Shown one piece after another: positions 1-64,000 of a stretch of 64,000 bases of DNA; the first letter of the stretch is position 1; each line of letters starts with the position of its first letter. The position numbers and the translations under genes were made by a program. The DNA comes from Alkalihalobacterium alkalinitrilicum (GTDB taxonomy: Bacteria > Bacillota > Bacilli > Bacillales > Bacillaceae_F). The stretch is taken from assembly GCF_002019605.1 (NCBI RefSeq), contig NZ_KV917368.1, positions 3,920,519 to 3,984,518 on the forward strand, in the 5' to 3' direction. The notes beneath the pieces were generated by a model. That model was given only the letters and a program-made list of their open reading frames with translations, was not told the DNA's origin and made no database searches.

Positions 1-465
1 AAAGAAGGCGAAGGATTTAAGGTTGCCATGATGACACTAGATGGCGGACGTAACGGTATCGCTGCTCAAGCATTAGGAATTGCACAAGGTGCATTAGATG
101 CTGCTATTGGCTATGCGAAAGAGCGTAAACAATTTGGTAAAACAATTGGAGCACAACAAGGGATTGGCTTTAAACTAGCAGATATGGCTACAAAAATTGA
201 AGCAGCTCGCCTATTAACGTATCAAGCGGCTTGGAAAAAGAGTGAAGGAATTCCAAACGGGCAAGAGGCTGCGATGTCAAAACTATTTGCTGGAGACACT
301 GCAATGGAAGTGACAGTAGAAGCTGTTCAAGTATTTGGTGGATATGGATATACGAAAGACTATCCAGTAGAGCGTTATATGCGTGATGCGAAAATCACAC
401 AAATCTATGAGGGAACGCAAGAAATTCAACGTCTCGTTATCTCAAAAATGTTATTAGCAGACTAA
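1..465 (+). CDS. acdA: acyl-CoA dehydrogenase, C-terminal part (gene starts before the window)
   Basis: The reading frame is open from base 1, so only the last 154 codons of an FAD-dependent acyl-CoA dehydrogenase are present. These enzymes oxidise acyl-CoA to enoyl-CoA and pass electrons to ETF. The visible part is the C-terminal helical domain: the run [20 protein letters not shown], then [32 protein letters not shown], whose YEGT carries the position of the catalytic glutamate in short-chain enzymes, and a final [10 protein letters not shown]. It lies upstream of a TetR regulator and icmF on the same strand, which fits short or branched-chain acyl-CoA catabolism. The symbol follows the B. 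subtilis gene at the same place; substrate chain length cannot be read here. Confidence 0.93.
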
Positions 466-486
466 TAAAAGTGTGTTAGAGTAGTT

Positions 487-530
487 CCAGGTACCTTTAA
501 TATAGTAAAGTGGTAAAGGTGCCTGGCACC
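487..530. repeat. inverted-repeat hairpin containing GGTGCCTGGCACC
   Basis: CCAGGTACCTTTA (487-499) pairs with TAAAGGTGCCTGG (514-526) with one mismatch. The right arm overlaps the odd palindrome GGTGCCTGGCACC (518-530). It fills the gap between acdA and the TetR gene and ends three bases before the TetR ribosome binding site. It looks like a short interspersed palindromic element. There is no U-run, so it is not an intrinsic terminator. Confidence 0.6.
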
Positions 531-546
531 GAAAGGAGGTCTTTGG

Positions 547-1170
547 TTGCGAAAAAAGAAAGTGCCTTCCATGGTAAAAGATCAACAACTTATTAAGAAG
601 CGCCGCGAACAAATGATCAAAGGTGCTGTCAACTTATTTAAAGAAAAAGGCTTTCATCGAACGACTACTCGCGAGATCGCCAAAGAGTCGGGATTTAGTA
701 TTGGGACGTTATATGAATATATTGGGTCAAAAGAAGATATTTTATATCTCGTCTGTGACTCAATTTATGAAGAAGTTCGTGATCGACTCAAACAATATTT
801 AGACCATGATCGCTCAGGTATTGATCGGTTGAAGCAAGCGATCACCTCCTATTTTAAAGTCGTTGATGAAATGAACGACGAATTTCTAGTTATGTACCAA
901 GAAGCCAAGTCATTGCCAAAAGAAGCCCTACCCTATGTGTTGCAAAAAGAACTTGAAATGACAGAAATGATTGAACTTATCGTTCGAGATTGTGTTAATG
1001 ATGGTCTATTAGATCTAAATGAAGAAGCTGAAATTAAACTGGTTGCACATAACATCCTTGTTCAAGGGCATATGTGGACATTTAGACGATGGGTATTGAG
1101 AAAACAGTTTTCGTTAGAACAGTATACTGAGCTTCAAATCGAACAACTATTAAAGGGTATTGTAAAATAA
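547..1170 (+). CDS. TetR/AcrR-family transcriptional regulator
   Basis: This 207-residue protein has an N-terminal TetR helix-turn-helix at about residues 20-65, with the typical GAVNLFKEKGFHRTTTREIA followed by SGFSIGTLYEYIGSKEDILY, and a helical ligand-binding C-terminal domain. The start is the TTG at 547, seven bases after a strong AAGGAGG (533-539). It sits between acdA and icmF, so a role as a local acyl-CoA-responsive repressor, like FadR-type TetR proteins of Bacillus, is likely. The ligand and operator are not visible. It resembles regulators linked to icmF operons, but the specific role is inferred. Confidence 0.9.
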   Translation: MRKKKVPSMVKDQQLIKKRREQMIKGAVNLFKEKGFHRTTTREIAKESGFSIGTLYEYIGSKEDILYLVCDSIYEEVRDRLKQYLDHDRSGIDRLKQAITSYFKVVDEMNDEFLVMYQEAKSLPKEALPYVLQKELEMTEMIELIVRDCVNDGLLDLNEEAEIKLVAHNILVQGHMWTFRRWVLRKQFSLEQYTELQIEQLLKGIVK

Positions 1171-1206
1171 TAAGTAGAGTAGAAATGAAATGGAGGAATT
1201 AATAGT

Positions 1207-4200
1207 ATGCAAACGGTTGAAATTTATCGTCCGAAACATTCAGTTCGTTTTGTAACGGCTTCGAGTTTATTCGATGGCCACGATGCATCAATTAATATTA
1301 TGAGACGCATTCTTCAAGCGAGTGGGGCAGAGGTGATTCACCTAGGTCATAACCGTTCCGTAGAAGAAGTTGTTGACGCTGCTATTCAAGAAGATGTCCA
1401 AGGAATTGCCATTTCTTCATATCAAGGTGGTCACACAGAATATTTCAAATACATGTATGACCTTTTAAAAGAAAAAGGAGCAGGTCACATTCGTATATAC
1501 GGTGGTGGCGGTGGTGTAATCACTCCTCCAGAAATAAAAGAGTTACATGAATATGGGATTTCGCATATTTTCTCACCGGAAGATGGCCGTCAGAATGGTC
1601 TTCAAGGAATGATTAACGATATGCTTAAAGAGTGTGACTTTCCAACTGTGCGCGACTTATCGAATGAAGTTGAACAATTAAAAGAAAAAAATGCTCGTGC
1701 AGTTGCTAGATTAATTTCATTAGCTGAACAACAAGAAATGGGATTAAATGAAGTGGCAGCTACAGCAGAAAAAACGTTAAATGAAATCAAGCAAATCACT
1801 GAAAATGTACCTGTACTTGGAATTACAGGAACAGGTGGAGCTGGAAAAAGTTCATTAACGGATGAAATCGTTCGCCGTTTCTTAAACGAATTTGAAGATA
1901 AAACAATCGCTATTCTTTCAATCGATCCAACCAAACAAAAAACAGGTGGAGCATTATTAGGTGACCGTATTCGTATGAATTCGATTAACAGCCCACGTGT
2001 ATTCATGCGTAGTTTAGCTACACGTAGCTCTAGAAGTGAAATTTCTGCAAGCATCCAAGACGCAATTAACGTAGCAAAAGCTGCTGGGTATGATCTTGTT
2101 ATCGTTGAAACGAGTGGGATTGGTCAAGGCGATGCTGAAATTACGGAAATTTCAGATGTGGCCATGTATGTTATGACAAGTGAGTTTGGAGCACCTACTC
2201 AACTTGAAAAAATTGATATGATTGATTTTGCTGATCTTATTGCAATCAATAAGTTTGAGCGTAAAGGCTCAGAAGATGCGCTTCGTCACGTACGCAAACA
2301 GTACCAGCGTAGTCGCAATATTTTTGACCAAGACTTAGAAACAATGCCTGTATACGGTACAATCGCAAGTCAATTTAATGATATTGGCACCAACACATTA
2401 TTTAAAGCGATCGTTGATACGTTAAATAAAAAGTGTGGTACGGATTGGGTCACCAATATCGAAACAAGTAAAAATGTTGTGAAGGAAAACTTAATTATCC
2501 CACCAAATCGTACGCACTATTTACGTGAAATTGTCCAATCGATCCGTGATTATAAAAAAGTAACCGAAGAGCAAGTTCAAGTGGCTCGCAAATTGTTCCA
2601 AATTACAGGAACAATTGAAGCTCTTCAAGAAGTTGGGAATGCGGATGAAAGTGTCATTTCTCAACTTGAACAAACGAAAGCACACTATGAAGAAAAGCTT
2701 GACCCACAAGCTAAAGCCATTCTTGATAACTGGGAAAGCTTGAAAGAAAAATATTCTGGTGATTCTTTCGTTACAAAAGTTCGCGACAAAGAAATTGTCA
2801 CTGAGCTAACAACAGAAAGTTTATCAGGATTAAAAATTCCAAAAGTGGTACTTCCAAAGTTCAAAGACTGGGGCGAAATTTTAAATTGGACGATGAAAGA
2901 AAATGTTCCAGGTTCATTCCCTTATACAGCTGGAGTATTCCCGTTCAAACGTAAAGGAGAAGATCCGAAGCGTCAGTTTGCTGGAGAAGGAACACCTGAA
3001 CGTACAAACCGCCGTTTCCACTACTTATCAAAAGATGACGATGCAAAACGCTTAAGTACAGCATTTGACTCCGTTACGTTATACGGTGAAGATCCTGACC
3101 ACCGTCCAGATATTTACGGTAAAGTCGGTGAAAGTGGAGTAAGTATTTGTACGCTTGATGATATGAAAAAGCTTTATGCAGGTTTTGATTTATGTGCGCC
3201 ATCTACATCGGTTTCAATGACAATTAATGGTCCAGCACCGATCATATTAGCGATGTTTATGAACACAGCAGTCGAACAACAATTACAAAGGTTTGAAGAA
3301 GAAAATGGTAGAAAACCGACTGCTGAAGAAGCGGCTCAAGTCAAAGAATTTACATTACAAACGGTTCGCGGTACAGTACAAGCGGATATTTTAAAAGAAG
3401 ACCAAGGACAAAACACGTGTATCTTCTCAACCGAGTTTGCTCTTCGTATGATGGGTGATATTCAGCAATACTTCATCGATCAAAAAGTAAGAAATTACTA
3501 TTCTGTATCGATTTCTGGCTATCATATCGCAGAAGCAGGTGCGAACCCAATCAGTCAGCTTGCGTTTACGCTTTCTAATGGCTTTACGTATTTGGAGTAC
3601 TATTTAAGTCGAGGAATGAACATTGATGACTTTGCACCAAACTTATCGTTCTTCTTCAGTAATGGTTTAGATCCAGAATATGCTGTCATTGGTCGTGTAG
3701 CACGTCGAATTTGGGCAACTGTGTTGAAAAAGAAATATGGTGCTAATGAGCGCAGCCAGAAGTTAAAGTATCACGTACAAACATCAGGTCGTTCATTACA
3801 TGCTCAAGAAATTGATTTCAATGATATCCGTACAACGCTTCAAGCGTTAATGGCGATCTACGATAACTGTAACTCACTACACACGAACGCATACGATGAA
3901 GCGATCACAACGCCAACAGAAGAATCAGTTCGTCGTGCAATGGCAATTCAAATGATCATTACAAAAGAGTTAGGACTTGCGAAAAACGAGAACTCACTTC
4001 AAGGGTCGTTCATCATTGATGAGCTTACAGACTTAGTAGAAGAAGCGGTACTACGTGAGTTAGAAAGCATCAATGACCGCGGTGGTGTGTTAGGTGCGAT
4101 GGAAACACAATACCAACGTGCAAAAATTCAAGAAGAGTCTATGCATTATGAAATGCAAAAGCATACAGGTGAATTACCGATTATCGGTGTAAACACGTAT

Positions 4201-4470
4201 ATCAACCCTAACCAACCTGAAGAAGAAGAGTTTGAAATGGAGCTAGCTCGTGCAACACAAGAAGAGAAACAACAACAAATTACGAACCTGAGAGCATTCC
4301 AAGATCGTAATAAAGATGTTTCAGCTGCAGCATTGAAACGACTTCAAGAAACAGCAATGAGTGGCGGTAACATTTTTGCTGAATTAATGGAGACGGTTAA
4401 AGTGGCTAGTCTTGGACAAATCACTTCAGCACTATACCAAGTAGGTGGACAATACCGTCGTAACATGTAA
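1207..4470 (+). CDS. icmF: fused isobutyryl-CoA mutase IcmF (B12 domain, G-protein chaperone, mutase)
   Basis: The 1087-residue protein is a natural fusion. Residues about 13-145 form a B12-binding domain with DGHD (H25 is the likely cobalt ligand). A MeaI/ArgK-type GTPase follows, with its P-loop GTGGAGKSS near residues 207-215. The C-terminal half is the large mutase domain, with the substrate-binding stretch [22 protein letters not shown]. IcmF interconverts isobutyryl-CoA and n-butyryl-CoA using adenosylcobalamin, and the GTPase loads and repairs the cofactor. Length and domain order match Geobacillus-type IcmF. The gene starts at ATG 1207 after TGGAGG and probably forms an operon with acdA and the TetR gene. 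It ends in a strong terminator at 4496-4549. Confidence 0.95.
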
Positions 4471-4495
4471 GAGGAATTAGTTGCAACCAAATAAA

Positions 4496-4549
4496 AAAAG
4501 AAGCTGACTCATGAGTGTTGCACCGTTGCATGCGAGTCAGCTTCTTTTT
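4496..4549 (+). terminator. intrinsic terminator after icmF
   Basis: AAGAAGCTGACTC (4498-4510) pairs perfectly with GAGTCAGCTTCTT (4534-4546) and is followed by a T-run. A-rich sequence before the stem makes it potentially bidirectional. Confidence 0.9.
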
Positions 4550-4580
4550 CTACTGTTCTTTTGCTATATTAAAATGGTCT

Positions 4581-4640
4581 ACATTTGGCTAATAAAACTG
4601 AAAATCAGCTAATTAAAATCGGAATTTTGCTAAAAACCTC
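4581..4640. repeat. degenerate about 22-bp AT-rich tandem repeat (family A, copy 1)
   Basis: Two to three units of the form TTTGGCTAATAAAACTGAAAATC follow one another here with decay. The same unit appears at 16664-16765 and 18218-18330. The rest of the icmF-rpoE gap (to 4907) contains a TATAAT at 4739-4744 that may belong to the rpoE promoter, although no good -35 box is spaced for it. Nothing else is evident. Confidence 0.5.
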
Positions 4641-4907
4641 TAAATTTACGCCAGTATACTAACGATAAAGTCGTCGCGTCAACTAGTAGATTTTAGAATT
4701 TTTTTTAACATTTCTAGCATATTACATTGAAATATGTTTATAATGAAAAGTATGATTCTTTATACTTTCAAGATTGAAGTTTGAAAACAGATTAAAGTAA
4801 AAGAATAACTAAGGCGTACGCTGAAAATTTTGGCGTAAGATTAGGCTTTTTCTATCAATAACGAAGCTTTACATAATAGATGATGATGTAAAAAGGAGTG
4901 CGTTAGT

Positions 4908-5417
4908 ATGAGTATTAGTGCATACAGTCGTGAAGAAATAGCAGAGCTGTCAATGATTGAGGTAGCGTTTCAAGTATTAAAAGAAGGAAAGCAAACCTAC
5001 TCTTATCTTGACTTAATTAAACGAGTTGTTGAGCTTAAAGGTATGTCAGCAGAAGAAATGAAACAGCGCATCTCATATCTTTATACGGAATTAAATGTCG
5101 ATGGACGATTTATGTGTATTGGTGATAATGTGTGGGGTCTTAAAGCATGGTATCCAATTGAAAAAATTGAAGAAGATATCATTACAGCAAAACCTCGTAA
5201 GAAAGCGAAGGCTACTGAGGATGATGAGATCGAGGTTGAGGAAGATTTCGAGGACTTCGAAGATGAGTTTGAAGAAATTGAAGACGAATTAGATGAATTA
5301 GCTGAAGATGAAGATAGTGATGATTTTGAAGAAGAAGACTTAGATGGTTTTTCAGGTGACGAAGAAGAAGAAGAGTTTGATGACGAAGAAGAAGCCGCAG
5401 AAGAAGATGATGATTAA
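4908..5417 (+). CDS. rpoE: DNA-directed RNA polymerase delta subunit
   Basis: The 169-residue protein has the N-terminal HARE-HTH fold (residues about 1-85, including MIEVAFQVLKEGKQTYSY and LNVDGRFMCIGDNVWGL). A C-terminal tail from about residue 100 is almost entirely Asp and Glu. This architecture is diagnostic of the Firmicutes delta subunit, which binds core RNA polymerase, helps displace nucleic acids and sharpens promoter response to initiating NTP levels. The ATG at 4908 follows AAAGGAG with good spacing. The gene precedes pyrG as in B. subtilis but is separated from it by a dedicated pyrG promoter and attenuator. Confidence 0.96.
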   Translation: MSISAYSREEIAELSMIEVAFQVLKEGKQTYSYLDLIKRVVELKGMSAEEMKQRISYLYTELNVDGRFMCIGDNVWGLKAWYPIEKIEEDIITAKPRKKAKATEDDEIEVEEDFEDFEDEFEEIEDELDELAEDEDSDDFEEEDLDGFSGDEEEEEFDDEEEAAEEDDD

Positions 5418-5519
5418 TAAAGCTAGTTGCAAAACGGTTCTATGCGGACTTTCTAATCAAGCGTTCATTTTGTCCAAGCCAATAGTTAAAAAAGACATTA
5501 TAAACATAAATGAATAATC

Positions 5520-5560
5520 TTGACTTTTTTTGTCGAACTAGGTAAAATCATTTTTGGGCT
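5520..5560 (+). promoter_or_regulatory. pyrG promoter with GGGCT initially transcribed sequence
   Basis: TTGACT (5520-5525), a 17-bp spacer and TAAAAT (5543-5548) form a good sigma-A promoter. The likely start is G5556 in GGGCT, seven bases after the -10. A GGGC start is what CTP-sensitive reiterative transcription of pyrG needs in Bacillus. Confidence 0.85.
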
Positions 5561-5601
5561 AATGAATAAGCAATACATTCGTATATAAAACTGTAGATAT
5601 A

Positions 5602-5655
5602 AACAAAAGTGAGTGCCCCCTTTCTAAGGGATAGGTCTCACTTTTGTTTTTTTAT
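5602..5655 (+). promoter_or_regulatory. pyrG leader attenuator (CTP-responsive terminator/antiterminator)
   Basis: AACAAAAGTGAG (5602-5613) pairs perfectly with CTCACTTTTGTT (5637-5648) and is followed by a T-run, giving a strong terminator inside the pyrG leader. The stem interior holds CCCCCTTTCT (5616-5625). In B. subtilis an equivalent pyrimidine tract pairs with the poly-G 5' extension made when CTP is scarce, which blocks the terminator. All three parts (GGGC start, pyrimidine tract, terminator) are present here. The mechanism is known for B. subtilis; its use here is inferred. Confidence 0.85.
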
Positions 5656-5741
5656 TTGGTTCTTTCACCATTACAAGGACATACTAACCAACATACAGTT
5701 ACATATGAGCCAACCAATCCACGATATTTCTTTCAATATAA

Positions 5742-7409
<1,668 letters not shown>

Positions 7410-7421
7410 TAAATATTTGAG

Positions 7422-7462
7422 AAAGAGGCTGACACTTCATGATAAAGTGCCAGCCTCTTTTT
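7422..7462. terminator. intrinsic terminator after pyrG
   Basis: AAAGAGGCTGACACTT pairs with AAGTGCCAGCCTCTTT (one bulge), followed by Ts. It lies between convergent pyrG and the DUF2529 gene and could act on both strands. Confidence 0.88.
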
Positions 7463-7532
7463 ATTGGAGCAGTAGCTCTTTTTGTGGAAACCTGAAATAA
7501 TACATTATAGACTAGCTTCCTGCACGCTGTTA

Positions 7533-8069
7533 TCATTCATACTCGGCTAATATATCAACGATCGTTAAATGAAGACAATGGTACACGTACAGGGCAAGTA
7601 CTGCTACTGGTGTCCCAATACGCGAACCGTCATCCTGAGGTACCATTGAATGTACCTGTAGATTTATCGTTAAATCTACAAGTTCTTCTAAACCTTTGTC
7701 GGATTGGTCAGTACCTTTGTTACCTATAACCGCCATGATAGAGTTATTTTGTTCTGCGACTAAACGAGCCATTTGGATAGATGATTCATCAAGACTAGAC
7801 GGGGCGAATATGAGGAAGCTGTCTTGGTCTTTTAATGTCGGAACATTATTAGCATCCTCAACTAATTTTACATTTTCAAAGCGATCATTTCCGTACAAAG
7901 CTTGAGGTAGTACGCATTTCATTTCACCTGTTGCAAACAAATAAATCGTATGGCCACTTATAATTGATTGGGCGAGGATGCGACTACAATCTTCAAAAAC
8001 ATCCTCATATGTATCTTTTACCATTTTCATTTTTCCACTTAACTGAGTTGTGAATATTTGTAACATCAT
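7533..8069 (-). CDS. ywjG: DUF2529 family protein (YwjG-like, SIS-like fold)
   Basis: The roughly 178-residue protein is encoded opposite to its neighbours, between pyrG and spo0F, the position of ywjG in B. subtilis. It begins MMLQIFTTQLSGKM and contains ILAQSIISGHTIYLFATGEMKCV followed by DSFLIFAPSSLDESSIQMARL and NNSIMAVIGNKG. This alternation of beta strands and Gly/Ser-rich loops resembles a sugar-isomerase-type sheet. The function is unknown. I chose ATG 8069, six bases after AAAGG on the minus strand; ATG 8066 is equally possible. It is transcribed divergently from spo0F. Confidence 0.85.
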   Translation of the reverse strand: MMLQIFTTQLSGKMKMVKDTYEDVFEDCSRILAQSIISGHTIYLFATGEMKCVLPQALYGNDRFENVKLVEDANNVPTLKDQDSFLIFAPSSLDESSIQMARLVAEQNNSIMAVIGNKGTDQSDKGLEELVDLTINLQVHSMVPQDDGSRIGTPVAVLALYVYHCLHLTIVDILAEYE

Positions 8070-8122
8070 TAACAACCTTTCATTAAACCCAAAATTAATT
8101 TCTCATTGAATATACCCAAAAA

Positions 8123-8152
8123 AGAGGGAAATCTCAATCGGAAAGCGAATAA
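8123..8152 (+). promoter_or_regulatory. candidate sigma-H promoter of spo0F
   Basis: AGAGGGAAA (8123-8131) and AGCGAATAA (8144-8152) with a 12-bp spacer match the sigma-H consensus RNAGGAWWW / RNNGAATWW with one mismatch. In B. subtilis spo0F is transcribed by sigma-H. No clear Spo0A box was found in this gap. Confidence 0.6.
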
Positions 8153-8231
8153 TTAGTATTGGGGAAAGTAGAAGGAAAAAGAAAGCAATGCATAGATGAA
8201 ATTTTAAAGATTTAAACTACTGGAGGGAAAA

Positions 8232-8612
8232 ATGGTGGAAAAGAAAATACTAGTGGTAGACGACCAATATGGAATTCGCGTTTTATTAAATGAAATTCTT
8301 CAAAAAGATGGTTATAAAATGTTTCAAGCAGCGAATGGAATTCAAGCGTTGAAGATCGTTGAAGATGAAGTTCCAGACCTCGTTTTATTGGATATGAAAA
8401 TTCCTGGAATGGATGGACTTGAAATTTTAAAACGAATTAAAGAAATTAAACCACAAGTCGATGTTATGATGATGACCGCTTATGGAGAATTAAATATGAT
8501 TAATGAAGCACTTAACTTAGGAGCGATTAATCATTTTGCAAAACCATTTGATATTGATGATGTTAGAAATGTGATTAGAGATAACTTTAACGCAAAAAAT
8601 AACTTAGCGTAA
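8232..8612 (+). CDS. spo0F: sporulation phosphorelay response regulator Spo0F
   Basis: This single-domain receiver of 126 residues takes phosphate from sporulation sensor kinases and passes it to Spo0B. It has the acidic pair D10/D11, the phosphorylation site D54 in [12 protein letters not shown]82 and K104 (AKPF), all at the same numbers as B. subtilis Spo0F, with no output domain. The [11 protein letters not shown] surface is the part that contacts kinases and Spo0B in the family. It starts at ATG 8232 after GGAGGG and is transcribed alone from a likely sigma-H promoter, upstream of fbaA as in B. subtilis. Confidence 0.97.
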
Positions 8613-8640
8613 AAACGATAAAAACAAACTAGGGCCCTTT

Positions 8641-8675
8641 TTTACAAATTTAGTTGTTGTGCTATAATGAGTACG
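8641..8675 (+). promoter_or_regulatory. fbaA promoter
   Basis: TTTACA (8641-8646), a 16-bp spacer and TATAAT (8663-8668) give a likely sigma-A promoter. The start falls at about G8675, exactly the first base of the long leader stem. Confidence 0.7.
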
Positions 8676-8799
8676 GTCATGTTAAACTTACCACAAAAGG
8701 AAATCATTAGTTACATATTTTTTTCTTCGGATATTTCTATCTTATTTAGGGTAACTTGAAAAAGAATTTACACCGAACATAGGTAAGTTAATCATGACC
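8675..8799 (+). promoter_or_regulatory. structured 5' leader of fbaA closed by an 18-bp stem
   Basis: GGTCATGTTAAACTTACC (8675-8692) pairs with GGTAAGTTAATCATGACC (8782-8799), 16 of 18 positions. The stem closes about 90 nt of RNA from the inferred first transcribed base to just before the ribosome binding site. Inside, AGTTAC (8709-8714) can pair with GTAACT (8751-8756), and TTCGG (8726-8730) with CCGAA (8773-8777). The two pairings interlock as a possible pseudoknot. I do not recognise a known riboswitch class. Confidence 0.55.
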
Positions 8800-8833
8800 T
8801 AGTTACAGCTTTATTTTGAAGGAGGATGAAGAA

Positions 8834-9697
8834 ATGCCTTTAGTTTCAATGAAAGAAATGCTTGAAAAAGCAAAGGCTGAGAAGTACGCTGTTGGACAAT
8901 TTAACTTAAACAACTTGGAGTTTACTCAAGCGATTCTTTTAGCCGCAGAAGAAGAAAAGTCTCCAGTCATTTGTGGGGTTTCTGAAGGTGCAGCACGCTA
9001 TATGGGTGGCTTTAAGACCGTTGTAAATATGGTGAAATCTTTAATGGAAGAATATAAGATTACAGTTCCTGTTGCGATACATTTAGACCATGGTTCTAGT
9101 TTTGAAAAGTGTGTAGAAGCAATTCATGCTGGTTTTACTTCTGTTATGATTGATGGGTCTCATCACCCTCTTGAAGAAAATATTGCCATAACGAAGCAAG
9201 TAATTGCGGTTGCACACACTTTAGGTGTTTCTGTTGAGGCTGAACTAGGACGTATCGGTGGTCAAGAAGACGATTTAATTGTTGACGATGCAGAAGCAGC
9301 ATATGCAATTCCTGCTGAGTGTGAGCAATTAGTTCGTGAAACAGGTGTAGATTGCTTTGCTCCTGCTTTAGGTTCTGTTCACGGTCCATACAAAGGCGAA
9401 CCTAATCTTGGTTTTGATCGAATGAAGGAAATCGATGCACTAGTTGGTATTCCGCTTGTACTTCATGGTGGAACAGGGATTCCGACAAAAGATATTCAAA
9501 AAGCGATTGAATTTGGTCATGCAAAAATAAATGTAAACACAGAGAGTCAAATTTCTTCAGCGAAGGCTGTTCGTGAAGTTTTAGCTGAAAAGCCAGATCT
9601 TTATGATCCAAGAAAATTCCTCGGGCCTGCACGTGATGCCATCAAAGAAACAGTTAAAGGTAAAATGCGTGAATTTGGTTCATCAAATAAAGCGTAG
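8834..9697 (+). CDS. fbaA: class II fructose-1,6-bisphosphate aldolase
   Basis: The 287-residue zinc-dependent aldolase cleaves fructose-1,6-bisphosphate to DHAP and glyceraldehyde-3-phosphate, and works in reverse in gluconeogenesis. It has HLDHGSS (H83, D85, H86), [12 protein letters not shown] and LHGGTGIP, which supply the metal and phosphate ligands, and the NVNTE motif near the C terminus. It begins [10 protein letters not shown] as in B. subtilis. ATG 8834 follows GAAGGAGGA, and an upstream in-frame TTG at 8816 lies within the ribosome-binding region and is rejected. A GAAGAGTTAAAAG hairpin follows the gene. Confidence 0.97.
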
Positions 9698-9707
9698 TAA
9701 ATCACCA

Positions 9708-9752
9708 GAAGAGTTAAAAGTAGAATATGCCACTTTCTGCTTTTAACTCTTC
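9708..9752 (+). terminator. hairpin between fbaA and the transaldolase gene
   Basis: GAAGAGTTAAAAG (9708-9720) pairs perfectly with CTTTTAACTCTTC (9740-9752), but only ATTAATTA follows and there is no clear U-run. It may be a leaky terminator or an RNA-stabilising hairpin that sets aldolase/transaldolase ratios. Confidence 0.5.
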
Positions 9753-9799
9753 ATTAATTAACAAAACTGCAAATTAATGAAGATGATAGGGGGAGCAAA

Positions 9800-10444
9800 A
9801 TGAAGTTCTTTATCGATACAGCTAATATTGAAGAAATTCGTGAAGCGAATGAATTAGGTATTTTAGCAGGAGTGACGACAAACCCTTCACTGGTTGCTAA
9901 AGAAGGTGTTGATTTTCATGAACGTTTACGTGAAATTACAGCCATCGTTTCTGGCTCAGTAAGTGCAGAAGTAATTGCTACAGAGGCTGCAGAAATGATA
10001 AAAGAAGGAAAAGAGTTGGCGGCGATTGCTCCAAATATAACGATTAAAGTGCCGATGACAGTAGATGGATTAAAAGCTGTTCATGCATTTTCTGAATTAG
10101 GGATTAAAACGAATGTGACGCTTATTTTCTCTGCTGTCCAAGCGTTACTTGCTGCAAGAGCAGGTGCTACATACGTTTCTCCATTCCTTGGACGCTTAGA
10201 TGATATTGGCCACAACGGATTGGATTTAATCGATCAAATTGCTGAAATTTTTGACGTTCATGGAATTCAAACAGAGATTATCGCTGCATCGATAAGACAC
10301 CCGGTTCATGTGAGTGAAGCAGCGGCACGAGGTGCCCATATTGGAACCATCCCTTATAAAGTCATTCACCAATTAGTGAAACATCCTTTAACAGACCAAG
10401 GAATTGAAAAGTTTTTAGCCGATTGGGAAAAACAACAAAAATAA
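9800..10444 (+). CDS. transaldolase / fructose-6-phosphate aldolase family protein (YwjH-like)
   Basis: The 214-residue protein is the short TalC/Fsa-type transaldolase. It starts [16 protein letters not shown], has GVTTNPSL, and carries the Schiff-base lysine K83 in ITIKVPMT, then [31 protein letters not shown]. Bacillus members at this locus (YwjH) act as transaldolases in the pentose phosphate pathway, while E. coli Fsa is an aldolase. The two cannot be told apart with certainty from what I checked. ATG 9800 follows AGGGGG. It lies between fbaA and murAB as in B. subtilis. Confidence 0.93.
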
Positions 10445-10471
10445 TTTACGTCCAAGACGTTTTGCAAAAAA

Positions 10472-10507
10472 AGGGAATTGAAACGCTTGGTTTCAATTCT
10501 CTTTCCC
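10472..10507 (+). terminator. hairpin after the transaldolase gene
   Basis: GAATTGAAAC (10475-10484) pairs with GTTTCAATTC (10490-10499) with a 5-nt loop. The downstream tract is TCTTTCCC, not a pure U-run, so termination efficiency is uncertain. A TATAAT at 10581-10586 downstream suggests murAB has its own promoter. Confidence 0.6.
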
Positions 10508-10670
10508 ATGTTTGTTTCCAAAATGATATGAAAAAATACTTAAAATTTTAAAAAAAGCCTTTATCAGAATTGAAATTGGTTATAATGGTAAGTATGTGTT
10601 TGATAATGATAACCGGTTTATACATCATTCACTTGAAAAATGACGAGATTGGATGAGGAAGTGAATCAGT

Positions 10671-11957
10671 ATGGAGAAATTACTTATTGAAGGTGGTTAC
10701 CCTCTAGAGGGAACAGTACAAATTAGTGGTGCGAAAAACAGTGCTGTAGCCCTGATTCCGGCAGCAATATTAGCTGATTCCACTGTAAAAATTGATAACT
10801 TACCAAGAATATCAGATGTTCAATTATTAGCAGATTTATTAGAAGAAATTGGTGGAACGGTCGAATTGAAGGACCATGAGATTATTGTAGATCCCAAAAA
10901 TATGATGGCGATGCCTTTACCAAATGGAAAAGTGAAGAAATTGCGTGCTTCTTATTATTTAATGGGAGCTATGCTTGGAAAATTTAAAAAAGCGGTTATT
11001 GGCCTGCCAGGTGGTTGTAATTTAGGTCCGAGACCGATTGACCAACATATTAAAGGTTTTGAAGCGTTAGGAGCAAAAGTAACGAATGAGCAAGGTGCCA
11101 TTTATTTACGAGCGGATGAACTAAGAGGCGCAAAAATTTATTTAGATGTGGTCAGTGTCGGTGCAACCATTAATATTATGTTAGCTGCTGTAAGGGCTAA
11201 AGGACAAACCATTATTGAAAACGCAGCAAAAGAGCCAGAGATCATTGATGTCGCTACGTTGTTAAATAGTATGGGTGCGAAAATCAAAGGTGTTGGAACG
11301 AATGTTATTCGTATTGATGGGGTAGATGAATTAAGCGGCTGCCGTCATTCAATTATACCTGACCGTATTGAAGCAGGTACGTATATGATTTTAGCTGCGG
11401 CTATTGGGCAAAAAGTGTTAATTGATAATATTATTCCTTATCACGTGGAATCATTAATTGCGAAACTTCGTGAAGTGGGTGTACAAATAGAAGTAAATGA
11501 TGATCAATTGCTTATTCACAATCACCGTGAAAAAACGGGGGTTGATATTAAAACTTTAGTATATCCAGGGTTTCCAACCGATTTACAGCAACCGTTTACA
11601 ACGCTACTTACGCAGGCCCAAGGGACGAGTATCGTAACAGATACGATCTATAATGCACGATTTAAGCATATTGATGAGTTACGTCGCATGGGGGCAAATG
11701 TAAAAGTCGAAGGTCGTTCTGCGATCATCTCGGGTCCAACGAAACTTCAAGGTGCCAAAGTGAGAGCAAGTGATTTACGTGCAGGTGCAGCGTTGCTAAT
11801 TGCTGGTTTATTAGCTGATGGTGTGACCGAGTTAACGGGATTAGAGCATGTTGATCGAGGATATGAAGACTTAGAAAATAAACTGTTACAGTTAGGAGCC
11901 AAAGTTTGGCGAGAAAAACTGACAGATGAAGAAGTTGAACAAGTAAAAAGTTCATAG
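10671..11957 (+). CDS. murAB: UDP-N-acetylglucosamine 1-carboxyvinyltransferase (second paralogue)
   Basis: MurA enzymes catalyse the first committed step of peptidoglycan synthesis, moving enolpyruvate from PEP to UDP-GlcNAc. The 428-residue protein has the catalytic cysteine in [14 protein letters not shown], the [14 protein letters not shown] start and the [13 protein letters not shown] motif. It matches B. subtilis MurAB (MurZ) better than MurAA, and its position between ywjH and glpX agrees. The paralogue murAA lies at 54504-55829 in this window. Low-GC Gram-positives commonly keep both. ATG 10671 follows GATGAGGAAG. Confidence 0.96.
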
Positions 11958-12047
11958 TTGCTCAGTCAGATGGAGAATGCAAGACGTTTGTCTGAGAGTC
12001 AAGTCCGTTAGAACAAGCCGAAAAATGAATAAAAGGGGAGAAGAAGG

Positions 12048-13013
12048 ATGGAACGAAGTCTATCAATGGAACTTGTACGTGTAACCGAGGCAGCAGCGCT
12101 TGCTTCTGCACGCTGGATGGGTCGGGGGAAAAAAGATGAAGCAGATGAAGCTGCAACAGGAGCAATGCGCGATGTTTTTGATACGGTCCCGATGAAAGGT
12201 ACGGTCGTAATCGGAGAAGGAGAAATGGACGAAGCTCCGATGCTTTACATAGGTGAAAAGCTTGGAACAGGATATGGTCCTCGTGTAGACGTAGCAGTTG
12301 ATCCATTAGAAGGAACGAATATCGTAGCATCAGGTCAATGGAATGCCCTAGCGGTTATTGCTGTGGCTGACCACGGATGTTTATTACACGCTCCAGACAT
12401 GTATATGGACAAAATTGCAGTTGGGCCTGAGTCCGTTGGTAAAATCAATATCGATGCACCAGTTATTGAGAATTTAGCAGCTGTGGCAAAAGCAAAAAAT
12501 AAAGATATTGAAGATTTAGTTGTTGCTATTCTAAATCGTGAGAGACATGAGAAAATGATTAAGGAAATTCGTGAAGCGGGCGCTAGAATTAAACTGATGG
12601 CAGATGGTGACGTAGCGGCTGCCATTAATACAGCGTTTGAAGATACGGGTGTAGATATTATGCTAGGATCTGGTGGGGCTCCAGAAGGTGTACTCGCTGC
12701 AGTTGGCTTAAAATGTCTCGGTGGTGAACTTCAAGGAAAATTATTACCGCAAAATGAAGAAGAACTAGAGCGTTGCCGAAAAATGGGGATTGACGATCCG
12801 ACTCGTATTTTAATGATGGATGATTTAGTTAAAGGTGAAGATGCAATTTTTGCTGCAACGGGCGTAACGGATGGTGAACTATTGAAAGGTGTTCGCTATA
12901 AAGGAACTTCAGCAGTGACACAATCACTAGTTATGCGTGCGAAATCAGGAACCGTTCGATTTATTGACGGTAAACATAGTATGAAAAAGAAGCCAGATTT
13001 AGTTATAAAGTAG
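12048..13013 (+). CDS. glpX: class II fructose-1,6-bisphosphatase
   Basis: GlpX removes the 1-phosphate of fructose-1,6-bisphosphate in gluconeogenesis. The 321-residue protein has the metal-binding motifs [11 protein letters not shown] and VDPLEGTN, and later [14 protein letters not shown], all hallmarks of the lithium-sensitive phosphatase fold of GlpX. ATG 12048 follows AAAGGGGAGAAGG. It lies 90 bp after murAB with no terminator seen between, so the two may be cotranscribed. A strong terminator follows at 13049-13094. Its location near fbaA suits joint control of glycolytic and gluconeogenic flux. Confidence 0.97.
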
Positions 13014-13048
13014 AACGTATACAAAAAAATATGAAATGAAATCTTTAA

Positions 13049-13094
13049 TTGGATGCCAAATGGAAATTTTCTCTTTGGCATCCAAAATTTTTTT
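13049..13094 (+). terminator. intrinsic terminator after glpX
   Basis: TTGGATGCCAAA (13049-13060) pairs perfectly with TTTGGCATCCAA (13074-13085), followed by AATTTTTTT. Confidence 0.92.
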
Positions 13095-13115
13095 GCTGAA
13101 TTTTAAAAAGAACGA

Positions 13116-13627
13116 TTGAATAATTCGCGAGAGTATGGTTAAAATAGAAATAATACGCAAAACGAGTCTACATTTCCAAAATGCTATTAAACTTCTTTTA
13201 CTCCTTCTTTTTAGAAAAACACGGTTGTTCTTACCATAAATAAATCATCAATCGATGTTTTTTCTTATACTTTAACCCTTTAAAGAAATTAGACTTTCAT
13301 AGTAAAAAGACGTTTCCCAAAATGAAACTTAATGTTCACTTTTTCAAAAAATGATCATGATGGGATGAAACATAATGAAATCAACGATTTTCTATTATTT
13401 ATGATTTCAACATTTATTTCAAAACCGTTCTGTCATAAAGTGAAAATTCATTTTGTGGGAGTCGTAGCGTCAGTTAGACTGGATCACGTTTGCCGCTGTG
13501 ATATTTTTTGACAACATTATATTATTAGATTTCAACCAAACACGGAAGATTTTTGTCTAAAAGGTTTTTGTGTTCGATTTCAACCATATAAAGAATGATT
13601 TTAGTAAAAAAGAAAAGTGGTGTCCCA
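13116..13627 (+). promoter_or_regulatory. rho promoter and long untranslated leader
   Basis: TTGAAT (13116-13121), an 18-bp spacer and TAAAAT (13140-13145) form a plausible promoter, which would give a leader of about 475 nt. No ORF in the leader is convincing. The direct repeat GATTTCAACCA occurs at its end (13530s and 13570s), with AACAC/GTGTT able to pair between the copies. Rho genes of Bacillus are autoregulated through long leaders, so this is a reasonable candidate region for it. Confidence 0.5.
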
Positions 13628-14905
13628 ATGGGAATTAATTTAGCAGAATTAGAAAATAAGAAGCTCAAGGAACTGTACGAGCTTGCCAAAGAATATAAAG
13701 TTTCGTACTATAGCAAATTAAATAAAAAAGAGTTAATTTTCGCCATCTTAAAAGGACAAGCGGAAAAAGACGGTTTAATGTTTATGGAAGGTGTTCTAGA
13801 AATTATTCAATCTGAGGGTTTTGGTTTTTTACGGCCGATTAACTACCTTCCAAGTCAGGAAGACATATATATTTCAGCTTCACAAATTCGTAGGTTTGAT
13901 TTACGAAATGGTGATAAAGTATCAGGTAAAGTTCGACCGCCAAAGGAAAACGAACGTTATCATGGTCTTTTGCATGTAGAAGCAGTTAATGGTGAAGATC
14001 CTGATACTTCAAAGGATCGTCCTCACTTTCCAGCACTGACTCCTCTATATCCTGAAGAAAAAATTCAATTGGAAACGACGAACCCGAGAAAAATTTCATC
14101 GCGTATTATCGATGTGATCTCACCTGTAGGTTTTGGACAGCGTGGACTCATAGTAGCCCCACCTAAGGCAGGTAAGACCTCGTTACTTAAAGAAGTGGCC
14201 AATAGTATTGCAGAAAACCAACCAGATGTTGAATTGATCGTGTTACTCATTGATGAGCGACCAGAAGAAGTAACGGATATTGAGCGTTCAGTCAAAGCGG
14301 AGGTCGTCAGCTCGACGTTTGATGAAGTGCCTGAAAATCATATTAAAGTGGCCGAGCTCGTTCTTGAACGAGCAATGCGACTTGTTGAACATAAAAAAGA
14401 TGTTGTTATTTTAATGGATAGTATTACTCGTTTGGCTCGTGCCTATAACCTTGTGATTCCACCAAGTGGACGTACGTTATCAGGGGGTATTGACCCAGCA
14501 GCATTCCACCGTCCTAAACGTTTCTTTGGGGCAGCAAGAAATATAGAAGAAGGCGGAAGTTTAACGATTTTAGCGACAGCCTTAGTAGAGACAGGCTCTC
14601 GTATGGACGATGTCATTTACGAGGAATTTAAAGGAACAGGAAATATGGAACTTCATTTAGATCGTAAATTAGCAGAGCGACGTATCTTCCCTGCAATTGA
14701 TATTTTACGTTCAGGTACGCGTAAAGAAGAGCTATTATTATCGAAAGATCATTTAGAAAAAATGTGGGCAATCCGAAAAACGATGAGCGACTCACCTGAC
14801 TTTATGGATCATTTTATTCGTCGAATTAAAGAAACGAAAACAAATGAAGATTTCTTTGATGCGATGGAAAAAGAGATGTCAGGGTTCAAAAAAGGAAGAA
14901 GATAA
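13628..14905 (+). CDS. rho: transcription termination factor Rho
   Basis: Rho is the hexameric RNA-dependent ATPase and helicase that terminates transcription. The protein has an N-terminal Rho-N helical domain ([21 protein letters not shown]), an OB-fold RNA-binding region with GFGFLRP, Walker [12 protein letters not shown], Walker [14 protein letters not shown] and the R-loop region near [18 protein letters not shown] prefer ATG 13628, giving 425 residues, because [16 protein letters not shown] matches the family start and a GGTG lies seven bases upstream. An in-frame ATG at 13595 would add 11 residues. It sits between glpX and rpmE as in B. subtilis. Confidence 0.95.
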
Positions 14906-14945
14906 GAATTCAAGTTTTATCCAGCTGATATTATTGAAAATAAAG

Positions 14946-14974
14946 TTGCAAAATGGGCAATGCCTTGTTATAAT
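14946..14974 (+). promoter_or_regulatory. rpmE promoter
   Basis: TTGCAA (14946-14951), a 17-bp spacer and TATAAT (14969-14974) form a good sigma-A promoter upstream of the L31 gene. Confidence 0.75.
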
Positions 14975-15037
14975 TTCGTCATGTGTGATTTTAAACTCTG
15001 TTTCGAAAAGATTCAGGGCGGAAGGAGTTGAGAACGA

Positions 15038-15283
15038 ATGAAACCAGAAATCCATCCAGAATACCGTAAAGTTGTATTCTTAGATACAAGTACTGGGTTT
15101 AAGTTTCTAAGCGGATCTACAAAGTATTCAAACGAATCCATCGAGTGGGAAGACGGTAACACTTACCCTCTACTTAAAGTAGAGGTCAGTGCTGACTCAC
15201 ACCCATTCTACACTGGTAAGCAGAAGCTTAACGATGTTGGTGGACGTGTTGACCGCTTCAAGAAAAAATATAATCTTAAGTAA
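15038..15283 (+). CDS. rpmE2: 50S ribosomal protein L31 type B (zinc-independent form)
   Basis: The 81-residue protein begins [20 protein letters not shown] and ends [20 protein letters not shown] plus a basic tail. The HPFYTG and GRVDRF motifs define L31. It has no cysteine at all, so it lacks the CxxC zinc site of type A L31 and is the longer type B form. In B. subtilis the gene at this rho-tdk position is the zinc-binding type A, while the cysteine-free form lies elsewhere under Zur. Here the cysteine-free form holds the housekeeping locus. ATG 15038 follows GGAAGGAG. Confidence 0.94.
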
Positions 15284-15300
15284 TGCTCAAACAAGAGATA

Positions 15301-15330
15301 ACAGGCAAGTAACAAACTTGCCTGTTTTTT
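15301..15330 (+). terminator. intrinsic terminator after rpmE2
   Basis: ACAGGCAAGT and ACTTGCCTGT form a perfect 10-bp stem with a 5-nt loop, followed by six Ts. Confidence 0.93.
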
Positions 15331-15385
15331 CATATCTATAAGGTACGTATTTATTAGGAAACAACATATAAGGTGGGAAATTTCC

Positions 15386-15997
15386 ATGTACTTAATGAAG
15401 AGAGAAGGCTGGATTGAAGTCATCTGTGGAAGTATGTTTTCGGGAAAGTCAGAAGAACTAATCCGCCGAGTACGACGAGTCAGTTACGGAAATTTAAGTG
15501 TACAAGTTTTTAAGCCAGTTATCGATAATCGTTACAGTGAAGTCGAAGTTGTTTCCCATAGCGGGTCAAAAGTAACGGCGCTTCCAGTTGCAAAGGCTGT
15601 AGACATGTTAGAATTTGTAAAAGAAGATACTCAAGTGGTCGCCATTGATGAAGTTCAATTTTTTGATGAAAATATTATAGGCATTGTTTATGAATTGGCT
15701 AATAAAGGAAAGAGAGTCATTTGTGCTGGTTTAGATCAAGATTTTCGTGGTGAACCATTCGGACCGATGCCTCAATTACTTTCTTTAGCGGAAGAAGTTC
15801 AAAAATTACATGCTGTTTGTCCTTGTTGTGGTTCACCAGCGAGCAGAACACAACGTCTTATTGAGGGGAAGCCCGCAAGTTATAACGATCCAGTTATTTT
15901 AGTCGGAGCTTCTGAAAGTTACGAGCCACGTTGTCGTCACTGCCATATAGTGCCTGACAAACCACAACTCGTGAAAGTGGAAAAAGTCCGAACTTAA
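15386..15997 (+). CDS. tdk: thymidine kinase
   Basis: Tdk phosphorylates thymidine to dTMP in the salvage pathway. The 203-residue type II enzyme has the P-loop [11 protein letters not shown] near residues 15-25, the [11 protein letters not shown] Walker B segment, the [13 protein letters not shown] lasso region, and a zinc site built from CPCC and CRHC. The start [15 protein letters not shown] matches B. subtilis Tdk, at ATG 15386. It stands between rpmE and prfA as expected, but a lipoprotein gene and an inverted redox gene separate it from prfA here. Confidence 0.97.
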
Positions 15998-16085
15998 TGT
16001 TGGGTAAATTTGTTCTGTAAGTAATGCCGTGTTACGGGTACTCTATAAATGCAGCTTCCTGAATGTTGCAATGGAGGTGCCCTTT

Positions 16086-16550
16086 ATGAAGAAGTTCATT
16101 ATTGGCTGTGGATTAAGTGCAATGCTTCTATCGGCTTGTACACCAGCAAACCCACCACAAGCGTTAAACGAAAATCAGCAATCTGGGCAGCGGGTAACAG
16201 GTCAAGAAATCAGCTATGGGATGTTAGGTCCTGGTCCGATTAATTATCATGTGATTAATCATCGACCGTTCGCTCAACATGAAGGAGAAATTAATCATAG
16301 CGCAAGTTTCCGTACACCAACAACAACGAGGCAAGACTTAGGCGACGATCAAGATAAAATAAGAGAAATCGTCGAATTGGAAGGCTTCACGCCAGGAATG
16401 ATTATCACGGCTGGAAGTCATGCCTGGGTCAATGTTCGAGATGACGGAACTTACCAGGGGAAAGTGAAAGAAAAGAAAATGCGGGAATTACAGACTGCAC
16501 TTAAGCAAGGAATACCGCGATACCAAATTCACTTGAATACCAGGCAATAA
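16086..16550 (+). CDS. predicted lipoprotein of unknown function
   Basis: The 154-residue protein starts at ATG 16086 after GGAGGTG; an upstream in-frame ATG at 16029 has no such signal. MKKFIIGCGLSAMLLSAC is a lipoprotein signal peptide, with C18 as the lipidated residue. The mature part is short and polar, with SYGMLGPGPINYHVINHRPF, a central charged stretch and a C-terminal segment GMIITAGSHAWVNVRDDGTYQG that looks like a small alpha/beta domain. I do not recognise the family. It resembles in style the short sporulation or germination lipoproteins of Bacillus, but that is only a guess. A terminator follows directly. Confidence 0.85.
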   Translation: MKKFIIGCGLSAMLLSACTPANPPQALNENQQSGQRVTGQEISYGMLGPGPINYHVINHRPFAQHEGEINHSASFRTPTTTRQDLGDDQDKIREIVELEGFTPGMIITAGSHAWVNVRDDGTYQGKVKEKKMRELQTALKQGIPRYQIHLNTRQ

Positions 16551-16558
16551 ATATTTTT

Positions 16559-16606
16559 AGAGGTTAACTCATCGGTCACTGAAGACGCATGAGTAACCTC
16601 TTTTTT
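16559..16606 (+). terminator. intrinsic terminator after the lipoprotein gene
   Basis: AGAGGTTAACTCAT (16559-16572) pairs with ATGAGTAACCTCT (16589-16601) with one bulged A, followed by six Ts. Confidence 0.9.
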
Positions 16607-16663
16607 ATGGGGAATCTTATCTTATGCAAGTAGTCGATTGTTTACAGTTTGACCAATATAACT

Positions 16664-16765
16664 CTAGATTAGGGTAATAAAAGTAAGATTTGGCTAATAA
16701 ATTGAAAATCTGGCTTAAAAAAATTGATCCTAGGTTAATAAAGAATTGAATTTTTCTAATAAGTG
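16664..16765. repeat. degenerate about 22-bp AT-rich tandem repeat (family A, copy 2)
   Basis: Four to five units follow in a row: TTAGGGTAATAAAAGTAAGA, TTTGGCTAATAAATTGAAAA, CTGGCTTAAAAAAATTGAT, TAGGTTAATAAAGAATTGAA and a decayed end. It lies just downstream of the inverted cdr gene, whose other side carries copy 3. Confidence 0.6.
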
Positions 16766-16800
16766 AATTCTGTTCAGTCACATGGCATCATAAACTTAAG

Positions 16801-18129
16801 TTACTTACGTCGTACGAGTTGTTGAATGGGGTCCCAAACGCCATTATAGGGTGGCGCATAAGCTAAGTCTAAGTCCTCTAGTTCATCAATCGTCATCTTA
16901 TGGTACAAAGCGACGGAAAGGACGTCAATCCGTTTATCGGCACCTTCTTCGCCAATAATTTGTGCGCCTAACAGTTGGTTTGTCTTTTGTTCATACATCA
17001 TTTTTATATGCAACGGCTTTGGCTTGGGGTAATAACCAGCAATGTGTAGTGTTTTCCCAATGATCGTGTCATATTGTAACTGTAAATCTTTTGCTTCACT
17101 TTCATTCATTCCGGTACGAGCTAAGGTCAAGTCAAAAAATTTCAAGATTGAAGTTCCAGTCACCCCTTTAAACGCACGCGCTTTTCCCGTCATATTTAAC
17201 CCAGCAATTTGCCCTTGCTTATTCGCATGCGTTCCTAATGGAATATAATCATTTTTTTCTTTTACGCGGTGGTATTGTGTTGCACAGTCGCCTGCAGCCC
17301 AGATGTCTTCAACATTTGTTTTCATATAAGGATCGACAATGATGGCTCCATTCGGATGAAAATGTAAATTTGTTTTCTTTAAAAAACGAGTATTTGGCGA
17401 GGCCCCAACCGCCACAATGACAAGGTCGGTTTCAAGTTGTTGTTTGTCTGTAATTACTTTTTCAACACGATCGGTTCCTTCAAAAGCTTGCACCGATTCA
17501 TTTAAGAGTAATTGAACGCCTTGTTTGCCGGCTTCTTCATGAATATAGGTTGCCATGTCTTCATCAAAAATCGTTGCTAATTGGCTTTGTTGTTCAACGA
17601 TGGTGACCTCAAGTCCAACATCAACGAGGTTTTCAGCCATTTCTAGTCCAATATAGCCGCCACCAATGATGGTTGCTTTTTTAACGCGGTTCGTAAGTTG
17701 TTCTTGAAGTTGTTGAATATCTGGGATTGTTTTGATGGTATGAATTCCTTTTAAATGGGTTCCGTCCCAGCTAGGCATGACGGGTTCAGCCCCTGTAGCA
17801 ATGAGCAGTTTGTCATAGTTCACCGTGAATCTCTCGTTGTTTTTTAGATCGATGCCACTCACCGTTTTTTCTTGAGGGTCAATCTCGTCAACCTCATGAA
17901 AGGTACGGGCGTCAATATGATATTTTTCACGAAACGTTTCAACATCCCTCGCAATTAGTTTATCAGTTGAAGAAATATGACCACCGACAACATAAGGCAG
18001 ACCGCATTGAGCATAGGAATAGTATCCACCTTTTTCTAGTGTAATGATCGTTGGGTTATCTCCATTTCGGACGATTTGCATCGCGGCACTCATCCCCGCA
18101 GCATCACCGCCGATAATAACGTACTTCAT
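16801..18129 (-). CDS. CoA-disulfide reductase / single-cysteine flavin disulfide oxidoreductase
   Basis: The 442-residue protein is an FAD and NAD(P)H enzyme of the pyridine nucleotide-disulfide family. It has GGDAAGMSAAMQI near the N terminus, a single active-site cysteine C42 in YSYAQCGLPYVVGG, a second GxGxxG (IIGGGYIGLEMAE) for NAD(P)H, AAGDCA, and a dimerisation domain ending YAPPYNGVWDPI. These fit CoA-disulfide reductase or NADH oxidase; the two are hard to separate. No rhodanese domain is fused. The start is ATG 18129 after GAGGTGG; an upstream GTG overlaps that site. It is inverted relative to its neighbours, is absent from the B. subtilis order and is bracketed by family A repeats. 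Confidence 0.9.
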   Translation of the reverse strand: MKYVIIGGDAAGMSAAMQIVRNGDNPTIITLEKGGYYSYAQCGLPYVVGGHISSTDKLIARDVETFREKYHIDARTFHEVDEIDPQEKTVSGIDLKNNERFTVNYDKLLIATGAEPVMPSWDGTHLKGIHTIKTIPDIQQLQEQLTNRVKKATIIGGGYIGLEMAENLVDVGLEVTIVEQQSQLATIFDEDMATYIHEEAGKQGVQLLLNESVQAFEGTDRVEKVITDKQQLETDLVIVAVGASPNTRFLKKTNLHFHPNGAIIVDPYMKTNVEDIWAAGDCATQYHRVKEKNDYIPLGTHANKQGQIAGLNMTGKARAFKGVTGTSILKFFDLTLARTGMNESEAKDLQLQYDTIIGKTLHIAGYYPKPKPLHIKMMYEQKTNQLLGAQIIGEEGADKRIDVLSVALYHKMTIDELEDLDLAYAPPYNGVWDPIQQLVRRK

Positions 18130-18217
18130 ATAAACCACCTCAAATTATATTCTCTTTTAGTGTTACTATACCCGAATCAACTTTCTAAAAAACCGATCAG
18201 TTGGAAAGAACTAGCTG

Positions 18218-18330
18218 TTAGGATCATAAATCATGGAGTTTGGACGATATATTAAAAGTTAGGATAATAAAATTAAAATTAAGATCATAAAGCACCTAGT
18301 TGAACCTTAAATCAAAAGTTACGATTCATA
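18218..18330. repeat. degenerate about 22-bp AT-rich tandem repeat (family A, copy 3)
   Basis: Units such as TTAGGATCATAAATCATGGA, TTAGGATAATAAAATTAAAA and TTAAGATCATAAAGCACCTA recur in the gap between cdr and prfA. The consensus agrees with copies 1 and 2. Confidence 0.55.
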
Positions 18331-18336
18331 CTCATT

Positions 18337-18365
18337 TTGACTCGAGACATTGCTTATACTATAAT
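18337..18365 (+). promoter_or_regulatory. prfA promoter
   Basis: TTGACT (18337-18342), a 17-bp spacer and TATAAT (18360-18365) form a near-consensus sigma-A promoter just after the repeat block. Confidence 0.8.
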
Positions 18366-18401
18366 TAGACTGTTATGGACTGAAATAATGAGGTGAAGCG
18401 T

Positions 18402-19472
18402 GTGTTAGAACGTCTGCAATCACTAGAAGACAGATATGACCGATTGAATGAAATGTTAAGCGATCCAGAAGTTATTAGCGATTCGAAAAAGTTACGTGAA
18501 TATTCGAAAGAACAATCCGATCTTGAAGAAACGGTTCAGGCTTATCGTGAATATAAAAGTGTTGTTGAGCAGTATAAGGAAGCTAGAGCAATGCTTGAAG
18601 AAAAGCTTGATCATGAAATGCACGTAATGGTGAAAGAAGAAATTAGTGAGTTAAGCAAGCAGCAAGCTGAACTTGAAGCACGCTTGAAAATTCTCCTACT
18701 TCCGAAAGATCCGAATGATGACAAAAACGTTATTATGGAAATTCGTGGAGCCGCTGGAGGAGATGAAGCTGCATTATTTGCGGGGGATTTGTACCGTATG
18801 TACAGCCGTTTTGCAGAAACGCAAGGCTGGAAAACGGAAGTCATGGAAGCTAATACGACGGGCGTTGGTGGTTTTAAAGAAGTGATCTTTATGATCAATG
18901 GTAAAGGGGCTTATTCCAAACTAAAATATGAAAATGGGGCTCACCGTGTGCAGCGTGTTCCTGAAACGGAATCAGGCGGACGTATTCATACATCGACGGC
19001 AACCGTGGCTGTATTGCCAGAAGCAGAAGAAGTGGAAGTAGAAGTGCACGATAAAGATGTTCGTGTCGATACATTTACTTCAAGTGGACCCGGTGGACAA
19101 AGTGTTAACACGACCATGTCAGCGGTTCGTCTAACTCACTTACCGACGGGGATTGTTGTCTCGTGTCAGGACGAAAAGTCTCAGATTAAAAACAAAGAAA
19201 AAGCGATGAAAGTTCTGCGTGCGCGGATTTATGATAAGTTCCAGCAAGAAGCGCAAGCCGAGTATTCACAAAATCGTAAGCTTGCAGTCGGTACGGGCGA
19301 CCGTTCGGAGCGTATTCGTACGTATAACTTCCCGCAAAGCCGTGTAACCGACCATCGTATTGGACTGACGCTCCAAAAATTAGATCAAATTCTTCAAGGA
19401 AAGCTCGATGAAATTATCGATGCTCTTATTGTGGAAGAGCAAGCTGATCTAATGCTAAAGGCTGATGAATAA
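18402..19472 (+). CDS. prfA: peptide chain release factor 1
   Basis: RF1 reads UAA and UAG stop codons and triggers peptide release. The 356-residue protein has the coiled N-terminal arm, the [20 protein letters not shown] core and the catalytic GGQ in [12 protein letters not shown] near residue 230, where glutamine is methylated by PrmC. GTG 18402 is chosen because it gives [12 protein letters not shown], as in B. subtilis, with GAGGTGA correctly spaced. A GTG at 18393 lies inside that ribosome binding site. The 3' end overlaps prmC by 8 bp, an operon of enzyme and substrate. Confidence 0.97.
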
Positions 19473-20337
19473 GATGACTCATCCGATGAAAGTACACGAA
19501 GCCCTACGTTGGGCTTCTTCTTTTTTAGAAGAACGAAACCTAGAAGTGCCTGTCTCTCAAATTTTGTTGCGTCATCATTTGCAAAAGGATCTCACGCAGT
19601 TTTATTTAGCGATGCAAGATGAACTGACGCCTGAAGATCAGCAGCGGTTTATGGATGATATTCAGGCTTATGTGAATGGAACGCCTGTTCAGCACTTAAC
19701 GGGTGTAGAGGAGTTTTACGGGCGTACGTTAATCGTCAATGAAAATGTCCTGATACCGAGGCCAGAAACTGAAGAGCTAGTTCAAGGACTTTTACAACGA
19801 TTGGCTAAAAAATACCGTGAACGAACAGAAGTAAAAGTCGTTGATGTCGGGACAGGGAGTGGCGCAATTGCCATTTCACTTTCGTTAGAAGACCTAAAGC
19901 TTCAAGTCAAGGCCGTTGATATATCGAAGGCGGCGCTTATTGTAGCGAAAGAAAACGGAAAAAGACTTCAGGCAAATGTGGAGTGGATTGAAGGTGATCT
20001 ACTAAAACCACTCATCAAAGCAAACGAAACCGTTGATGTTGTCGTTTCTAACCCACCGTATATCCCTATTTCTGATCAAGCGAGCCTTTCACCGTATGTG
20101 AGTGAAAAAGAACCAGCGAGTGCATTGTATGGTGGTGAGGATGGTCTCGATTTTTATCGAAGGCTTGCGGTGCAAATTCCTGAAGTGACAGGTGACAAGG
20201 GGATCGTTGCGTTTGAAATCGGGGCGGGACAAGGTGAGCAAGTAGCGCAGCTTTTAAAAGATAAACTCCCGAATGCTCATGTTGAAGTCGACTTAGATAT
20301 AAACGGTAAAGATCGTATGGTTTTTGCTGAATGGTAG
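19465..20337 (+). CDS. prmC: release factor glutamine methyltransferase
   Basis: PrmC methylates the GGQ glutamine of release factors using S-adenosylmethionine. The 290-residue protein has a helical N-terminal substrate domain with [13 protein letters not shown], the SAM-binding motif [14 protein letters not shown] and the catalytic NPPY in VVSNPPYIP. The start is uncertain: ATG 19465 overlaps prfA, ATG 19474 or ATG 19486 would also serve, and family alignment favours MKVHEALRW at 19486. Translational coupling to prfA is likely in every case. Confidence 0.95.
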
Positions 20338-20404
20338 TGCTCAAGATATAAAAGCTAAATGACTTACGCGAACTCGTCCATTACGTGCACAGTCGTGTGG
20401 TGAA

Positions 20405-20413
20405 TTTGTCGAA
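20405..20413 (+). promoter_or_regulatory. Spo0A-box-like sequence upstream of spoIIR
   Basis: TTTGTCGAA matches the Spo0A box exactly and lies 19 bp upstream of the sigma-F -35 element. Function is unproven, and a nine-base match can occur by chance. Confidence 0.3.
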
Positions 20414-20432
20414 CAATTTCTATTAAAAAATA

Positions 20433-20462
20433 GTTTAAAAGGGCCTCGCCTTGACAACACTG
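20433..20462 (+). promoter_or_regulatory. candidate sigma-F promoter of spoIIR
   Basis: GTTTA (20433-20437), exactly 15 bp, then GACAACACTG (20453-20462) match the sigma-F consensus GYWTA-N15-GGNNANAHTR at all but one position. B. subtilis spoIIR is sigma-F dependent. Confidence 0.7.
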
Positions 20463-20489
20463 TTGGTGTAGAAAGGTGGGAGCACTTAG

Positions 20490-21101
20490 ATGAATTTTAA
20501 AGTTCTTTTTTATCTATTATTCTTTGTTTTTATACTAGTTATGAATTGGGAATCTCAAAATTATATGGCGGCCGCTTCTTTTCACGATGAAGTAAGTCAA
20601 GAAGAAGCGATCCGTTTACGAATATTAGCTAATAGTGATGCGATCAAAGATCAAGTATTAAAAAGAGACATTCGTGATGAAGTAAATGCAACGATTACTG
20701 ATTGGGTCTTACATATTGACTCAATGGAAGAAGCGAAAGACGTCATTGAAGCGAACTTGGATGAAATTGCAGCCATTGTTGAGAAAAAACTAGCAAATAA
20801 CGGCATAAATCAATCTTTCAGTGTTGAGTTTAATAGAGTCCAATTTCCGACGAAGTTATACGGTCACCTCGTGTATCCTGCAGGTGAGTACGAGGCAGTA
20901 TTGATTACGCTTGGAAGTGGAAAAGGTGAGAACTGGTGGTGTGTCTTGTTTCCACCGCTATGTTTCTTAGATTTTTCAAATGGTGACGCTGTTGAACATG
21001 AAGGAGAAGTTGATAGTACAGAAACAGAAAAAGAAGAAGTCGAAGTTAAGTTTTTCGTCATAGAATTGTTCGATACTGTTAAAAGTTGGTTTACAGCATA
21101 A
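20490..21101 (+). CDS. spoIIR: stage II sporulation protein R
   Basis: SpoIIR is made in the forespore under sigma-F and secreted into the intermembrane space, where it triggers SpoIIGA to process pro-sigma-E in the mother cell. The 203-residue protein has a signal segment (KVLFYLLFFVFILVMNW) and the conserved core RLRILANSDAIKDQVLKRDIRDEVN. It ends with FPTKLYGHLVYPAGEYEAVLITLGSG and NWWCVLFPPLCFLDFSNGDAV. The C terminus is short and acidic. ATG 20490 follows AAAGGTGGGAG. Position after prmC agrees with B. subtilis. Confidence 0.96.
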   Translation: MNFKVLFYLLFFVFILVMNWESQNYMAAASFHDEVSQEEAIRLRILANSDAIKDQVLKRDIRDEVNATITDWVLHIDSMEEAKDVIEANLDEIAAIVEKKLANNGINQSFSVEFNRVQFPTKLYGHLVYPAGEYEAVLITLGSGKGENWWCVLFPPLCFLDFSNGDAVEHEGEVDSTETEKEEVEVKFFVIELFDTVKSWFTA

Positions 21102-21190
21102 TAATAATAGCAAAGTAGAATAAATGGTAGAGTCCTCTCATAGTAATAGTTGTAGTGAAAAAACAACTTAATTTAAGGGAGGACGAGTTC

Positions 21191-21628
21191 GTGTCAATTG
21201 TTATACGAATTGCTGAAGCAAAGGATTTACTACCCATCCAACGTTTAGTAGCGAAAGCTGGCTTGACGGAAGAAGGTATTGAAAAAAGGATCAATCATTT
21301 TTTAGTCGTAGAAACAGACAATAAGGAAATTGTCGGAACCGTAGGCATTGAACCGCTCGGAAACGATGGCTTACTTCGTTCACTCGTCATCAAATCGGAA
21401 CATTGGAATGCAAAAATAGGGCTCGATTTTTTAGAAATTGCGTTAGCGTATGCGAAGCAAAAGGAAATGGATCAACTCTATTTGATCACCCAAAGTTCAT
21501 TGGACTTCTTTGAGTATTTAGGTTTTACGATCGTTGAAGATGAACATATTCCAGAACATGTGGAAAACTCATCACACTTTAGACAATACGTTAAAGGCGT
21601 TACAAAATTAATGAAACTGGACTTATAA
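21191..21628 (+). CDS. GNAT-family N-acetyltransferase (YwlB-like)
   Basis: The 145-residue protein has a compact acetyltransferase fold. IRIAEAKDLLPIQRLVAKAGL starts the first helix, FLVVETDNKEIVGTVGIEPLG forms the central strands, and LLRSLVI marks the acetyl-CoA strand. The usual R/QxxGxG/A loop that binds acetyl-CoA is poorly kept, replaced by KSEHWNAKIGLDFLE. GTG 21191 follows GGGAGGA; an earlier in-frame ATG at 21155 precedes that site. The B. subtilis neighbour at this place, YwlB, is annotated as an ArgA-like acetyltransferase. The substrate cannot be read from sequence. Confidence 0.85.
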   Translation: MSIVIRIAEAKDLLPIQRLVAKAGLTEEGIEKRINHFLVVETDNKEIVGTVGIEPLGNDGLLRSLVIKSEHWNAKIGLDFLEIALAYAKQKEMDQLYLITQSSLDFFEYLGFTIVEDEHIPEHVENSSHFRQYVKGVTKLMKLDL

Positions 21629-21713
21629 TAGCCTAAGGAACTAAACTATAGTAAAGATTAGACTGCAATGAACATAAACGTTGTAGTAAATGAAACCAAA
21701 AAACATATGAACA

Positions 21714-21805
21714 TGTGGACAAAGTAAAGTTTCAAACATGGAAATAGAAGAAATAGTGGGAATATATATAAAGTTATACACAGGTTATCCACACAACGTG
21801 GATAA
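21714..21805. other. DnaA-box cluster upstream of ywlC
   Basis: Four DnaA-box-like 9-mers lie in 92 bp. These are TGTGGACAA (21714-21722, inverted, one mismatch), TTATACACA (21774-21782, one mismatch), a perfect TTATCCACA (21785-21793), and CGTGGATAA (21797-21805, inverted, one mismatch). The last three sit within 32 bp. In B. subtilis the ywlC upstream region is one of the intergenic DnaA-box clusters bound by DnaA, so the placement is conserved. Confidence 0.8.
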
Positions 21806-21816
21806 CTTTTTATTTT
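21784..21816 (+). terminator. possible terminator overlapping the DnaA boxes
   Basis: GTTATCCAC pairs with GTGGATAAC across a 5-nt loop and is followed by TTTTTATTTT. The inverted DnaA boxes themselves form the stem, so this may end the transcript of the acetyltransferase gene. Confidence 0.55.
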
Positions 21817-21931
21817 GTGAAAAAACTTAAAAATTGGGTGAGTCTAAAACCCTTGGTTTGACAGCGTTTTTCGACTTTGTTTGACACAGTTATTAAAAAT
21901 AATAGAAAATAGAGTATGAGGTGGATAAATC

Positions 21932-22975
21932 GTGAATAATAAACAAACTGAGTATTGGATTGTGGATAAAAATCAAGATCACTTAAATATACATAATGAA
22001 ATCAAGGAAGCGGCCCTGTGGATAAAAAAAGGAGAAGTTATTGCGTTCCCGACAGAAACGGTTTATGGTCTTGGAGGAAACGCGTTAATTGATGAGGCGA
22101 TCGAAAAAATCTATATCGCAAAGGGGCGGCCAAGTGACAACCCACTCATCGTTCATATTGCATCAAAAGAACAAGTTGGAAACTTAGTTTCTGAGATTCC
22201 CATCCTTGCCGAAAAGCTAATGGATGCGTTTTGGCCTGGCCCATTAACGATTATTTTACCAAGCAAAAATAGCGTTTCAACTCGAGTAACAGCCAATTTA
22301 CAGACGATTGCCCTGCGGATCCCAGATCATCCTGTCGCTTTGGCGTTATTAGAAGCAGCTGACGTCCCAGTTGCGGCACCGAGTGCCAATGTGTCAGGCA
22401 AACCAAGTCCTACGACAGCACAACATGTGAACCATGACTTAAACGGTAAAATAAAAGGCATTGTCGACGGTGGTAAAACAGGAGTCGGGGTGGAATCGAC
22501 GGTTGTCGATTGTACAGAAACGGTTCCCGTAATTTTACGGCCCGGAGGAATTACGAAAGATCAGCTTGAAGCTGTAGTTGGGCCTGTAAACGTGGACCCT
22601 GCTCTTTTTGAAGAGGGAAATATTCCGCGTTCTCCTGGGGTCAAATATACACATTATGCACCGAATGCCGAAATGTATTTAGTGAACGATTATCAACGGC
22701 GAATGCAGACGTTTGTCAACCAATATCGTGACGAAGGAAAACGAGTCGGTATTTTAACGACGTATGAACATGTGAGTGACTACGATGCAGACCTTATTTT
22801 ACCTTGTGGATATCGTGAAGATTTAGAAACGGTTGCTAGTCATTTATATGAAACGTTGCGCTGTTTTGATGATCATGACGTCGAAATTATTTTAGCCGAA
22901 ACTTTTCCAAAACAAGGGGTCGGAGTGGCGATTATGAACCGATTAGAAAAAGCAGCAGGTAAAAAAGTTTTATAA
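21932..22975 (+). CDS. ywlC: L-threonylcarbamoyladenylate synthase (Sua5/YwlC)
   Basis: YwlC makes threonylcarbamoyl-AMP from threonine, bicarbonate and ATP, the first step to t6A37 on ANN-decoding tRNAs. The 347-residue protein is the two-domain Sua5 form. The YrdC-like catalytic domain (residues about 25-215) has VIAFPTETVYGLGGNA, KGRPSDNPLIVHI and APSANVSGKPSPTTA. A C-terminal Sua5 domain begins after SPGVKYTHYAP. GTG 21932 follows GAGGTGG. A DnaA-box cluster lies in its upstream region. Confidence 0.96.
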   Translation: MNNKQTEYWIVDKNQDHLNIHNEIKEAALWIKKGEVIAFPTETVYGLGGNALIDEAIEKIYIAKGRPSDNPLIVHIASKEQVGNLVSEIPILAEKLMDAFWPGPLTIILPSKNSVSTRVTANLQTIALRIPDHPVALALLEAADVPVAAPSANVSGKPSPTTAQHVNHDLNGKIKGIVDGGKTGVGVESTVVDCTETVPVILRPGGITKDQLEAVVGPVNVDPALFEEGNIPRSPGVKYTHYAPNAEMYLVNDYQRRMQTFVNQYRDEGKRVGILTTYEHVSDYDADLILPCGYREDLETVASHLYETLRCFDDHDVEIILAETFPKQGVGVAIMNRLEKAAGKKVL

Positions 22976-22998
22976 AATACAGATAAAAGCGAAACTGG

Positions 22999-23009
22999 GG
23001 GTCTGTCCC
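22999..23009. repeat. target-site duplication, left copy
   Basis: GGGTCTGTCCC directly abuts the left end of the insertion element and is repeated at 24512-24522. It has the GGG-N5-CCC form preferred by IS231-type elements of the IS4 family. Confidence 0.85.
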
Positions 23010-24511
23010 AGTAGCCTTGCATCGATGTAGTTATTTTGAATATATGTATTATTTTTACATCTTGTTTTATGGATAAAATGAAAAACAGAGAACAGGGTAT
23101 TACATTGACCTTGTTCCCTTTTTTTTCCTTTTTAATAATTACCTAGTTTTCTCTCATTTTTTCTTTTACTTTTCTTGGGTTTATCTTTCACCAAAGCAAC
23201 GTTTCCAAACGACGGTGTTTTCTTCTCAATTGGAATAGGGACTTTCTGTCTCCCTCTCGATTTTCGCTTCTTTTTTAATCGTAATGCCTTTTTAAACGAA
23301 CTGACCGTTTTATAAAGGTAGGTTTGTAGTATCCGAAAGAATTCCCATGGCGTCTTTTTAGAATCAGCCTCTAGCTTCACAATGAGTGAAAGTCCATATG
23401 CTATAAGAGCTAAAACATCTGATTCCAGATACCCTGCGGCTTCGTACTCCAGATCTTTGTTAATTTAAGATGCTGCTTAATCCATTTGAAAAATAATTCA
23501 ATGACCCAACGATATCGATAAATGTCCATTACTTGTTGGGCGGTAAGATCAAATCTGGTGGTTAGGATTCGATAAGTTCTTTCTTTTTCATCCACAAACT
23601 CAATATACCTTACTGGTATTTTAGATATACCGTATAATACTTTGGCATCCTGAATGACCGATGGGTGAGATGGTTTATAATCTTCTAATGTATATAAACG
23701 AAGAGCCTTAGTGATCCGAACTACGAATGATATTCCTTTCTCTTGCCAATCCATTAAATTGTGCTTTGAAGGATAGCCCCGGTCCATTACGTGAGTGGTA
23801 TCTAATTCCTCTATTAAGATATCTGAGCTTTCAAAATCACTTACGGTTCCTGTTGAGGGAACGATTTTATCTGGAAATGCGATGTCTGGTGAAACAACTT
23901 TTAATCTTGTATGCATTTTGACGGAATTATGACCTTTTGAAATAAATGCCCAGTCACATAATTGTTCTGGCAATCTAATTTCCGTAGAATCAACGATACT
24001 TAAAAGTCCAATTCCGTCTGGTAATCCTTGATTCGATTGGGTTAGCTGGTTGAGCTTCTGAACCACTTTAATAAAAAGTTTCTGAACTAATTCTGTTGGA
24101 AGGTCATTGATCCGTCGGCTAAGCTGAGAGCCACTGATTTCAGAAACACCAATCTCTTTTTGTAGCTTCGGATATGCAGCTAGTTTTTCTTCCATGTGAG
24201 CATATGAACTCCATTGATCTAACTGTGCAGCTACAAAAATTTTTAATAGCGATTTTGTAGAAAGCTTATACTTCCCGTAATCTAGTAAAGGACATTCAAA
24301 ATCCTCTAACGGAAGAAGGGATAAGCATTGACAAATGAGCATTTCTCGGCCTATACTTTTATTACTCATTGTTAAAACTCCTTTGTAGAAGACTTGTTTG
24401 TTTAAGGGAACAAAACAAGGTCTATAACTTCTACAATAGGAGTTTTTTCTTTGCCTGTAAATACTATAATATTACTTTTCTGTAATTTTTTTAAAGTCAT
24501 GCAAGGCTACT
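23010..24511 (-). mobile_element. IS4-family insertion sequence (IS231-like), about 1502 bp
   Basis: Terminal inverted repeats begin AGTAGCCTTGCAT at 23010 and end with the complement at 24499-24511. The element is flanked by the 11-bp direct repeat GGGTCTGTCCC. It carries one transposase gene, broken by a frameshift, on the minus strand. It landed in a GGGGGTCTGTCCCCC palindrome between ywlC and mntP, a gap that is gene-free in B. subtilis. The exact ends are ambiguous by one or two bases because target and element share C and G there. Confidence 0.9.
23132..24369 (-). pseudogene. IS4-family transposase, frameshifted
   Basis: The main frame (complement of 23410-24369, 319 residues) has the DDE pieces LSIVDSTEIRL, THVMDRGYPSKHNLMDW and the Y(2)R(3)E(6)K signature in YRYRWVIELFFKWIKQHL. 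It stops at GIWNQMF. After a one-base shift the frame continues LALIAYGLSLIV and then KLEADSKKTPWEFFRIL to 23132. The break lies at a short T-run at about 23412-23416 (minus strand ATGTTTTAG). Restoring one T joins both parts, so one base was probably lost. The catalytic triad lies before the break, and the lost part is the C-terminal tail of about 100 residues. A programmed shift is possible but no good slippery heptamer is seen. Confidence 0.85.
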
Positions 24512-24554
24512 GGGTCTGTCCCCCAGTACGTTAACACATTGGGGGACAGACCCC
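24512..24554. repeat. right target duplication and hairpin GGGTCTGTCCCCCA...TGGGGGACAGACCCC
   Basis: GGGTCTGTCCC (24512-24522) is the second target copy. With the following bases it forms one arm of an inverted repeat whose other arm is TGGGGGACAGACCCC (24540-24554), spaced by GTACGTTAACACAT. The original uninterrupted palindrome was the insertion target. Confidence 0.8.
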
Positions 24555-24642
24555 AAAATCGCGATTGGTTGCCGAAATTCCTTTGTCTATTTCTCTTTGG
24601 ACGTGCATACATTGAAATAGCACGGACAAGGAGTGAGTTGCG

Positions 24643-25185
24643 GTGATTGGAGAATTAATCACATTATTCATTATGGCAACAGCGCTTGGAATGGATGCAT
24701 TTTCTGTTGCTTTAGGAATGGGAATGGTTGGCCTAAGATACCGTCAAATGTTTAACATTGGAATTGTGATTGGCGGTTTTCATATTATTATGCCTTTACT
24801 AGGGATACTAACAGGTAAACTAGTATCTAGTTATTTTGGATTATTTGCGACCTATTTAGGTGGAGGTTTGCTACTTGTCCTCGGCCTTCAAATGGCTGCT
24901 TCTTCACTAAAAAGAGATTCCGAAAAGATGTTAAAGCCGATTGGGTTCGGGTTAATTATTTTTGCATTAAGTGTAAGTTTAGATAGTTTTTCAGCGGGAC
25001 TTAGCCTAGGGATGCTTGGGGCGAAAACGCTGATTGCCGTCATTGCCTTTGGCTTCATGAGTATGATTTTATCGTGGACTGGGCTCGTAATGGGATCTCG
25101 ATTTAAAGGGATGATTGGCTCATATGGTGAACTTTTAGGTGGTTTAATTTTAATGGGGTTTGGAGTAAAGTTACTTTTGCCGTAG
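24643..25185 (+). CDS. mntP: manganese efflux pump MntP
   Basis: The 180-residue membrane protein belongs to the MntP family (formerly YwlD/DUF204) and exports Mn(II). It has six predicted membrane helices in two related halves. Acidic residues sit inside helices at MATALGMDAFSVALGMG and at FALSVSLDSFSAGLSLGM, the two conserved D-containing motifs that form the ion path. The likely start is GTG 24643 after AAGGAGTGAG. No yybP-ykoY riboswitch was recognised in the 90 bp upstream, which instead carries the palindrome left by the nearby insertion element. Confidence 0.94.
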   Translation: MIGELITLFIMATALGMDAFSVALGMGMVGLRYRQMFNIGIVIGGFHIIMPLLGILTGKLVSSYFGLFATYLGGGLLLVLGLQMAASSLKRDSEKMLKPIGFGLIIFALSVSLDSFSAGLSLGMLGAKTLIAVIAFGFMSMILSWTGLVMGSRFKGMIGSYGELLGGLILMGFGVKLLLP

Positions 25186-25292
25186 TCAGATTATTGAATG
25201 ATATTGAAAATAATAAAAATGTGGTAAAATAAAAGCAATTAAGACAAGCAGTAAATTTGAGTTGAAATACGTTAGAAAGGATACACGATTCT

Positions 25293-25733
25293 ATGAAGCG
25301 AGTACTTTTCGTATGTACAGGAAATACATGTCGTAGCCCTATGGCTGAGGCGTTACTAAAGCAAAAACTAAATGATGAAATTGAAGTACAATCAGCAGGA
25401 ATTTACGCAGTACCTGGAAGTGATGCAAGTGAACAAACGAAAGAAGTGTTGAAAGAGCGTGGCATTTCATTTGCGCATCGTTCGCAAACACTATCACTAG
25501 AATTGTTGAATTGGGCAACGATTGTTTTGACGATGACCGAGAGTCACAAGCAGTTGATCATAAGTCAATTTCCAGAAATGAATAAAAAAGTGTTTACATT
25601 GAAGGAGTATGCACAGGGGGAAGATGGTTTTTCGGGGGATATAGCGGATCCTTATGGAGGTTCTGTCAATGAATATCGATTTACAGCATATGAGATTGAA
25701 ACGATGCTAGAAAAATTGTGGCCGAACAAGTAA
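25293..25733 (+). CDS. ywlE: protein-arginine phosphatase
   Basis: The 146-residue low-molecular-weight phosphatase-fold protein removes phosphate from phosphoarginine on proteins, opposing the kinase McsB. The P-loop CTGNTCR (C8 to R14) holds the nucleophilic cysteine. The threonine T12 in this loop is the residue that gives YwlE arginine over tyrosine specificity in Bacillus. The general acid lies in DIADPYGGS. ATG 25293 is clear. The ywlC-ywlD-ywlE order is kept apart from the inserted element. Confidence 0.95.
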   Translation: MKRVLFVCTGNTCRSPMAEALLKQKLNDEIEVQSAGIYAVPGSDASEQTKEVLKERGISFAHRSQTLSLELLNWATIVLTMTESHKQLIISQFPEMNKKVFTLKEYAQGEDGFSGDIADPYGGSVNEYRFTAYEIETMLEKLWPNK

Positions 25734-25762
25734 TCGTATTAAAATGACAAGAGGTGTACTTG

Positions 25763-27058
25763 GTGGGGGAGAAAAAATCATATCGCTTGAGTATTCGAAA
25801 GAAACTAGTAGTAGGAATTAGTGGGCTTGCGTTAATTACATATGGGACAAGTGCTTTTTTTATTTTCTTTTTAGCAGATTATTTACAAGGCTTTTGGAGT
25901 ATCAACAGTGATATCTTTACAATTATTACGTTAGTTTTAGGGGTTATCTGGTGTGGAATTCTAGGGTTTTTAGCTGCACCACTTATTACAAAGCCGCTAA
26001 GTGAACTTGAAGAAGCAGCAAGAAAAGCCGCGGCAGGCGATATAAAAGTCGATGTAAAGATTTCAAAGTCAGACGATGAAATTCGAGCATTAGGTTTAGC
26101 GTTTAATGAGATGCTGAGCAGTTTACGTTTAATGGTAAAAGATATTGAAGACAACTTTGAACAAACGAATCAAAAAGTATCAGAAATTACAAACGCTTCT
26201 GAATTAGCTTCGGAAAAAGCAGATAATATTGGACGTACGATTGAAGAAATTGCAAAAGGTGCAGAGAGCTCTGCAGATGCGATTCAAAATACGGCGGAGT
26301 CAATGGAAGACGTTTCAACGATTGCGATGAAAGTACAAGACCGTGCGTCTGCTTCAAAAGGGTCTGCAGAACACATGGTCGAAAAGCTTACAGAAAGCCG
26401 TAAAGTCATTGACCACCTCGTGAATGGAATTAAGAAATTAGCAGAAGATAATCAACATTCATTAACAGCTGTTGAACGCCTAAATCGTCAAGCCAAACAA
26501 GTAGAAGACATCATTTCTTTAGTTGGAGATATTGCCGCGCAAACCAATTTATTAGCATTAAATGCATCCATTGAAGCGGCGCGAGCAGGCGAGCAGGGAA
26601 AAGGTTTTGCTGTTGTTGCTAATGAAGTTCGCAAACTGGCAGATGAAAGTTCAAAAGCGGTACAAGGAATTACAAAGCTGATTACAGATATTCAACATGA
26701 GGTGCAAAATGTTGTAACGCAAATTACAGCACAAGTACAAGTTGCGAATGAACAATCGGAAAAAGGGTCCGAAACGAATGAAGCGATTAGGTTGATGGAA
26801 AAATCTATATTAGAAGTATCTGAAGCCATTCACGATATCTCACAATTAATCGATAATCAGCTCGGATCGATTATGTCGACAACACAAGAGACGCAAGAAG
26901 TAGCGGCAATTGCAGAAGAAACGTCAGCGGGCGCTCTAGAAGTCGCAACTGCAACCGATCAACAAACAGCAATTATTGAGGAAGTTGCTGCAACGGCACA
27001 AATATTGAATGGACAAGCTCAAAAATTAAAAGCGACTATCGCAAAGTTTTCAACGTAA
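25763..27058 (+). CDS. methyl-accepting chemotaxis protein without extracellular sensor domain
   Basis: The 431-residue chemoreceptor has two membrane helices (about residues 15-37 and 51-72) joined by only a dozen external residues. A HAMP region (PLSELEEAARKAAAGD) follows, then a long coiled-coil signalling domain whose hairpin tip is QAKQVEDIISLVGDIAAQTNLLALNASIEAARAGEQGKGFAVVANEVRKLAD. It lacks a periplasmic ligand domain, so any signal must be sensed in the membrane, at the short loop or in the cytoplasm. GTG 25763 is preferred, six bases after GAGGTG. It is placed between ywlE and rpiB, where B. subtilis has no such gene. Confidence 0.93.
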   Translation: MGEKKSYRLSIRKKLVVGISGLALITYGTSAFFIFFLADYLQGFWSINSDIFTIITLVLGVIWCGILGFLAAPLITKPLSELEEAARKAAAGDIKVDVKISKSDDEIRALGLAFNEMLSSLRLMVKDIEDNFEQTNQKVSEITNASELASEKADNIGRTIEEIAKGAESSADAIQNTAESMEDVSTIAMKVQDRASASKGSAEHMVEKLTESRKVIDHLVNGIKKLAEDNQHSLTAVERLNRQAKQVEDIISLVGDIAAQTNLLALNASIEAARAGEQGKGFAVVANEVRKLADESSKAVQGITKLITDIQHEVQNVVTQITAQVQVANEQSEKGSETNEAIRLMEKSILEVSEAIHDISQLIDNQLGSIMSTTQETQEVAAIAEETSAGALEVATATDQQTAIIEEVAATAQILNGQAQKLKATIAKFST

Positions 27059-27083
27059 AACGACTATGGAGGAGAGAGTAGAA

Positions 27084-27524
27084 GTGAAAGTAGCAATTGG
27101 TTCAGATCATGGCGGAATTAACATTAAAGAAGAAATTAAACAATTAATGGGTGAAATGGGAATTGAGTTTGAAGACGTGGGCTGCGAATGTACGGATTCA
27201 GTCGATTATCCTGATTATGCGTTACCAGTAGCCGAACAAGTGGCAAATGGTAAAGTCGATCGTGGCATTTTAATTTGCGGGACAGGCATTGGCATGTCAA
27301 TTGCCGCAAACAAAGTTAAAGGAGTACGTTGTGCGCTCGTTCACGACATGTTCAGTGCAAAAGCTACGCGTGAACATAACGATAGTAACGTTTTGGCGAT
27401 GGGTGAGCGTGTCATTGGTCCAGGGCTTGCAAGGGAAATTGCAAAAGTATGGCTTGAAACAGCTTATGAAGGTGGAAGACACGAACGTCGTGTAAGTAAA
27501 ATTAAAGAGTACGAAAATCAGTAA
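27084..27524 (+). CDS. rpiB: ribose-5-phosphate isomerase B
   Basis: RpiB interconverts ribose-5-phosphate and ribulose-5-phosphate. The 146-residue protein starts MKVAIGSDHGG, has the catalytic cysteine C65 in GILICGTGIGMSIAANK, and HDMFSAKATREHNDSN with the ring-opening histidine. GTG 27084 is preceded by GGAGGAG, whereas an in-frame ATG at 27066 lies upstream of that site. B. subtilis YwlF is the counterpart. It lies only 25 bp after the chemoreceptor gene and 20 bp before ywlG. Confidence 0.95.
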   Translation: MKVAIGSDHGGINIKEEIKQLMGEMGIEFEDVGCECTDSVDYPDYALPVAEQVANGKVDRGILICGTGIGMSIAANKVKGVRCALVHDMFSAKATREHNDSNVLAMGERVIGPGLAREIAKVWLETAYEGGRHERRVSKIKEYENQ

Positions 27525-27544
27525 GTGAGAGAGGTGTACACAGG

Positions 27545-28120
27545 ATGGCCGATTTGATGGAACAAATCAAAAAGGATATTCTGCAAGTGTTACAAGAATT
27601 GAATGAGGAAATGCCGTTATCGAGTGAGCATATTCTTGTCATTGGGACCAGTACAAGTGAGGTCATCGGTAAAAAGATAGGGACGAGTGGATCAGAGGGT
27701 GTAAGTGAAGCCCTCTTTTCCGCTTTTGCTCAATTTAAGGAACGAACGGGAGTGCAGTTAGCGTTTCAATGCTGTGAGCATTTAAACCGAGCGATCGTTG
27801 TGGAAAAAGCGACGGTAAAAGAGCATCGACTCGAGGAAGTTTCCGTCATACCTGTAAAAGGTGCAGGTGGCTCAATGGCGGCTTGTGCCTATCAAATGAT
27901 GGATCAAGCGGTCGTAGTCGAAGCGATTGCAGCTGATGCAGGGATTGATATTGGCGACACGTTAATTGGAATGCATTTGAAACGAGTGGCTGTACCTTTA
28001 CGCAGTTCAATCCGCTCGATTGGTGAAGCGCACGTCACGCTTGCGAAAACGAGACCGAAGTTGATTGGTGGCGAACGTGCAGTTTATAAAAATAGCGGAA
28101 ATCATGAAGATTGTTTTTGA
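27545..28120 (+). CDS. ywlG: YwlG / TIGR01440 family protein
   Basis: The 191-residue protein has the motif LVIGTSTSEVIGKKIGTSGS, AFQCCEHLNRAIVVE and IPVKGAGGSMAACAYQ. It ends with VRLRSS-like and GEAHVTLAKTRPKLIGGERA segments. It is a conserved Firmicutes protein of unknown biochemical role, widely annotated as UPF0340. The conserved CCEHLNRA and GSMAA patches suggest a small ligand site. ATG 27545 follows GAGGTG. It sits between rpiB and glyA as in B. subtilis, and the three may share a transcript. Confidence 0.9.
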   Translation: MADLMEQIKKDILQVLQELNEEMPLSSEHILVIGTSTSEVIGKKIGTSGSEGVSEALFSAFAQFKERTGVQLAFQCCEHLNRAIVVEKATVKEHRLEEVSVIPVKGAGGSMAACAYQMMDQAVVVEAIAADAGIDIGDTLIGMHLKRVAVPLRSSIRSIGEAHVTLAKTRPKLIGGERAVYKNSGNHEDCF

Positions 28121-28231
28121 TTTTTGAAAAAAAGTACGGATTTTGTCGTATGTTCGTGGTAGAATAGAATTGAATTTGAAAGCAATAACCGAAAAACACG
28201 AAGAATGGTTGCTACTGAAAGGGGTATAGAG

Positions 28232-29473
28232 ATGGAAACGTTAAAAAATCAAGATCCTAAAGTATATGAAGCAATCCAACTAGAGTTAGGTAGACAACGA
28301 GATAAGATTGAAATGATTGCATCAGAAAACTTTGTAAGTGAAGCTGTAATGGCAACACAAGGCTCAGTTCTTACAAACAAATATGCAGAAGGTTACCCAG
28401 GACGCCGCTATTATGGTGGTTGTGAATATGTTGATATCGTCGAAGATTTAGCTCGCGATCGTGCAAAAGAGATATTTGGTGCAGAGTATGTTAACGTACA
28501 ACCGCATTCAGGAGCACAAGCGAACATGGCGGTATATTTTACGATTTTAGAAACTGGTGATACAGTACTTGGAATGAACTTATCGCACGGCGGTCACTTA
28601 ACCCACGGAAGTCCAGTTAACTTCAGTGGAGTTCAGTATAACTTCGTGGAATACGGAGTAGATCAAGAAACACAAACAATTGACTATGATAAAGTTCTTG
28701 AGCTAGCAAAAGAGCATAAACCGAAATTAATCGTAGCAGGTGCGAGTGCATATCCTCGTGAGATTGATTTTGAAAAGTTTCGTTCGATTGCAGATGTTGT
28801 GGGTGCATACTTAATGGTTGACATGGCTCATATTGCAGGACTAGTTGCTGCAGGTCTTCACCCAAGCCCTGTACCGCACGCTCATTTCGTGACAACGACA
28901 ACACATAAAACATTACGTGGACCTCGTGGTGGAATGATTCTTTGTAAAGAAGAGTTTGGTAAGAAAATTGATAAATCTATTTTTCCTGGTATTCAAGGTG
29001 GTCCATTAATGCACGTTATTGCAGCAAAAGCAGTAGCATTTGGAGAAGCCCTTCAACCTGAATTTAATACGTATGCGGAAAATATCGTGAAAAACGCGAA
29101 ACGTCTAGGGGAAAAACTGACGAGTGAAGGAATTAAACTCGTTTCAGGCGGCACGGATAATCACCTTTTACTGTTAGACCTTACAGGCCTAAAGTTAACA
29201 GGTAAAGTTGCTGAGCATGCTCTAGATGAAGTAGGAATCACAACGAATAAAAATACAATTCCATTCGATCCAGAAAGTCCATTTGTAACAAGTGGAATTC
29301 GTATCGGTACAGCTGCAGTTACATCTCGTGGCTTAGACGAAGCGGCAATGGATGAACTTGGCGAAATTATGGCATTAACATTAAAAAATATTGATAACGA
29401 AGAAAAATTGAAAGAAGCAAGTGCACGCGTCGATGCATTAACTAAGAAATTCCCAATGTATCCAAACCTATAA
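28232..29473 (+). CDS. glyA: serine hydroxymethyltransferase
   Basis: GlyA converts serine and tetrahydrofolate to glycine and 5,10-methylene-THF, the main one-carbon source. The 413-residue PLP enzyme has [28 protein letters not shown], the Schiff-base lysine K226 in [14 protein letters not shown], and a C-terminal domain with [17 protein letters not shown] 28232 (METLKNQDP) follows AAAGGGG; an in-frame ATG at 28205 is upstream of that site and rejected. The region upstream contains GTTCG and CCGAA half-sites reminiscent of PurR boxes, but I could not assign a promoter with confidence. Confidence 0.97.
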
Positions 29474-29527
29474 GAATTGAAGCTCCTTCCCAGGTTTGAA
29501 TGTGGGAATACAGCCTCAAAAAATGTT

Positions 29528-29568
29528 AAGAGATCAAATCCTTATGCGATTTGGTCTCTTATTTTTTT
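29528..29568 (+). terminator. intrinsic terminator after glyA
   Basis: AAGAGATCAAATC (29528-29540) pairs with GATTTGGTCTCTT (29548-29560) with one G-U pair, followed by ATTTTTTT. Confidence 0.9.
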
Positions 29569-29705
29569 GTATTAAGAGCGAGAATGGTTGCTGGGGCTAG
29601 GGTACTGTATGGTTCCCTTGAAAGGGGGAAAGAATCAAGGGCGGTAATCAAAGAAGGTTAATGGTTCCCCAAGATGGAGGTTCGTGTTAGAGCAGGAGCG
29701 GGAAC

Positions 29706-30213
29706 CACAGAGAGTTTATAGTGCCCGCAGGAGGAAGTCACAAGTAGTTCACGGTCACTATAGAGAGTTCATAGTGCCCGCGGGAGGGAGTCACAAGTAG
29801 AGAGCGGTCACTATAGAGAGCTGATAGTGCTCGCAGGAGGGAGTCACAAGTAGTTCACGGTCACTATAGAGAGTTCATAGTGACCGCGGGAGGGAGTCAC
29901 AAGTAGAGAGCGGTCACTATAGAGAGCTGATAGTGCTCGCAGGAGGAAGTCACAAGTAGTTCACGGTCACTATAGAGAGTTCATAGTGCCCGCGGGAGGG
30001 AGTCGCAAGTAGTTCGCGGTCACTATAGAGAGTTCATAGTGCCCGCGGGAGGGAGTCGCAAGTAGTTCGCGGTCACTATAGAGAGTTCATAGTGCCCGTA
30101 GGAGGAAGTCACAAGTAGTTCGCGGTCACTATAGAGAGTTCATAGTGCCCGTAGGAGGAAGTCACAAGTAGGGAGCGGTCACTATAAAGAGTTCATAGTG
30201 ACCGAAGGAGGAG
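29706..30213. repeat. 53-bp palindromic tandem repeat array, about 9.5 units
   Basis: Units begin with CACTATAGAGAG at 29756, 29809, 29862, 29915, 29968, 30021, 30074, 30127 and 30180, exactly 53 bp apart. A 50-bp variant at 29706 leads and the last unit is partial. Each unit holds two inverted repeats: CACTAT/ATAGTG across a 9-nt loop, and ATAGTGACCGCG/CGCGGTCACTAT spanning the rest (best in the unit at 29862). Units at 29756+29809 and 29915's pair repeat as 106-bp dimers with two differences, showing recent expansion. 53 is not a multiple of three and there is no ORF, so it is noncoding. It fills most of the glyA-upp gap; the remaining 30214-30330 shows nothing clear. Confidence 0.95.
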
Positions 30214-30331
30214 AAAAAAGAGTGAAAACGGTACTAAGAAAAATAAATAGATCCCATGATCCTTACCAAAAGAACTAAACTCGCTAACGAAACATGCTTT
30301 TCGGCAGAAAATTCGCTCAATATAATCAAGC

Positions 30332-30360
30332 TTGAATGTTTTTGTTTTTTTTTGTAGAAT
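30332..30360 (+). promoter_or_regulatory. upp promoter
   Basis: TTGAAT (30332-30337), a 17-bp T-rich spacer and TAGAAT (30355-30360) give a plausible sigma-A promoter about 60 bp before the start codon. Confidence 0.6.
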
Positions 30361-30411
30361 TTTCAGGAGTGAGTACATACTACTGATGAAAATATTCGTC
30401 AGACCATTTAA

Positions 30412-31056
<645 letters not shown>

Positions 31057-31204
31057 TTGTGACCGTTAAGCGCTTAGTAACATTGATTTTTGTCAAAATT
31101 TCTTAGTAAAAATTTTTAGACGACATCACTGCTGAATCAGTTAGGTTAAATGTCTGCTGAAAAAAAATTTAAACATGAAGCCGTGAAGAGGCTGACGTTA
31201 AGTG

Positions 31205-31302
31205 TCCTTCACCTCAAAAAAAGATAACAACGTGTAAGTTATTATGATGCGCTGTTATAACGCTCTTTGAGGTGAAGGATCGCTACGATGTCGGTCTTTT
31301 TT
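31205..31302 (+). other. large hairpin element downstream of upp
   Basis: TCCTTCACCTCAAA (31205-31218) pairs perfectly with TTTGAGGTGAAGGA (31266-31279). Inside, ATAACA and TGTTAT extend the stem around CG/CG. A T-run follows at 31296-31302. It could terminate upp, but the 14-bp perfect arms around about 47 nt look more like a small mobile palindromic element. The remaining gap to 31505 shows no gene. Confidence 0.6.
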
Positions 31303-31505
31303 ATATGGAGTAGGATAGATCTAACATCGATCTTAAAAGTCAAATCCCCAGAAACCCACACTTCTAATTTCCGTTAAAAATTAAGTGGCGGGACTATTCA
31401 AAGAGAAATGAACTATGTATGTTTTTGATATTTTCACATTCATGAAATCCGCCCAATTGTTGCATACTAACTAAACAATTCTTGTCAAAGAAAGGGGAAG
31501 CTCCA

Positions 31506-33782
31506 ATGAAAAAAGGTAGGCTACTTGCTGTAATCGTTATTGTACAGCTTGTCTTACACGCACTAACCGTTCATACTGCAGGAGCAAGCCAATTTCCAGA
31601 GCGACCACCTTTGGGCGAAGGAAAGGAAGAAGAACACCAAATTGTCATGGTCGAAGTGACCCAAGATAAAATCGAGCGTGTCATTTCTAAAGTTCAAAAA
31701 GTCATTCCTGAAAGTAAAGTAAGAAAGCGATTTAAGCTCGTCTATTCTGGATTTTCACTCGAGCTAAAAGAAAAGGATGTTCCTAAACTAAAAGAAATGA
31801 CAGGAGTTACTCGAGTTGACCACGTCATGACGTACCAAACAACGCTTGATGATAGTGTCCCTTTTATTGGAACGGAAAATATTCGAAATCAATTAGATAG
31901 AGACGGTGAAAAGCTGACAGGTAAAGGCGTAAAAATAGCAGTTATCGACACAGGTATTGACTACAGTCATCCCGATTTGAAAGCCAATTTTAAAGGTGGT
32001 TATGATGTTGTCGATGATGATCAAGACCCAATGGAAACAACACCGCAACAAGGTGGTATAACGATACATGGAACCCATGTTGCTGGAATTATCGCAGCCA
32101 ATGGAAAAATTAAAGGAGTGGCTCCTGAAGCGGAAATTTATGCTTACCGTGCGTTAGGGCCAGGCGGTCAAGGAACAACGGAGCAAGTCATTGAGTCCAT
32201 TGAACGAGCAGTTGAAGATGGCGTTGATATTATTAATCTTTCCCTGGGAAATGCCGTAAATGGACCTGATTGGCCAACAAGCGTTGCGCTTGATCGTGCG
32301 GTAGAATTAGGTGTAGTTGCTGTCACATCGAATGGGAATAGCGGTCCAAATATGTGGACGGTGGGTTCTCCAGGTACGTCAACTAAGGCGATATCGGTAG
32401 GAGCATCATCGCCACCATTACAAACACCTTATATTACGATTTTTGGAGAAGATCGTGAAATTCCAGTTAATTCAATGACTGGAGCACTACCATGGAATGT
32501 ACGGCGTGATTTTCCACTCGTCTATGCAGGGTTAGGTAGAAAAGATGAAATGGAAGACGTTGCTGGAAAAGTCGTATTAGTCCGAAGAGGGATTATTCCG
32601 TTTGCTGAGAAAGCAAAAAATGCCATGGATAACGGAGCAAAGGGGATTGTGATTTCCAATAACACATCAGGAGCTTTTATGGGAGCTATAGATGGTGAGC
32701 CGATCCAATTCCCTATCGCAGCAATATCCAAAGATGACGGCGAATGGCTCATGGAAAAGATTGAAGAAAAACAGAAGCGTCAATTACGAACGGTATTTCG
32801 CAAAGAAGAAGACTTGTTAGCGCCGTTTTCATCACGTGGACCTGTAACGCATACGTGGGAAGTTAAGCCTGATGTAGTAGCGCCTGGTGTTTCAATTGAT
32901 AGTACCATCCCAAAAGGATATCTAGGGTTAAATGGAACGAGTATGTCAGCCCCACACGTTGCTGGTGCTGCTGCATTAATTAAACAAGCACACCCAAATT
33001 GGAATCCAGAACAAATAAAAGCAGCGTTAATGAATACGGGTAAACAGTTAATCGATGCCAATGGGGACCCATACTTACCCCATGAGCAGGGTGCGGGACG
33101 TATCCAAGTCGATAAAGCGGTTCGTACAGATACACTGGTATATCCAGGGGCAGTCACCTTTGGGAAATGGGCATCAGATGATCGCCGGGAAGTGAAAAAG
33201 GTAAAAGTGACAGTCGAAAATCATAGCAATAAAGAAAGAACTTACTATGTATCTCCACCATTTGATGCTCCCGATGGTGTTCAGTGGAAAGTTCCATTTT
33301 CGTTTCGAATACCTCCAGGTGACAAAAAAGAAGTTGAAATAGTCATGGATATTTTTCCTGCCGTACTTAAAGAAGGTATCCATCATGGTGACATCGTCAT
33401 TAAAGGCGGAAATGAAGACATACGGGTTCCCTACTTATTTTTTATAGAAGAACCTGATTACCCTCGTGTTATGGCCTTTAACTTTGAAAGAGGCGATTCG
33501 ATAAGCACGTATCGATATGAAATGTACTTACCTGGTGGGGCAACTGAAGTTGGAATCGCATTATATGATCCTGATACATTTGAATTTATAACGTATCTTG
33601 ATGCAAAAGAAGACATTGGAAGAGGGCTATTGGAAGTCGAGTTAGAAGGAATAAAATTACAAGACGGAATATATAAAGCGCTCGTTTTCGCAGAACAAGA
33701 TGGAAAAGAGGATACGATAGAAACGATGATTGTCATCGGAGATGAACTCCATAATTCAGAACAAAAAGGTCACGGGGAGTAG
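31506..33782 (+). CDS. secreted subtilisin-like serine protease with PA domain (S8, Vpr-like)
   Basis: The 758-residue precursor has a signal peptide (MKKGRLLAVIVIVQLVLHAL, cleavage near TAGA), an I9-type propeptide (about 45-115), and a subtilase domain with catalytic D148 (VIDTG), H188 (HGTHVAG) and S479 (GTSMSAPHVAGAAAL). A protease-associated domain is inserted at about 310-435 (GKVVLVRRGIIPFAEKAKNAMDNGAKGIVI). A roughly 190-residue C-terminal beta-rich region follows residue 550. This is the layout of Vpr-like extracellular proteases. ATG 31506 follows AAAGGGG; an in-frame TTG at 31482 is less likely. It is transcribed toward the atp operon but ends in its own terminator, and it interrupts the usual upp-atp link. 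Confidence 0.94.
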   Translation: MKKGRLLAVIVIVQLVLHALTVHTAGASQFPERPPLGEGKEEEHQIVMVEVTQDKIERVISKVQKVIPESKVRKRFKLVYSGFSLELKEKDVPKLKEMTGVTRVDHVMTYQTTLDDSVPFIGTENIRNQLDRDGEKLTGKGVKIAVIDTGIDYSHPDLKANFKGGYDVVDDDQDPMETTPQQGGITIHGTHVAGIIAANGKIKGVAPEAEIYAYRALGPGGQGTTEQVIESIERAVEDGVDIINLSLGNAVNGPDWPTSVALDRAVELGVVAVTSNGNSGPNMWTVGSPGTSTKAISVGASSPPLQTPYITIFGEDREIPVNSMTGALPWNVRRDFPLVYAGLGRKDEMEDVAGKVVLVRRGIIPFAEKAKNAMDNGAKGIVISNNTSGAFMGAIDGEPIQFPIAAISKDDGEWLMEKIEEKQKRQLRTVFRKEEDLLAPFSSRGPVTHTWEVKPDVVAPGVSIDSTIPKGYLGLNGTSMSAPHVAGAAALIKQAHPNWNPEQIKAALMNTGKQLIDANGDPYLPHEQGAGRIQVDKAVRTDTLVYPGAVTFGKWASDDRREVKKVKVTVENHSNKERTYYVSPPFDAPDGVQWKVPFSFRIPPGDKKEVEIVMDIFPAVLKEGIHHGDIVIKGGNEDIRVPYLFFIEEPDYPRVMAFNFERGDSISTYRYEMYLPGGATEVGIALYDPDTFEFITYLDAKEDIGRGLLEVELEGIKLQDGIYKALVFAEQDGKEDTIETMIVIGDELHNSEQKGHGE

Positions 33783-33802
33783 AGCTCTTCCCGTGATTTT
33801 TT
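33770..33802 (+). terminator. intrinsic terminator overlapping the protease stop codon
   Basis: TCACGGGGAG (33770-33779) pairs with CTTCCCGTGA (33787-33796) with one G-U pair, followed by six Ts. The stop codon lies in the loop. Confidence 0.88.
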
Positions 33803-33924
33803 ATGAAACATGAAAATTATATCCCTAAAATAAATTCTAAAGAATGACGAAGTGAAATTAAGTTAGAAATTTGTAGTAGTACAGGATGAATAACATAGTA
33901 AAACTTTGGAAACATAATAATACG

Positions 33925-33958
33925 TAGGTGTGATATTTGACAAAAATGTGAACACCTA
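33925..33958. other. inverted repeat upstream of the atp promoter
   Basis: TAGGTGT and ACACCTA are spaced by 20 bp about 40-75 bp before the atp -35 box. It is a candidate operator; no regulator is assigned. Confidence 0.3.
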
Positions 33959-33999
33959 TAATTAGCATAATTCACCTGTGTATTTATTGGCAAAACACG

Positions 34000-34028
34000 T
34001 TGACATCAGGTTTTCACTATTGTACGAT
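34000..34028 (+). promoter_or_regulatory. atp operon promoter
   Basis: TTGACA (34000-34005), a 17-bp spacer and TACGAT (34023-34028) form a strong sigma-A promoter, placing the start near 34035 and giving a leader of about 120 nt. Confidence 0.75.
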
Positions 34029-34044
34029 TACAAAGGATGTTATG

Positions 34045-34120
34045 AGAAGTTTACATACTTTATTTTAATCATGATACATATAATTGAAGAAAGTGATATT
34101 GAGTGTAAACTTCTTTTTTT
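34045..34120 (+). promoter_or_regulatory. terminator-like hairpin in the atp leader (possible attenuator)
   Basis: AGAAGTTTACA (34045-34055) pairs perfectly with TGTAAACTTCT (34104-34114), followed by TTTTTT, all downstream of the likely start and 38 bp before atpZ. The upstream protease has its own terminator, so this one would act within the atp leader. Confidence 0.55.
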
Positions 34121-34157
34121 AAAAAAATAAGCGTGATCGGACAGTGGAGGTCTGCTG

Positions 34158-34385
34158 ATGTCAAACAAAAAGGCACCAAAACCTTATCGGGCAATGGCCT
34201 TAATGACAGCAATCACATCGTACTTAGTAGGGCCAGTTATAGTTGGCGTTCTAGTAGGAAGATGGTTAGACAGTTTTTTTGACAAAAGTCCATTATTTAT
34301 GATCATTGGTTTATTTTTAGGTTTAGGATCAGGTATATACGGTTTAATTCAATTGCTCGGGAGTTATTTAGGAGAAGATGATTGA
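34158..34385 (+). CDS. atpZ: AtpZ, small membrane protein of the ATP synthase operon
   Basis: The 75-residue protein has two membrane helices (about residues 14-36 and 43-68), with the second ending LGSGIYGLIQLLGSYL. In Bacillus pseudofirmus OF4 a small gene upstream of atpI, atpZ, was linked with AtpI to magnesium uptake and later to assembly or stability of the ATP synthase. The place, size and topology agree. ATG 34158 follows GTGGAGG. It overlaps atpI by one base (TGATG), so the two are likely coupled. Confidence 0.85.
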   Translation: MSNKKAPKPYRAMALMTAITSYLVGPVIVGVLVGRWLDSFFDKSPLFMIIGLFLGLGSGIYGLIQLLGSYLGEDD

Positions 34386-34768
34386 TGACTAGTTTTGCAG
34401 GCAACATGAGACGGTATGTCCAATACACATTTTATTTATTGGCGTTACTCGTCTTAGGATGGGGGTTCACCCCATATGAATCATTTTTTCTTGGATTTAT
34501 CTTAGGGTCTGTCCTTAGTTTACTCATTCTTTGGAGCTTATTCAGTAGAGTGAAGCGTTTAGGACAAGCAGTTGAAGAAGGTAAGAAAATGTACTCCCTA
34601 GGAACGTTAACAAGATTTGCATTGGCGGTACTTGGAGTCATAATTGCAACTAGATATCCAGAAGTGATCCAACTTTATGGTGTGGTAATAGGTTTAATGT
34701 CGACCTATTTTATCATATTTTTAGACTTTATTATTCAAAAAATACGTTTAAAGCAAGAAGAGAGGTGA
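34385..34768 (+). CDS. atpI: ATP synthase protein I
   Basis: The 127-residue membrane protein has four predicted helices (YTFYLLALLVLGWGFTPY, SFFLGFILGSVLSLLILWSLF, LTRFALAVLGVIIATRY, VIGLMSTYFIIFLDFII). AtpI helps assemble the c-ring in several species and affects magnesium acquisition in alkaliphilic Bacillus. ATG 34385 overlaps the atpZ stop codon; a TTG three bases earlier is an alternative. It is followed after six bases by atpB. Confidence 0.9.
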   Translation: MTSFAGNMRRYVQYTFYLLALLVLGWGFTPYESFFLGFILGSVLSLLILWSLFSRVKRLGQAVEEGKKMYSLGTLTRFALAVLGVIIATRYPEVIQLYGVVIGLMSTYFIIFLDFIIQKIRLKQEER

Positions 34769-35506
<738 letters not shown>

Positions 35507-35558
35507 TTGATTTAGTTTATTCATTTTGCTCTACAAAATTTAATTGTTCAGAGCTTAA

Positions 35559-35816
<258 letters not shown>

Positions 35817-35835
35817 TAGACCATCGAAGTGTATA

Positions 35836-35885
35836 AATGGCGGAGTCCGTTCTATGTAATAGAAGCTTCGCCATTCCTTTTGTAT
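35836..35885 (+). other. intercistronic hairpin between atpE and atpF
   Basis: AATGGCGGAG (35836-35845) pairs with CTTCGCCATT (35876-35885), 10 bp with one G-U pair, and weak Ts follow. It could raise atpE relative to the downstream genes, as about ten c subunits are needed per enzyme. Confidence 0.6.
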
Positions 35886-35887
35886 AA

Positions 35888-38475
<2,588 letters not shown>

Positions 38476-38530
38476 TCGTTTGAATATGTGAACAACTTCT
38501 AGGAAAACCAGTTTAGCGAAAAGGTGGTGA

Positions 38531-39397
<867 letters not shown>

Positions 39398-39423
39398 CGG
39401 ATAAATGAACGTTTTAATAGTAA

Positions 39424-40854
<1,431 letters not shown>

Positions 40855-40937
40855 TTTAAGGTGCGTAGAGGTGGGTGTTCTAACACTCACCACTACTTTT
40901 AACGAAAATAAATAGATCAAACCCGTATTGCTATTGA

Positions 40938-41351
<414 letters not shown>

Positions 41352-41357
41352 ACATAG

Positions 41358-41395
41358 AAAGCACAAAGGCTTGCTTAGAGTCCTTCGTGCTTTTT
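41358..41395 (+). terminator. intrinsic terminator of the atp operon
   Basis: AAAGCACAAAGG pairs with CCTTCGTGCTTT (one mismatch), followed by Ts. Confidence 0.85.
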
Positions 41396-41535
41396 ATATT
41401 TTTAGAGAAATGTTGCATATATGTGCTGGCGATAGGTTGAGCTTAGAAAGATGAGGATTAAATACTAGATTCATGGTTTCTCTAATAACATGTAAAAAAG
41501 ATCTATATATTACATATATTATTAAGGTTTATTCC

Positions 41536-41728
41536 GCATCTACTGGCAGTAATACCCCCACCTCAAGAGCTCAAAAAAAGTGGTATAACAAACCTGCGAG
41601 TAACAACTAATTGAACACCGACTAACTGCACAAGTCCTGTGGCCACGTCTGTGTGACTCACATCGTGTGGGCCTCAATTAACCATCAGAGGGGTAAGAGG
41701 AAAACCTGATTGATGGAAGTTTCAATTT
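41536..41728 (+). repeat. hairpin-ended relic element E1
   Basis: The 5' part ACTGGCAGTAATACCCCCACC and the 3' part, CCATCAG (41682-41688) pairing with CTGATTGATGG (41706-41716) followed by GAAGTTTCAATTT, match element E2 at 57248-57402. The 3' hairpin also matches E3 upstream of spoIID. A GC-rich hairpin insert (GGCCACG...CGTGTGGGCC) lies in the middle of E1. No ORF. Confidence 0.6.
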
Positions 41729-41880
41729 GTCGGCATAATTATAAAGTTTCTCAATACACATCAAAAAAAAAGCCCTTCTATGTTCATCCTCATTTTAGCC
41801 TTGGGGAGTTTTTGCAAATATGAGTGTGAATAATATCATAGCAAGTTGTACTAAAGAAGATTAAACTTATTTCAAATCTT

Positions 41881-41940
41881 ATTTATCCTGCATCATCTAG
41901 CAGTAATAGGTAAATAAAAACAAGGATGGAAGCTTTTATG
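41881..41940 (+). repeat. shortened relic element E4
   Basis: TTTATCCTGCATCATCTAGC then AGTAATAGG resembles the 5' end of E1, and GGATGGAAGCTTTTA resembles its 3' end, with the centre deleted. The bases between 41729 and 41880 and from 41941 to the nuo promoter hold no convincing gene. Confidence 0.4.
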
Positions 41941-42029
41941 TAAAGGGTTTTCGCCCATTAATCAAAACAGATGTTATTTTTTAGAAATAATATATTTACT
42001 ATTTATGTTTTTTTACAATTTTGTGACAG

Positions 42030-42058
42030 TCGACACCATATATAGGATTTGCTATAAT
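42030..42058 (+). promoter_or_regulatory. nuo operon promoter
   Basis: TCGACA (42030-42035), a 17-bp spacer and TATAAT (42053-42058), with TG one base before the -10 (extended -10). The roughly 210-nt leader can pair TCCAACA with TGTTGGA around 42085-42140. Confidence 0.7.
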
Positions 42059-42277
42059 GGTTACGATTACATAAAGTAAAACTTCCAACACTCTTTAGAA
42101 TACATGTTTTTCTTTAACATTTAGTAATTATCTGTTGGAGCGTTTTACATTATACGATGTGTTAGCATCCGTTATCAACTGATAGTTTGTTTTAATTAGC
42201 GTGGTTACGGAAGGTAGCACGAAATATAGAAAACGAAGCTAATATCGAATTAGGCATGGAGGGTGAGGTGAGGCAAA

Positions 42278-42655
42278 ATGGATCCGCTTTATCACTTGTA
42301 TCAGAACAACTACTTAGTTGTAGCCGTTTTTATTATTCTTGGAATTCTACTCCCTATGGTTGCGCTTACAGCTGGACGCTTCTTGCGACCGAATAATCCT
42401 ACGAAGGAAAAGCAAACAACATATGAAAGTGGTGTAGAACCAACGGGGAGTAGTTGGGTTCAGTTTAATGTTCGGTACTATATGTTTGCGTTGTTGTTCG
42501 TATTATTTGATGTAGAAACGGTGTTTTTATATCCATGGGCAGTAGCTTACGATTATTTAGGGATTTTTGCTTTAATTGAAATGATCATCTTTATGATTAT
42601 GTTGTTTATCGGATTAATTTATGCATGGAAGAAGAAGGTGTTAACATGGATCTAA
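42278..42655 (+). CDS. nuoA: complex I subunit NuoA
   Basis: The 125-residue membrane subunit has three helices and the conserved loop [56 protein letters not shown], including the key acidic FDVE in helix 2. It lies at the hinge of the quinone channel. ATG 42278 follows GGAGGGTGAGGTGAGG. It overlaps nuoB by 10 bp. The operon order nuoABCDHIJKLMN begins here. Confidence 0.96.
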
Positions 42656-43164
42656 ATTTAGACAGCATCACTAAAGCAGAGCGAGAAGAGTTAGAACGTA
42701 CCGTCTTTTATACCACATTAGAACAAGTAAAAGCTTGGGCTAGAAGTAACTCGTTGTGGCCATTGACCTTCGGGCTAGCTTGTTGTGCCATCGAAATGAT
42801 GGGTACGGGATCATCACACTATGACCAAGACCGATTTGGGGTCCTATTTAGAGCATCTCCAAGACACTCGGACTGTATGATTGTATCTGGAACGGTGACA
42901 AAGAAAATGGCACCAATCCTTAAGCGTCTTTACGACCAAATGCCAGAACCAAAATGGGTAATTGCGATGGGTTCCTGTGCGACTGCAGGCGGACCTTATA
43001 TTAAGTCATATGCTGTTGTTAAAGGGGTCGATCAAATTGTCCCTGTTGATGTCTATATCCCAGGATGTCCGCCCAATCCAGCAGCATTAATTTATGGAAT
43101 TAACAAGTTACAAGAAAAAATCCGCTATGAAGCAAAGACTGGAAAGCGGGTGATCAATAAATGA
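42646..43164 (+). CDS. nuoB: complex I subunit NuoB (cluster N2)
   Basis: The 172-residue hydrophilic subunit carries the terminal 4Fe-4S cluster N2. Its ligands are the adjacent cysteines C46 and C47 (LACCAIEMM), C111 ([10 protein letters not shown]) and C141 (PGCPPNP). It begins [24 protein letters not shown] 42646 is preferred over the in-frame ATG 42625 because the latter lies inside nuoA. It overlaps nuoC by an ATGA. Confidence 0.96.
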
Positions 43165-44348
43165 GTGATGAGAAGGCAAAAGCCGCCGCATTAGCAAAGC
43201 AGGGTGGAGAGGCTGAAACAGCAGGTGGAGATGATGCGAAAGCGAAAGCAGCAGCGGCGGCGAAAGCAAAGGCAGCAGCAGTAGCGAAAGCAAAAGCAGC
43301 TGCATTAGCGAAGCAAGGTGGAGAGGCTGAAACATCAGGTGGAGATGATGCAAAAGCGAAAGCAGCAGCGGCGGCGAAAGCAAAAGCAGCTGCATTAGCA
43401 AAGCAAGGTGGAGAGGCTGAAGCATCAGGCGGAGATGATGCAAAAGCGAAAGCGGCGGCGAAAGCGAAGACAGCAGCAGCGGCTAAAGCAAAAGCAGCTG
43501 CATTAGCAAAGCAAGGTGGAGAGGCTGAGTCATCAGGTGGAGATGATGCGAAAGCGAAAGCGGCAGCAGCGGCGAAAGCGAAGGCAGCAGCAGCGGCTAA
43601 AGCAAAAGCAGCCGCATTAGCAAAGCAAGGTGGAGAGGCTGAAACATCAGGTGGAGATGAAGCGAAAGCGAAAGCAAAAGCAGCGGCCGTAGCCAAAGCG
43701 AAGGCTGCGGCTGCCGCAAAAGCGAAAGCTGGCGCTGGAGATAGTGATGATGAAAAAGCAAAAGCGAAAGCCGCGGCAATTGCTAAGGCAAAGGCAGCAG
43801 CAGCAGCGAAAGCTAAAGCAGCAACAGGTGGTGAAGCTTCGGACACTAATCCTGATGAGGGTCAACCGTCACCAAACCAACCATTGCTCGATAAGTATTT
43901 GAAAGTCATTAACGAAAACTTAGGCGAAAACATGCTAGAGGAAGCCTATATTAATAGACTAGGGAAGGACGTTCCTACTTTAGTAGCGAAGAAGGAAACG
44001 TACTTTAAGCTTGCGCAATTTTTAAAGCATAACGAACAACTTGCTTTCGATTATTTATCGGAACACCATGGTTCTGACTTTGAAACACATATGGAAATTT
44101 ATAATCATATGTATTCTTTTAAAACGAAGGAAAACATCGCGTTAAAGGTAAAGATTGACCGAGATGAACCTAAAATTGATTCGATTACCTCCGTTTGGGA
44201 AGGTGCCAATTGGCCAGAGCGAGAAGCGTATGACCTATTAGGCATCGAGTATATTGGTCATCCAAACTTAACGCGAATCATGCTAACAGATGACTGGGTT
44301 GGACATCCACTCAGGAAAGATTATGAGCCGCATGATGAGGAGGTGTAA
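43161..44348 (+). CDS. nuoC: complex I subunit NuoC with Lys/Ala-rich repeat extension
   Basis: The 395-residue protein has two parts. Residues about 238-395 are the conserved 30-kDa subunit, with [45 protein letters not shown]. Residues 1-230 are a low-complexity segment of Lys-Ala helices, with the motif [11 protein letters not shown] repeated five times (GGEAE at 15, 53, 83, 119 and 157), each followed by a short [10 protein letters not shown] linker. Unit lengths are 30 to 38 residues. The extension is likely helical and positively charged; its role is unknown. Related extensions occur in other Bacillus NuoC proteins as far as I recall. It is translated by overlap with nuoB. Confidence 0.93.
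43176..43839 (+). repeat. imperfect in-frame tandem repeats within nuoC
   Basis: GCAAAAGC-type codons recur in units of about 90-114 bp, each with GGTGGAGAGGCTGA coding for GGEAE. The repeats keep the frame but vary in length, a likely site of length polymorphism. The minus strand is also open here only because of the codon bias. Confidence 0.85.
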
Positions 44349-44351
44349 TAA

Positions 44352-45452
44352 ATGTTACGTACGGAAGAAATGTTACTAAACGTGGGCCCACAGCATCCGA
44401 GTACTCATGGTGTTTTTCGCATCGTCGTTAAAATAGACGGGGAAATTATTAAAGAAGCGACACCGGTAATTGGTTATTTACACCGTGGGACGGAGAAGCT
44501 TGCGGAAAACCTTCAATATACACAAATTATTCCTTATACAGACCGAATGGATTATTTATCGGCAATGACGAATAACTATGTCATCTGTCATGCGGTTGAA
44601 ACGATGATGGAATTAGAGATCCCTGAGCGAGCAGAGTATTTACGAGTTATCGTTATGGAGCTTGGGCGTATCGCTAGTCACCTCGTTTGGTTCGGTACAT
44701 ATTTACTAGATATTGGAGCAATGAGTCCATTCTTATATGCATTCCGTGAACGGGAAATGATTATCAACTTACTAAATGAAATTTCTGGTGCCAGACTAAC
44801 ATTTAACTATATGCGAGTTGGCGGAGTAAAATGGGATGCACCTCCAGGGTGGATCGAAAAGGTGAGAGATCTTGTTCCGTATCTACGAAAAGAGTTAGAA
44901 GGTTACCATAACCTTGTAACAGGTAATGAAATTTTTATGAGTCGTATTAAAGACGTGGGAACCTATACAAAGGAAGACGCCATTAAGTATTCCTTGAGTG
45001 GGGCCAATATTCGTTCAACAGGTGTCAAATGGGATTTACGTAAAGATGAGCCATACTCCGTTTATGACCGGTTTGATTTTGATATCGCTGTTGAAGAAAA
45101 AGGAGATTGCTGGGCTCGATATATGTGTCGCATGAAAGAGATTGAAGAATCGATCAAAATTGTCGAGCAAGCTGTTGAGCAGTTTCCAAGTGAAGGACCG
45201 ATCATGGCAAAAACGCCAAGAATTATCAAGCCGCCAGCAGGTGAGACGTTTGTTCGCATTGAATCACCACGTGGTGAAATTGGCTGTTACATTGCCAGCC
45301 AAGGGAAGAAAGAACCTTATCGCTTAAAGTTTAGAAGACCATCTTTTTATAACCTTCAGATCTTACCAAAACTATTAGTGGGGCAACCGATGGCCAACTT
45401 AATTGCTATCTTAGGTGGTATTGATATTGTCCTTGGGGAGGTTGACGGCTAA
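44352..45452 (+). CDS. nuoD: complex I subunit NuoD
   Basis: The 366-residue 49-kDa subunit binds quinone together with NuoB. It has LNVGPQHPSTHGVFR, HRGTEKLAEN, YTDRMDYLSAMTNN, and ends ILGGIDIVLGEVDG. The HPSTHG histidine and the tyrosine of DRMDY-type loops form the quinone site. ATG 44352 follows GAGGAGG. It overlaps nuoH by one base. Confidence 0.97.
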   Translation: MLRTEEMLLNVGPQHPSTHGVFRIVVKIDGEIIKEATPVIGYLHRGTEKLAENLQYTQIIPYTDRMDYLSAMTNNYVICHAVETMMELEIPERAEYLRVIVMELGRIASHLVWFGTYLLDIGAMSPFLYAFREREMIINLLNEISGARLTFNYMRVGGVKWDAPPGWIEKVRDLVPYLRKELEGYHNLVTGNEIFMSRIKDVGTYTKEDAIKYSLSGANIRSTGVKWDLRKDEPYSVYDRFDFDIAVEEKGDCWARYMCRMKEIEESIKIVEQAVEQFPSEGPIMAKTPRIIKPPAGETFVRIESPRGEIGCYIASQGKKEPYRLKFRRPSFYNLQILPKLLVGQPMANLIAILGGIDIVLGEVDG

Positions 45453-46453
45453 TGATACATGACATCCTGACCTCAGCACCGAGTTGGACAAACTTTTTGA
45501 TTTATTTTGCGTTAGGGGCTGCGCTCTTAGGGGTTGTCCTCGGCTTTGTTACGTATGGGATTTTAGCAGAGCGGAAAGTATTAGGTTTTATTCAGCTTCG
45601 TGTCGGTCCGAACCGATTAGGTGGTCCATTAGGTTTGCTCCAGACAATCGCTGACGTTTTAAAATTATTACTAAAAGAGGACATTATCCCAAAAAAGGCA
45701 GATAAGCCATTATTCGTATTAGCTCCGATTATAGCGTTCGTCCCTGCTTTTGCTGTATTGGCAGTCATCCCATTTTCTGAGAACTTGTATTTCACCGATA
45801 TTGGCGTAGGACTCCTATATTACATTGCAGTATCAGGAATTACGACGATTGGGATGGTTGCAGGTGGTTGGGCTTCGAATAACAAATATGCTTTAATGGG
45901 TGGAATGCGGGCTGCTGCTCAAATGATTTCTTACGAAGTGCCACTCGTATTATCTGTCGTTGGGGTCATCTTGTTAACAGGTAGCTTAAATTTAATTGAA
46001 ATTGTCAATGCGCAAGCCAATTTATGGTTCGTTGTTCCACAAATTTTAGGCTTTGTCATCTTTGTTATTGCAGCAACAGCCGAACTCAACCGAACACCAT
46101 TTGATTTACCAGAAGCTGAATCTGAGTTAGTCGCAGGTTACCACGTTGAGTATTCAGGGTTTCGCTATGCATTTTTTATGCTTGCTGAATATGTTTATTT
46201 ATTTGCAATGGCAGCATTAACGACAGTATTGTTTTTAGGTGGTTGGAACCCATTACCATTCCTCGGCTTTATTCCAGGGGTCATATGGTTTGCTCTAAAA
46301 TTTTCAGCGGTTATCTTCTTCATGATTTGGATCCGTGGTACATTCCCACGATTAAGAGGAGATCAACTCATGGAATTTGCGTGGAAGGTTTTATTACCAC
46401 TTGCCTTACTAAACATTATTCTTACCGCTTTAGTAAAAGAATTTTTCTTATAA
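45452..46453 (+). CDS. nuoH: complex I subunit NuoH
   Basis: The 333-residue membrane subunit has eight helices and lines the quinone tunnel with NuoA, B, D and J. It shows ILAERKVLGFIQLRVGPNRLG, LLQTIADVLKLLLKED, and the ELNRTPFDLPEAESELVAGYHVEYSG loop. The start overlaps the nuoD stop codon (TAATG). It is followed by an unusual 183-bp gap before nuoI. Confidence 0.97.
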   Translation: MIHDILTSAPSWTNFLIYFALGAALLGVVLGFVTYGILAERKVLGFIQLRVGPNRLGGPLGLLQTIADVLKLLLKEDIIPKKADKPLFVLAPIIAFVPAFAVLAVIPFSENLYFTDIGVGLLYYIAVSGITTIGMVAGGWASNNKYALMGGMRAAAQMISYEVPLVLSVVGVILLTGSLNLIEIVNAQANLWFVVPQILGFVIFVIAATAELNRTPFDLPEAESELVAGYHVEYSGFRYAFFMLAEYVYLFAMAALTTVLFLGGWNPLPFLGFIPGVIWFALKFSAVIFFMIWIRGTFPRLRGDQLMEFAWKVLLPLALLNIILTALVKEFFL

Positions 46454-46636
46454 TCAGAACGTTAAGCAGGATTTAGAGCTTTGAGTTTTCGAGAAATAAA
46501 AGGAAAGACAGTGCTTATCGCTATACGTTTGCGAACATCGTCTATAGCGAATAGAGGAAATGAGTGATGAAGGTGAGTTCTATAGAATAACCTCTTTAAA
46601 AAATAGTCACTTAATCACGACTAAGGAGTGATCACA

Positions 46637-47062
46637 TTGTTAGGTCAAGGATTAGTCAAAGGGTTGAAATATACACTTAGTAACTTGACGAAAAAAAATG
46701 TGACGACAAGTTATCCGGATGAACCAATTGATATGCCGGATCGCTTTCGTGGCATACAGAAATTTTATCCGGAAAAGTGTATTGTTTGTAATCAATGTGC
46801 CAATATTTGTCCAACCGATTGCATTCAATTAACGGGAAAACCTCATCCAGACCCGAGTAAAAAGGGGAAGATTATTGACACGTACGATATTAACTTTGAA
46901 ATTTGTATTTTATGTGATTTATGTACGGAGGTTTGTCCCACAGAAGCAATTATCATGACGAATAATTTTGAACTCGCTTCATATAGTCGCGATGATTTAT
47001 TCAAAAATCTAGAATGGCTTGATGAAAACGATACGAACGTGAGGGAGGAAAATAAAGCATGA
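46637..47062 (+). CDS. nuoI: complex I subunit NuoI (two 4Fe-4S clusters)
   Basis: The 141-residue ferredoxin-like subunit has two cluster motifs, CIVCNQCANICP and CILCDLCTEVCP, for N6a and N6b, which pass electrons to NuoB. Start TTG 46637 follows AAGGAGTGATC; an in-frame GTG at 46628 overlaps that site. In this operon it is the most exposed redox subunit because NuoE, F and G are missing, so an external electron donor such as ferredoxin or another dehydrogenase must dock near it. It overlaps nuoJ by 4 bp. Confidence 0.95.
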   Translation: MLGQGLVKGLKYTLSNLTKKNVTTSYPDEPIDMPDRFRGIQKFYPEKCIVCNQCANICPTDCIQLTGKPHPDPSKKGKIIDTYDINFEICILCDLCTEVCPTEAIIMTNNFELASYSRDDLFKNLEWLDENDTNVREENKA

Positions 47063-47571
47063 ATGGAGAATTTCTCGCTTTCTTTATCCTTGCCTTAATA
47101 GCCATCAGTGGCGGCGTTCTTATGATCAATTTACGTAAAGTCGTCCATATTATCATCGCGCTCGCATTTACGTTTATCAGTATTGCGGGGTTTTACGTTC
47201 TATTATCAGCAGAATTTCTTGCATTCGTTCAAGTGCTCATCTATGGTGGGGCCATTACAATTATAATGCTATTCGGAATTATGTTGACAAAACATGATGA
47301 TAAGCTTGCATCGGTTAGTATTTGGAGAACACTAGCTGCATTAGTTGGAGTAGCTGTATTCTTCGTGATTATGTTTATTGGAATTAATGATTTATCACTT
47401 GGCGAACAAGCGACTAATCTTCACGAAAACAACGTCCGACAAATCGGGATCGAAATTTATTCGAAGTTTGTCATTCCTTTTGAAACGGTAGGCGTTATTT
47501 TACTTGTTGCCTTAATTGGTGCAGTCGCACTTGCAAAAAGTGATAAGGAAGAGGAGGTAAGTGAAAAATGA
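47059..47571 (+). CDS. nuoJ: complex I subunit NuoJ
   Basis: The 170-residue membrane subunit has five helices with the conserved pi-bulge region [24 protein letters not shown] in helix 3. It links the quinone channel to the antiporter arm. ATG 47059 overlaps the nuoI stop and the 3' end overlaps nuoK. Confidence 0.96.
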
Positions 47572-47882
47572 GTAGTATTCCTTTATCGGTCTATCTCGTT
47601 GTCGCGCTTCTCCTCTTCTGTATAGGGATGTTCGGTGTACTCACCAAACGAAACGCTGTCATTGTTCTGATTTCTATTGAGTTAATGCTGAACGCAGTTA
47701 TGATTAATTTTGTAGCGTTTGCCATACACGGCGTCAATCCTGGTATTACAGGTCAAGTATTTGCATTGTTTGGAATAACGGTTGCTGCAGCGGAAGCAGC
47801 TGTTGGCTTAGCCATCTTAATTGCCCTTTATCGTAACAGAAGAACGGTAAATGTTGATGAGATGGACTTAATGAAGCGATAG
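47568..47882 (+). CDS. nuoK: complex I subunit NuoK
   Basis: The 104-residue subunit has three helices with the two conserved membrane glutamates in [15 protein letters not shown] and [21 protein letters not shown]. It relays charge between the quinone site and the antiporter subunits. It overlaps nuoJ in an ATGA. Confidence 0.97.
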
Positions 47883-47901
47883 AAAGGGGCAGGTGATAGA
47901 T

Positions 47902-49773
47902 ATGATGGAAAATGCATGGTTAATACCACTGTTACCGTTCTTATCCTTCGTTATCCTCGTCCTCTTTGGTCGCAGGTTGAAGGAAAGCGGTGCTTACGTC
48001 GGTATGGCACTTTCTTTCATCGCATTTCTCTTGTCAGTCCTCGTATTATTCGAGCGGATGACAGGCGATAATGTATTAGTACAGTTTGACTGGCTAGCAA
48101 TTGGAGAACGAACGATCACAATGGGATTTGAAGTCAATCAGCTCAATGCTTTAATGCTCGTTATCGTTACACTAGTTAGTTTTCTAGTACATACGTATTC
48201 CAAAGGGTATATGACAGCAACTGATAGCTATCGTGTGCCAGTATTTTATTCTTATTTAGGACTCTTTACGTTTGCAATGTTAGGATTAGTTCTTTCTCCT
48301 AACTTATTACAGCTTTATATTTTCTGGGAGCTCGTTGGTGTTTGTTCGTTCTTACTCGTAGGGTTCTACTTTTTCAAAAAAGAAGCAAGAGCAGCTGCTA
48401 AGAAAGCATTCATCGTGACGAGAATTGGGGATGTTGGATTATTTATCGGGATTATCCTCTTATTCTGGCAAGTTGGAAGCTTTGAGTACGCGGCTATATT
48501 TGAAGCTGTGAATGCAAATGCACTAACCGAAGGGATGATTACGCTAATTGCGATCTTGATCTTTGTTGGAGCAGTTGGTAAATCGGGTCAATTCCCACTA
48601 CATACGTGGTTACCTGATGCGATGGAAGGTCCAACACCAGTATCAGCCCTTATCCATGCCGCAACGATGGTAGCAGCGGGTGTATACTTAGTAGCGACGA
48701 TGTTCCCGCTATTTGCCGCATCGCCTGTAGCCTTAACGACAGTTGCTGTCATTGGTGGATTTACAGCGATATTTGCTGCAACGATTGCTTTAACACAAAA
48801 AGATATCAAACGCGTCCTTGCGTATTCCACGGTTAGTCAATTAGGGTATATGATGCTCGCATTAGGTTCGGCAGGTTATGTTGCTGCTGTATTTCACTTA
48901 ATGACACATGCGTTTTTTAAAGCGTTACTATTCTTAGCAGCAGGAAGTGTTATCCATGCCGTTCATACGCAAAGCATCGAAGAAATGGGCGGATTATGGA
49001 ACAAGATGAAAACAACAGGAGTTTTATTTTTAATCGGCTGTTTAGCGATCGCTGGTTTCCCGTTGTTCTCAGGGTTCTTTAGTAAAGAGGAAATTTTACT
49101 TACAACATTTGCGGATGGACGATACGTGCTGTTTGCACTAGCACTCGTTACAGCCTTACTTACAGCGATTTATATGTTTAGATTGTTCTTTATGGTATTT
49201 ACAGGTAAACCTCGTGGAGATCAAAGTAAAGTTCATGAGTCTCCAGCTATTATGACAATACCTATGATTGTACTCGGTGTGTTAGCGGTTATTTCAGGTT
49301 TTGTTCATACGCACTGGTTTGGAACGTTCTTAGGAGATTGGCTCGCTGATAGTCCGTGGACGAGAGGACATGTGTACCTTCATGATCCAGGCTGGATTAT
49401 GCCAGTAGCTGTATTTGTATCCCTGCTGGGTATTTTCATTGCTTGGTTAATTTACGGAAAGGGAACTATTTCCCGAGAAAAGCTTGCCCAAGACAGCGGC
49501 TTGTATATTTTACTGTACAATAAGTACTACATCGATGAATTATACAATCGTACGTTTGTGAGAGGTACTACGATTGTTAGTTATCTAATGTTATATATTG
49601 AACGATATATAATTGAGTTTACCGTACAAGCGGTTGTCGGTATGACTGATACAATCGGCCGCTTAAATGCTCGATTACAAAATGGTCAAGTCCAAACGTA
49701 TGGGGCTGTAGCATTTCTAGGATTAGTAGTAATCCTTGTCGTCTTGACCGTGACAGGGGGGTATTTCAGATGA
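47902..49773 (+). CDS. nuoL: complex I subunit NuoL
   Basis: The 623-residue antiporter-like subunit at the distal end of the membrane arm has HTYSKGYM, IFWELVGVCSFLLVGF with the key glutamate, GKSGQFPLHTWLPDAMEGPTPVSALIHAATMV, and a C-terminal amphipathic arm (ending GAVAFLGLVVILVVLTVTGG). ATG 47902 is preferred over GTG 47893, which overlaps AGGTGA. It overlaps nuoM by 4 bp. Confidence 0.97.
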   Translation: MMENAWLIPLLPFLSFVILVLFGRRLKESGAYVGMALSFIAFLLSVLVLFERMTGDNVLVQFDWLAIGERTITMGFEVNQLNALMLVIVTLVSFLVHTYSKGYMTATDSYRVPVFYSYLGLFTFAMLGLVLSPNLLQLYIFWELVGVCSFLLVGFYFFKKEARAAAKKAFIVTRIGDVGLFIGIILLFWQVGSFEYAAIFEAVNANALTEGMITLIAILIFVGAVGKSGQFPLHTWLPDAMEGPTPVSALIHAATMVAAGVYLVATMFPLFAASPVALTTVAVIGGFTAIFAATIALTQKDIKRVLAYSTVSQLGYMMLALGSAGYVAAVFHLMTHAFFKALLFLAAGSVIHAVHTQSIEEMGGLWNKMKTTGVLFLIGCLAIAGFPLFSGFFSKEEILLTTFADGRYVLFALALVTALLTAIYMFRLFFMVFTGKPRGDQSKVHESPAIMTIPMIVLGVLAVISGFVHTHWFGTFLGDWLADSPWTRGHVYLHDPGWIMPVAVFVSLLGIFIAWLIYGKGTISREKLAQDSGLYILLYNKYYIDELYNRTFVRGTTIVSYLMLYIERYIIEFTVQAVVGMTDTIGRLNARLQNGQVQTYGAVAFLGLVVILVVLTVTGGYFR

Positions 49774-51281
49774 CAGATTCATACTTGCTTTCCTTACTCA
49801 TCTTCTCCCCACTCGTAGGGATTATCATTTTAGCATTTGTACCGAAAGGCCAACATCAGCTACTGAAGTCGATTGGCTTTTTAGCAACATTGTTGCCGCT
49901 CATTTTAGCGTTTGTAGCGTTTGTCAATTTCGATCAAGGTGGCTCAGGAAATCAATTTGCGGAAACACGAGAGTGGATTAATTTTAGTAGCAATGGATTA
50001 TTAGCGCATGGTATAAATCTTTCCATTCCATACGAGTTAGGACTAAACGGATTTGGAATGGTCCTGATCTTACTAACAGCGGTAGTATCAACATTAGCGG
50101 CACTGGCTTCCATATTGCAAATAAAATCAGGTTGGAAAGCCTACTTCATGTTATTCCTTTTATTAGAGATAGGGATGCTAGGAGTATTTGCTTCACAAAA
50201 TCTATTTTTGTTCTTCTTATTCTTTGAAATAACACTCATTCCGATGTACTTCTTAATCGGAAAGTGGGGATTCTTAGATCGAGAAAAAGCAGCGAACAGT
50301 TTTTTAATTTACAATGGGCTAGGTTCAGCGGTGTTACTCATTGCGATTATTACGATATTTGTTTTAACAAGTACGACAAATATCGATCAAATTACAATGA
50401 TGATGCAAATGCTTGGTCCTGAAGCCGATAATTTAAAGTGGGGCTTACTCATCGCTTTATTAGTGGCGTTTGGTGTTAAGTTACCAATCTTCCCGTTGCA
50501 TAGCTGGATGCTCCGAGTGCACGTTCAAGCACCGCCAGCGATTGTTATGCTTCACTCAGGGATCTTATTAAAAATTGGTGCATATGGACTTATTCGCTTT
50601 GGAGTCGGTTTCTTCCCAGAACAAGTGAACCAAATGGCAGCAGTCCTTGCGATTTTAGGGGTTATTAATCTTTTATATGGTGCGTATTTAGCACTCATTC
50701 AATCAGATTTAAAAATGGTGTTAGCGTACTCGAGTATTTCGCACATGGGAATTGTTCTTATTGGGGTAGCTGCATTAAACGATGTCGGTATGCAAGGGGC
50801 CGTCTTCCAAGTCGTCTCACACGGATTAATTTCCGCGTTGCTCTTCTTCTTAATCGGTGTCTATTATGAGCGTACAAATACATCTCAGATCCCGAATTTA
50901 AGTGGGTTAGCACGCTCCATGCCAATCGCTTCAGGCTTCTTGTTAGTCGGGGCAATGGCGTCACTAGGCTTACCAGGAATGTCTGGTTTTATCAGTGAGT
51001 TTTTAGCTTTCCTTGGATTATTTAGAGAAATGCCTATTATTGCAGCGGTGGGTACATTAGGTATTATTTTAACGGCTGTTTACTTACTTCGAGCCGTTTT
51101 AAATGTAACGTTTGGCCCTACGCCTGAGAAGTGGAAAGAACTTCAAGACATCAAACCACTTGAAATGGTACCTGTGCTCGTTTTGCTTGCTTTTATCATT
51201 TTAATTGGTGTGTATCCAAGCGTTTTAGCAGAACCATTGCAAGCATCATTACAATTCATCTTAGCAGGGATAGGGGGGTAA
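49770..51281 (+). CDS. nuoM: complex I subunit NuoM
   Basis: The 503-residue antiporter-like subunit has LFFLFFEITLIPMYFLIGKWG with the key glutamate, FGVKLPIFPLHSWMLRVHVQAPPAIVMLHSGILLKIGAYG, and ALIQSDLKMVLAYSSISHMG. Both proton-channel half domains are intact. It begins in the nuoL stop overlap. Confidence 0.97.
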   Translation: MTDSYLLSLLIFSPLVGIIILAFVPKGQHQLLKSIGFLATLLPLILAFVAFVNFDQGGSGNQFAETREWINFSSNGLLAHGINLSIPYELGLNGFGMVLILLTAVVSTLAALASILQIKSGWKAYFMLFLLLEIGMLGVFASQNLFLFFLFFEITLIPMYFLIGKWGFLDREKAANSFLIYNGLGSAVLLIAIITIFVLTSTTNIDQITMMMQMLGPEADNLKWGLLIALLVAFGVKLPIFPLHSWMLRVHVQAPPAIVMLHSGILLKIGAYGLIRFGVGFFPEQVNQMAAVLAILGVINLLYGAYLALIQSDLKMVLAYSSISHMGIVLIGVAALNDVGMQGAVFQVVSHGLISALLFFLIGVYYERTNTSQIPNLSGLARSMPIASGFLLVGAMASLGLPGMSGFISEFLAFLGLFREMPIIAAVGTLGIILTAVYLLRAVLNVTFGPTPEKWKELQDIKPLEMVPVLVLLAFIILIGVYPSVLAEPLQASLQFILAGIGG

Positions 51282-51287
51282 ACGATT

Positions 51288-52790
51288 ATGGATTTAGAAA
51301 CACTACTTAGCTACCCGTGGGGGATTATGGCACCAGAGTTTACAATTCTGATCGTTGCGACGCTCCTATCGCTAGCCGACTTATTTATGAAAGATAAGGT
51401 TGACCGAAATGTATTAGGTTGGGGTGCAATTGGTGGGGTTGTACTCGCTCTCATCTTCCTCGTTGGCCAATTTGGTGCACCTGTACAAATGATTTTGTAT
51501 GATACGTATCGACTTGACTCATTTTCGGTAGCATTTAAACTGATCCTATTAATAGGTACGCTTTTTGTCCTATTGATTGGTCTCGATTATAGTAAAAAGG
51601 AAATTAAATATCGCGGCGAATTTTTCTACTTATTACTAACAGCATTACTTGGTGGAATGATCATGTCATCGAGTGCCGACATGATTACATTATTCGTCGG
51701 ATTAGAACTACTTTCATTATCTTCATACGTAATGGCAGGGCTTCGAAAAGAAAATCTCCAATCCAACGAGTCGGCATTTAAATATGTCGTTAATGGTGGA
51801 GTAGCAACAGCGATCACATTATTCGGTATGAGTTATGTTTACGGTCTTACAGGGCATACTAACTTATTTGATATAAGAGATTCCTTGCAAAATCCAGTAG
51901 TACTCGAAAACAGTTTCCTGTTAGCGTTCGCGTTTTTCTTAGTCTTTGTTGGTCTAGCGTTTAAAGTCGCTGCAGTGCCGTTTCATATGTGGTCCCCAGA
52001 TGTGTATCAAGGCGCACCAACACCAGTTACTGCATTTCTAAGCGTTGTTTCAAAAACAGCAGGGTTTGCGTTAATCTTACGCTTTTTACTGGTTGTCTTT
52101 GGTGGAGCACACGGGATTGTACCGATGCAACCACTGTTGTTAGATACACAAATTTATATTGCGGTCATCGCTGGCTTAACAATGATTGTTGGTAACGTCA
52201 TGGCCCTTCGCCAAACGAATGTAAAGCGGCTGTTTGCCTATTCAAGTGTAGCGCAAGCGGGGTACTTGTTAGTTCCTTTCGCAACGTTATCGATTGTTAT
52301 GTTTGAAAATGTTTGGTTCTACTTAGTTGCTTATCTGTTCATGAACTTAGGTGCGTTTGCAGTCTTACAGTTCGTAACATCACAATCTGGTACGGAAGAT
52401 TTAAAAAGCTTTTCGGGTCTTGGTGGACGTTCACCATTGCTTGCGGTTGGAATGGCAGTATTCCTCGTTTCATTAGCAGGGATCCCGGTCACTGCAGGGT
52501 TTATGGGTAAATTTTATATCTTTATTGGTGCATTAAGTACAGGACACTTTATATTAGCTTCTGTCATGATTGCGACGTCAGTCATTTCGTACTTCTATTA
52601 CTTTGGCATTATGACGCAAATGTTCTTTAGAAGGTCAGCTACAACAGAACCGATGCGAGTACCAGTTGGGACATCGATTGTCATAGTGGTAGCTGTTATT
52701 GCAACCATTGGACTTGGAATTGTTCCACAACTAGCCATCGACTTTTTCAATACGAACTTTGATTTCTCACAAATTTTCATGCGAACCTAA
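51288..52790 (+). CDS. nuoN: complex I subunit NuoN
   Basis: The 500-residue antiporter-like subunit has LFVGLELLSLSSYVMAGLRKENLQSNESAFKYVVNGG, LAFKVAAVPFHMWSPDVYQGAPTPVTAFLSVVSKTAGF and KRLFAYSSVAQAGYLLVPF. ATG 51288 follows TAGGGGGG. It is the last nuo gene; a terminator lies 18 bp on. Confidence 0.97.
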   Translation: MDLETLLSYPWGIMAPEFTILIVATLLSLADLFMKDKVDRNVLGWGAIGGVVLALIFLVGQFGAPVQMILYDTYRLDSFSVAFKLILLIGTLFVLLIGLDYSKKEIKYRGEFFYLLLTALLGGMIMSSSADMITLFVGLELLSLSSYVMAGLRKENLQSNESAFKYVVNGGVATAITLFGMSYVYGLTGHTNLFDIRDSLQNPVVLENSFLLAFAFFLVFVGLAFKVAAVPFHMWSPDVYQGAPTPVTAFLSVVSKTAGFALILRFLLVVFGGAHGIVPMQPLLLDTQIYIAVIAGLTMIVGNVMALRQTNVKRLFAYSSVAQAGYLLVPFATLSIVMFENVWFYLVAYLFMNLGAFAVLQFVTSQSGTEDLKSFSGLGGRSPLLAVGMAVFLVSLAGIPVTAGFMGKFYIFIGALSTGHFILASVMIATSVISYFYYFGIMTQMFFRRSATTEPMRVPVGTSIVIVVAVIATIGLGIVPQLAIDFFNTNFDFSQIFMRT

Positions 52791-52807
52791 TACTAAGGTG
52801 TAATGAA

Positions 52808-52841
52808 GAAGAGCTTTCCTAATTGGGAGGGCTCTTTTTTT
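52808..52841 (+). terminator. intrinsic terminator of the nuo operon
   Basis: AAGAGC and GCTCTT close the stem, which includes TTTCC/GGGAG wobble pairs, followed by seven Ts. Confidence 0.85.
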
Positions 52842-53254
52842 AGGTCATACATTGATTAAATGAGGAAGCAAGGAGAGGGGTAACCTTGGAGGGTTCGTGG
52901 ATCATGTAAAAAGGGACAGTCGTGAACTAAAAAACTTCTCAATGAAATGTGACGGTTTTGTATCTTTGGCGTCTAAAGAAGTGACGAAAAAAAAAGAGGT
53001 TTTGAAGTTAGTAAATAGTGGTATCTATAAATTACAAGCTTGAGCATTGCTAATTTGAAGCATTTGGCCTCTATTTTTCAAGAACTTTGTAGATTTATGT
53101 ATATTTCCAAGGAAATGTAGATTTTTATCAAAAAATCGGGTATTATGTATTTTGCATTGCTTTGTTAGTTTAGGTAAAACGTACCTTTTCATGGAAAAGG
53201 CAAATCGAGTATAGTTAACAATGCAGTGATCTTTTGACTAAAGGAGTATTGGCG
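52842..53254. other. intergenic stretch between nuoN and ywzB
   Basis: The region is gene-free as far as I can see. An ATG-led frame of 33 codons (MKCDGFVSLASK...) near 52940-53042 has no ribosome binding site or recognisable family. No confident promoter for ywzB was found; TATAGT near 53212 is a weak -10 candidate. Confidence 0.5.
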
Positions 53255-53485
53255 ATGGATGGCTTTGGAATGCAAGGTTTGCTACATATTACAGTTAGTT
53301 TAATGTTTGTAGTGATTACTTGGTGGGCGCTTCAAACCTTTAAGTTTGATCTTTTCTTTATAGATCCAAAAGGCCCAAAAGCAAAAACATTAATGATTTT
53401 ACTCACGATTGGAATAGCTCATCTCGTAAGTAGCTTCTTTTTGGATTATTTGAATTGGTCAACGATGCTTAAATACCTATTTTAA
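53255..53485 (+). CDS. ywzB: DUF1146 membrane protein YwzB
   Basis: The 76-residue protein has two membrane helices (about 7-27 and 45-63), with the family motif WWALQTFKFDLFFIDPKGPKAKTLMILLTIGIAHLVSSFFLDYL. The function is unknown. ATG 53255 follows AAAGGAG; TTG 53249 and TTG 53234 are less likely. In B. subtilis ywzB lies between the atp operon and ywmB, and here the nuo operon is inserted between atp and ywzB. Confidence 0.9.
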   Translation: MDGFGMQGLLHITVSLMFVVITWWALQTFKFDLFFIDPKGPKAKTLMILLTIGIAHLVSSFFLDYLNWSTMLKYLF

Positions 53486-53537
53486 ATCAAGTGAAGTCAT
53501 AACATACACAGTTTATTAAGGCCTTGGCTTCTGAGGT

Positions 53538-53592
53538 CAAATGTTCTGATAACTTGAGATTTAAAATGAATTTTGAGATACCAGAACATTTG
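53538..53592. other. perfect 11-bp inverted repeat upstream of ywmB
   Basis: CAAATGTTCTG (53538-53548) and CAGAACATTTG (53582-53592) flank 33 bp that contain AAAATGAATTTT. There is no U-run after it, so it may be an operator pair or an RNA hairpin. Confidence 0.45.
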
Positions 53593-53736
53593 TTTGTAAA
53601 TAAATTGGCGCAGTTCTGCATCTCACAAATGGGAGTTGTCGAAAGTTGACTGTAACTTCCATGTATGTAAAGCCTCTCAATGGAAAAAATGTTACTAATT
53701 AATTGTTTTGTAACGGAGAGGGGCTTACAAAGAGAG

Positions 53737-54462
53737 ATGAAAAAAATAGTGCCGATTATAGGATTGGTTCTTTTATTTGCAATGAGTATCTTAACTCACG
53801 GGGAAACAAAGGAACAAACACAACTAGTTGACATTGTTCACTTGATGGAAGAGCAAGCTGTTCAAATTGAAGGTTGGAGACTGTATACAAGAGGGACGGG
53901 AAAAGAAGTCGCAACGATTGAAGAGTATGAAGAACAACTCCATGAGATTTTGGCTTCCGAGCAAGACTTTCAATGGGACACCACGAATTGGAAAGATAAC
54001 GAACATTGGAAAGTGACGGGAACAAACGGTTTTGAACAACTTACTGTTCTAGCTTACCCTCTAGAAGATCAATACTCCATGTACCTCATTTATGAATTTT
54101 TAGGAAAAGGTAAACCACAGGACGTAGAGACCATTACTTCTTTTTTTCAAGAACGCTTGGACCAGTTGTATGTAGAAACCCCTACTGTATTTACAACCGT
54201 AACAGGACACCGCGAAGACTTACACCAAAGGTCTATGTATGATTTTGGATCTGAGATAGTAGAAGAATTCTCGGCTGAAAAAGTTGAAGAATTAAAAGAA
54301 GAAACTTTTATATCGATCTCTGCATATACTAAACAATGGGTACACTCTCTCGATACGAACGGGAACAACATGAACTTGCAAATTGCGTTAAGGCAAGATT
54401 CCAGGTTGGGCACTAAAACAACCATAACAATAGGAACGCCTATAATTACGACTGAATATTGA
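53737..54462 (+). CDS. ywmB: YwmB family secreted protein
   Basis: The roughly 241-residue protein has a signal peptide (MKKIVPIIGLVLLFAMSILTHG). Its mature region has SEQDFQWDTTNWKDNEHWKVTGT, a DUF1779 domain, and ends RQDSRLGTKTTITIGTPIITTEY, which is typical for the family. The function is unknown. It is probably exported, with a place before murAA that hints at a wall or sporulation role. ATG 53737 is chosen because it gives a proper signal peptide; an in-frame ATG at 53680 would add 19 polar residues. It lies 41 bp before murAA, likely cotranscribed. Confidence 0.85.
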   Translation: MKKIVPIIGLVLLFAMSILTHGETKEQTQLVDIVHLMEEQAVQIEGWRLYTRGTGKEVATIEEYEEQLHEILASEQDFQWDTTNWKDNEHWKVTGTNGFEQLTVLAYPLEDQYSMYLIYEFLGKGKPQDVETITSFFQERLDQLYVETPTVFTTVTGHREDLHQRSMYDFGSEIVEEFSAEKVEELKEETFISISAYTKQWVHSLDTNGNNMNLQIALRQDSRLGTKTTITIGTPIITTEY

Positions 54463-54503
54463 TATATAAGAGACGCTGAAAATAAGACGCGGAGGGGAAT
54501 ACG

Positions 54504-55829
54504 TTGGAAAAAATAATTGTCCAAGGCGGTAAGCAGCTCTCTGGCTCTGTGAAAGTGGAAGGGGCTAAGAACGCTGTTTTACCAGTTATCGCTGCATCTA
54601 TTCTCGCTAGCCGTGGCACTAGCAACATATATGATGTGCCATCATTGGCTGATGTATACACGATGGAGGAAGTTTTACGAAATTTAAATATTGATGTGAC
54701 GTACGAAAACGGAACATTTTCTGTGAAAGCAGAAAAACCATTAAAAATTGAAGCACCTTTTGAATATGTAAGAAAAATGCGTGCCTCATTCCTAGTTATG
54801 GGTCCATTACTTGCTCGCGTTGGTCATGCAAGAATTGCTTTGCCAGGAGGATGTGCGATTGGTTCGAGACCAATTGATCAGCATTTAAAAGGCTTTGAAG
54901 CGATGGGAGCAGTTGTAGAAATCGGTAATGGATTTATCGAAGCGAAAATTGATGGCCGTTTAAAAGGGGCAAAAATATATTTAGATTTCCCAAGTGTTGG
55001 AGCAACTGAAAATATTATGATGGCAGCTGCAATGGCAGAAGGAACTACCATCTTAGAAAATGCTGCAGAAGAGCCAGAAATTGTTTGCCTTGCTAACTAT
55101 TTAAATGCTATGGGAGCTAAAGTTCGCGGAGCAGGAACAGGAACGATTCGCATTGAAGGTGTAGATGAATTAATCGCAGCCAATCACACGGTAATTCCAG
55201 ACCGAATTGAAGCAGGAACATTTATGGTTGCTGCCGCAATTACAGGAGGAAATGTCCTTGTTGAGGGAGCGGTTTCTGAACATTTACGCCCACTTATTGC
55301 GAAAATGGAAGAAATGGGAGTACAAATCATTGAGGAAGAAAACGGTCTACGAGTCATTGGCCCTAAAACGTTAAAACCAATTGATATTAAAACGATGCCG
55401 CATCCTGGTTTCCCAACAGATATGCAAGCGCAAATGATGGCATTGCTTCTAAAGTCGAATGGAACGAGTGTTATTACAGAAACGGTATTTGAAAATCGTT
55501 TCATGCATGTGGAAGAATTCCGTCGCATGAATGGAAATATTAAAATTGAAGGAAGATCTGCAATTATTAGTGGACCAAGTTCACTACAAGGTGCTGAAGT
55601 GTCAGCAACTGATTTACGTGCAGGTGCTGCCCTAATTCTTGCTGGATTAGTTGCAGACGGTGTAACACGTGTAGTGGAACTCAAGCATATAGACCGCGGT
55701 TACGTTGACCTTGCTGGTAAATTGAGTAAGCTAGGTGCTAACGTTGAACGAATCGAAGAAATTGTGGAAGAGGAAATTCAAAATCAGGATGCTCCTGCAC
55801 CCTTGAAAATGAATACAAACCTTGTTTAA
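54504..55829 (+). CDS. murAA: UDP-N-acetylglucosamine 1-carboxyvinyltransferase (main paralogue)
   Basis: The 441-residue MurA has [17 protein letters not shown], the catalytic cysteine in [24 protein letters not shown], and [16 protein letters not shown]. It begins with TTG 54504 (MEKIIVQGG) after GGAGGGG. It is the counterpart of essential B. subtilis murAA, with the same flanks ywmB and spoIID. The C terminus is slightly extended and acidic. It is distinct from murAB at 10671. Confidence 0.97.
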
Positions 55830-55837
55830 TACAGAAT

Positions 55838-55874
55838 GTGTCTTACGCTAACCTAAGTGTAAGGCACTTTTTTT
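55838..55874 (+). terminator. intrinsic terminator after murAA
   Basis: GTGTCTTAC (55838-55846) pairs with GTAAGGCAC (55859-55867) with one G-U pair, followed by seven Ts. Confidence 0.88.
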
Positions 55875-56015
55875 GTTTTCGTATTTTTCTAATTTACTTA
55901 GCATACAATAATATTCTGTTATAGAACCATTATAGCCATAATTTTATAGAAATATATTAAAAAATTCTAAATAATATGTAAAAATCTTTAATTTGTAAAC
56001 AAATTGAAAAAAATG

Positions 56016-56044
56016 GTCTATTTCATGACAAGCCTGCATAAAAT
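56016..56044 (+). promoter_or_regulatory. candidate sigma-E promoter of spoIID
   Basis: GTCTATT (56016-56022), 14 bp and CATAAAAT (56037-56044) each differ by one base from the sigma-E consensus GHATAHT / CATACAHT. B. subtilis spoIID is sigma-E dependent. The leader would be about 130 nt and contains element E3. Confidence 0.55.
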
Positions 56045-56120
56045 CAGTAAAGAGACAAAAAGGATTCCCAGTATACTAAAAAACACGTAACTAACTATGA
56101 ACTAGGCGAATTTTTTTATT

Positions 56121-56160
56121 TGACCATCAGTGTGGAGGACACTGATGGAAGTTTTAGTTT
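56121..56160 (+). repeat. relic element E3 (hairpin with SD-like loop) in the spoIID leader
   Basis: CCATCAGTGT (56124-56133) pairs perfectly with ACACTGATGG (56139-56148) around a GGAGG loop, followed by AAGTTTTAGTTT. This matches the 3' end of E1 and E2. The loop GGAGG is 40 bases from the spoIID start, too far to act as its ribosome binding site. Confidence 0.6.
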
Positions 56161-56178
56161 AAGTACTGGAGGCTTGGC

Positions 56179-57204
56179 ATGAAACGAATAGTAATTATAG
56201 GAACTATTTTATGTAGTATTATTGTAGGTTTACCTGCGATGCTCGTCATCATGTTTTCATCAGATGATCTTGAAACGATAAATCCAGTTGAAACCGCCGC
56301 CTCAGCAGGTACGGAGCAAGAGATGCAGCTAGAAAATTCAACACCTATTTCGGTATCGGTCTATCGGTCAAAAGAAAGTAGGATTGAAGAAGTTCAACTC
56401 GAAGAATATGTGGTCGGAGTGGTGGCTTCTGAAATGCCAGCAGAATTTGAAATTGAGGCATTAAAGGCACAAGCCCTAACGGCGAGAACGTTTATATTAA
56501 AACAAATGCTAGAACCTAGTGATTTTGCCATGCCTGAGGGCGCAATGGTTACGGACACAGTTCACCACCAAGTATATAAAAGCCAAGAGCAGTTAAAAGA
56601 AGAATGGGGTAAAGACTATGAATGGCGGATTACTCGTATTCGTGAAGCCGTCGCACATACACAAGGTCAAGTGCTAACCTATGACGGTAATCCAATCACA
56701 GCCGCTTTCTTCTCGACGAGTAACGGCTATACCGAGAACTCAGAAGATTATTGGCCAAATCCGATTCCATACTTACGAAGTGTTGAAAGCCCATGGGATA
56801 CGAATTCACCGAGATTTACGGCAACAACCGCTATTTCTGTTAGCGAATTTCAAGAAAAACTAGGAGTACAATTACCACCCGATGGCTCAGTGGGGCAAAT
56901 TATCAATCGCACAGACGGAAATCGTGTGGCTCAAGTAAATATCAATGGTAAAGAATTAACGGGACGTCAAGTAAGGGAAAAATTAGCATTAGATTCCAGT
57001 GATTTTAACTGGAGGAGACAAGGCGACCAAATTATCGTAGAAACCAGGGGCTGGGGCCATGGCGTTGGCATGAGCCAATACGGTGCGAATGGAATGGCAA
57101 AGGAAGGAAGAACTTATCAAGATATTATCCAGCATTACTATCAAGGCGTAGCCGTCTCACCTGTCGATCCATATATCGGTGATCTTGTAGTGCGAAAAGA
57201 TTGA
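56179..57204 (+). CDS. spoIID: stage II sporulation protein D
   Basis: SpoIID is a lytic transglycosylase that cuts glycan strands at the septum to drive engulfment with SpoIIM and SpoIIP. The 341-residue protein has one membrane helix (residues 3-27). The catalytic glutamate E85 lies in VVASEMPAEFEIEALKAQALTARTF, matching E88 of B. subtilis. The C-terminal SpoIID domain has ITAAFFSTSNGYTENSEDYW and GWGHGVGMSQYGANGMA. ATG 56179 follows TGGAGG. Confidence 0.97.
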   Translation: MKRIVIIGTILCSIIVGLPAMLVIMFSSDDLETINPVETAASAGTEQEMQLENSTPISVSVYRSKESRIEEVQLEEYVVGVVASEMPAEFEIEALKAQALTARTFILKQMLEPSDFAMPEGAMVTDTVHHQVYKSQEQLKEEWGKDYEWRITRIREAVAHTQGQVLTYDGNPITAAFFSTSNGYTENSEDYWPNPIPYLRSVESPWDTNSPRFTATTAISVSEFQEKLGVQLPPDGSVGQIINRTDGNRVAQVNINGKELTGRQVREKLALDSSDFNWRRQGDQIIVETRGWGHGVGMSQYGANGMAKEGRTYQDIIQHYYQGVAVSPVDPYIGDLVVRKD

Positions 57205-57247
57205 TGTCGAGCTAAGCGCTGTGCTAGAAGTGATTGATGCGGAAATT

Positions 57248-57402
57248 TATCCCGTTTAACTGGCGCTAAGACCCCCACTTCAAACCTTTGAGGCCACAAG
57301 AAAGACTATGTAGGAGATAAGCGCCAGTAACAACCCGATTGGTTCAACTAACATTCAGCGGGGATGAAAGAAAACTTCCTATGAATTAAGTTTCACTTTA
57401 TA
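57248..57402 (+). repeat. hairpin-ended relic element E2 downstream of spoIID
   Basis: CTGGCGCT (57260-57267) pairs perfectly with AGCGCCAG (57320-57327). The 3' part has ATTCA/TGAAT (57353-57357 and 57382-57386) around CGGGG...CTTCC, then AAGTTTCACTTTATA. The 5' ACCCCCACTTCAA and the 3' hairpin with the GAAGTTTCA-like tail are shared with E1. The style recalls right ends of IS200/IS605-type elements, but there is no tnpB here. Confidence 0.6.
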
Positions 57403-57541
57403 TACGAATGAATAGGAGGAGTGCAGGTCCATTTAGGATCAGCTTCCTCTTTATTTTTATTTGTGAAAGCAGTAATAATGCAAGAGCGTTTTTTAGATAT
57501 CGGAGAAAGAAGGCATATTGAGATTAATTCAGGTTTCAGAC

Positions 57542-57712
57542 GCGAGTATTTACAATAAAAGGAAATAAAAGCGAGTAACAATGCATTTAGGATGAAATGT
57601 TTCCAGTAAAAGGAATAAATAATAAGTAAACTCCATTTTAGATCAAAATTATCCCTTAAAATGGAAGCGAAGTCGAGTAAATCAGCTTTTAGATTAAATT
57701 TCTCCCTACTCG
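57542..57712. repeat. degenerate about 50-bp tandem repeat (family B)
   Basis: Units beginning GCGAGTAAC (57571), AATAAGTAAAC (57621) and TCGAGTAAATC (57672) are spaced by about 50 bp, each followed by CATTTTAGAT-like and CTCCC/TCCC motifs. A shortened unit at 57542 leads. The rest of 57403-57840 holds nothing I can name. Confidence 0.45.
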
Positions 57713-57850
57713 AGATCCTTACTGAAGCCCTGGTAAATTAGTAACGTTAAGTAATTTCGTTCAATTAAAAAGAGGTGTAACTACCTATAAAAAGTGGCTA
57801 ACTTAACACATTGTAAAAAAATTTAGTTTTTCTTGCATAATATGAAAGGG

Positions 57851-57859
57851 TTTGTCGAA
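57851..57859 (+). promoter_or_regulatory. Spo0A-box-like sequence upstream of spoIIQ
   Basis: TTTGTCGAA matches a Spo0A box exactly, 30 bp before the sigma-F -35 element. Function is unproven. Confidence 0.3.
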
Positions 57860-57889
57860 AAATAATTCAAAAAACTTTTTTTAGAAAAT

Positions 57890-57919
57890 GTATATAATGT
57901 CTTGAATTTGATCAGAATG
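57890..57919 (+). promoter_or_regulatory. candidate sigma-F promoter of spoIIQ
   Basis: GTATA (57890-57894), exactly 15 bp, then GATCAGAATG (57910-57919) match GYWTA-N15-GGNNANAHTR at all but one position, the same position that differs at spoIIR. B. subtilis spoIIQ is sigma-F dependent. Confidence 0.72.
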
Positions 57920-57939
57920 GTTGCTGAGGTGATGATCAA

Positions 57940-58773
57940 ATGAGAGATGAAGAAAAAAATCAATCTTCAAAACAATCAAATGAAGTGAACAAATTTAATG
58001 TTCAACGATTCTTACGCAAGAAATGGATGTTACCGGCTGTTTACTTAGGAGCTGCTGCAATTGTACTTAGTGCTTTTTTCCTCATGCAAAATCAAGATAA
58101 TACAGCTTTAGAGTCTGATCCAATCGGGGTCACACAACCAAGCGGTGATGGAATTGAAGTACACGAAGGTGATGCAATCCCAGTTACAAGTGCAAATGAA
58201 GTTATCAAAATGCCAGTAGCAAACGAAAGTGAAGTTGATATTGTAGGATATTTTTATGACTACAATGCCTCAGCTGAAGAGCAACAAGCTGCATTAGTGT
58301 ATTACAACAACATGTACTACCAAAACAAAGGAATTGATTTAGCACAGGAAAACGGCGAAAGCTTTGAAGTAACTGCTGCACTTAGTGGTACAGTTGTAAA
58401 AGCTGAAAAAGATCCTTTACTTGGTCATGTGATTGAAATTAACCACGATAATGGGGTTATTACACATTATCACAGCTTAGAAGGTTTAGAAGTTGAAGAA
58501 GGTTCTTCTGTGAAACAAGGTGACATTATTGGACGTGCTGGACGCAACTTGTACAATGCTGAAGCAGACGTTCACGTTCACTTTGAAATTCGTCATAACG
58601 GTGAAGCTGTAAATCCTTTAGACTATTTTAACCAATCTCTTGAAACGTTAGTCGATGAAAGCCATCGTATGGATGAAGACATCGCAAGCGCTGAAGAAGA
58701 TGTAGATGGTGCTAAAGACGCAGAAGATGACAAAGAGAAAAATGAAGAAGACGAAGAAGTTCAACCAGAATAA
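57940..58773 (+). CDS. spoIIQ: stage II sporulation protein Q
   Basis: SpoIIQ is a forespore membrane protein that binds SpoIIIAH of the mother cell across the engulfing septum. The 277-residue protein has one helix (residues 30-49) and an extracellular LytM/M23 domain (about 125-230). HVHFE (H212, H214) and D133 are kept, but the first zinc histidine is replaced by N129 in YQNKGIDLA, so it is probably not an active endopeptidase. B. subtilis SpoIIQ also has a degenerate site. The C-terminal tail (from about 239) is acidic. ATG 57940 follows GAGGTGA. Confidence 0.95.
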   Translation: MRDEEKNQSSKQSNEVNKFNVQRFLRKKWMLPAVYLGAAAIVLSAFFLMQNQDNTALESDPIGVTQPSGDGIEVHEGDAIPVTSANEVIKMPVANESEVDIVGYFYDYNASAEEQQAALVYYNNMYYQNKGIDLAQENGESFEVTAALSGTVVKAEKDPLLGHVIEINHDNGVITHYHSLEGLEVEEGSSVKQGDIIGRAGRNLYNAEADVHVHFEIRHNGEAVNPLDYFNQSLETLVDESHRMDEDIASAEEDVDGAKDAEDDKEKNEEDEEVQPE

Positions 58774-58788
58774 TTAAACCAAAAAAGT

Positions 58789-58839
58789 GGTGGCAGACAC
58801 TTCTAACGAGCAATCGTTAAAGTGTTTGTCACCTTTTTT
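58789..58839 (+). terminator. intrinsic terminator after spoIIQ
   Basis: GGTGGCAGACACTT (58789-58802) pairs with AAGTGTTTGTCACC (58820-58833) with two G-U pairs. The stem is extended by TAACGA/TCGTTA inside and followed by six Ts. Confidence 0.92.
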
Positions 58840-59108
58840 AACGTGTTCATTGTGGAAAGTTAATCTATCAATGGTTCCGAGAGTTTCAAGAAAAAATTTA
58901 CAAAAAAAAATAAAAAAACAGTTGACTAAGTATCTGAAAATTTGGAATAATGTGTATTGTAAAACAATAAAATGAAGACTGAGCAAGAGTGCAACCTAGT
59001 GATTTCAACAACAATCTTCTGTTATGTAATACATACAGAAAAATGAGAATAAGAGATCTCAACCGATAGTAACGTATAAGAGAAGTTTGAAGAGCTTGGT
59101 TCAGTAGT

Positions 59109-59160
59109 TGTAAACGTAAAAAAATGATAGCGTTTACACCGTAATATAACACGTTAAAAT
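59109..59160 (+). promoter_or_regulatory. promoter with two cre-like sites upstream of the symporter cluster
   Basis: TTTACA (59133-59138), 16 bp and TAAAAT (59155-59160) form a promoter. TGATAGCGTTTACA (59125-59138) differs by one base from the CcpA cre consensus TGNAARCGNWWWCA and covers the -35. TGTAAACGTAAAAA (59109-59122) also differs by one. CcpA repression is expected. A second weak promoter (TTGACT 58922-58927, 18 bp, AATAAT 58946-58951) lies upstream; 58952-59108 shows nothing else. Confidence 0.65.
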
Positions 59161-59257
59161 TCTATGTTTTATTTTTTCGCCAAGGAGGGATGGTATAAGA
59201 ACTTTTTTCAAGCGATCATCATCGCTCAGTCTTAAAAGCAACTTTTGGGTTCTTTTA

Positions 59258-59285
59258 AAAACTGATTACAGGGTCAGTTTTTCAT
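59258..59285 (+). terminator. terminator-like hairpin in the symporter cluster leader
   Basis: AAAACTGA (59258-59265) pairs with TCAGTTTT (59274-59281) and a short U-run follows, 30 bp before the first small ORF. A smaller hairpin AGCGAT/ATCGCT lies before it at about 59211. Possible attenuator. Confidence 0.45.
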
Positions 59286-59314
59286 GCGTTAATAATTTAA
59301 GGGGGAAAACTGAT

Positions 59315-59491
59315 ATGATCTATGTCTTTTTACTGATTACACTGTTTAGCTTTATATTTGCTTTCTGCAAGAAAAAGCCATTATTCTTATCCGTACCATT
59401 CGCTACGATTTTCGTATATATGATCGTCCAAATTGCAATGGTCCCTCTTCCATTTTGGGATACCGTAAAGTTTATTGTGAGTTTAAGGTGA
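59315..59491 (+). CDS. small hydrophobic membrane protein (58 aa)
   Basis: The frame starts at ATG 59315 after AAGGGGGAA, a strong ribosome binding site, and codes for two membrane helices (MIYVFLLITLFSFIFAF, and LSVPFATIFVYMIVQIAMVPLPF) joined by a CKKK turn. It ends four bases before the next small gene. I do not recognise a family. Its place at the head of the symporter cluster, with a good start signal, supports a real gene. Confidence 0.6.
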   Translation: MIYVFLLITLFSFIFAFCKKKPLFLSVPFATIFVYMIVQIAMVPLPFWDTVKFIVSLR

Positions 59492-59495
59492 TCAA

Positions 59496-59735
59496 GTGAA
59501 AAAAAAGACCAATTGTAAGAAATGTAGTAGCGACGAAACGGTAGTGATGAACAAGTGGCAATACTTCATATTTTTATCAACTTTACCCATCCTAGTATCT
59601 CTCATCTTTAGCTATATTTTTCATCCGATCTTACTAAGCTTTATCCTCATTGTTTTTCTCGTCAACATGACTATCGCCAAAAAGAAAACACCATTTATCA
59701 TCTGTAGAAATTGTAAACAAGCCCAACCAGGATAA
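59496..59735 (+). CDS. small zinc-ribbon-like membrane protein (79 aa)
   Basis: The 79-residue protein has CKKC near its N terminus and CRNC near its C terminus, two pairs that could build a zinc ribbon. Two membrane helices (about 22-38 and 42-58) lie between them and bring both ends to the same face. GTG 59496 lies four bases after the preceding small gene, so coupling is likely, with AAGGTG as ribosome binding site. The function is unknown. Confidence 0.65.
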   Translation: MKKKTNCKKCSSDETVVMNKWQYFIFLSTLPILVSLIFSYIFHPILLSFILIVFLVNMTIAKKKTPFIICRNCKQAQPG

Positions 59736-59878
59736 CAAGCGAGTGTCTCTTCCTTTAGAAACAGTAGCTCAAATAGCACATACGTTTATAGAAAAAAGGC
59801 AATAGACCAATTATTATGTAAGCGGTTACAAAGTCTAGGTAACGAAAGTCCTATTGATTATTTAAAGGGGGTGAGAAT

Positions 59879-60181
59879 ATGAAAAAAATCGATAAGTCTG
59901 TAGCAGATGCCTATTTTAAAGCAAGAAACAGAGTGATCCTCATTTGTCTACTCATTGGGGGTTTAGCATCTTTTGGTGTAGTAGCGATTGCAGAGTCTCT
60001 CGTTAACTTCACATTTATGGGAATGCCGTTCCATTACTATATGGGGGCGCAAGGAGCAGTCATCACTTTCGTTGTTTTACTTTATGTCAATGCCATCATA
60101 AGTGACCGAATTGATAAGAAGTTTGGTATTGATGAGGAACAAAATACACGGATTGGTGCAGGAAAAGCACTTGATCACTAA
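59879..60181 (+). CDS. DUF4212 small subunit of a sodium:solute symporter
   Basis: The 100-residue protein begins with the amphipathic segment DKSVADAYFKARNRVILICLLIGG, has two helices, and carries the DUF4212 signature around FMGMPFHYYMGAQGAVITFVVLLYVNAIISDRID. Such proteins accompany VC_2705-subfamily symporters and are annotated as their small subunits. ATG 59879 follows AAAGGGGGTGAG. The symporter gene lies 227 bp downstream, an unusually wide gap, holding a hairpin at 60244-60294. Confidence 0.9.
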   Translation: MKKIDKSVADAYFKARNRVILICLLIGGLASFGVVAIAESLVNFTFMGMPFHYYMGAQGAVITFVVLLYVNAIISDRIDKKFGIDEEQNTRIGAGKALDH

Positions 60182-60243
60182 TTTGCATCTGATTAAAGAC
60201 ACTGACCTCATGTTCAGTCGAACATCATCTCTATAAAAAAAAA

Positions 60244-60294
60244 GTGAGGCAGGCTCTAAACAGTGCTTAGACACTGCTAGAGTCTAGCCCCTCA
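60244..60294 (+). other. intercistronic hairpin between the DUF4212 and symporter genes
   Basis: TGAGG pairs with CCTCA, then GGCTCTA with TAGAGTC-AGCC (bulged), and CAGTG with CACTG at the tip. There is no U-run after it. It may set relative levels of the two subunits by RNA processing. Confidence 0.5.
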
Positions 60295-60408
60295 AAATAA
60301 GCGACATTCATCATTAAGTGGCCCTTAATCGATGAAAAAAAATCGAACACTATTAGTTTAACAAAATTCATAAAAAAATAGAAACCTTATCCTTTAGGGG
60401 GAAGATAT

Positions 60409-62070
60409 ATGGACTCTCAATCAATCGTTTCAATATTAATGATTTGCTTAACGTTTGGACTTTATATCGGTATTTCCGTTTATAATCGTGCGAAAGTGAC
60501 ATCTGACTTTTACGTAGCGAGCCGTGGTGTACCACCGTTCTGGAATGGTATGGCCATCGGTGGAGACTGGATGAGTGCGGCCTCTTTTATTGGTATGGCT
60601 GGTACGCTCATGATCTTAGGGTATGACGGTTTAGCCTACATCATGGGTTGGACAGGTGGATACTTATTTTTAACGTTTTTACTTGCACCGCAATTACGTA
60701 AGTACGGTCGTTACACGGTGCCAGAGTTTATCGGTGACCGTTTTGATAGTAATGCGGCTCGTTTAATCGCGGCGATTGCAACGATTATTATTTCCTTCAC
60801 ATACATTATTGGTCAGCTTTCAGGATCTGGGGTTGTTATCGGCCGTATTCTCAACATTCCAGCGATGTACGGAACGATGATTGGGGTTGTCATCATTGCA
60901 ATTTACGCTACACTGGGTGGTATGAAAGGGATTACGTGGACTCAAGTGGCCCAGTATATCATCTTAATTATTGCCTACATCATTCCAATCGTGTTTATGT
61001 CGTTACAAGTAACAGGAAACCCAATCCCATGGTTAACATATGGAAACATCGTTACACAACTTGGTGAACTCGATAAGGAATTGGGCATAAGTGAATATTT
61101 CGCGCCATTTGCGCAAAGTGATAAATCTCAGTTTATTGCCCTTTTATTTACATTAATGGTAGGTACGGCAGCGTTACCACACGTTATCGTTCGTTTCTAT
61201 ACGGTATCAACAATGAAAGCAGCTCGTTGGAGTGGAGCTTGGGCGCTTCTTTTTATCGCGTTACTTTACTTGTCAGCTCCAGCATACGCAGCATTCTCTC
61301 GTTTCATCTTAATGACACAAGTAGCAGGAAGTCCGATTAATAGTTTGCCAGCTTGGACGCAAAGCTGGGTAGATACAGGTCGCTTGCAAGTTGCTGATAC
61401 AAATGGAGACGGCGTTCTTCAATGGGAAGAAATTATTATTAGTAATGACATCGTCGTTATGGCAACACCAGAAATCGCTAACTTAGGCATGTTCGTTATC
61501 GGTCTTGTCGCAGCAGGCGCGATGGCAGCAGCCTTATCAACAGCGGGTGGTCTATTAATTACGATTTCTTCATCGTTTGCTCATGATATTTACTATCGTC
61601 TTATGAACCCACAAGCAAGTGACAAAAGGCGTCTAGCCGCAGGTCGTTGGGCGATCGTATTATCGACGATTGTTGCAGGAATTGTCGCGCTTGATCCACC
61701 AGGGGTTATTACGCAAATTGTCGCATGGGCGTTTGCACTCGCGGGCGGTACGTTCTTCCCAGTTCTTTTACTCGGGGTTTGGTGGAAACGTTGTAACGCT
61801 AAAGGTGCAATCGCAGGTATGCTTTCAGGTTTATTTGTCACACTTCTGTACATTTTATTAGCTCGTCAAGGAATTACCATTTTTGGTATACTAGACACAG
61901 GTGCTGGTATTATCGGCGTTCCGGTCAACTTACTTGTAACGTTTCTAGTGTCTAAAGCTACAGCAGCACCATCGCAACGCATCCAAGATGAAGTCATCGA
62001 TTTACGTTACCCGGAGCAAATGACTTATAAAGATGGCGAGGTATGGATGGATGAATCGGCAGGAAAATAA
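60409..62070 (+). CDS. sodium:solute symporter (SSS family, VC_2705 / ActP-like)
   Basis: The 553-residue protein has about 13 membrane helices of the LeuT-fold SSS family: VTSDFYVASRGVPPFWNGMAIGGDWMSAASFIG, YTVPEFIGDRF, AALSTAGGLLITISSSFAHDIY. An extracytoplasmic loop holds a canonical EF-hand-like loop DTNGDGVLQWEE (residues 330-341). The family includes acetate/pyruvate permease ActP and relatives with DUF4212. The solute is a monocarboxylate by analogy, unproven. ATG 60409 follows TAGGGGGAAG. It overlaps the next gene. Confidence 0.92.
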   Translation: MDSQSIVSILMICLTFGLYIGISVYNRAKVTSDFYVASRGVPPFWNGMAIGGDWMSAASFIGMAGTLMILGYDGLAYIMGWTGGYLFLTFLLAPQLRKYGRYTVPEFIGDRFDSNAARLIAAIATIIISFTYIIGQLSGSGVVIGRILNIPAMYGTMIGVVIIAIYATLGGMKGITWTQVAQYIILIIAYIIPIVFMSLQVTGNPIPWLTYGNIVTQLGELDKELGISEYFAPFAQSDKSQFIALLFTLMVGTAALPHVIVRFYTVSTMKAARWSGAWALLFIALLYLSAPAYAAFSRFILMTQVAGSPINSLPAWTQSWVDTGRLQVADTNGDGVLQWEEIIISNDIVVMATPEIANLGMFVIGLVAAGAMAAALSTAGGLLITISSSFAHDIYYRLMNPQASDKRRLAAGRWAIVLSTIVAGIVALDPPGVITQIVAWAFALAGGTFFPVLLLGVWWKRCNAKGAIAGMLSGLFVTLLYILLARQGITIFGILDTGAGIIGVPVNLLVTFLVSKATAAPSQRIQDEVIDLRYPEQMTYKDGEVWMDESAGK

Positions 62071-63982
62071 AGACTTATTTGAACAAATTCACAAGCACCC
62101 TTTATTTTATGGGGTGCTTGATTCTCAATTTATTAGCTTAATGGAAAAGTGTACATTAAAGCATTATAACAAAGCGGAAAAAGTCCTTTATTCGAAAACA
62201 CCAAGAGAAGGGCTTCTTCTGATTTTAACAGGAATGGCCGAAGTGTATGTTCAAGGAGATGACGGTCTTTTTCAGCAAGAAGTTTTAGAAGTTTTGCAGA
62301 CGGGTGATATGATTGGCTTTTCTAGTTTAGCCGACTTTTTAGGAGAACCCAATCCCCATGTGGCGAAGTATACGGTTGAAGTCCGCGCCGTGGAAGATTC
62401 GTACTGCTTAAAAATTCCTTATTCTGTCGTTGAAGCGCGCTGGGATGATGAAGGGGTACGAGACTTTGTTCTTCGCCAAGTGGCCGTCCGTTTACGAGAT
62501 ATTTACGGATCTTTAGCGGAACAAGTGAAGCTAGCGAACCAATGGGGCGAGAGTGATCCGTTCATTCGCCGAATTCAAGATTTAATGAATGAGCCCGTCG
62601 TGTCTGTGGTGAAGGATGAAGCGGTTCAAGTCGCTGCGAAAAAAATGGTCGAACAGCGATCGAGCTCAGTTGTCGTTAATGATTTTGACGGTACGTTAAT
62701 TGGGATTATTACGGAAAAAGATCTCGTCCAACGCGTTGTTGCGAATAATAGTGATGGTCCGTTAAAAGCGAGTGATGTGATGACCGCAAACCCTGTGACG
62801 ATTTCACGCTACGCCTATTATTATGAGGCGATGTCTAGTTTTCTTTTAAATGGAGTAAAGCACTTACCTGTTGTGGAAAAAAGTAAAGTCATCGGGATGG
62901 TCACCTTATCAGATTTGTTACGAAAGAAAAATCGTGGCTCAATGGAAATTTTACAAAAAATTGAGCAGTCTACTTTGGCGAATCTACCAACGGTAAAAAA
63001 TGCAATCTATGATGTGCTTGGGCAACTGATCAATGATGAAATTCCAACGGTTCATACGCTGGAGATTATTACGAAGCTATACGACCGGCTTGTCAATCAT
63101 TGCATAGATTTAGCGGTTGAATCACTCGCAGCGAAAGGAAAAGGCAAGCCTCCTGTGCCGTTTTGTTGGTTTCAAATGGGCAGCGGTGGACGTGGAGAAC
63201 AGTTTTTATTAACCGACCAAGATCATTTCCTCGTCTATGCGAACCCTGACAGTGATAATAGTGGTGAAGTCGAAGAATATTTTGCACTCCTCGGTCAAGA
63301 AATCGTCGATCATCTCCATACAGCTGGCTATAAACTGTGTATCGGTAAAATGATGGCAAATGAAGAGAGTTGGCGTGGGACACTTAAGACGTGGCAAGAT
63401 CGCTTGCGAGGGTGGGCATTACGAGCAACAAATGACAATGTGTTGTTAGGCCATAATTTTATGTCTTTCCGATTTTTATACGGGGACGATGATCTTCATG
63501 ATGAGTTTACTAAGATGGTAAAAGATCAAGTGGCGAAATCACGAATCTATTTATACCGAATGGCAGAACAAGAAAGGGACCACCCTGTTCCGACACTCGA
63601 TCACCCGATTCGTGCATTATTCGGATTAAGACGAAATTCAATCGATATCAAAAAAAATGCACTCTTTCCGCTGCACCATTGCTTACAAATTTTATCCGTT
63701 CATCATGGAATTGTGGAAGGAACACCTATGCAACGACTTGATGCCCTCGTGAAACAAAATGTGTTTACACCTGAAGTGGCCGACGATATTCGCTTTGCCT
63801 ATGAAATCGTCTTAAAAGTAAGAGTCGAGCAAGCATGGGGGAGATATCTGCGCAAAGAAGAAGGAACGAGTGAAGTCCAATTTACGCATCTTCGCTCTCG
63901 TGATAAAGAAGAACTCATGATTGCGTTAAAAGCCGTCCGCTCTTTACAAAACCAAACACTTGGTGCATTTGGAATGTTGTGA
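62051..63982 (+). CDS. cNMP-like/CBS/DUF294 nucleotidyltransferase regulatory protein
   Basis: The 643-residue protein has an N-terminal cyclic-nucleotide-binding-like fold (about 10-130), two CBS domains (about 170-285; SSSVVVNDFDGTLIGIITEKDLV and HLPVVEKSKVIGMVTLSDLL), a DUF294 nucleotidyltransferase domain with MGSGGRGEQFLLTDQDH near 375-391, and a C-terminal helical domain. Proteins of this type lie with VC_2705-type symporters and may sense adenylates and modify a partner. ATG 62051 overlaps the symporter end by 20 bp; ATG 62033 is an alternative. The substrate of nucleotidyl transfer is unknown. Confidence 0.9.
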   Translation: MNRQENKDLFEQIHKHPLFYGVLDSQFISLMEKCTLKHYNKAEKVLYSKTPREGLLLILTGMAEVYVQGDDGLFQQEVLEVLQTGDMIGFSSLADFLGEPNPHVAKYTVEVRAVEDSYCLKIPYSVVEARWDDEGVRDFVLRQVAVRLRDIYGSLAEQVKLANQWGESDPFIRRIQDLMNEPVVSVVKDEAVQVAAKKMVEQRSSSVVVNDFDGTLIGIITEKDLVQRVVANNSDGPLKASDVMTANPVTISRYAYYYEAMSSFLLNGVKHLPVVEKSKVIGMVTLSDLLRKKNRGSMEILQKIEQSTLANLPTVKNAIYDVLGQLINDEIPTVHTLEIITKLYDRLVNHCIDLAVESLAAKGKGKPPVPFCWFQMGSGGRGEQFLLTDQDHFLVYANPDSDNSGEVEEYFALLGQEIVDHLHTAGYKLCIGKMMANEESWRGTLKTWQDRLRGWALRATNDNVLLGHNFMSFRFLYGDDDLHDEFTKMVKDQVAKSRIYLYRMAEQERDHPVPTLDHPIRALFGLRRNSIDIKKNALFPLHHCLQILSVHHGIVEGTPMQRLDALVKQNVFTPEVADDIRFAYEIVLKVRVEQAWGRYLRKEEGTSEVQFTHLRSRDKEELMIALKAVRSLQNQTLGAFGML

Positions 63983-64000
63983 TTGGATTGAGGAAATGGT

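Follow-up and report, generated by a model that had tools for sequence, protein, structure and literature searches.

A 53-bp tandem array between glyA and upp in Alkalihalobacterium alkalinitrilicum: a possible row of dyad protein-binding sites in helical register

Bacterial dispersed repeats such as the STAR elements of Staphylococcus aureus have no known function. STARs, in the excerpted text of PMC3532100, are dispersed intergenic tandem arrays with units of about 50 nt, each made of a conserved core (a 14-bp GC-rich direct repeat, T(G/A/T)TGTTG(G/T)GGCCC(C/A)) and a spacer. Spacers of one locus resemble each other and differ from those of other loci, the number of copies is variable, most loci hold a single motif (with a maximum of seven), and locations differ between species. 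The REP and BIME-2 elements of enterobacteria are extragenic imperfect palindromes in tandem arrays, in which the REPs alternate in orientation; the partial texts of PMC2817692 and PMC6379681 also report that BIME-2 binds DNA gyrase and propose a role for it in organising the chromosome. Further dispersed intergenic repeats include bcr1 of the Bacillus cereus group and other MITE-like repeats (PMC3733652, in its excerpted part). No earlier description of the arrays presented here was recognised among open-licence PMC papers, which is a weak check of novelty.

The window (the whole stretch of DNA analysed, 64,000 nucleotides) lies in the chromosome of Alkalihalobacterium alkalinitrilicum, whose genome comprises 5.52 Mb in two contigs, and corresponds to G000:C1:3920519-3984518. 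An earlier note, made from the letters of the window, reported a 53-bp tandem array at 29706-30213 of the forward strand, and this array is real. Tandem Repeats Finder (TRF) calls it at 29709-30212 with a period of 53, 9.5 copies, 88% matches, and 0% indels, and nine cores of the form CGGTCACTATAGAGAGTTCATAGTG, with 0-2 mismatches each, recur every 53 bp without exception, and none was found in 100 shuffled versions of the window. Core 1 (29752-29778) is a GGKMACTAT-n9-ATAGTKMCC dyad. Cores 2 (29805-29831) and 4 (29911-29937) carry the variant centre AGAGAGCTG, and in core 3 (29858-29884) the right arm, ATAGTGACC, matches the left arm in full. Cores 5 (29964-29990), 6 (30017-30043), 7 (30070-30096), and 8 (30123-30149) are followed by core 9 (30176-30202), the last good unit, in which the left arm is fully matched by the right. 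The nine unit starts given in the note were thus recovered, but its "50-bp first unit" is better described as a degenerate 53-bp unit with a core at 29699-29725, whose left half-site is degenerate and whose right half-site, ATAGTGCCC, is intact. The nested inverted repeats are also present, although a fully matching right arm, ATAGTGACCG, is found in two units only (29877 and 30195); six units, including the decayed first one, have ATAGTGCCCG and two have ATAGTGCTCG. Pairs of units repeat as 106-bp dimers, as claimed: 104 of 106 positions are identical between 29752-29857 and 29858-29963. This identity, together with the decayed edge unit, makes it likely that the array grew by unequal exchange or slippage.

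The array is flanked as the note had proposed, with Pfam matches of the SHMT family to glyA (serine hydroxymethyltransferase, 28205-29473) upstream and of the UPRTase family to upp (uracil phosphoribosyltransferase, 30427-31056) downstream, both on the forward strand. The co-directional glyA ends in an intrinsic terminator at 29527-29569 (a hairpin at 29527-29561 followed by a T-run, -17.0 kcal/mol), about 145 bp before the array, and its sense strand is the purine-rich spacer strand of the array. The array itself is noncoding: no open reading frame of at least 80 aa covers it, and its last bases are shared with a spurious frame of 86 aa.

Arrays of this kind, here called type A, recur in the chromosome of A. 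alkalinitrilicum. Their unit consists of a 27-bp dyad, GGKMACTAT-n9-ATAGTKMCC, and a spacer of 24-26 bp, and the spacers are alike inside one array and different between arrays. About 17 arrays, weak ones counted, lie between 2.70 and 4.87 Mb. A DNA search of the genome with the window array gave 59 matches at E values up to 10, and the strict tandem pattern gave 45 forward and 47 reverse matches between 2.88 and 4.54 Mb (control 0); in the profile search R1, 150 of 1041 first-look candidates were scored. The unit is therefore dispersed, in intergenic arrays beside ordinary genes, and none of the units seen lies in insertion sequence ends or rRNA spacers. Single cores with at most one mismatch gave 110 forward matches (reversed control 0); among the matches listed, which omit a fully matching core at 4.54 Mb seen by other scans, all were within arrays. 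In 2.06 Mb of unselected DNA from the same genome, cores at this threshold numbered nine in the window array and one in a two-unit array at 4.54 Mb, and no solitary core was seen. Chance origin was rejected, as all reversed-pattern controls gave 0, and so was a mobile or phage origin, with no matches of the tandem pattern in the viral_contigs collection and no blastn match of the window array in plasmids or phages. A 17-unit type A array (G000:C1:3984575-3985431; positions 4576-5432 of locus L160) starts 57 bp past the right end of the window.

Several features of type A arrays are those of described families. Like STARs, they are dispersed intergenic tandem arrays with locus-specific spacers, and, like REPs and BIMEs, they are extragenic imperfect palindromes in many copies. 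In contrast to the 14-bp direct repeat and short loci described for STARs, the type A core is a dyad of 25-27 bp and the arrays hold 2-40 units at a locked pitch, a feature for which the excerpted text of PMC3532100 gives no STAR counterpart. The STAR signature occurs once in 2.25 Mb of the A. alkalinitrilicum genome, at 200960, outside the listed arrays. Whereas REPs alternate in orientation within BIMEs (PMC2817692 and PMC6379681, in their partial texts), type A units run head-to-tail at one pitch; since the core is a dyad, only the spacer gives a unit its orientation. At the palindrome foot of 125 units from this genome, GTAG/CTAC was found within 8 nt in 13 and CGTC/GACG in 0. MITE-like repeats, in the excerpted part of PMC3733652, are described as single elements with terminal inverted repeats and not as tandem arrays. 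Judged by their letters, type A arrays are dispersed extragenic arrays comparable to BIMEs and STARs and members of neither, because the units have no STAR signature and no GTAG/CGTC tag and stand head-to-tail at a single pitch. The view of the earlier note that no known repeat family fits is upheld, in that CRISPR, REP/BIME, and STAR each differ from the arrays in at least one tested feature.

A tandem-pattern scan of a GTDB genome collection found 61 stretches. The hosts are Litchfieldia alkalitelluris, several species of Neobacillus, Pseudoneobacillus, Fredinandcohnia, Niallia, Salipaludibacillus, and Bacillus sp.; a further host is a record named Paenibacillus bovis. This record (strain DE0126, VEFU01; loci L033, L061, L078, and L090) has 51-bp type A arrays whose letters are identical to those of a genome in the window's own order (G087), and its species label looks doubtful. 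In an even draw of that order, 3 of 397 genomes had the strict tandem, as did 1 of 7 genomes of the family; its absence from the other 394 and 6, respectively, indicates that it is not essential. Occurrence is patchy even inside one genus. One genome of the same genus (G004) has arrays with slightly different cores, and the glyA-upp gaps of G004, of a second congener (G005), and of G006 contain no array, so arrays are gained and lost at individual sites; they are candidate loci for strain typing. Flanking gene pairs were shared between genomes at three loci, all in Neobacillus-like species, and no orthologous array position was found across genera beyond these. Among 608 clustered open reading frames near arrays, the clusters common to at least three genomes looked like ordinary genes (e.g., rnr, smpB, a NirD-type gene, and an acyl-CoA ligase, judged by eye from the first residues), and the idea of a recurrent neighbour gene was dropped.

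The earlier note offered three readings of the array: a protein-binding array, a recombination hot spot, or a structured RNA. The first appears to fit best, given conserved half-sites, arms that vary independently, and a locked pitch. Our preferred reading, held tentatively, is that the array may be a row of dyad double-stranded DNA sites, 51-53 bp apart and in helical register, for a putative dimeric DNA-binding protein. Half-sites are the most conserved part of the unit. Between 15 arrays of A. alkalinitrilicum, identity is 0.87 in the half-sites, 0.59 in the centre, and 0.44 in the spacer, against 0.35 for shuffled spacers; the corresponding values are 0.89, 0.46, 0.43, and 0.33 in Neobacillus DY30 and 0.95, 0.31, 0.53, and 0.25 in Litchfieldia. 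The Litchfieldia spacers are thus related between arrays (0.53 versus 0.25), so spacers are not free everywhere. The two degenerate positions of the half-site follow a pattern as well. K stands for T or G and M for A or C, and exchange within either pair keeps the central donor/acceptor pattern of the major groove. Such degeneracy is a tolerance that a protein contact would allow.

The pitch is the second line of evidence. Run with no preset period, TRF returned 52 or 53 in all 13 distinct type A arrays that it called in A. alkalinitrilicum (the two-unit array L018 was not called) and 51 or 52 in all 50 arrays with a type A core among 61 loci of other genomes. At these 61 loci it called 16 more noncoding arrays that have no recognisable type A core, some of which may be decayed type A parts; 15 have a period of 51 or 52 and one of 45. 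When cores were chained under a limit of 49-56 bp, the modal period of the 62 resulting arrays was 52 in 50, 51 in six, and 53 in six, and 3 of 529 steps fell outside 51-53. Chaining linked only spacings of 45-60 or 49-56 bp (in some scripts also 100-110, for a skipped unit), and the freer tests of pitch are the TRF runs and a pattern for a sequence-unrelated core, GTCCTTCAT-n7-ATGAAGGAC, that allowed any unit of 40-58 bp. This second core was found in 34 of the 397 genomes drawn from the order, which represent 19 of 135 genera (reversed control 0). Among the matches listed, which come from 22 of the 34 genomes, the unit is 52 bp in 138 of 150 and 51-53 bp in 148, and both exceptions belong to G003, a genome of the same genus as the window. 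A sample of one match from each of these genomes, to which G003 contributed a regular match, shows a 7-bp centre and a spacer of 26-27 bp in all 22. Between genomes, spacer identity is 0.36 versus 0.32 shuffled for the inner part and 0.42 versus 0.35 for the whole; the inner values indicate that spacer letters are nearly saturated, whereas spacer length is not.

Other dyads keep the same spacing. Downstream of upp, G006 has a 52-bp array with GGTCTTCAT-n7-ATGAAGACC, and G007 and G008 carry several arrays with TGTCCTTCAT-n7-ATGAAGGACA, the core for which the 40-58 bp pattern was made. In five blocks of the A. alkalinitrilicum genome (2.0 Mb), five of the six noncoding arrays with a period of at least 30 bp and at least 2.8 copies have a period of 51-53 and the sixth of 41, or six of seven with the window array added; an array of 2.3 copies at 0.85 Mb (block 0.70-1.10 Mb) falls under the copy limit. 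The claim covers longer units and not periods of 15-26 bp, of which the same blocks hold 19 noncoding arrays. Among 31 arrays within open frames of at least 120 codons in these blocks, 30 have other periods; the one with period 51, at 3818908, has the GTCCTTCAT core, and its frame is probably not coding. Arrays with a TTCC..GGAA core have a period of 51 (184182, 211854, and 4635063) and those with a GGAACGAA..TTCGTGCC core a period of 53 (461580 and 1057698). The TTCC..AAGGAA core of the former (loci L215, L216, and L262 on G000:C1) is weakly symmetric, and a fourth, decayed array of this type lies at 4650185. In G003, AATAAGRGC... palindromes are spaced 51 bp apart (L171, at 1029 and 1080; L191), and one such pair lies within the glyA-upp gap.

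Five turns of B-DNA at 10.4-10.5 bp amount to 52-52.5 bp. Constant spacing and symmetry in units whose sequence has otherwise largely changed point to docking of a putative protein along one face of the DNA, although the pitch could also come from one ancestral unit or from a copying mechanism. Sequence and spacing appear to have been decoupled by evolution: cores can differ and spacers are almost random between genomes, while unit length is near constant across many genera. Decoupled spacing of this kind would be a direct, testable sign of helical register. In the proposed mechanism, each dyad site would be bound by a dimer of the putative protein, and the spacing of 51-53 bp, about five helical turns, would place neighbouring dimers on one face of the DNA. 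These dimers could then contact one another or wrap the DNA, presumably with cooperativity. Standing behind transcription units, the arrays may shape local chromosome architecture as a topological boundary or docking place, much like BIME-2 in Escherichia coli, and they would grow and shrink by whole units through unequal recombination or slippage, a mode suggested by the dimers, by edge units that have decayed, and by orthologues that differ by a gap of one unit. Such a protein, if one can be identified, would count as a new component of bacterial chromosome architecture. A broader version, in which a number of unrelated dyad cores share a lattice of about 52 bp across Bacillales and each core presumably has a dimeric protein of its own, is conceivable and on the doubtful side; if true, the arrays would be a bacterial counterpart of satellite DNA, forming regular protein filaments behind transcription units.

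The arrays could instead be a selfish or neutral satellite, which on the whole we consider unlikely. A palindromic unit would have spread intergenically, possibly aided by an IS200/RAYT-like Y1 transposase, and would grow by slippage, its length inherited or set by copying and without function. Consistent with this, the cores are extragenic, lineage-specific, and patchy inside a genus, the glyA-upp gap of the congeners G004 and G005 is empty, and dimers and decayed edge units are present. The recombination hot spot of the earlier note accounts for array growth, as seen in dimers and decayed edge units, but leaves one unit length, common to unrelated cores, unaccounted for. Y1_Tnp matches were present in 5 of 5 genomes searched; on the other hand, the 13 matches in A. 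alkalinitrilicum are all more than 5 kb from any type A array (only type A cores were considered), and a spreading unit fits poorly with the missing solitary cores in the 2.06 Mb of unselected DNA. Beside the usual IS200-size frames, low-scoring Y1_Tnp matches occur in frames of 153-230 aa (G000:C1:4113071 and 4122467; also in G003, G004, and G008), which may belong to RAYT-like genes associated with other core types. Orthologous arrays bear on neutrality as well. In an array shared by two Neobacillus-like species, 4 of 55 half-site positions have changed as against 19 of 93 in the spacer and 21 of 94 in the flank (P 0.036 for half-site versus spacer), and the one large gap spans 51 columns, a whole unit. 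The contrast is weaker in the G007/G008 pair (half-sites 12 of 136, spacer 30 of 212, flank 13 of 72; P 0.18), as expected of a neutral repeat. Between genomes, the randomised spacer letters at a preserved spacer length also speak against such a repeat and accord better with protein sites held in register.

An improbable reading places the function in RNA, with transcribed hairpins every 52 nt serving as a 3' stabiliser, processing site, or sponge. On each strand, the window array folds better than shuffled versions of it (z -5.0 and -7.7), but these scores are inflated because the units are repeated and complementary. Each of the 15 arrays scored in A. alkalinitrilicum follows the 3' end of a gene whose sense strand carries the purine-rich spacers (those at 2.70 and 4.54 Mb are too weak for context counts, leaving 15 of 17); the upstream genes include those for enolase, release factor 2, thymidylate synthase, and an arginase-family protein as well as glyA. 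None of 14 arrays scored is inside an open reading frame, and one reaches into the end of an open frame of 100 codons. A terminator precedes 13 of the 15, the array starting 27-143 bp past the hairpin end (L159 and L160 have none), which argues against this reading. Among 52 arrays of other genomes, 25 are co-directional, 11 convergent, 3 divergent, and 13 at locus edges. With 6 of 53 facing 3' ends left out of the terminator scan as too far, 17 of the 47 near ones have a terminator before the array and 30 do not; the count is 10 of 12 in Litchfieldia and 3 of 11 facing 3' ends in DY30, so arrays may be transcribed in DY30. Placement at 3' ends is general and counts toward the preferred reading of protein sites; a terminator ahead of the array is not general. 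In favour of the RNA reading, three STAR-like elements of S. aureus are covered by RNA-seq reads in the excerpted text of PMC5294841.

A base-paired hairpin should show in the arms. When right arms were shuffled within arrays and agreement was counted at the two degenerate positions (K and M), the arrays of A. alkalinitrilicum gave 39 versus 37.8 and 34 versus 34.9 expected (85 distinct units), and all genomes together gave 265 versus 263.1 and 217 versus 214.2 (372 units). Arms pooled over other genomes looked correlated (139 versus 88), an effect explained, under the stratified test, by genomes and arrays that differ from one another. The single exception in within-genome shuffling is the K position of DY30, where agreement was 35 versus 27.7 (P 0.002) with arms shuffled across the genome and not within arrays. 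Independent variation of the arms within arrays argues against a hairpin, as do the consensus sequences of L157 and L161, which combine GGTAACTAT with ATAGTGCCC and break two pairs. In the end units of two G008 arrays (L183 and L210), both arms depart from the usual core at their five inner bases (GTCCAATAG/CTATTGGAC), a joint change that the hairpin model also predicts; their counterparts in G007 (L182 and L195) have end units of this type with a mismatch, and pitch and dyad are kept. Rfam has no match over the window array. The structured RNA of the earlier note is weakened by the missing covariation, the terminators, and the Rfam result, and may still apply in Neobacillus, where most arrays have no preceding terminator. 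Double-stranded DNA sites for a dimeric protein would leave the two arms free to vary separately.

It is very unlikely that the arrays are an origin-proximal centromere-like or forespore-capture element, akin to RacA ram sites, RefZ motifs, or parS. RefZ, in the excerpted text of PMC6657595, binds five nearly palindromic motifs that keep their position with respect to oriC. In A. alkalinitrilicum, none of the 17 type A arrays placed is farther from dnaA (at 3.751 Mb) than 0.41 of the half-chromosome, and their mean relative distance is 0.20, a value reached in 1 of 200,000 uniform draws. In Litchfieldia (dnaA at 4.768 Mb), the 12 loci, merged by hand with array positions typed in, reach no farther than 0.60 (P 0.0024 by this measure), yet the bias in mean distance is not significant there (0.42, P 0.17) or in Neobacillus DY30 (0.40, P 0.14). 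Other cores of the same pitch, moreover, stand in the terminus half of the A. alkalinitrilicum chromosome (e.g., at 0.18, 0.21, 0.46, 0.85, and 1.06 Mb). The origin-proximal bias is strong in this genome and weak in the two others, and an origin mark is not claimed. A CRISPR array or remnant, suggested by the repeat-spacer look and the palindromic 27-bp repeat that might lead to mis-calling as happened to STARs, is ruled out for practical purposes, as spacers are near identical within each array rather than unit-specific and the window array is one of about 17 dispersed arrays.

Further features of the window concern another gene and two RNAs. At 43161-44345, a gene for an NADH dehydrogenase 30-kDa subunit has its Complex1_30kDa domain at residues 276-392, ahead of which lies a long Ala/Lys-rich stretch encoded by repeats of 24 and 90-114 bp. 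The Rfam matches in the window, both unrelated to the array, are an L31-Firmicutes ribosomal leader and a Bacillaceae-1 RNA, at 14996-15027 and 41606-41671.
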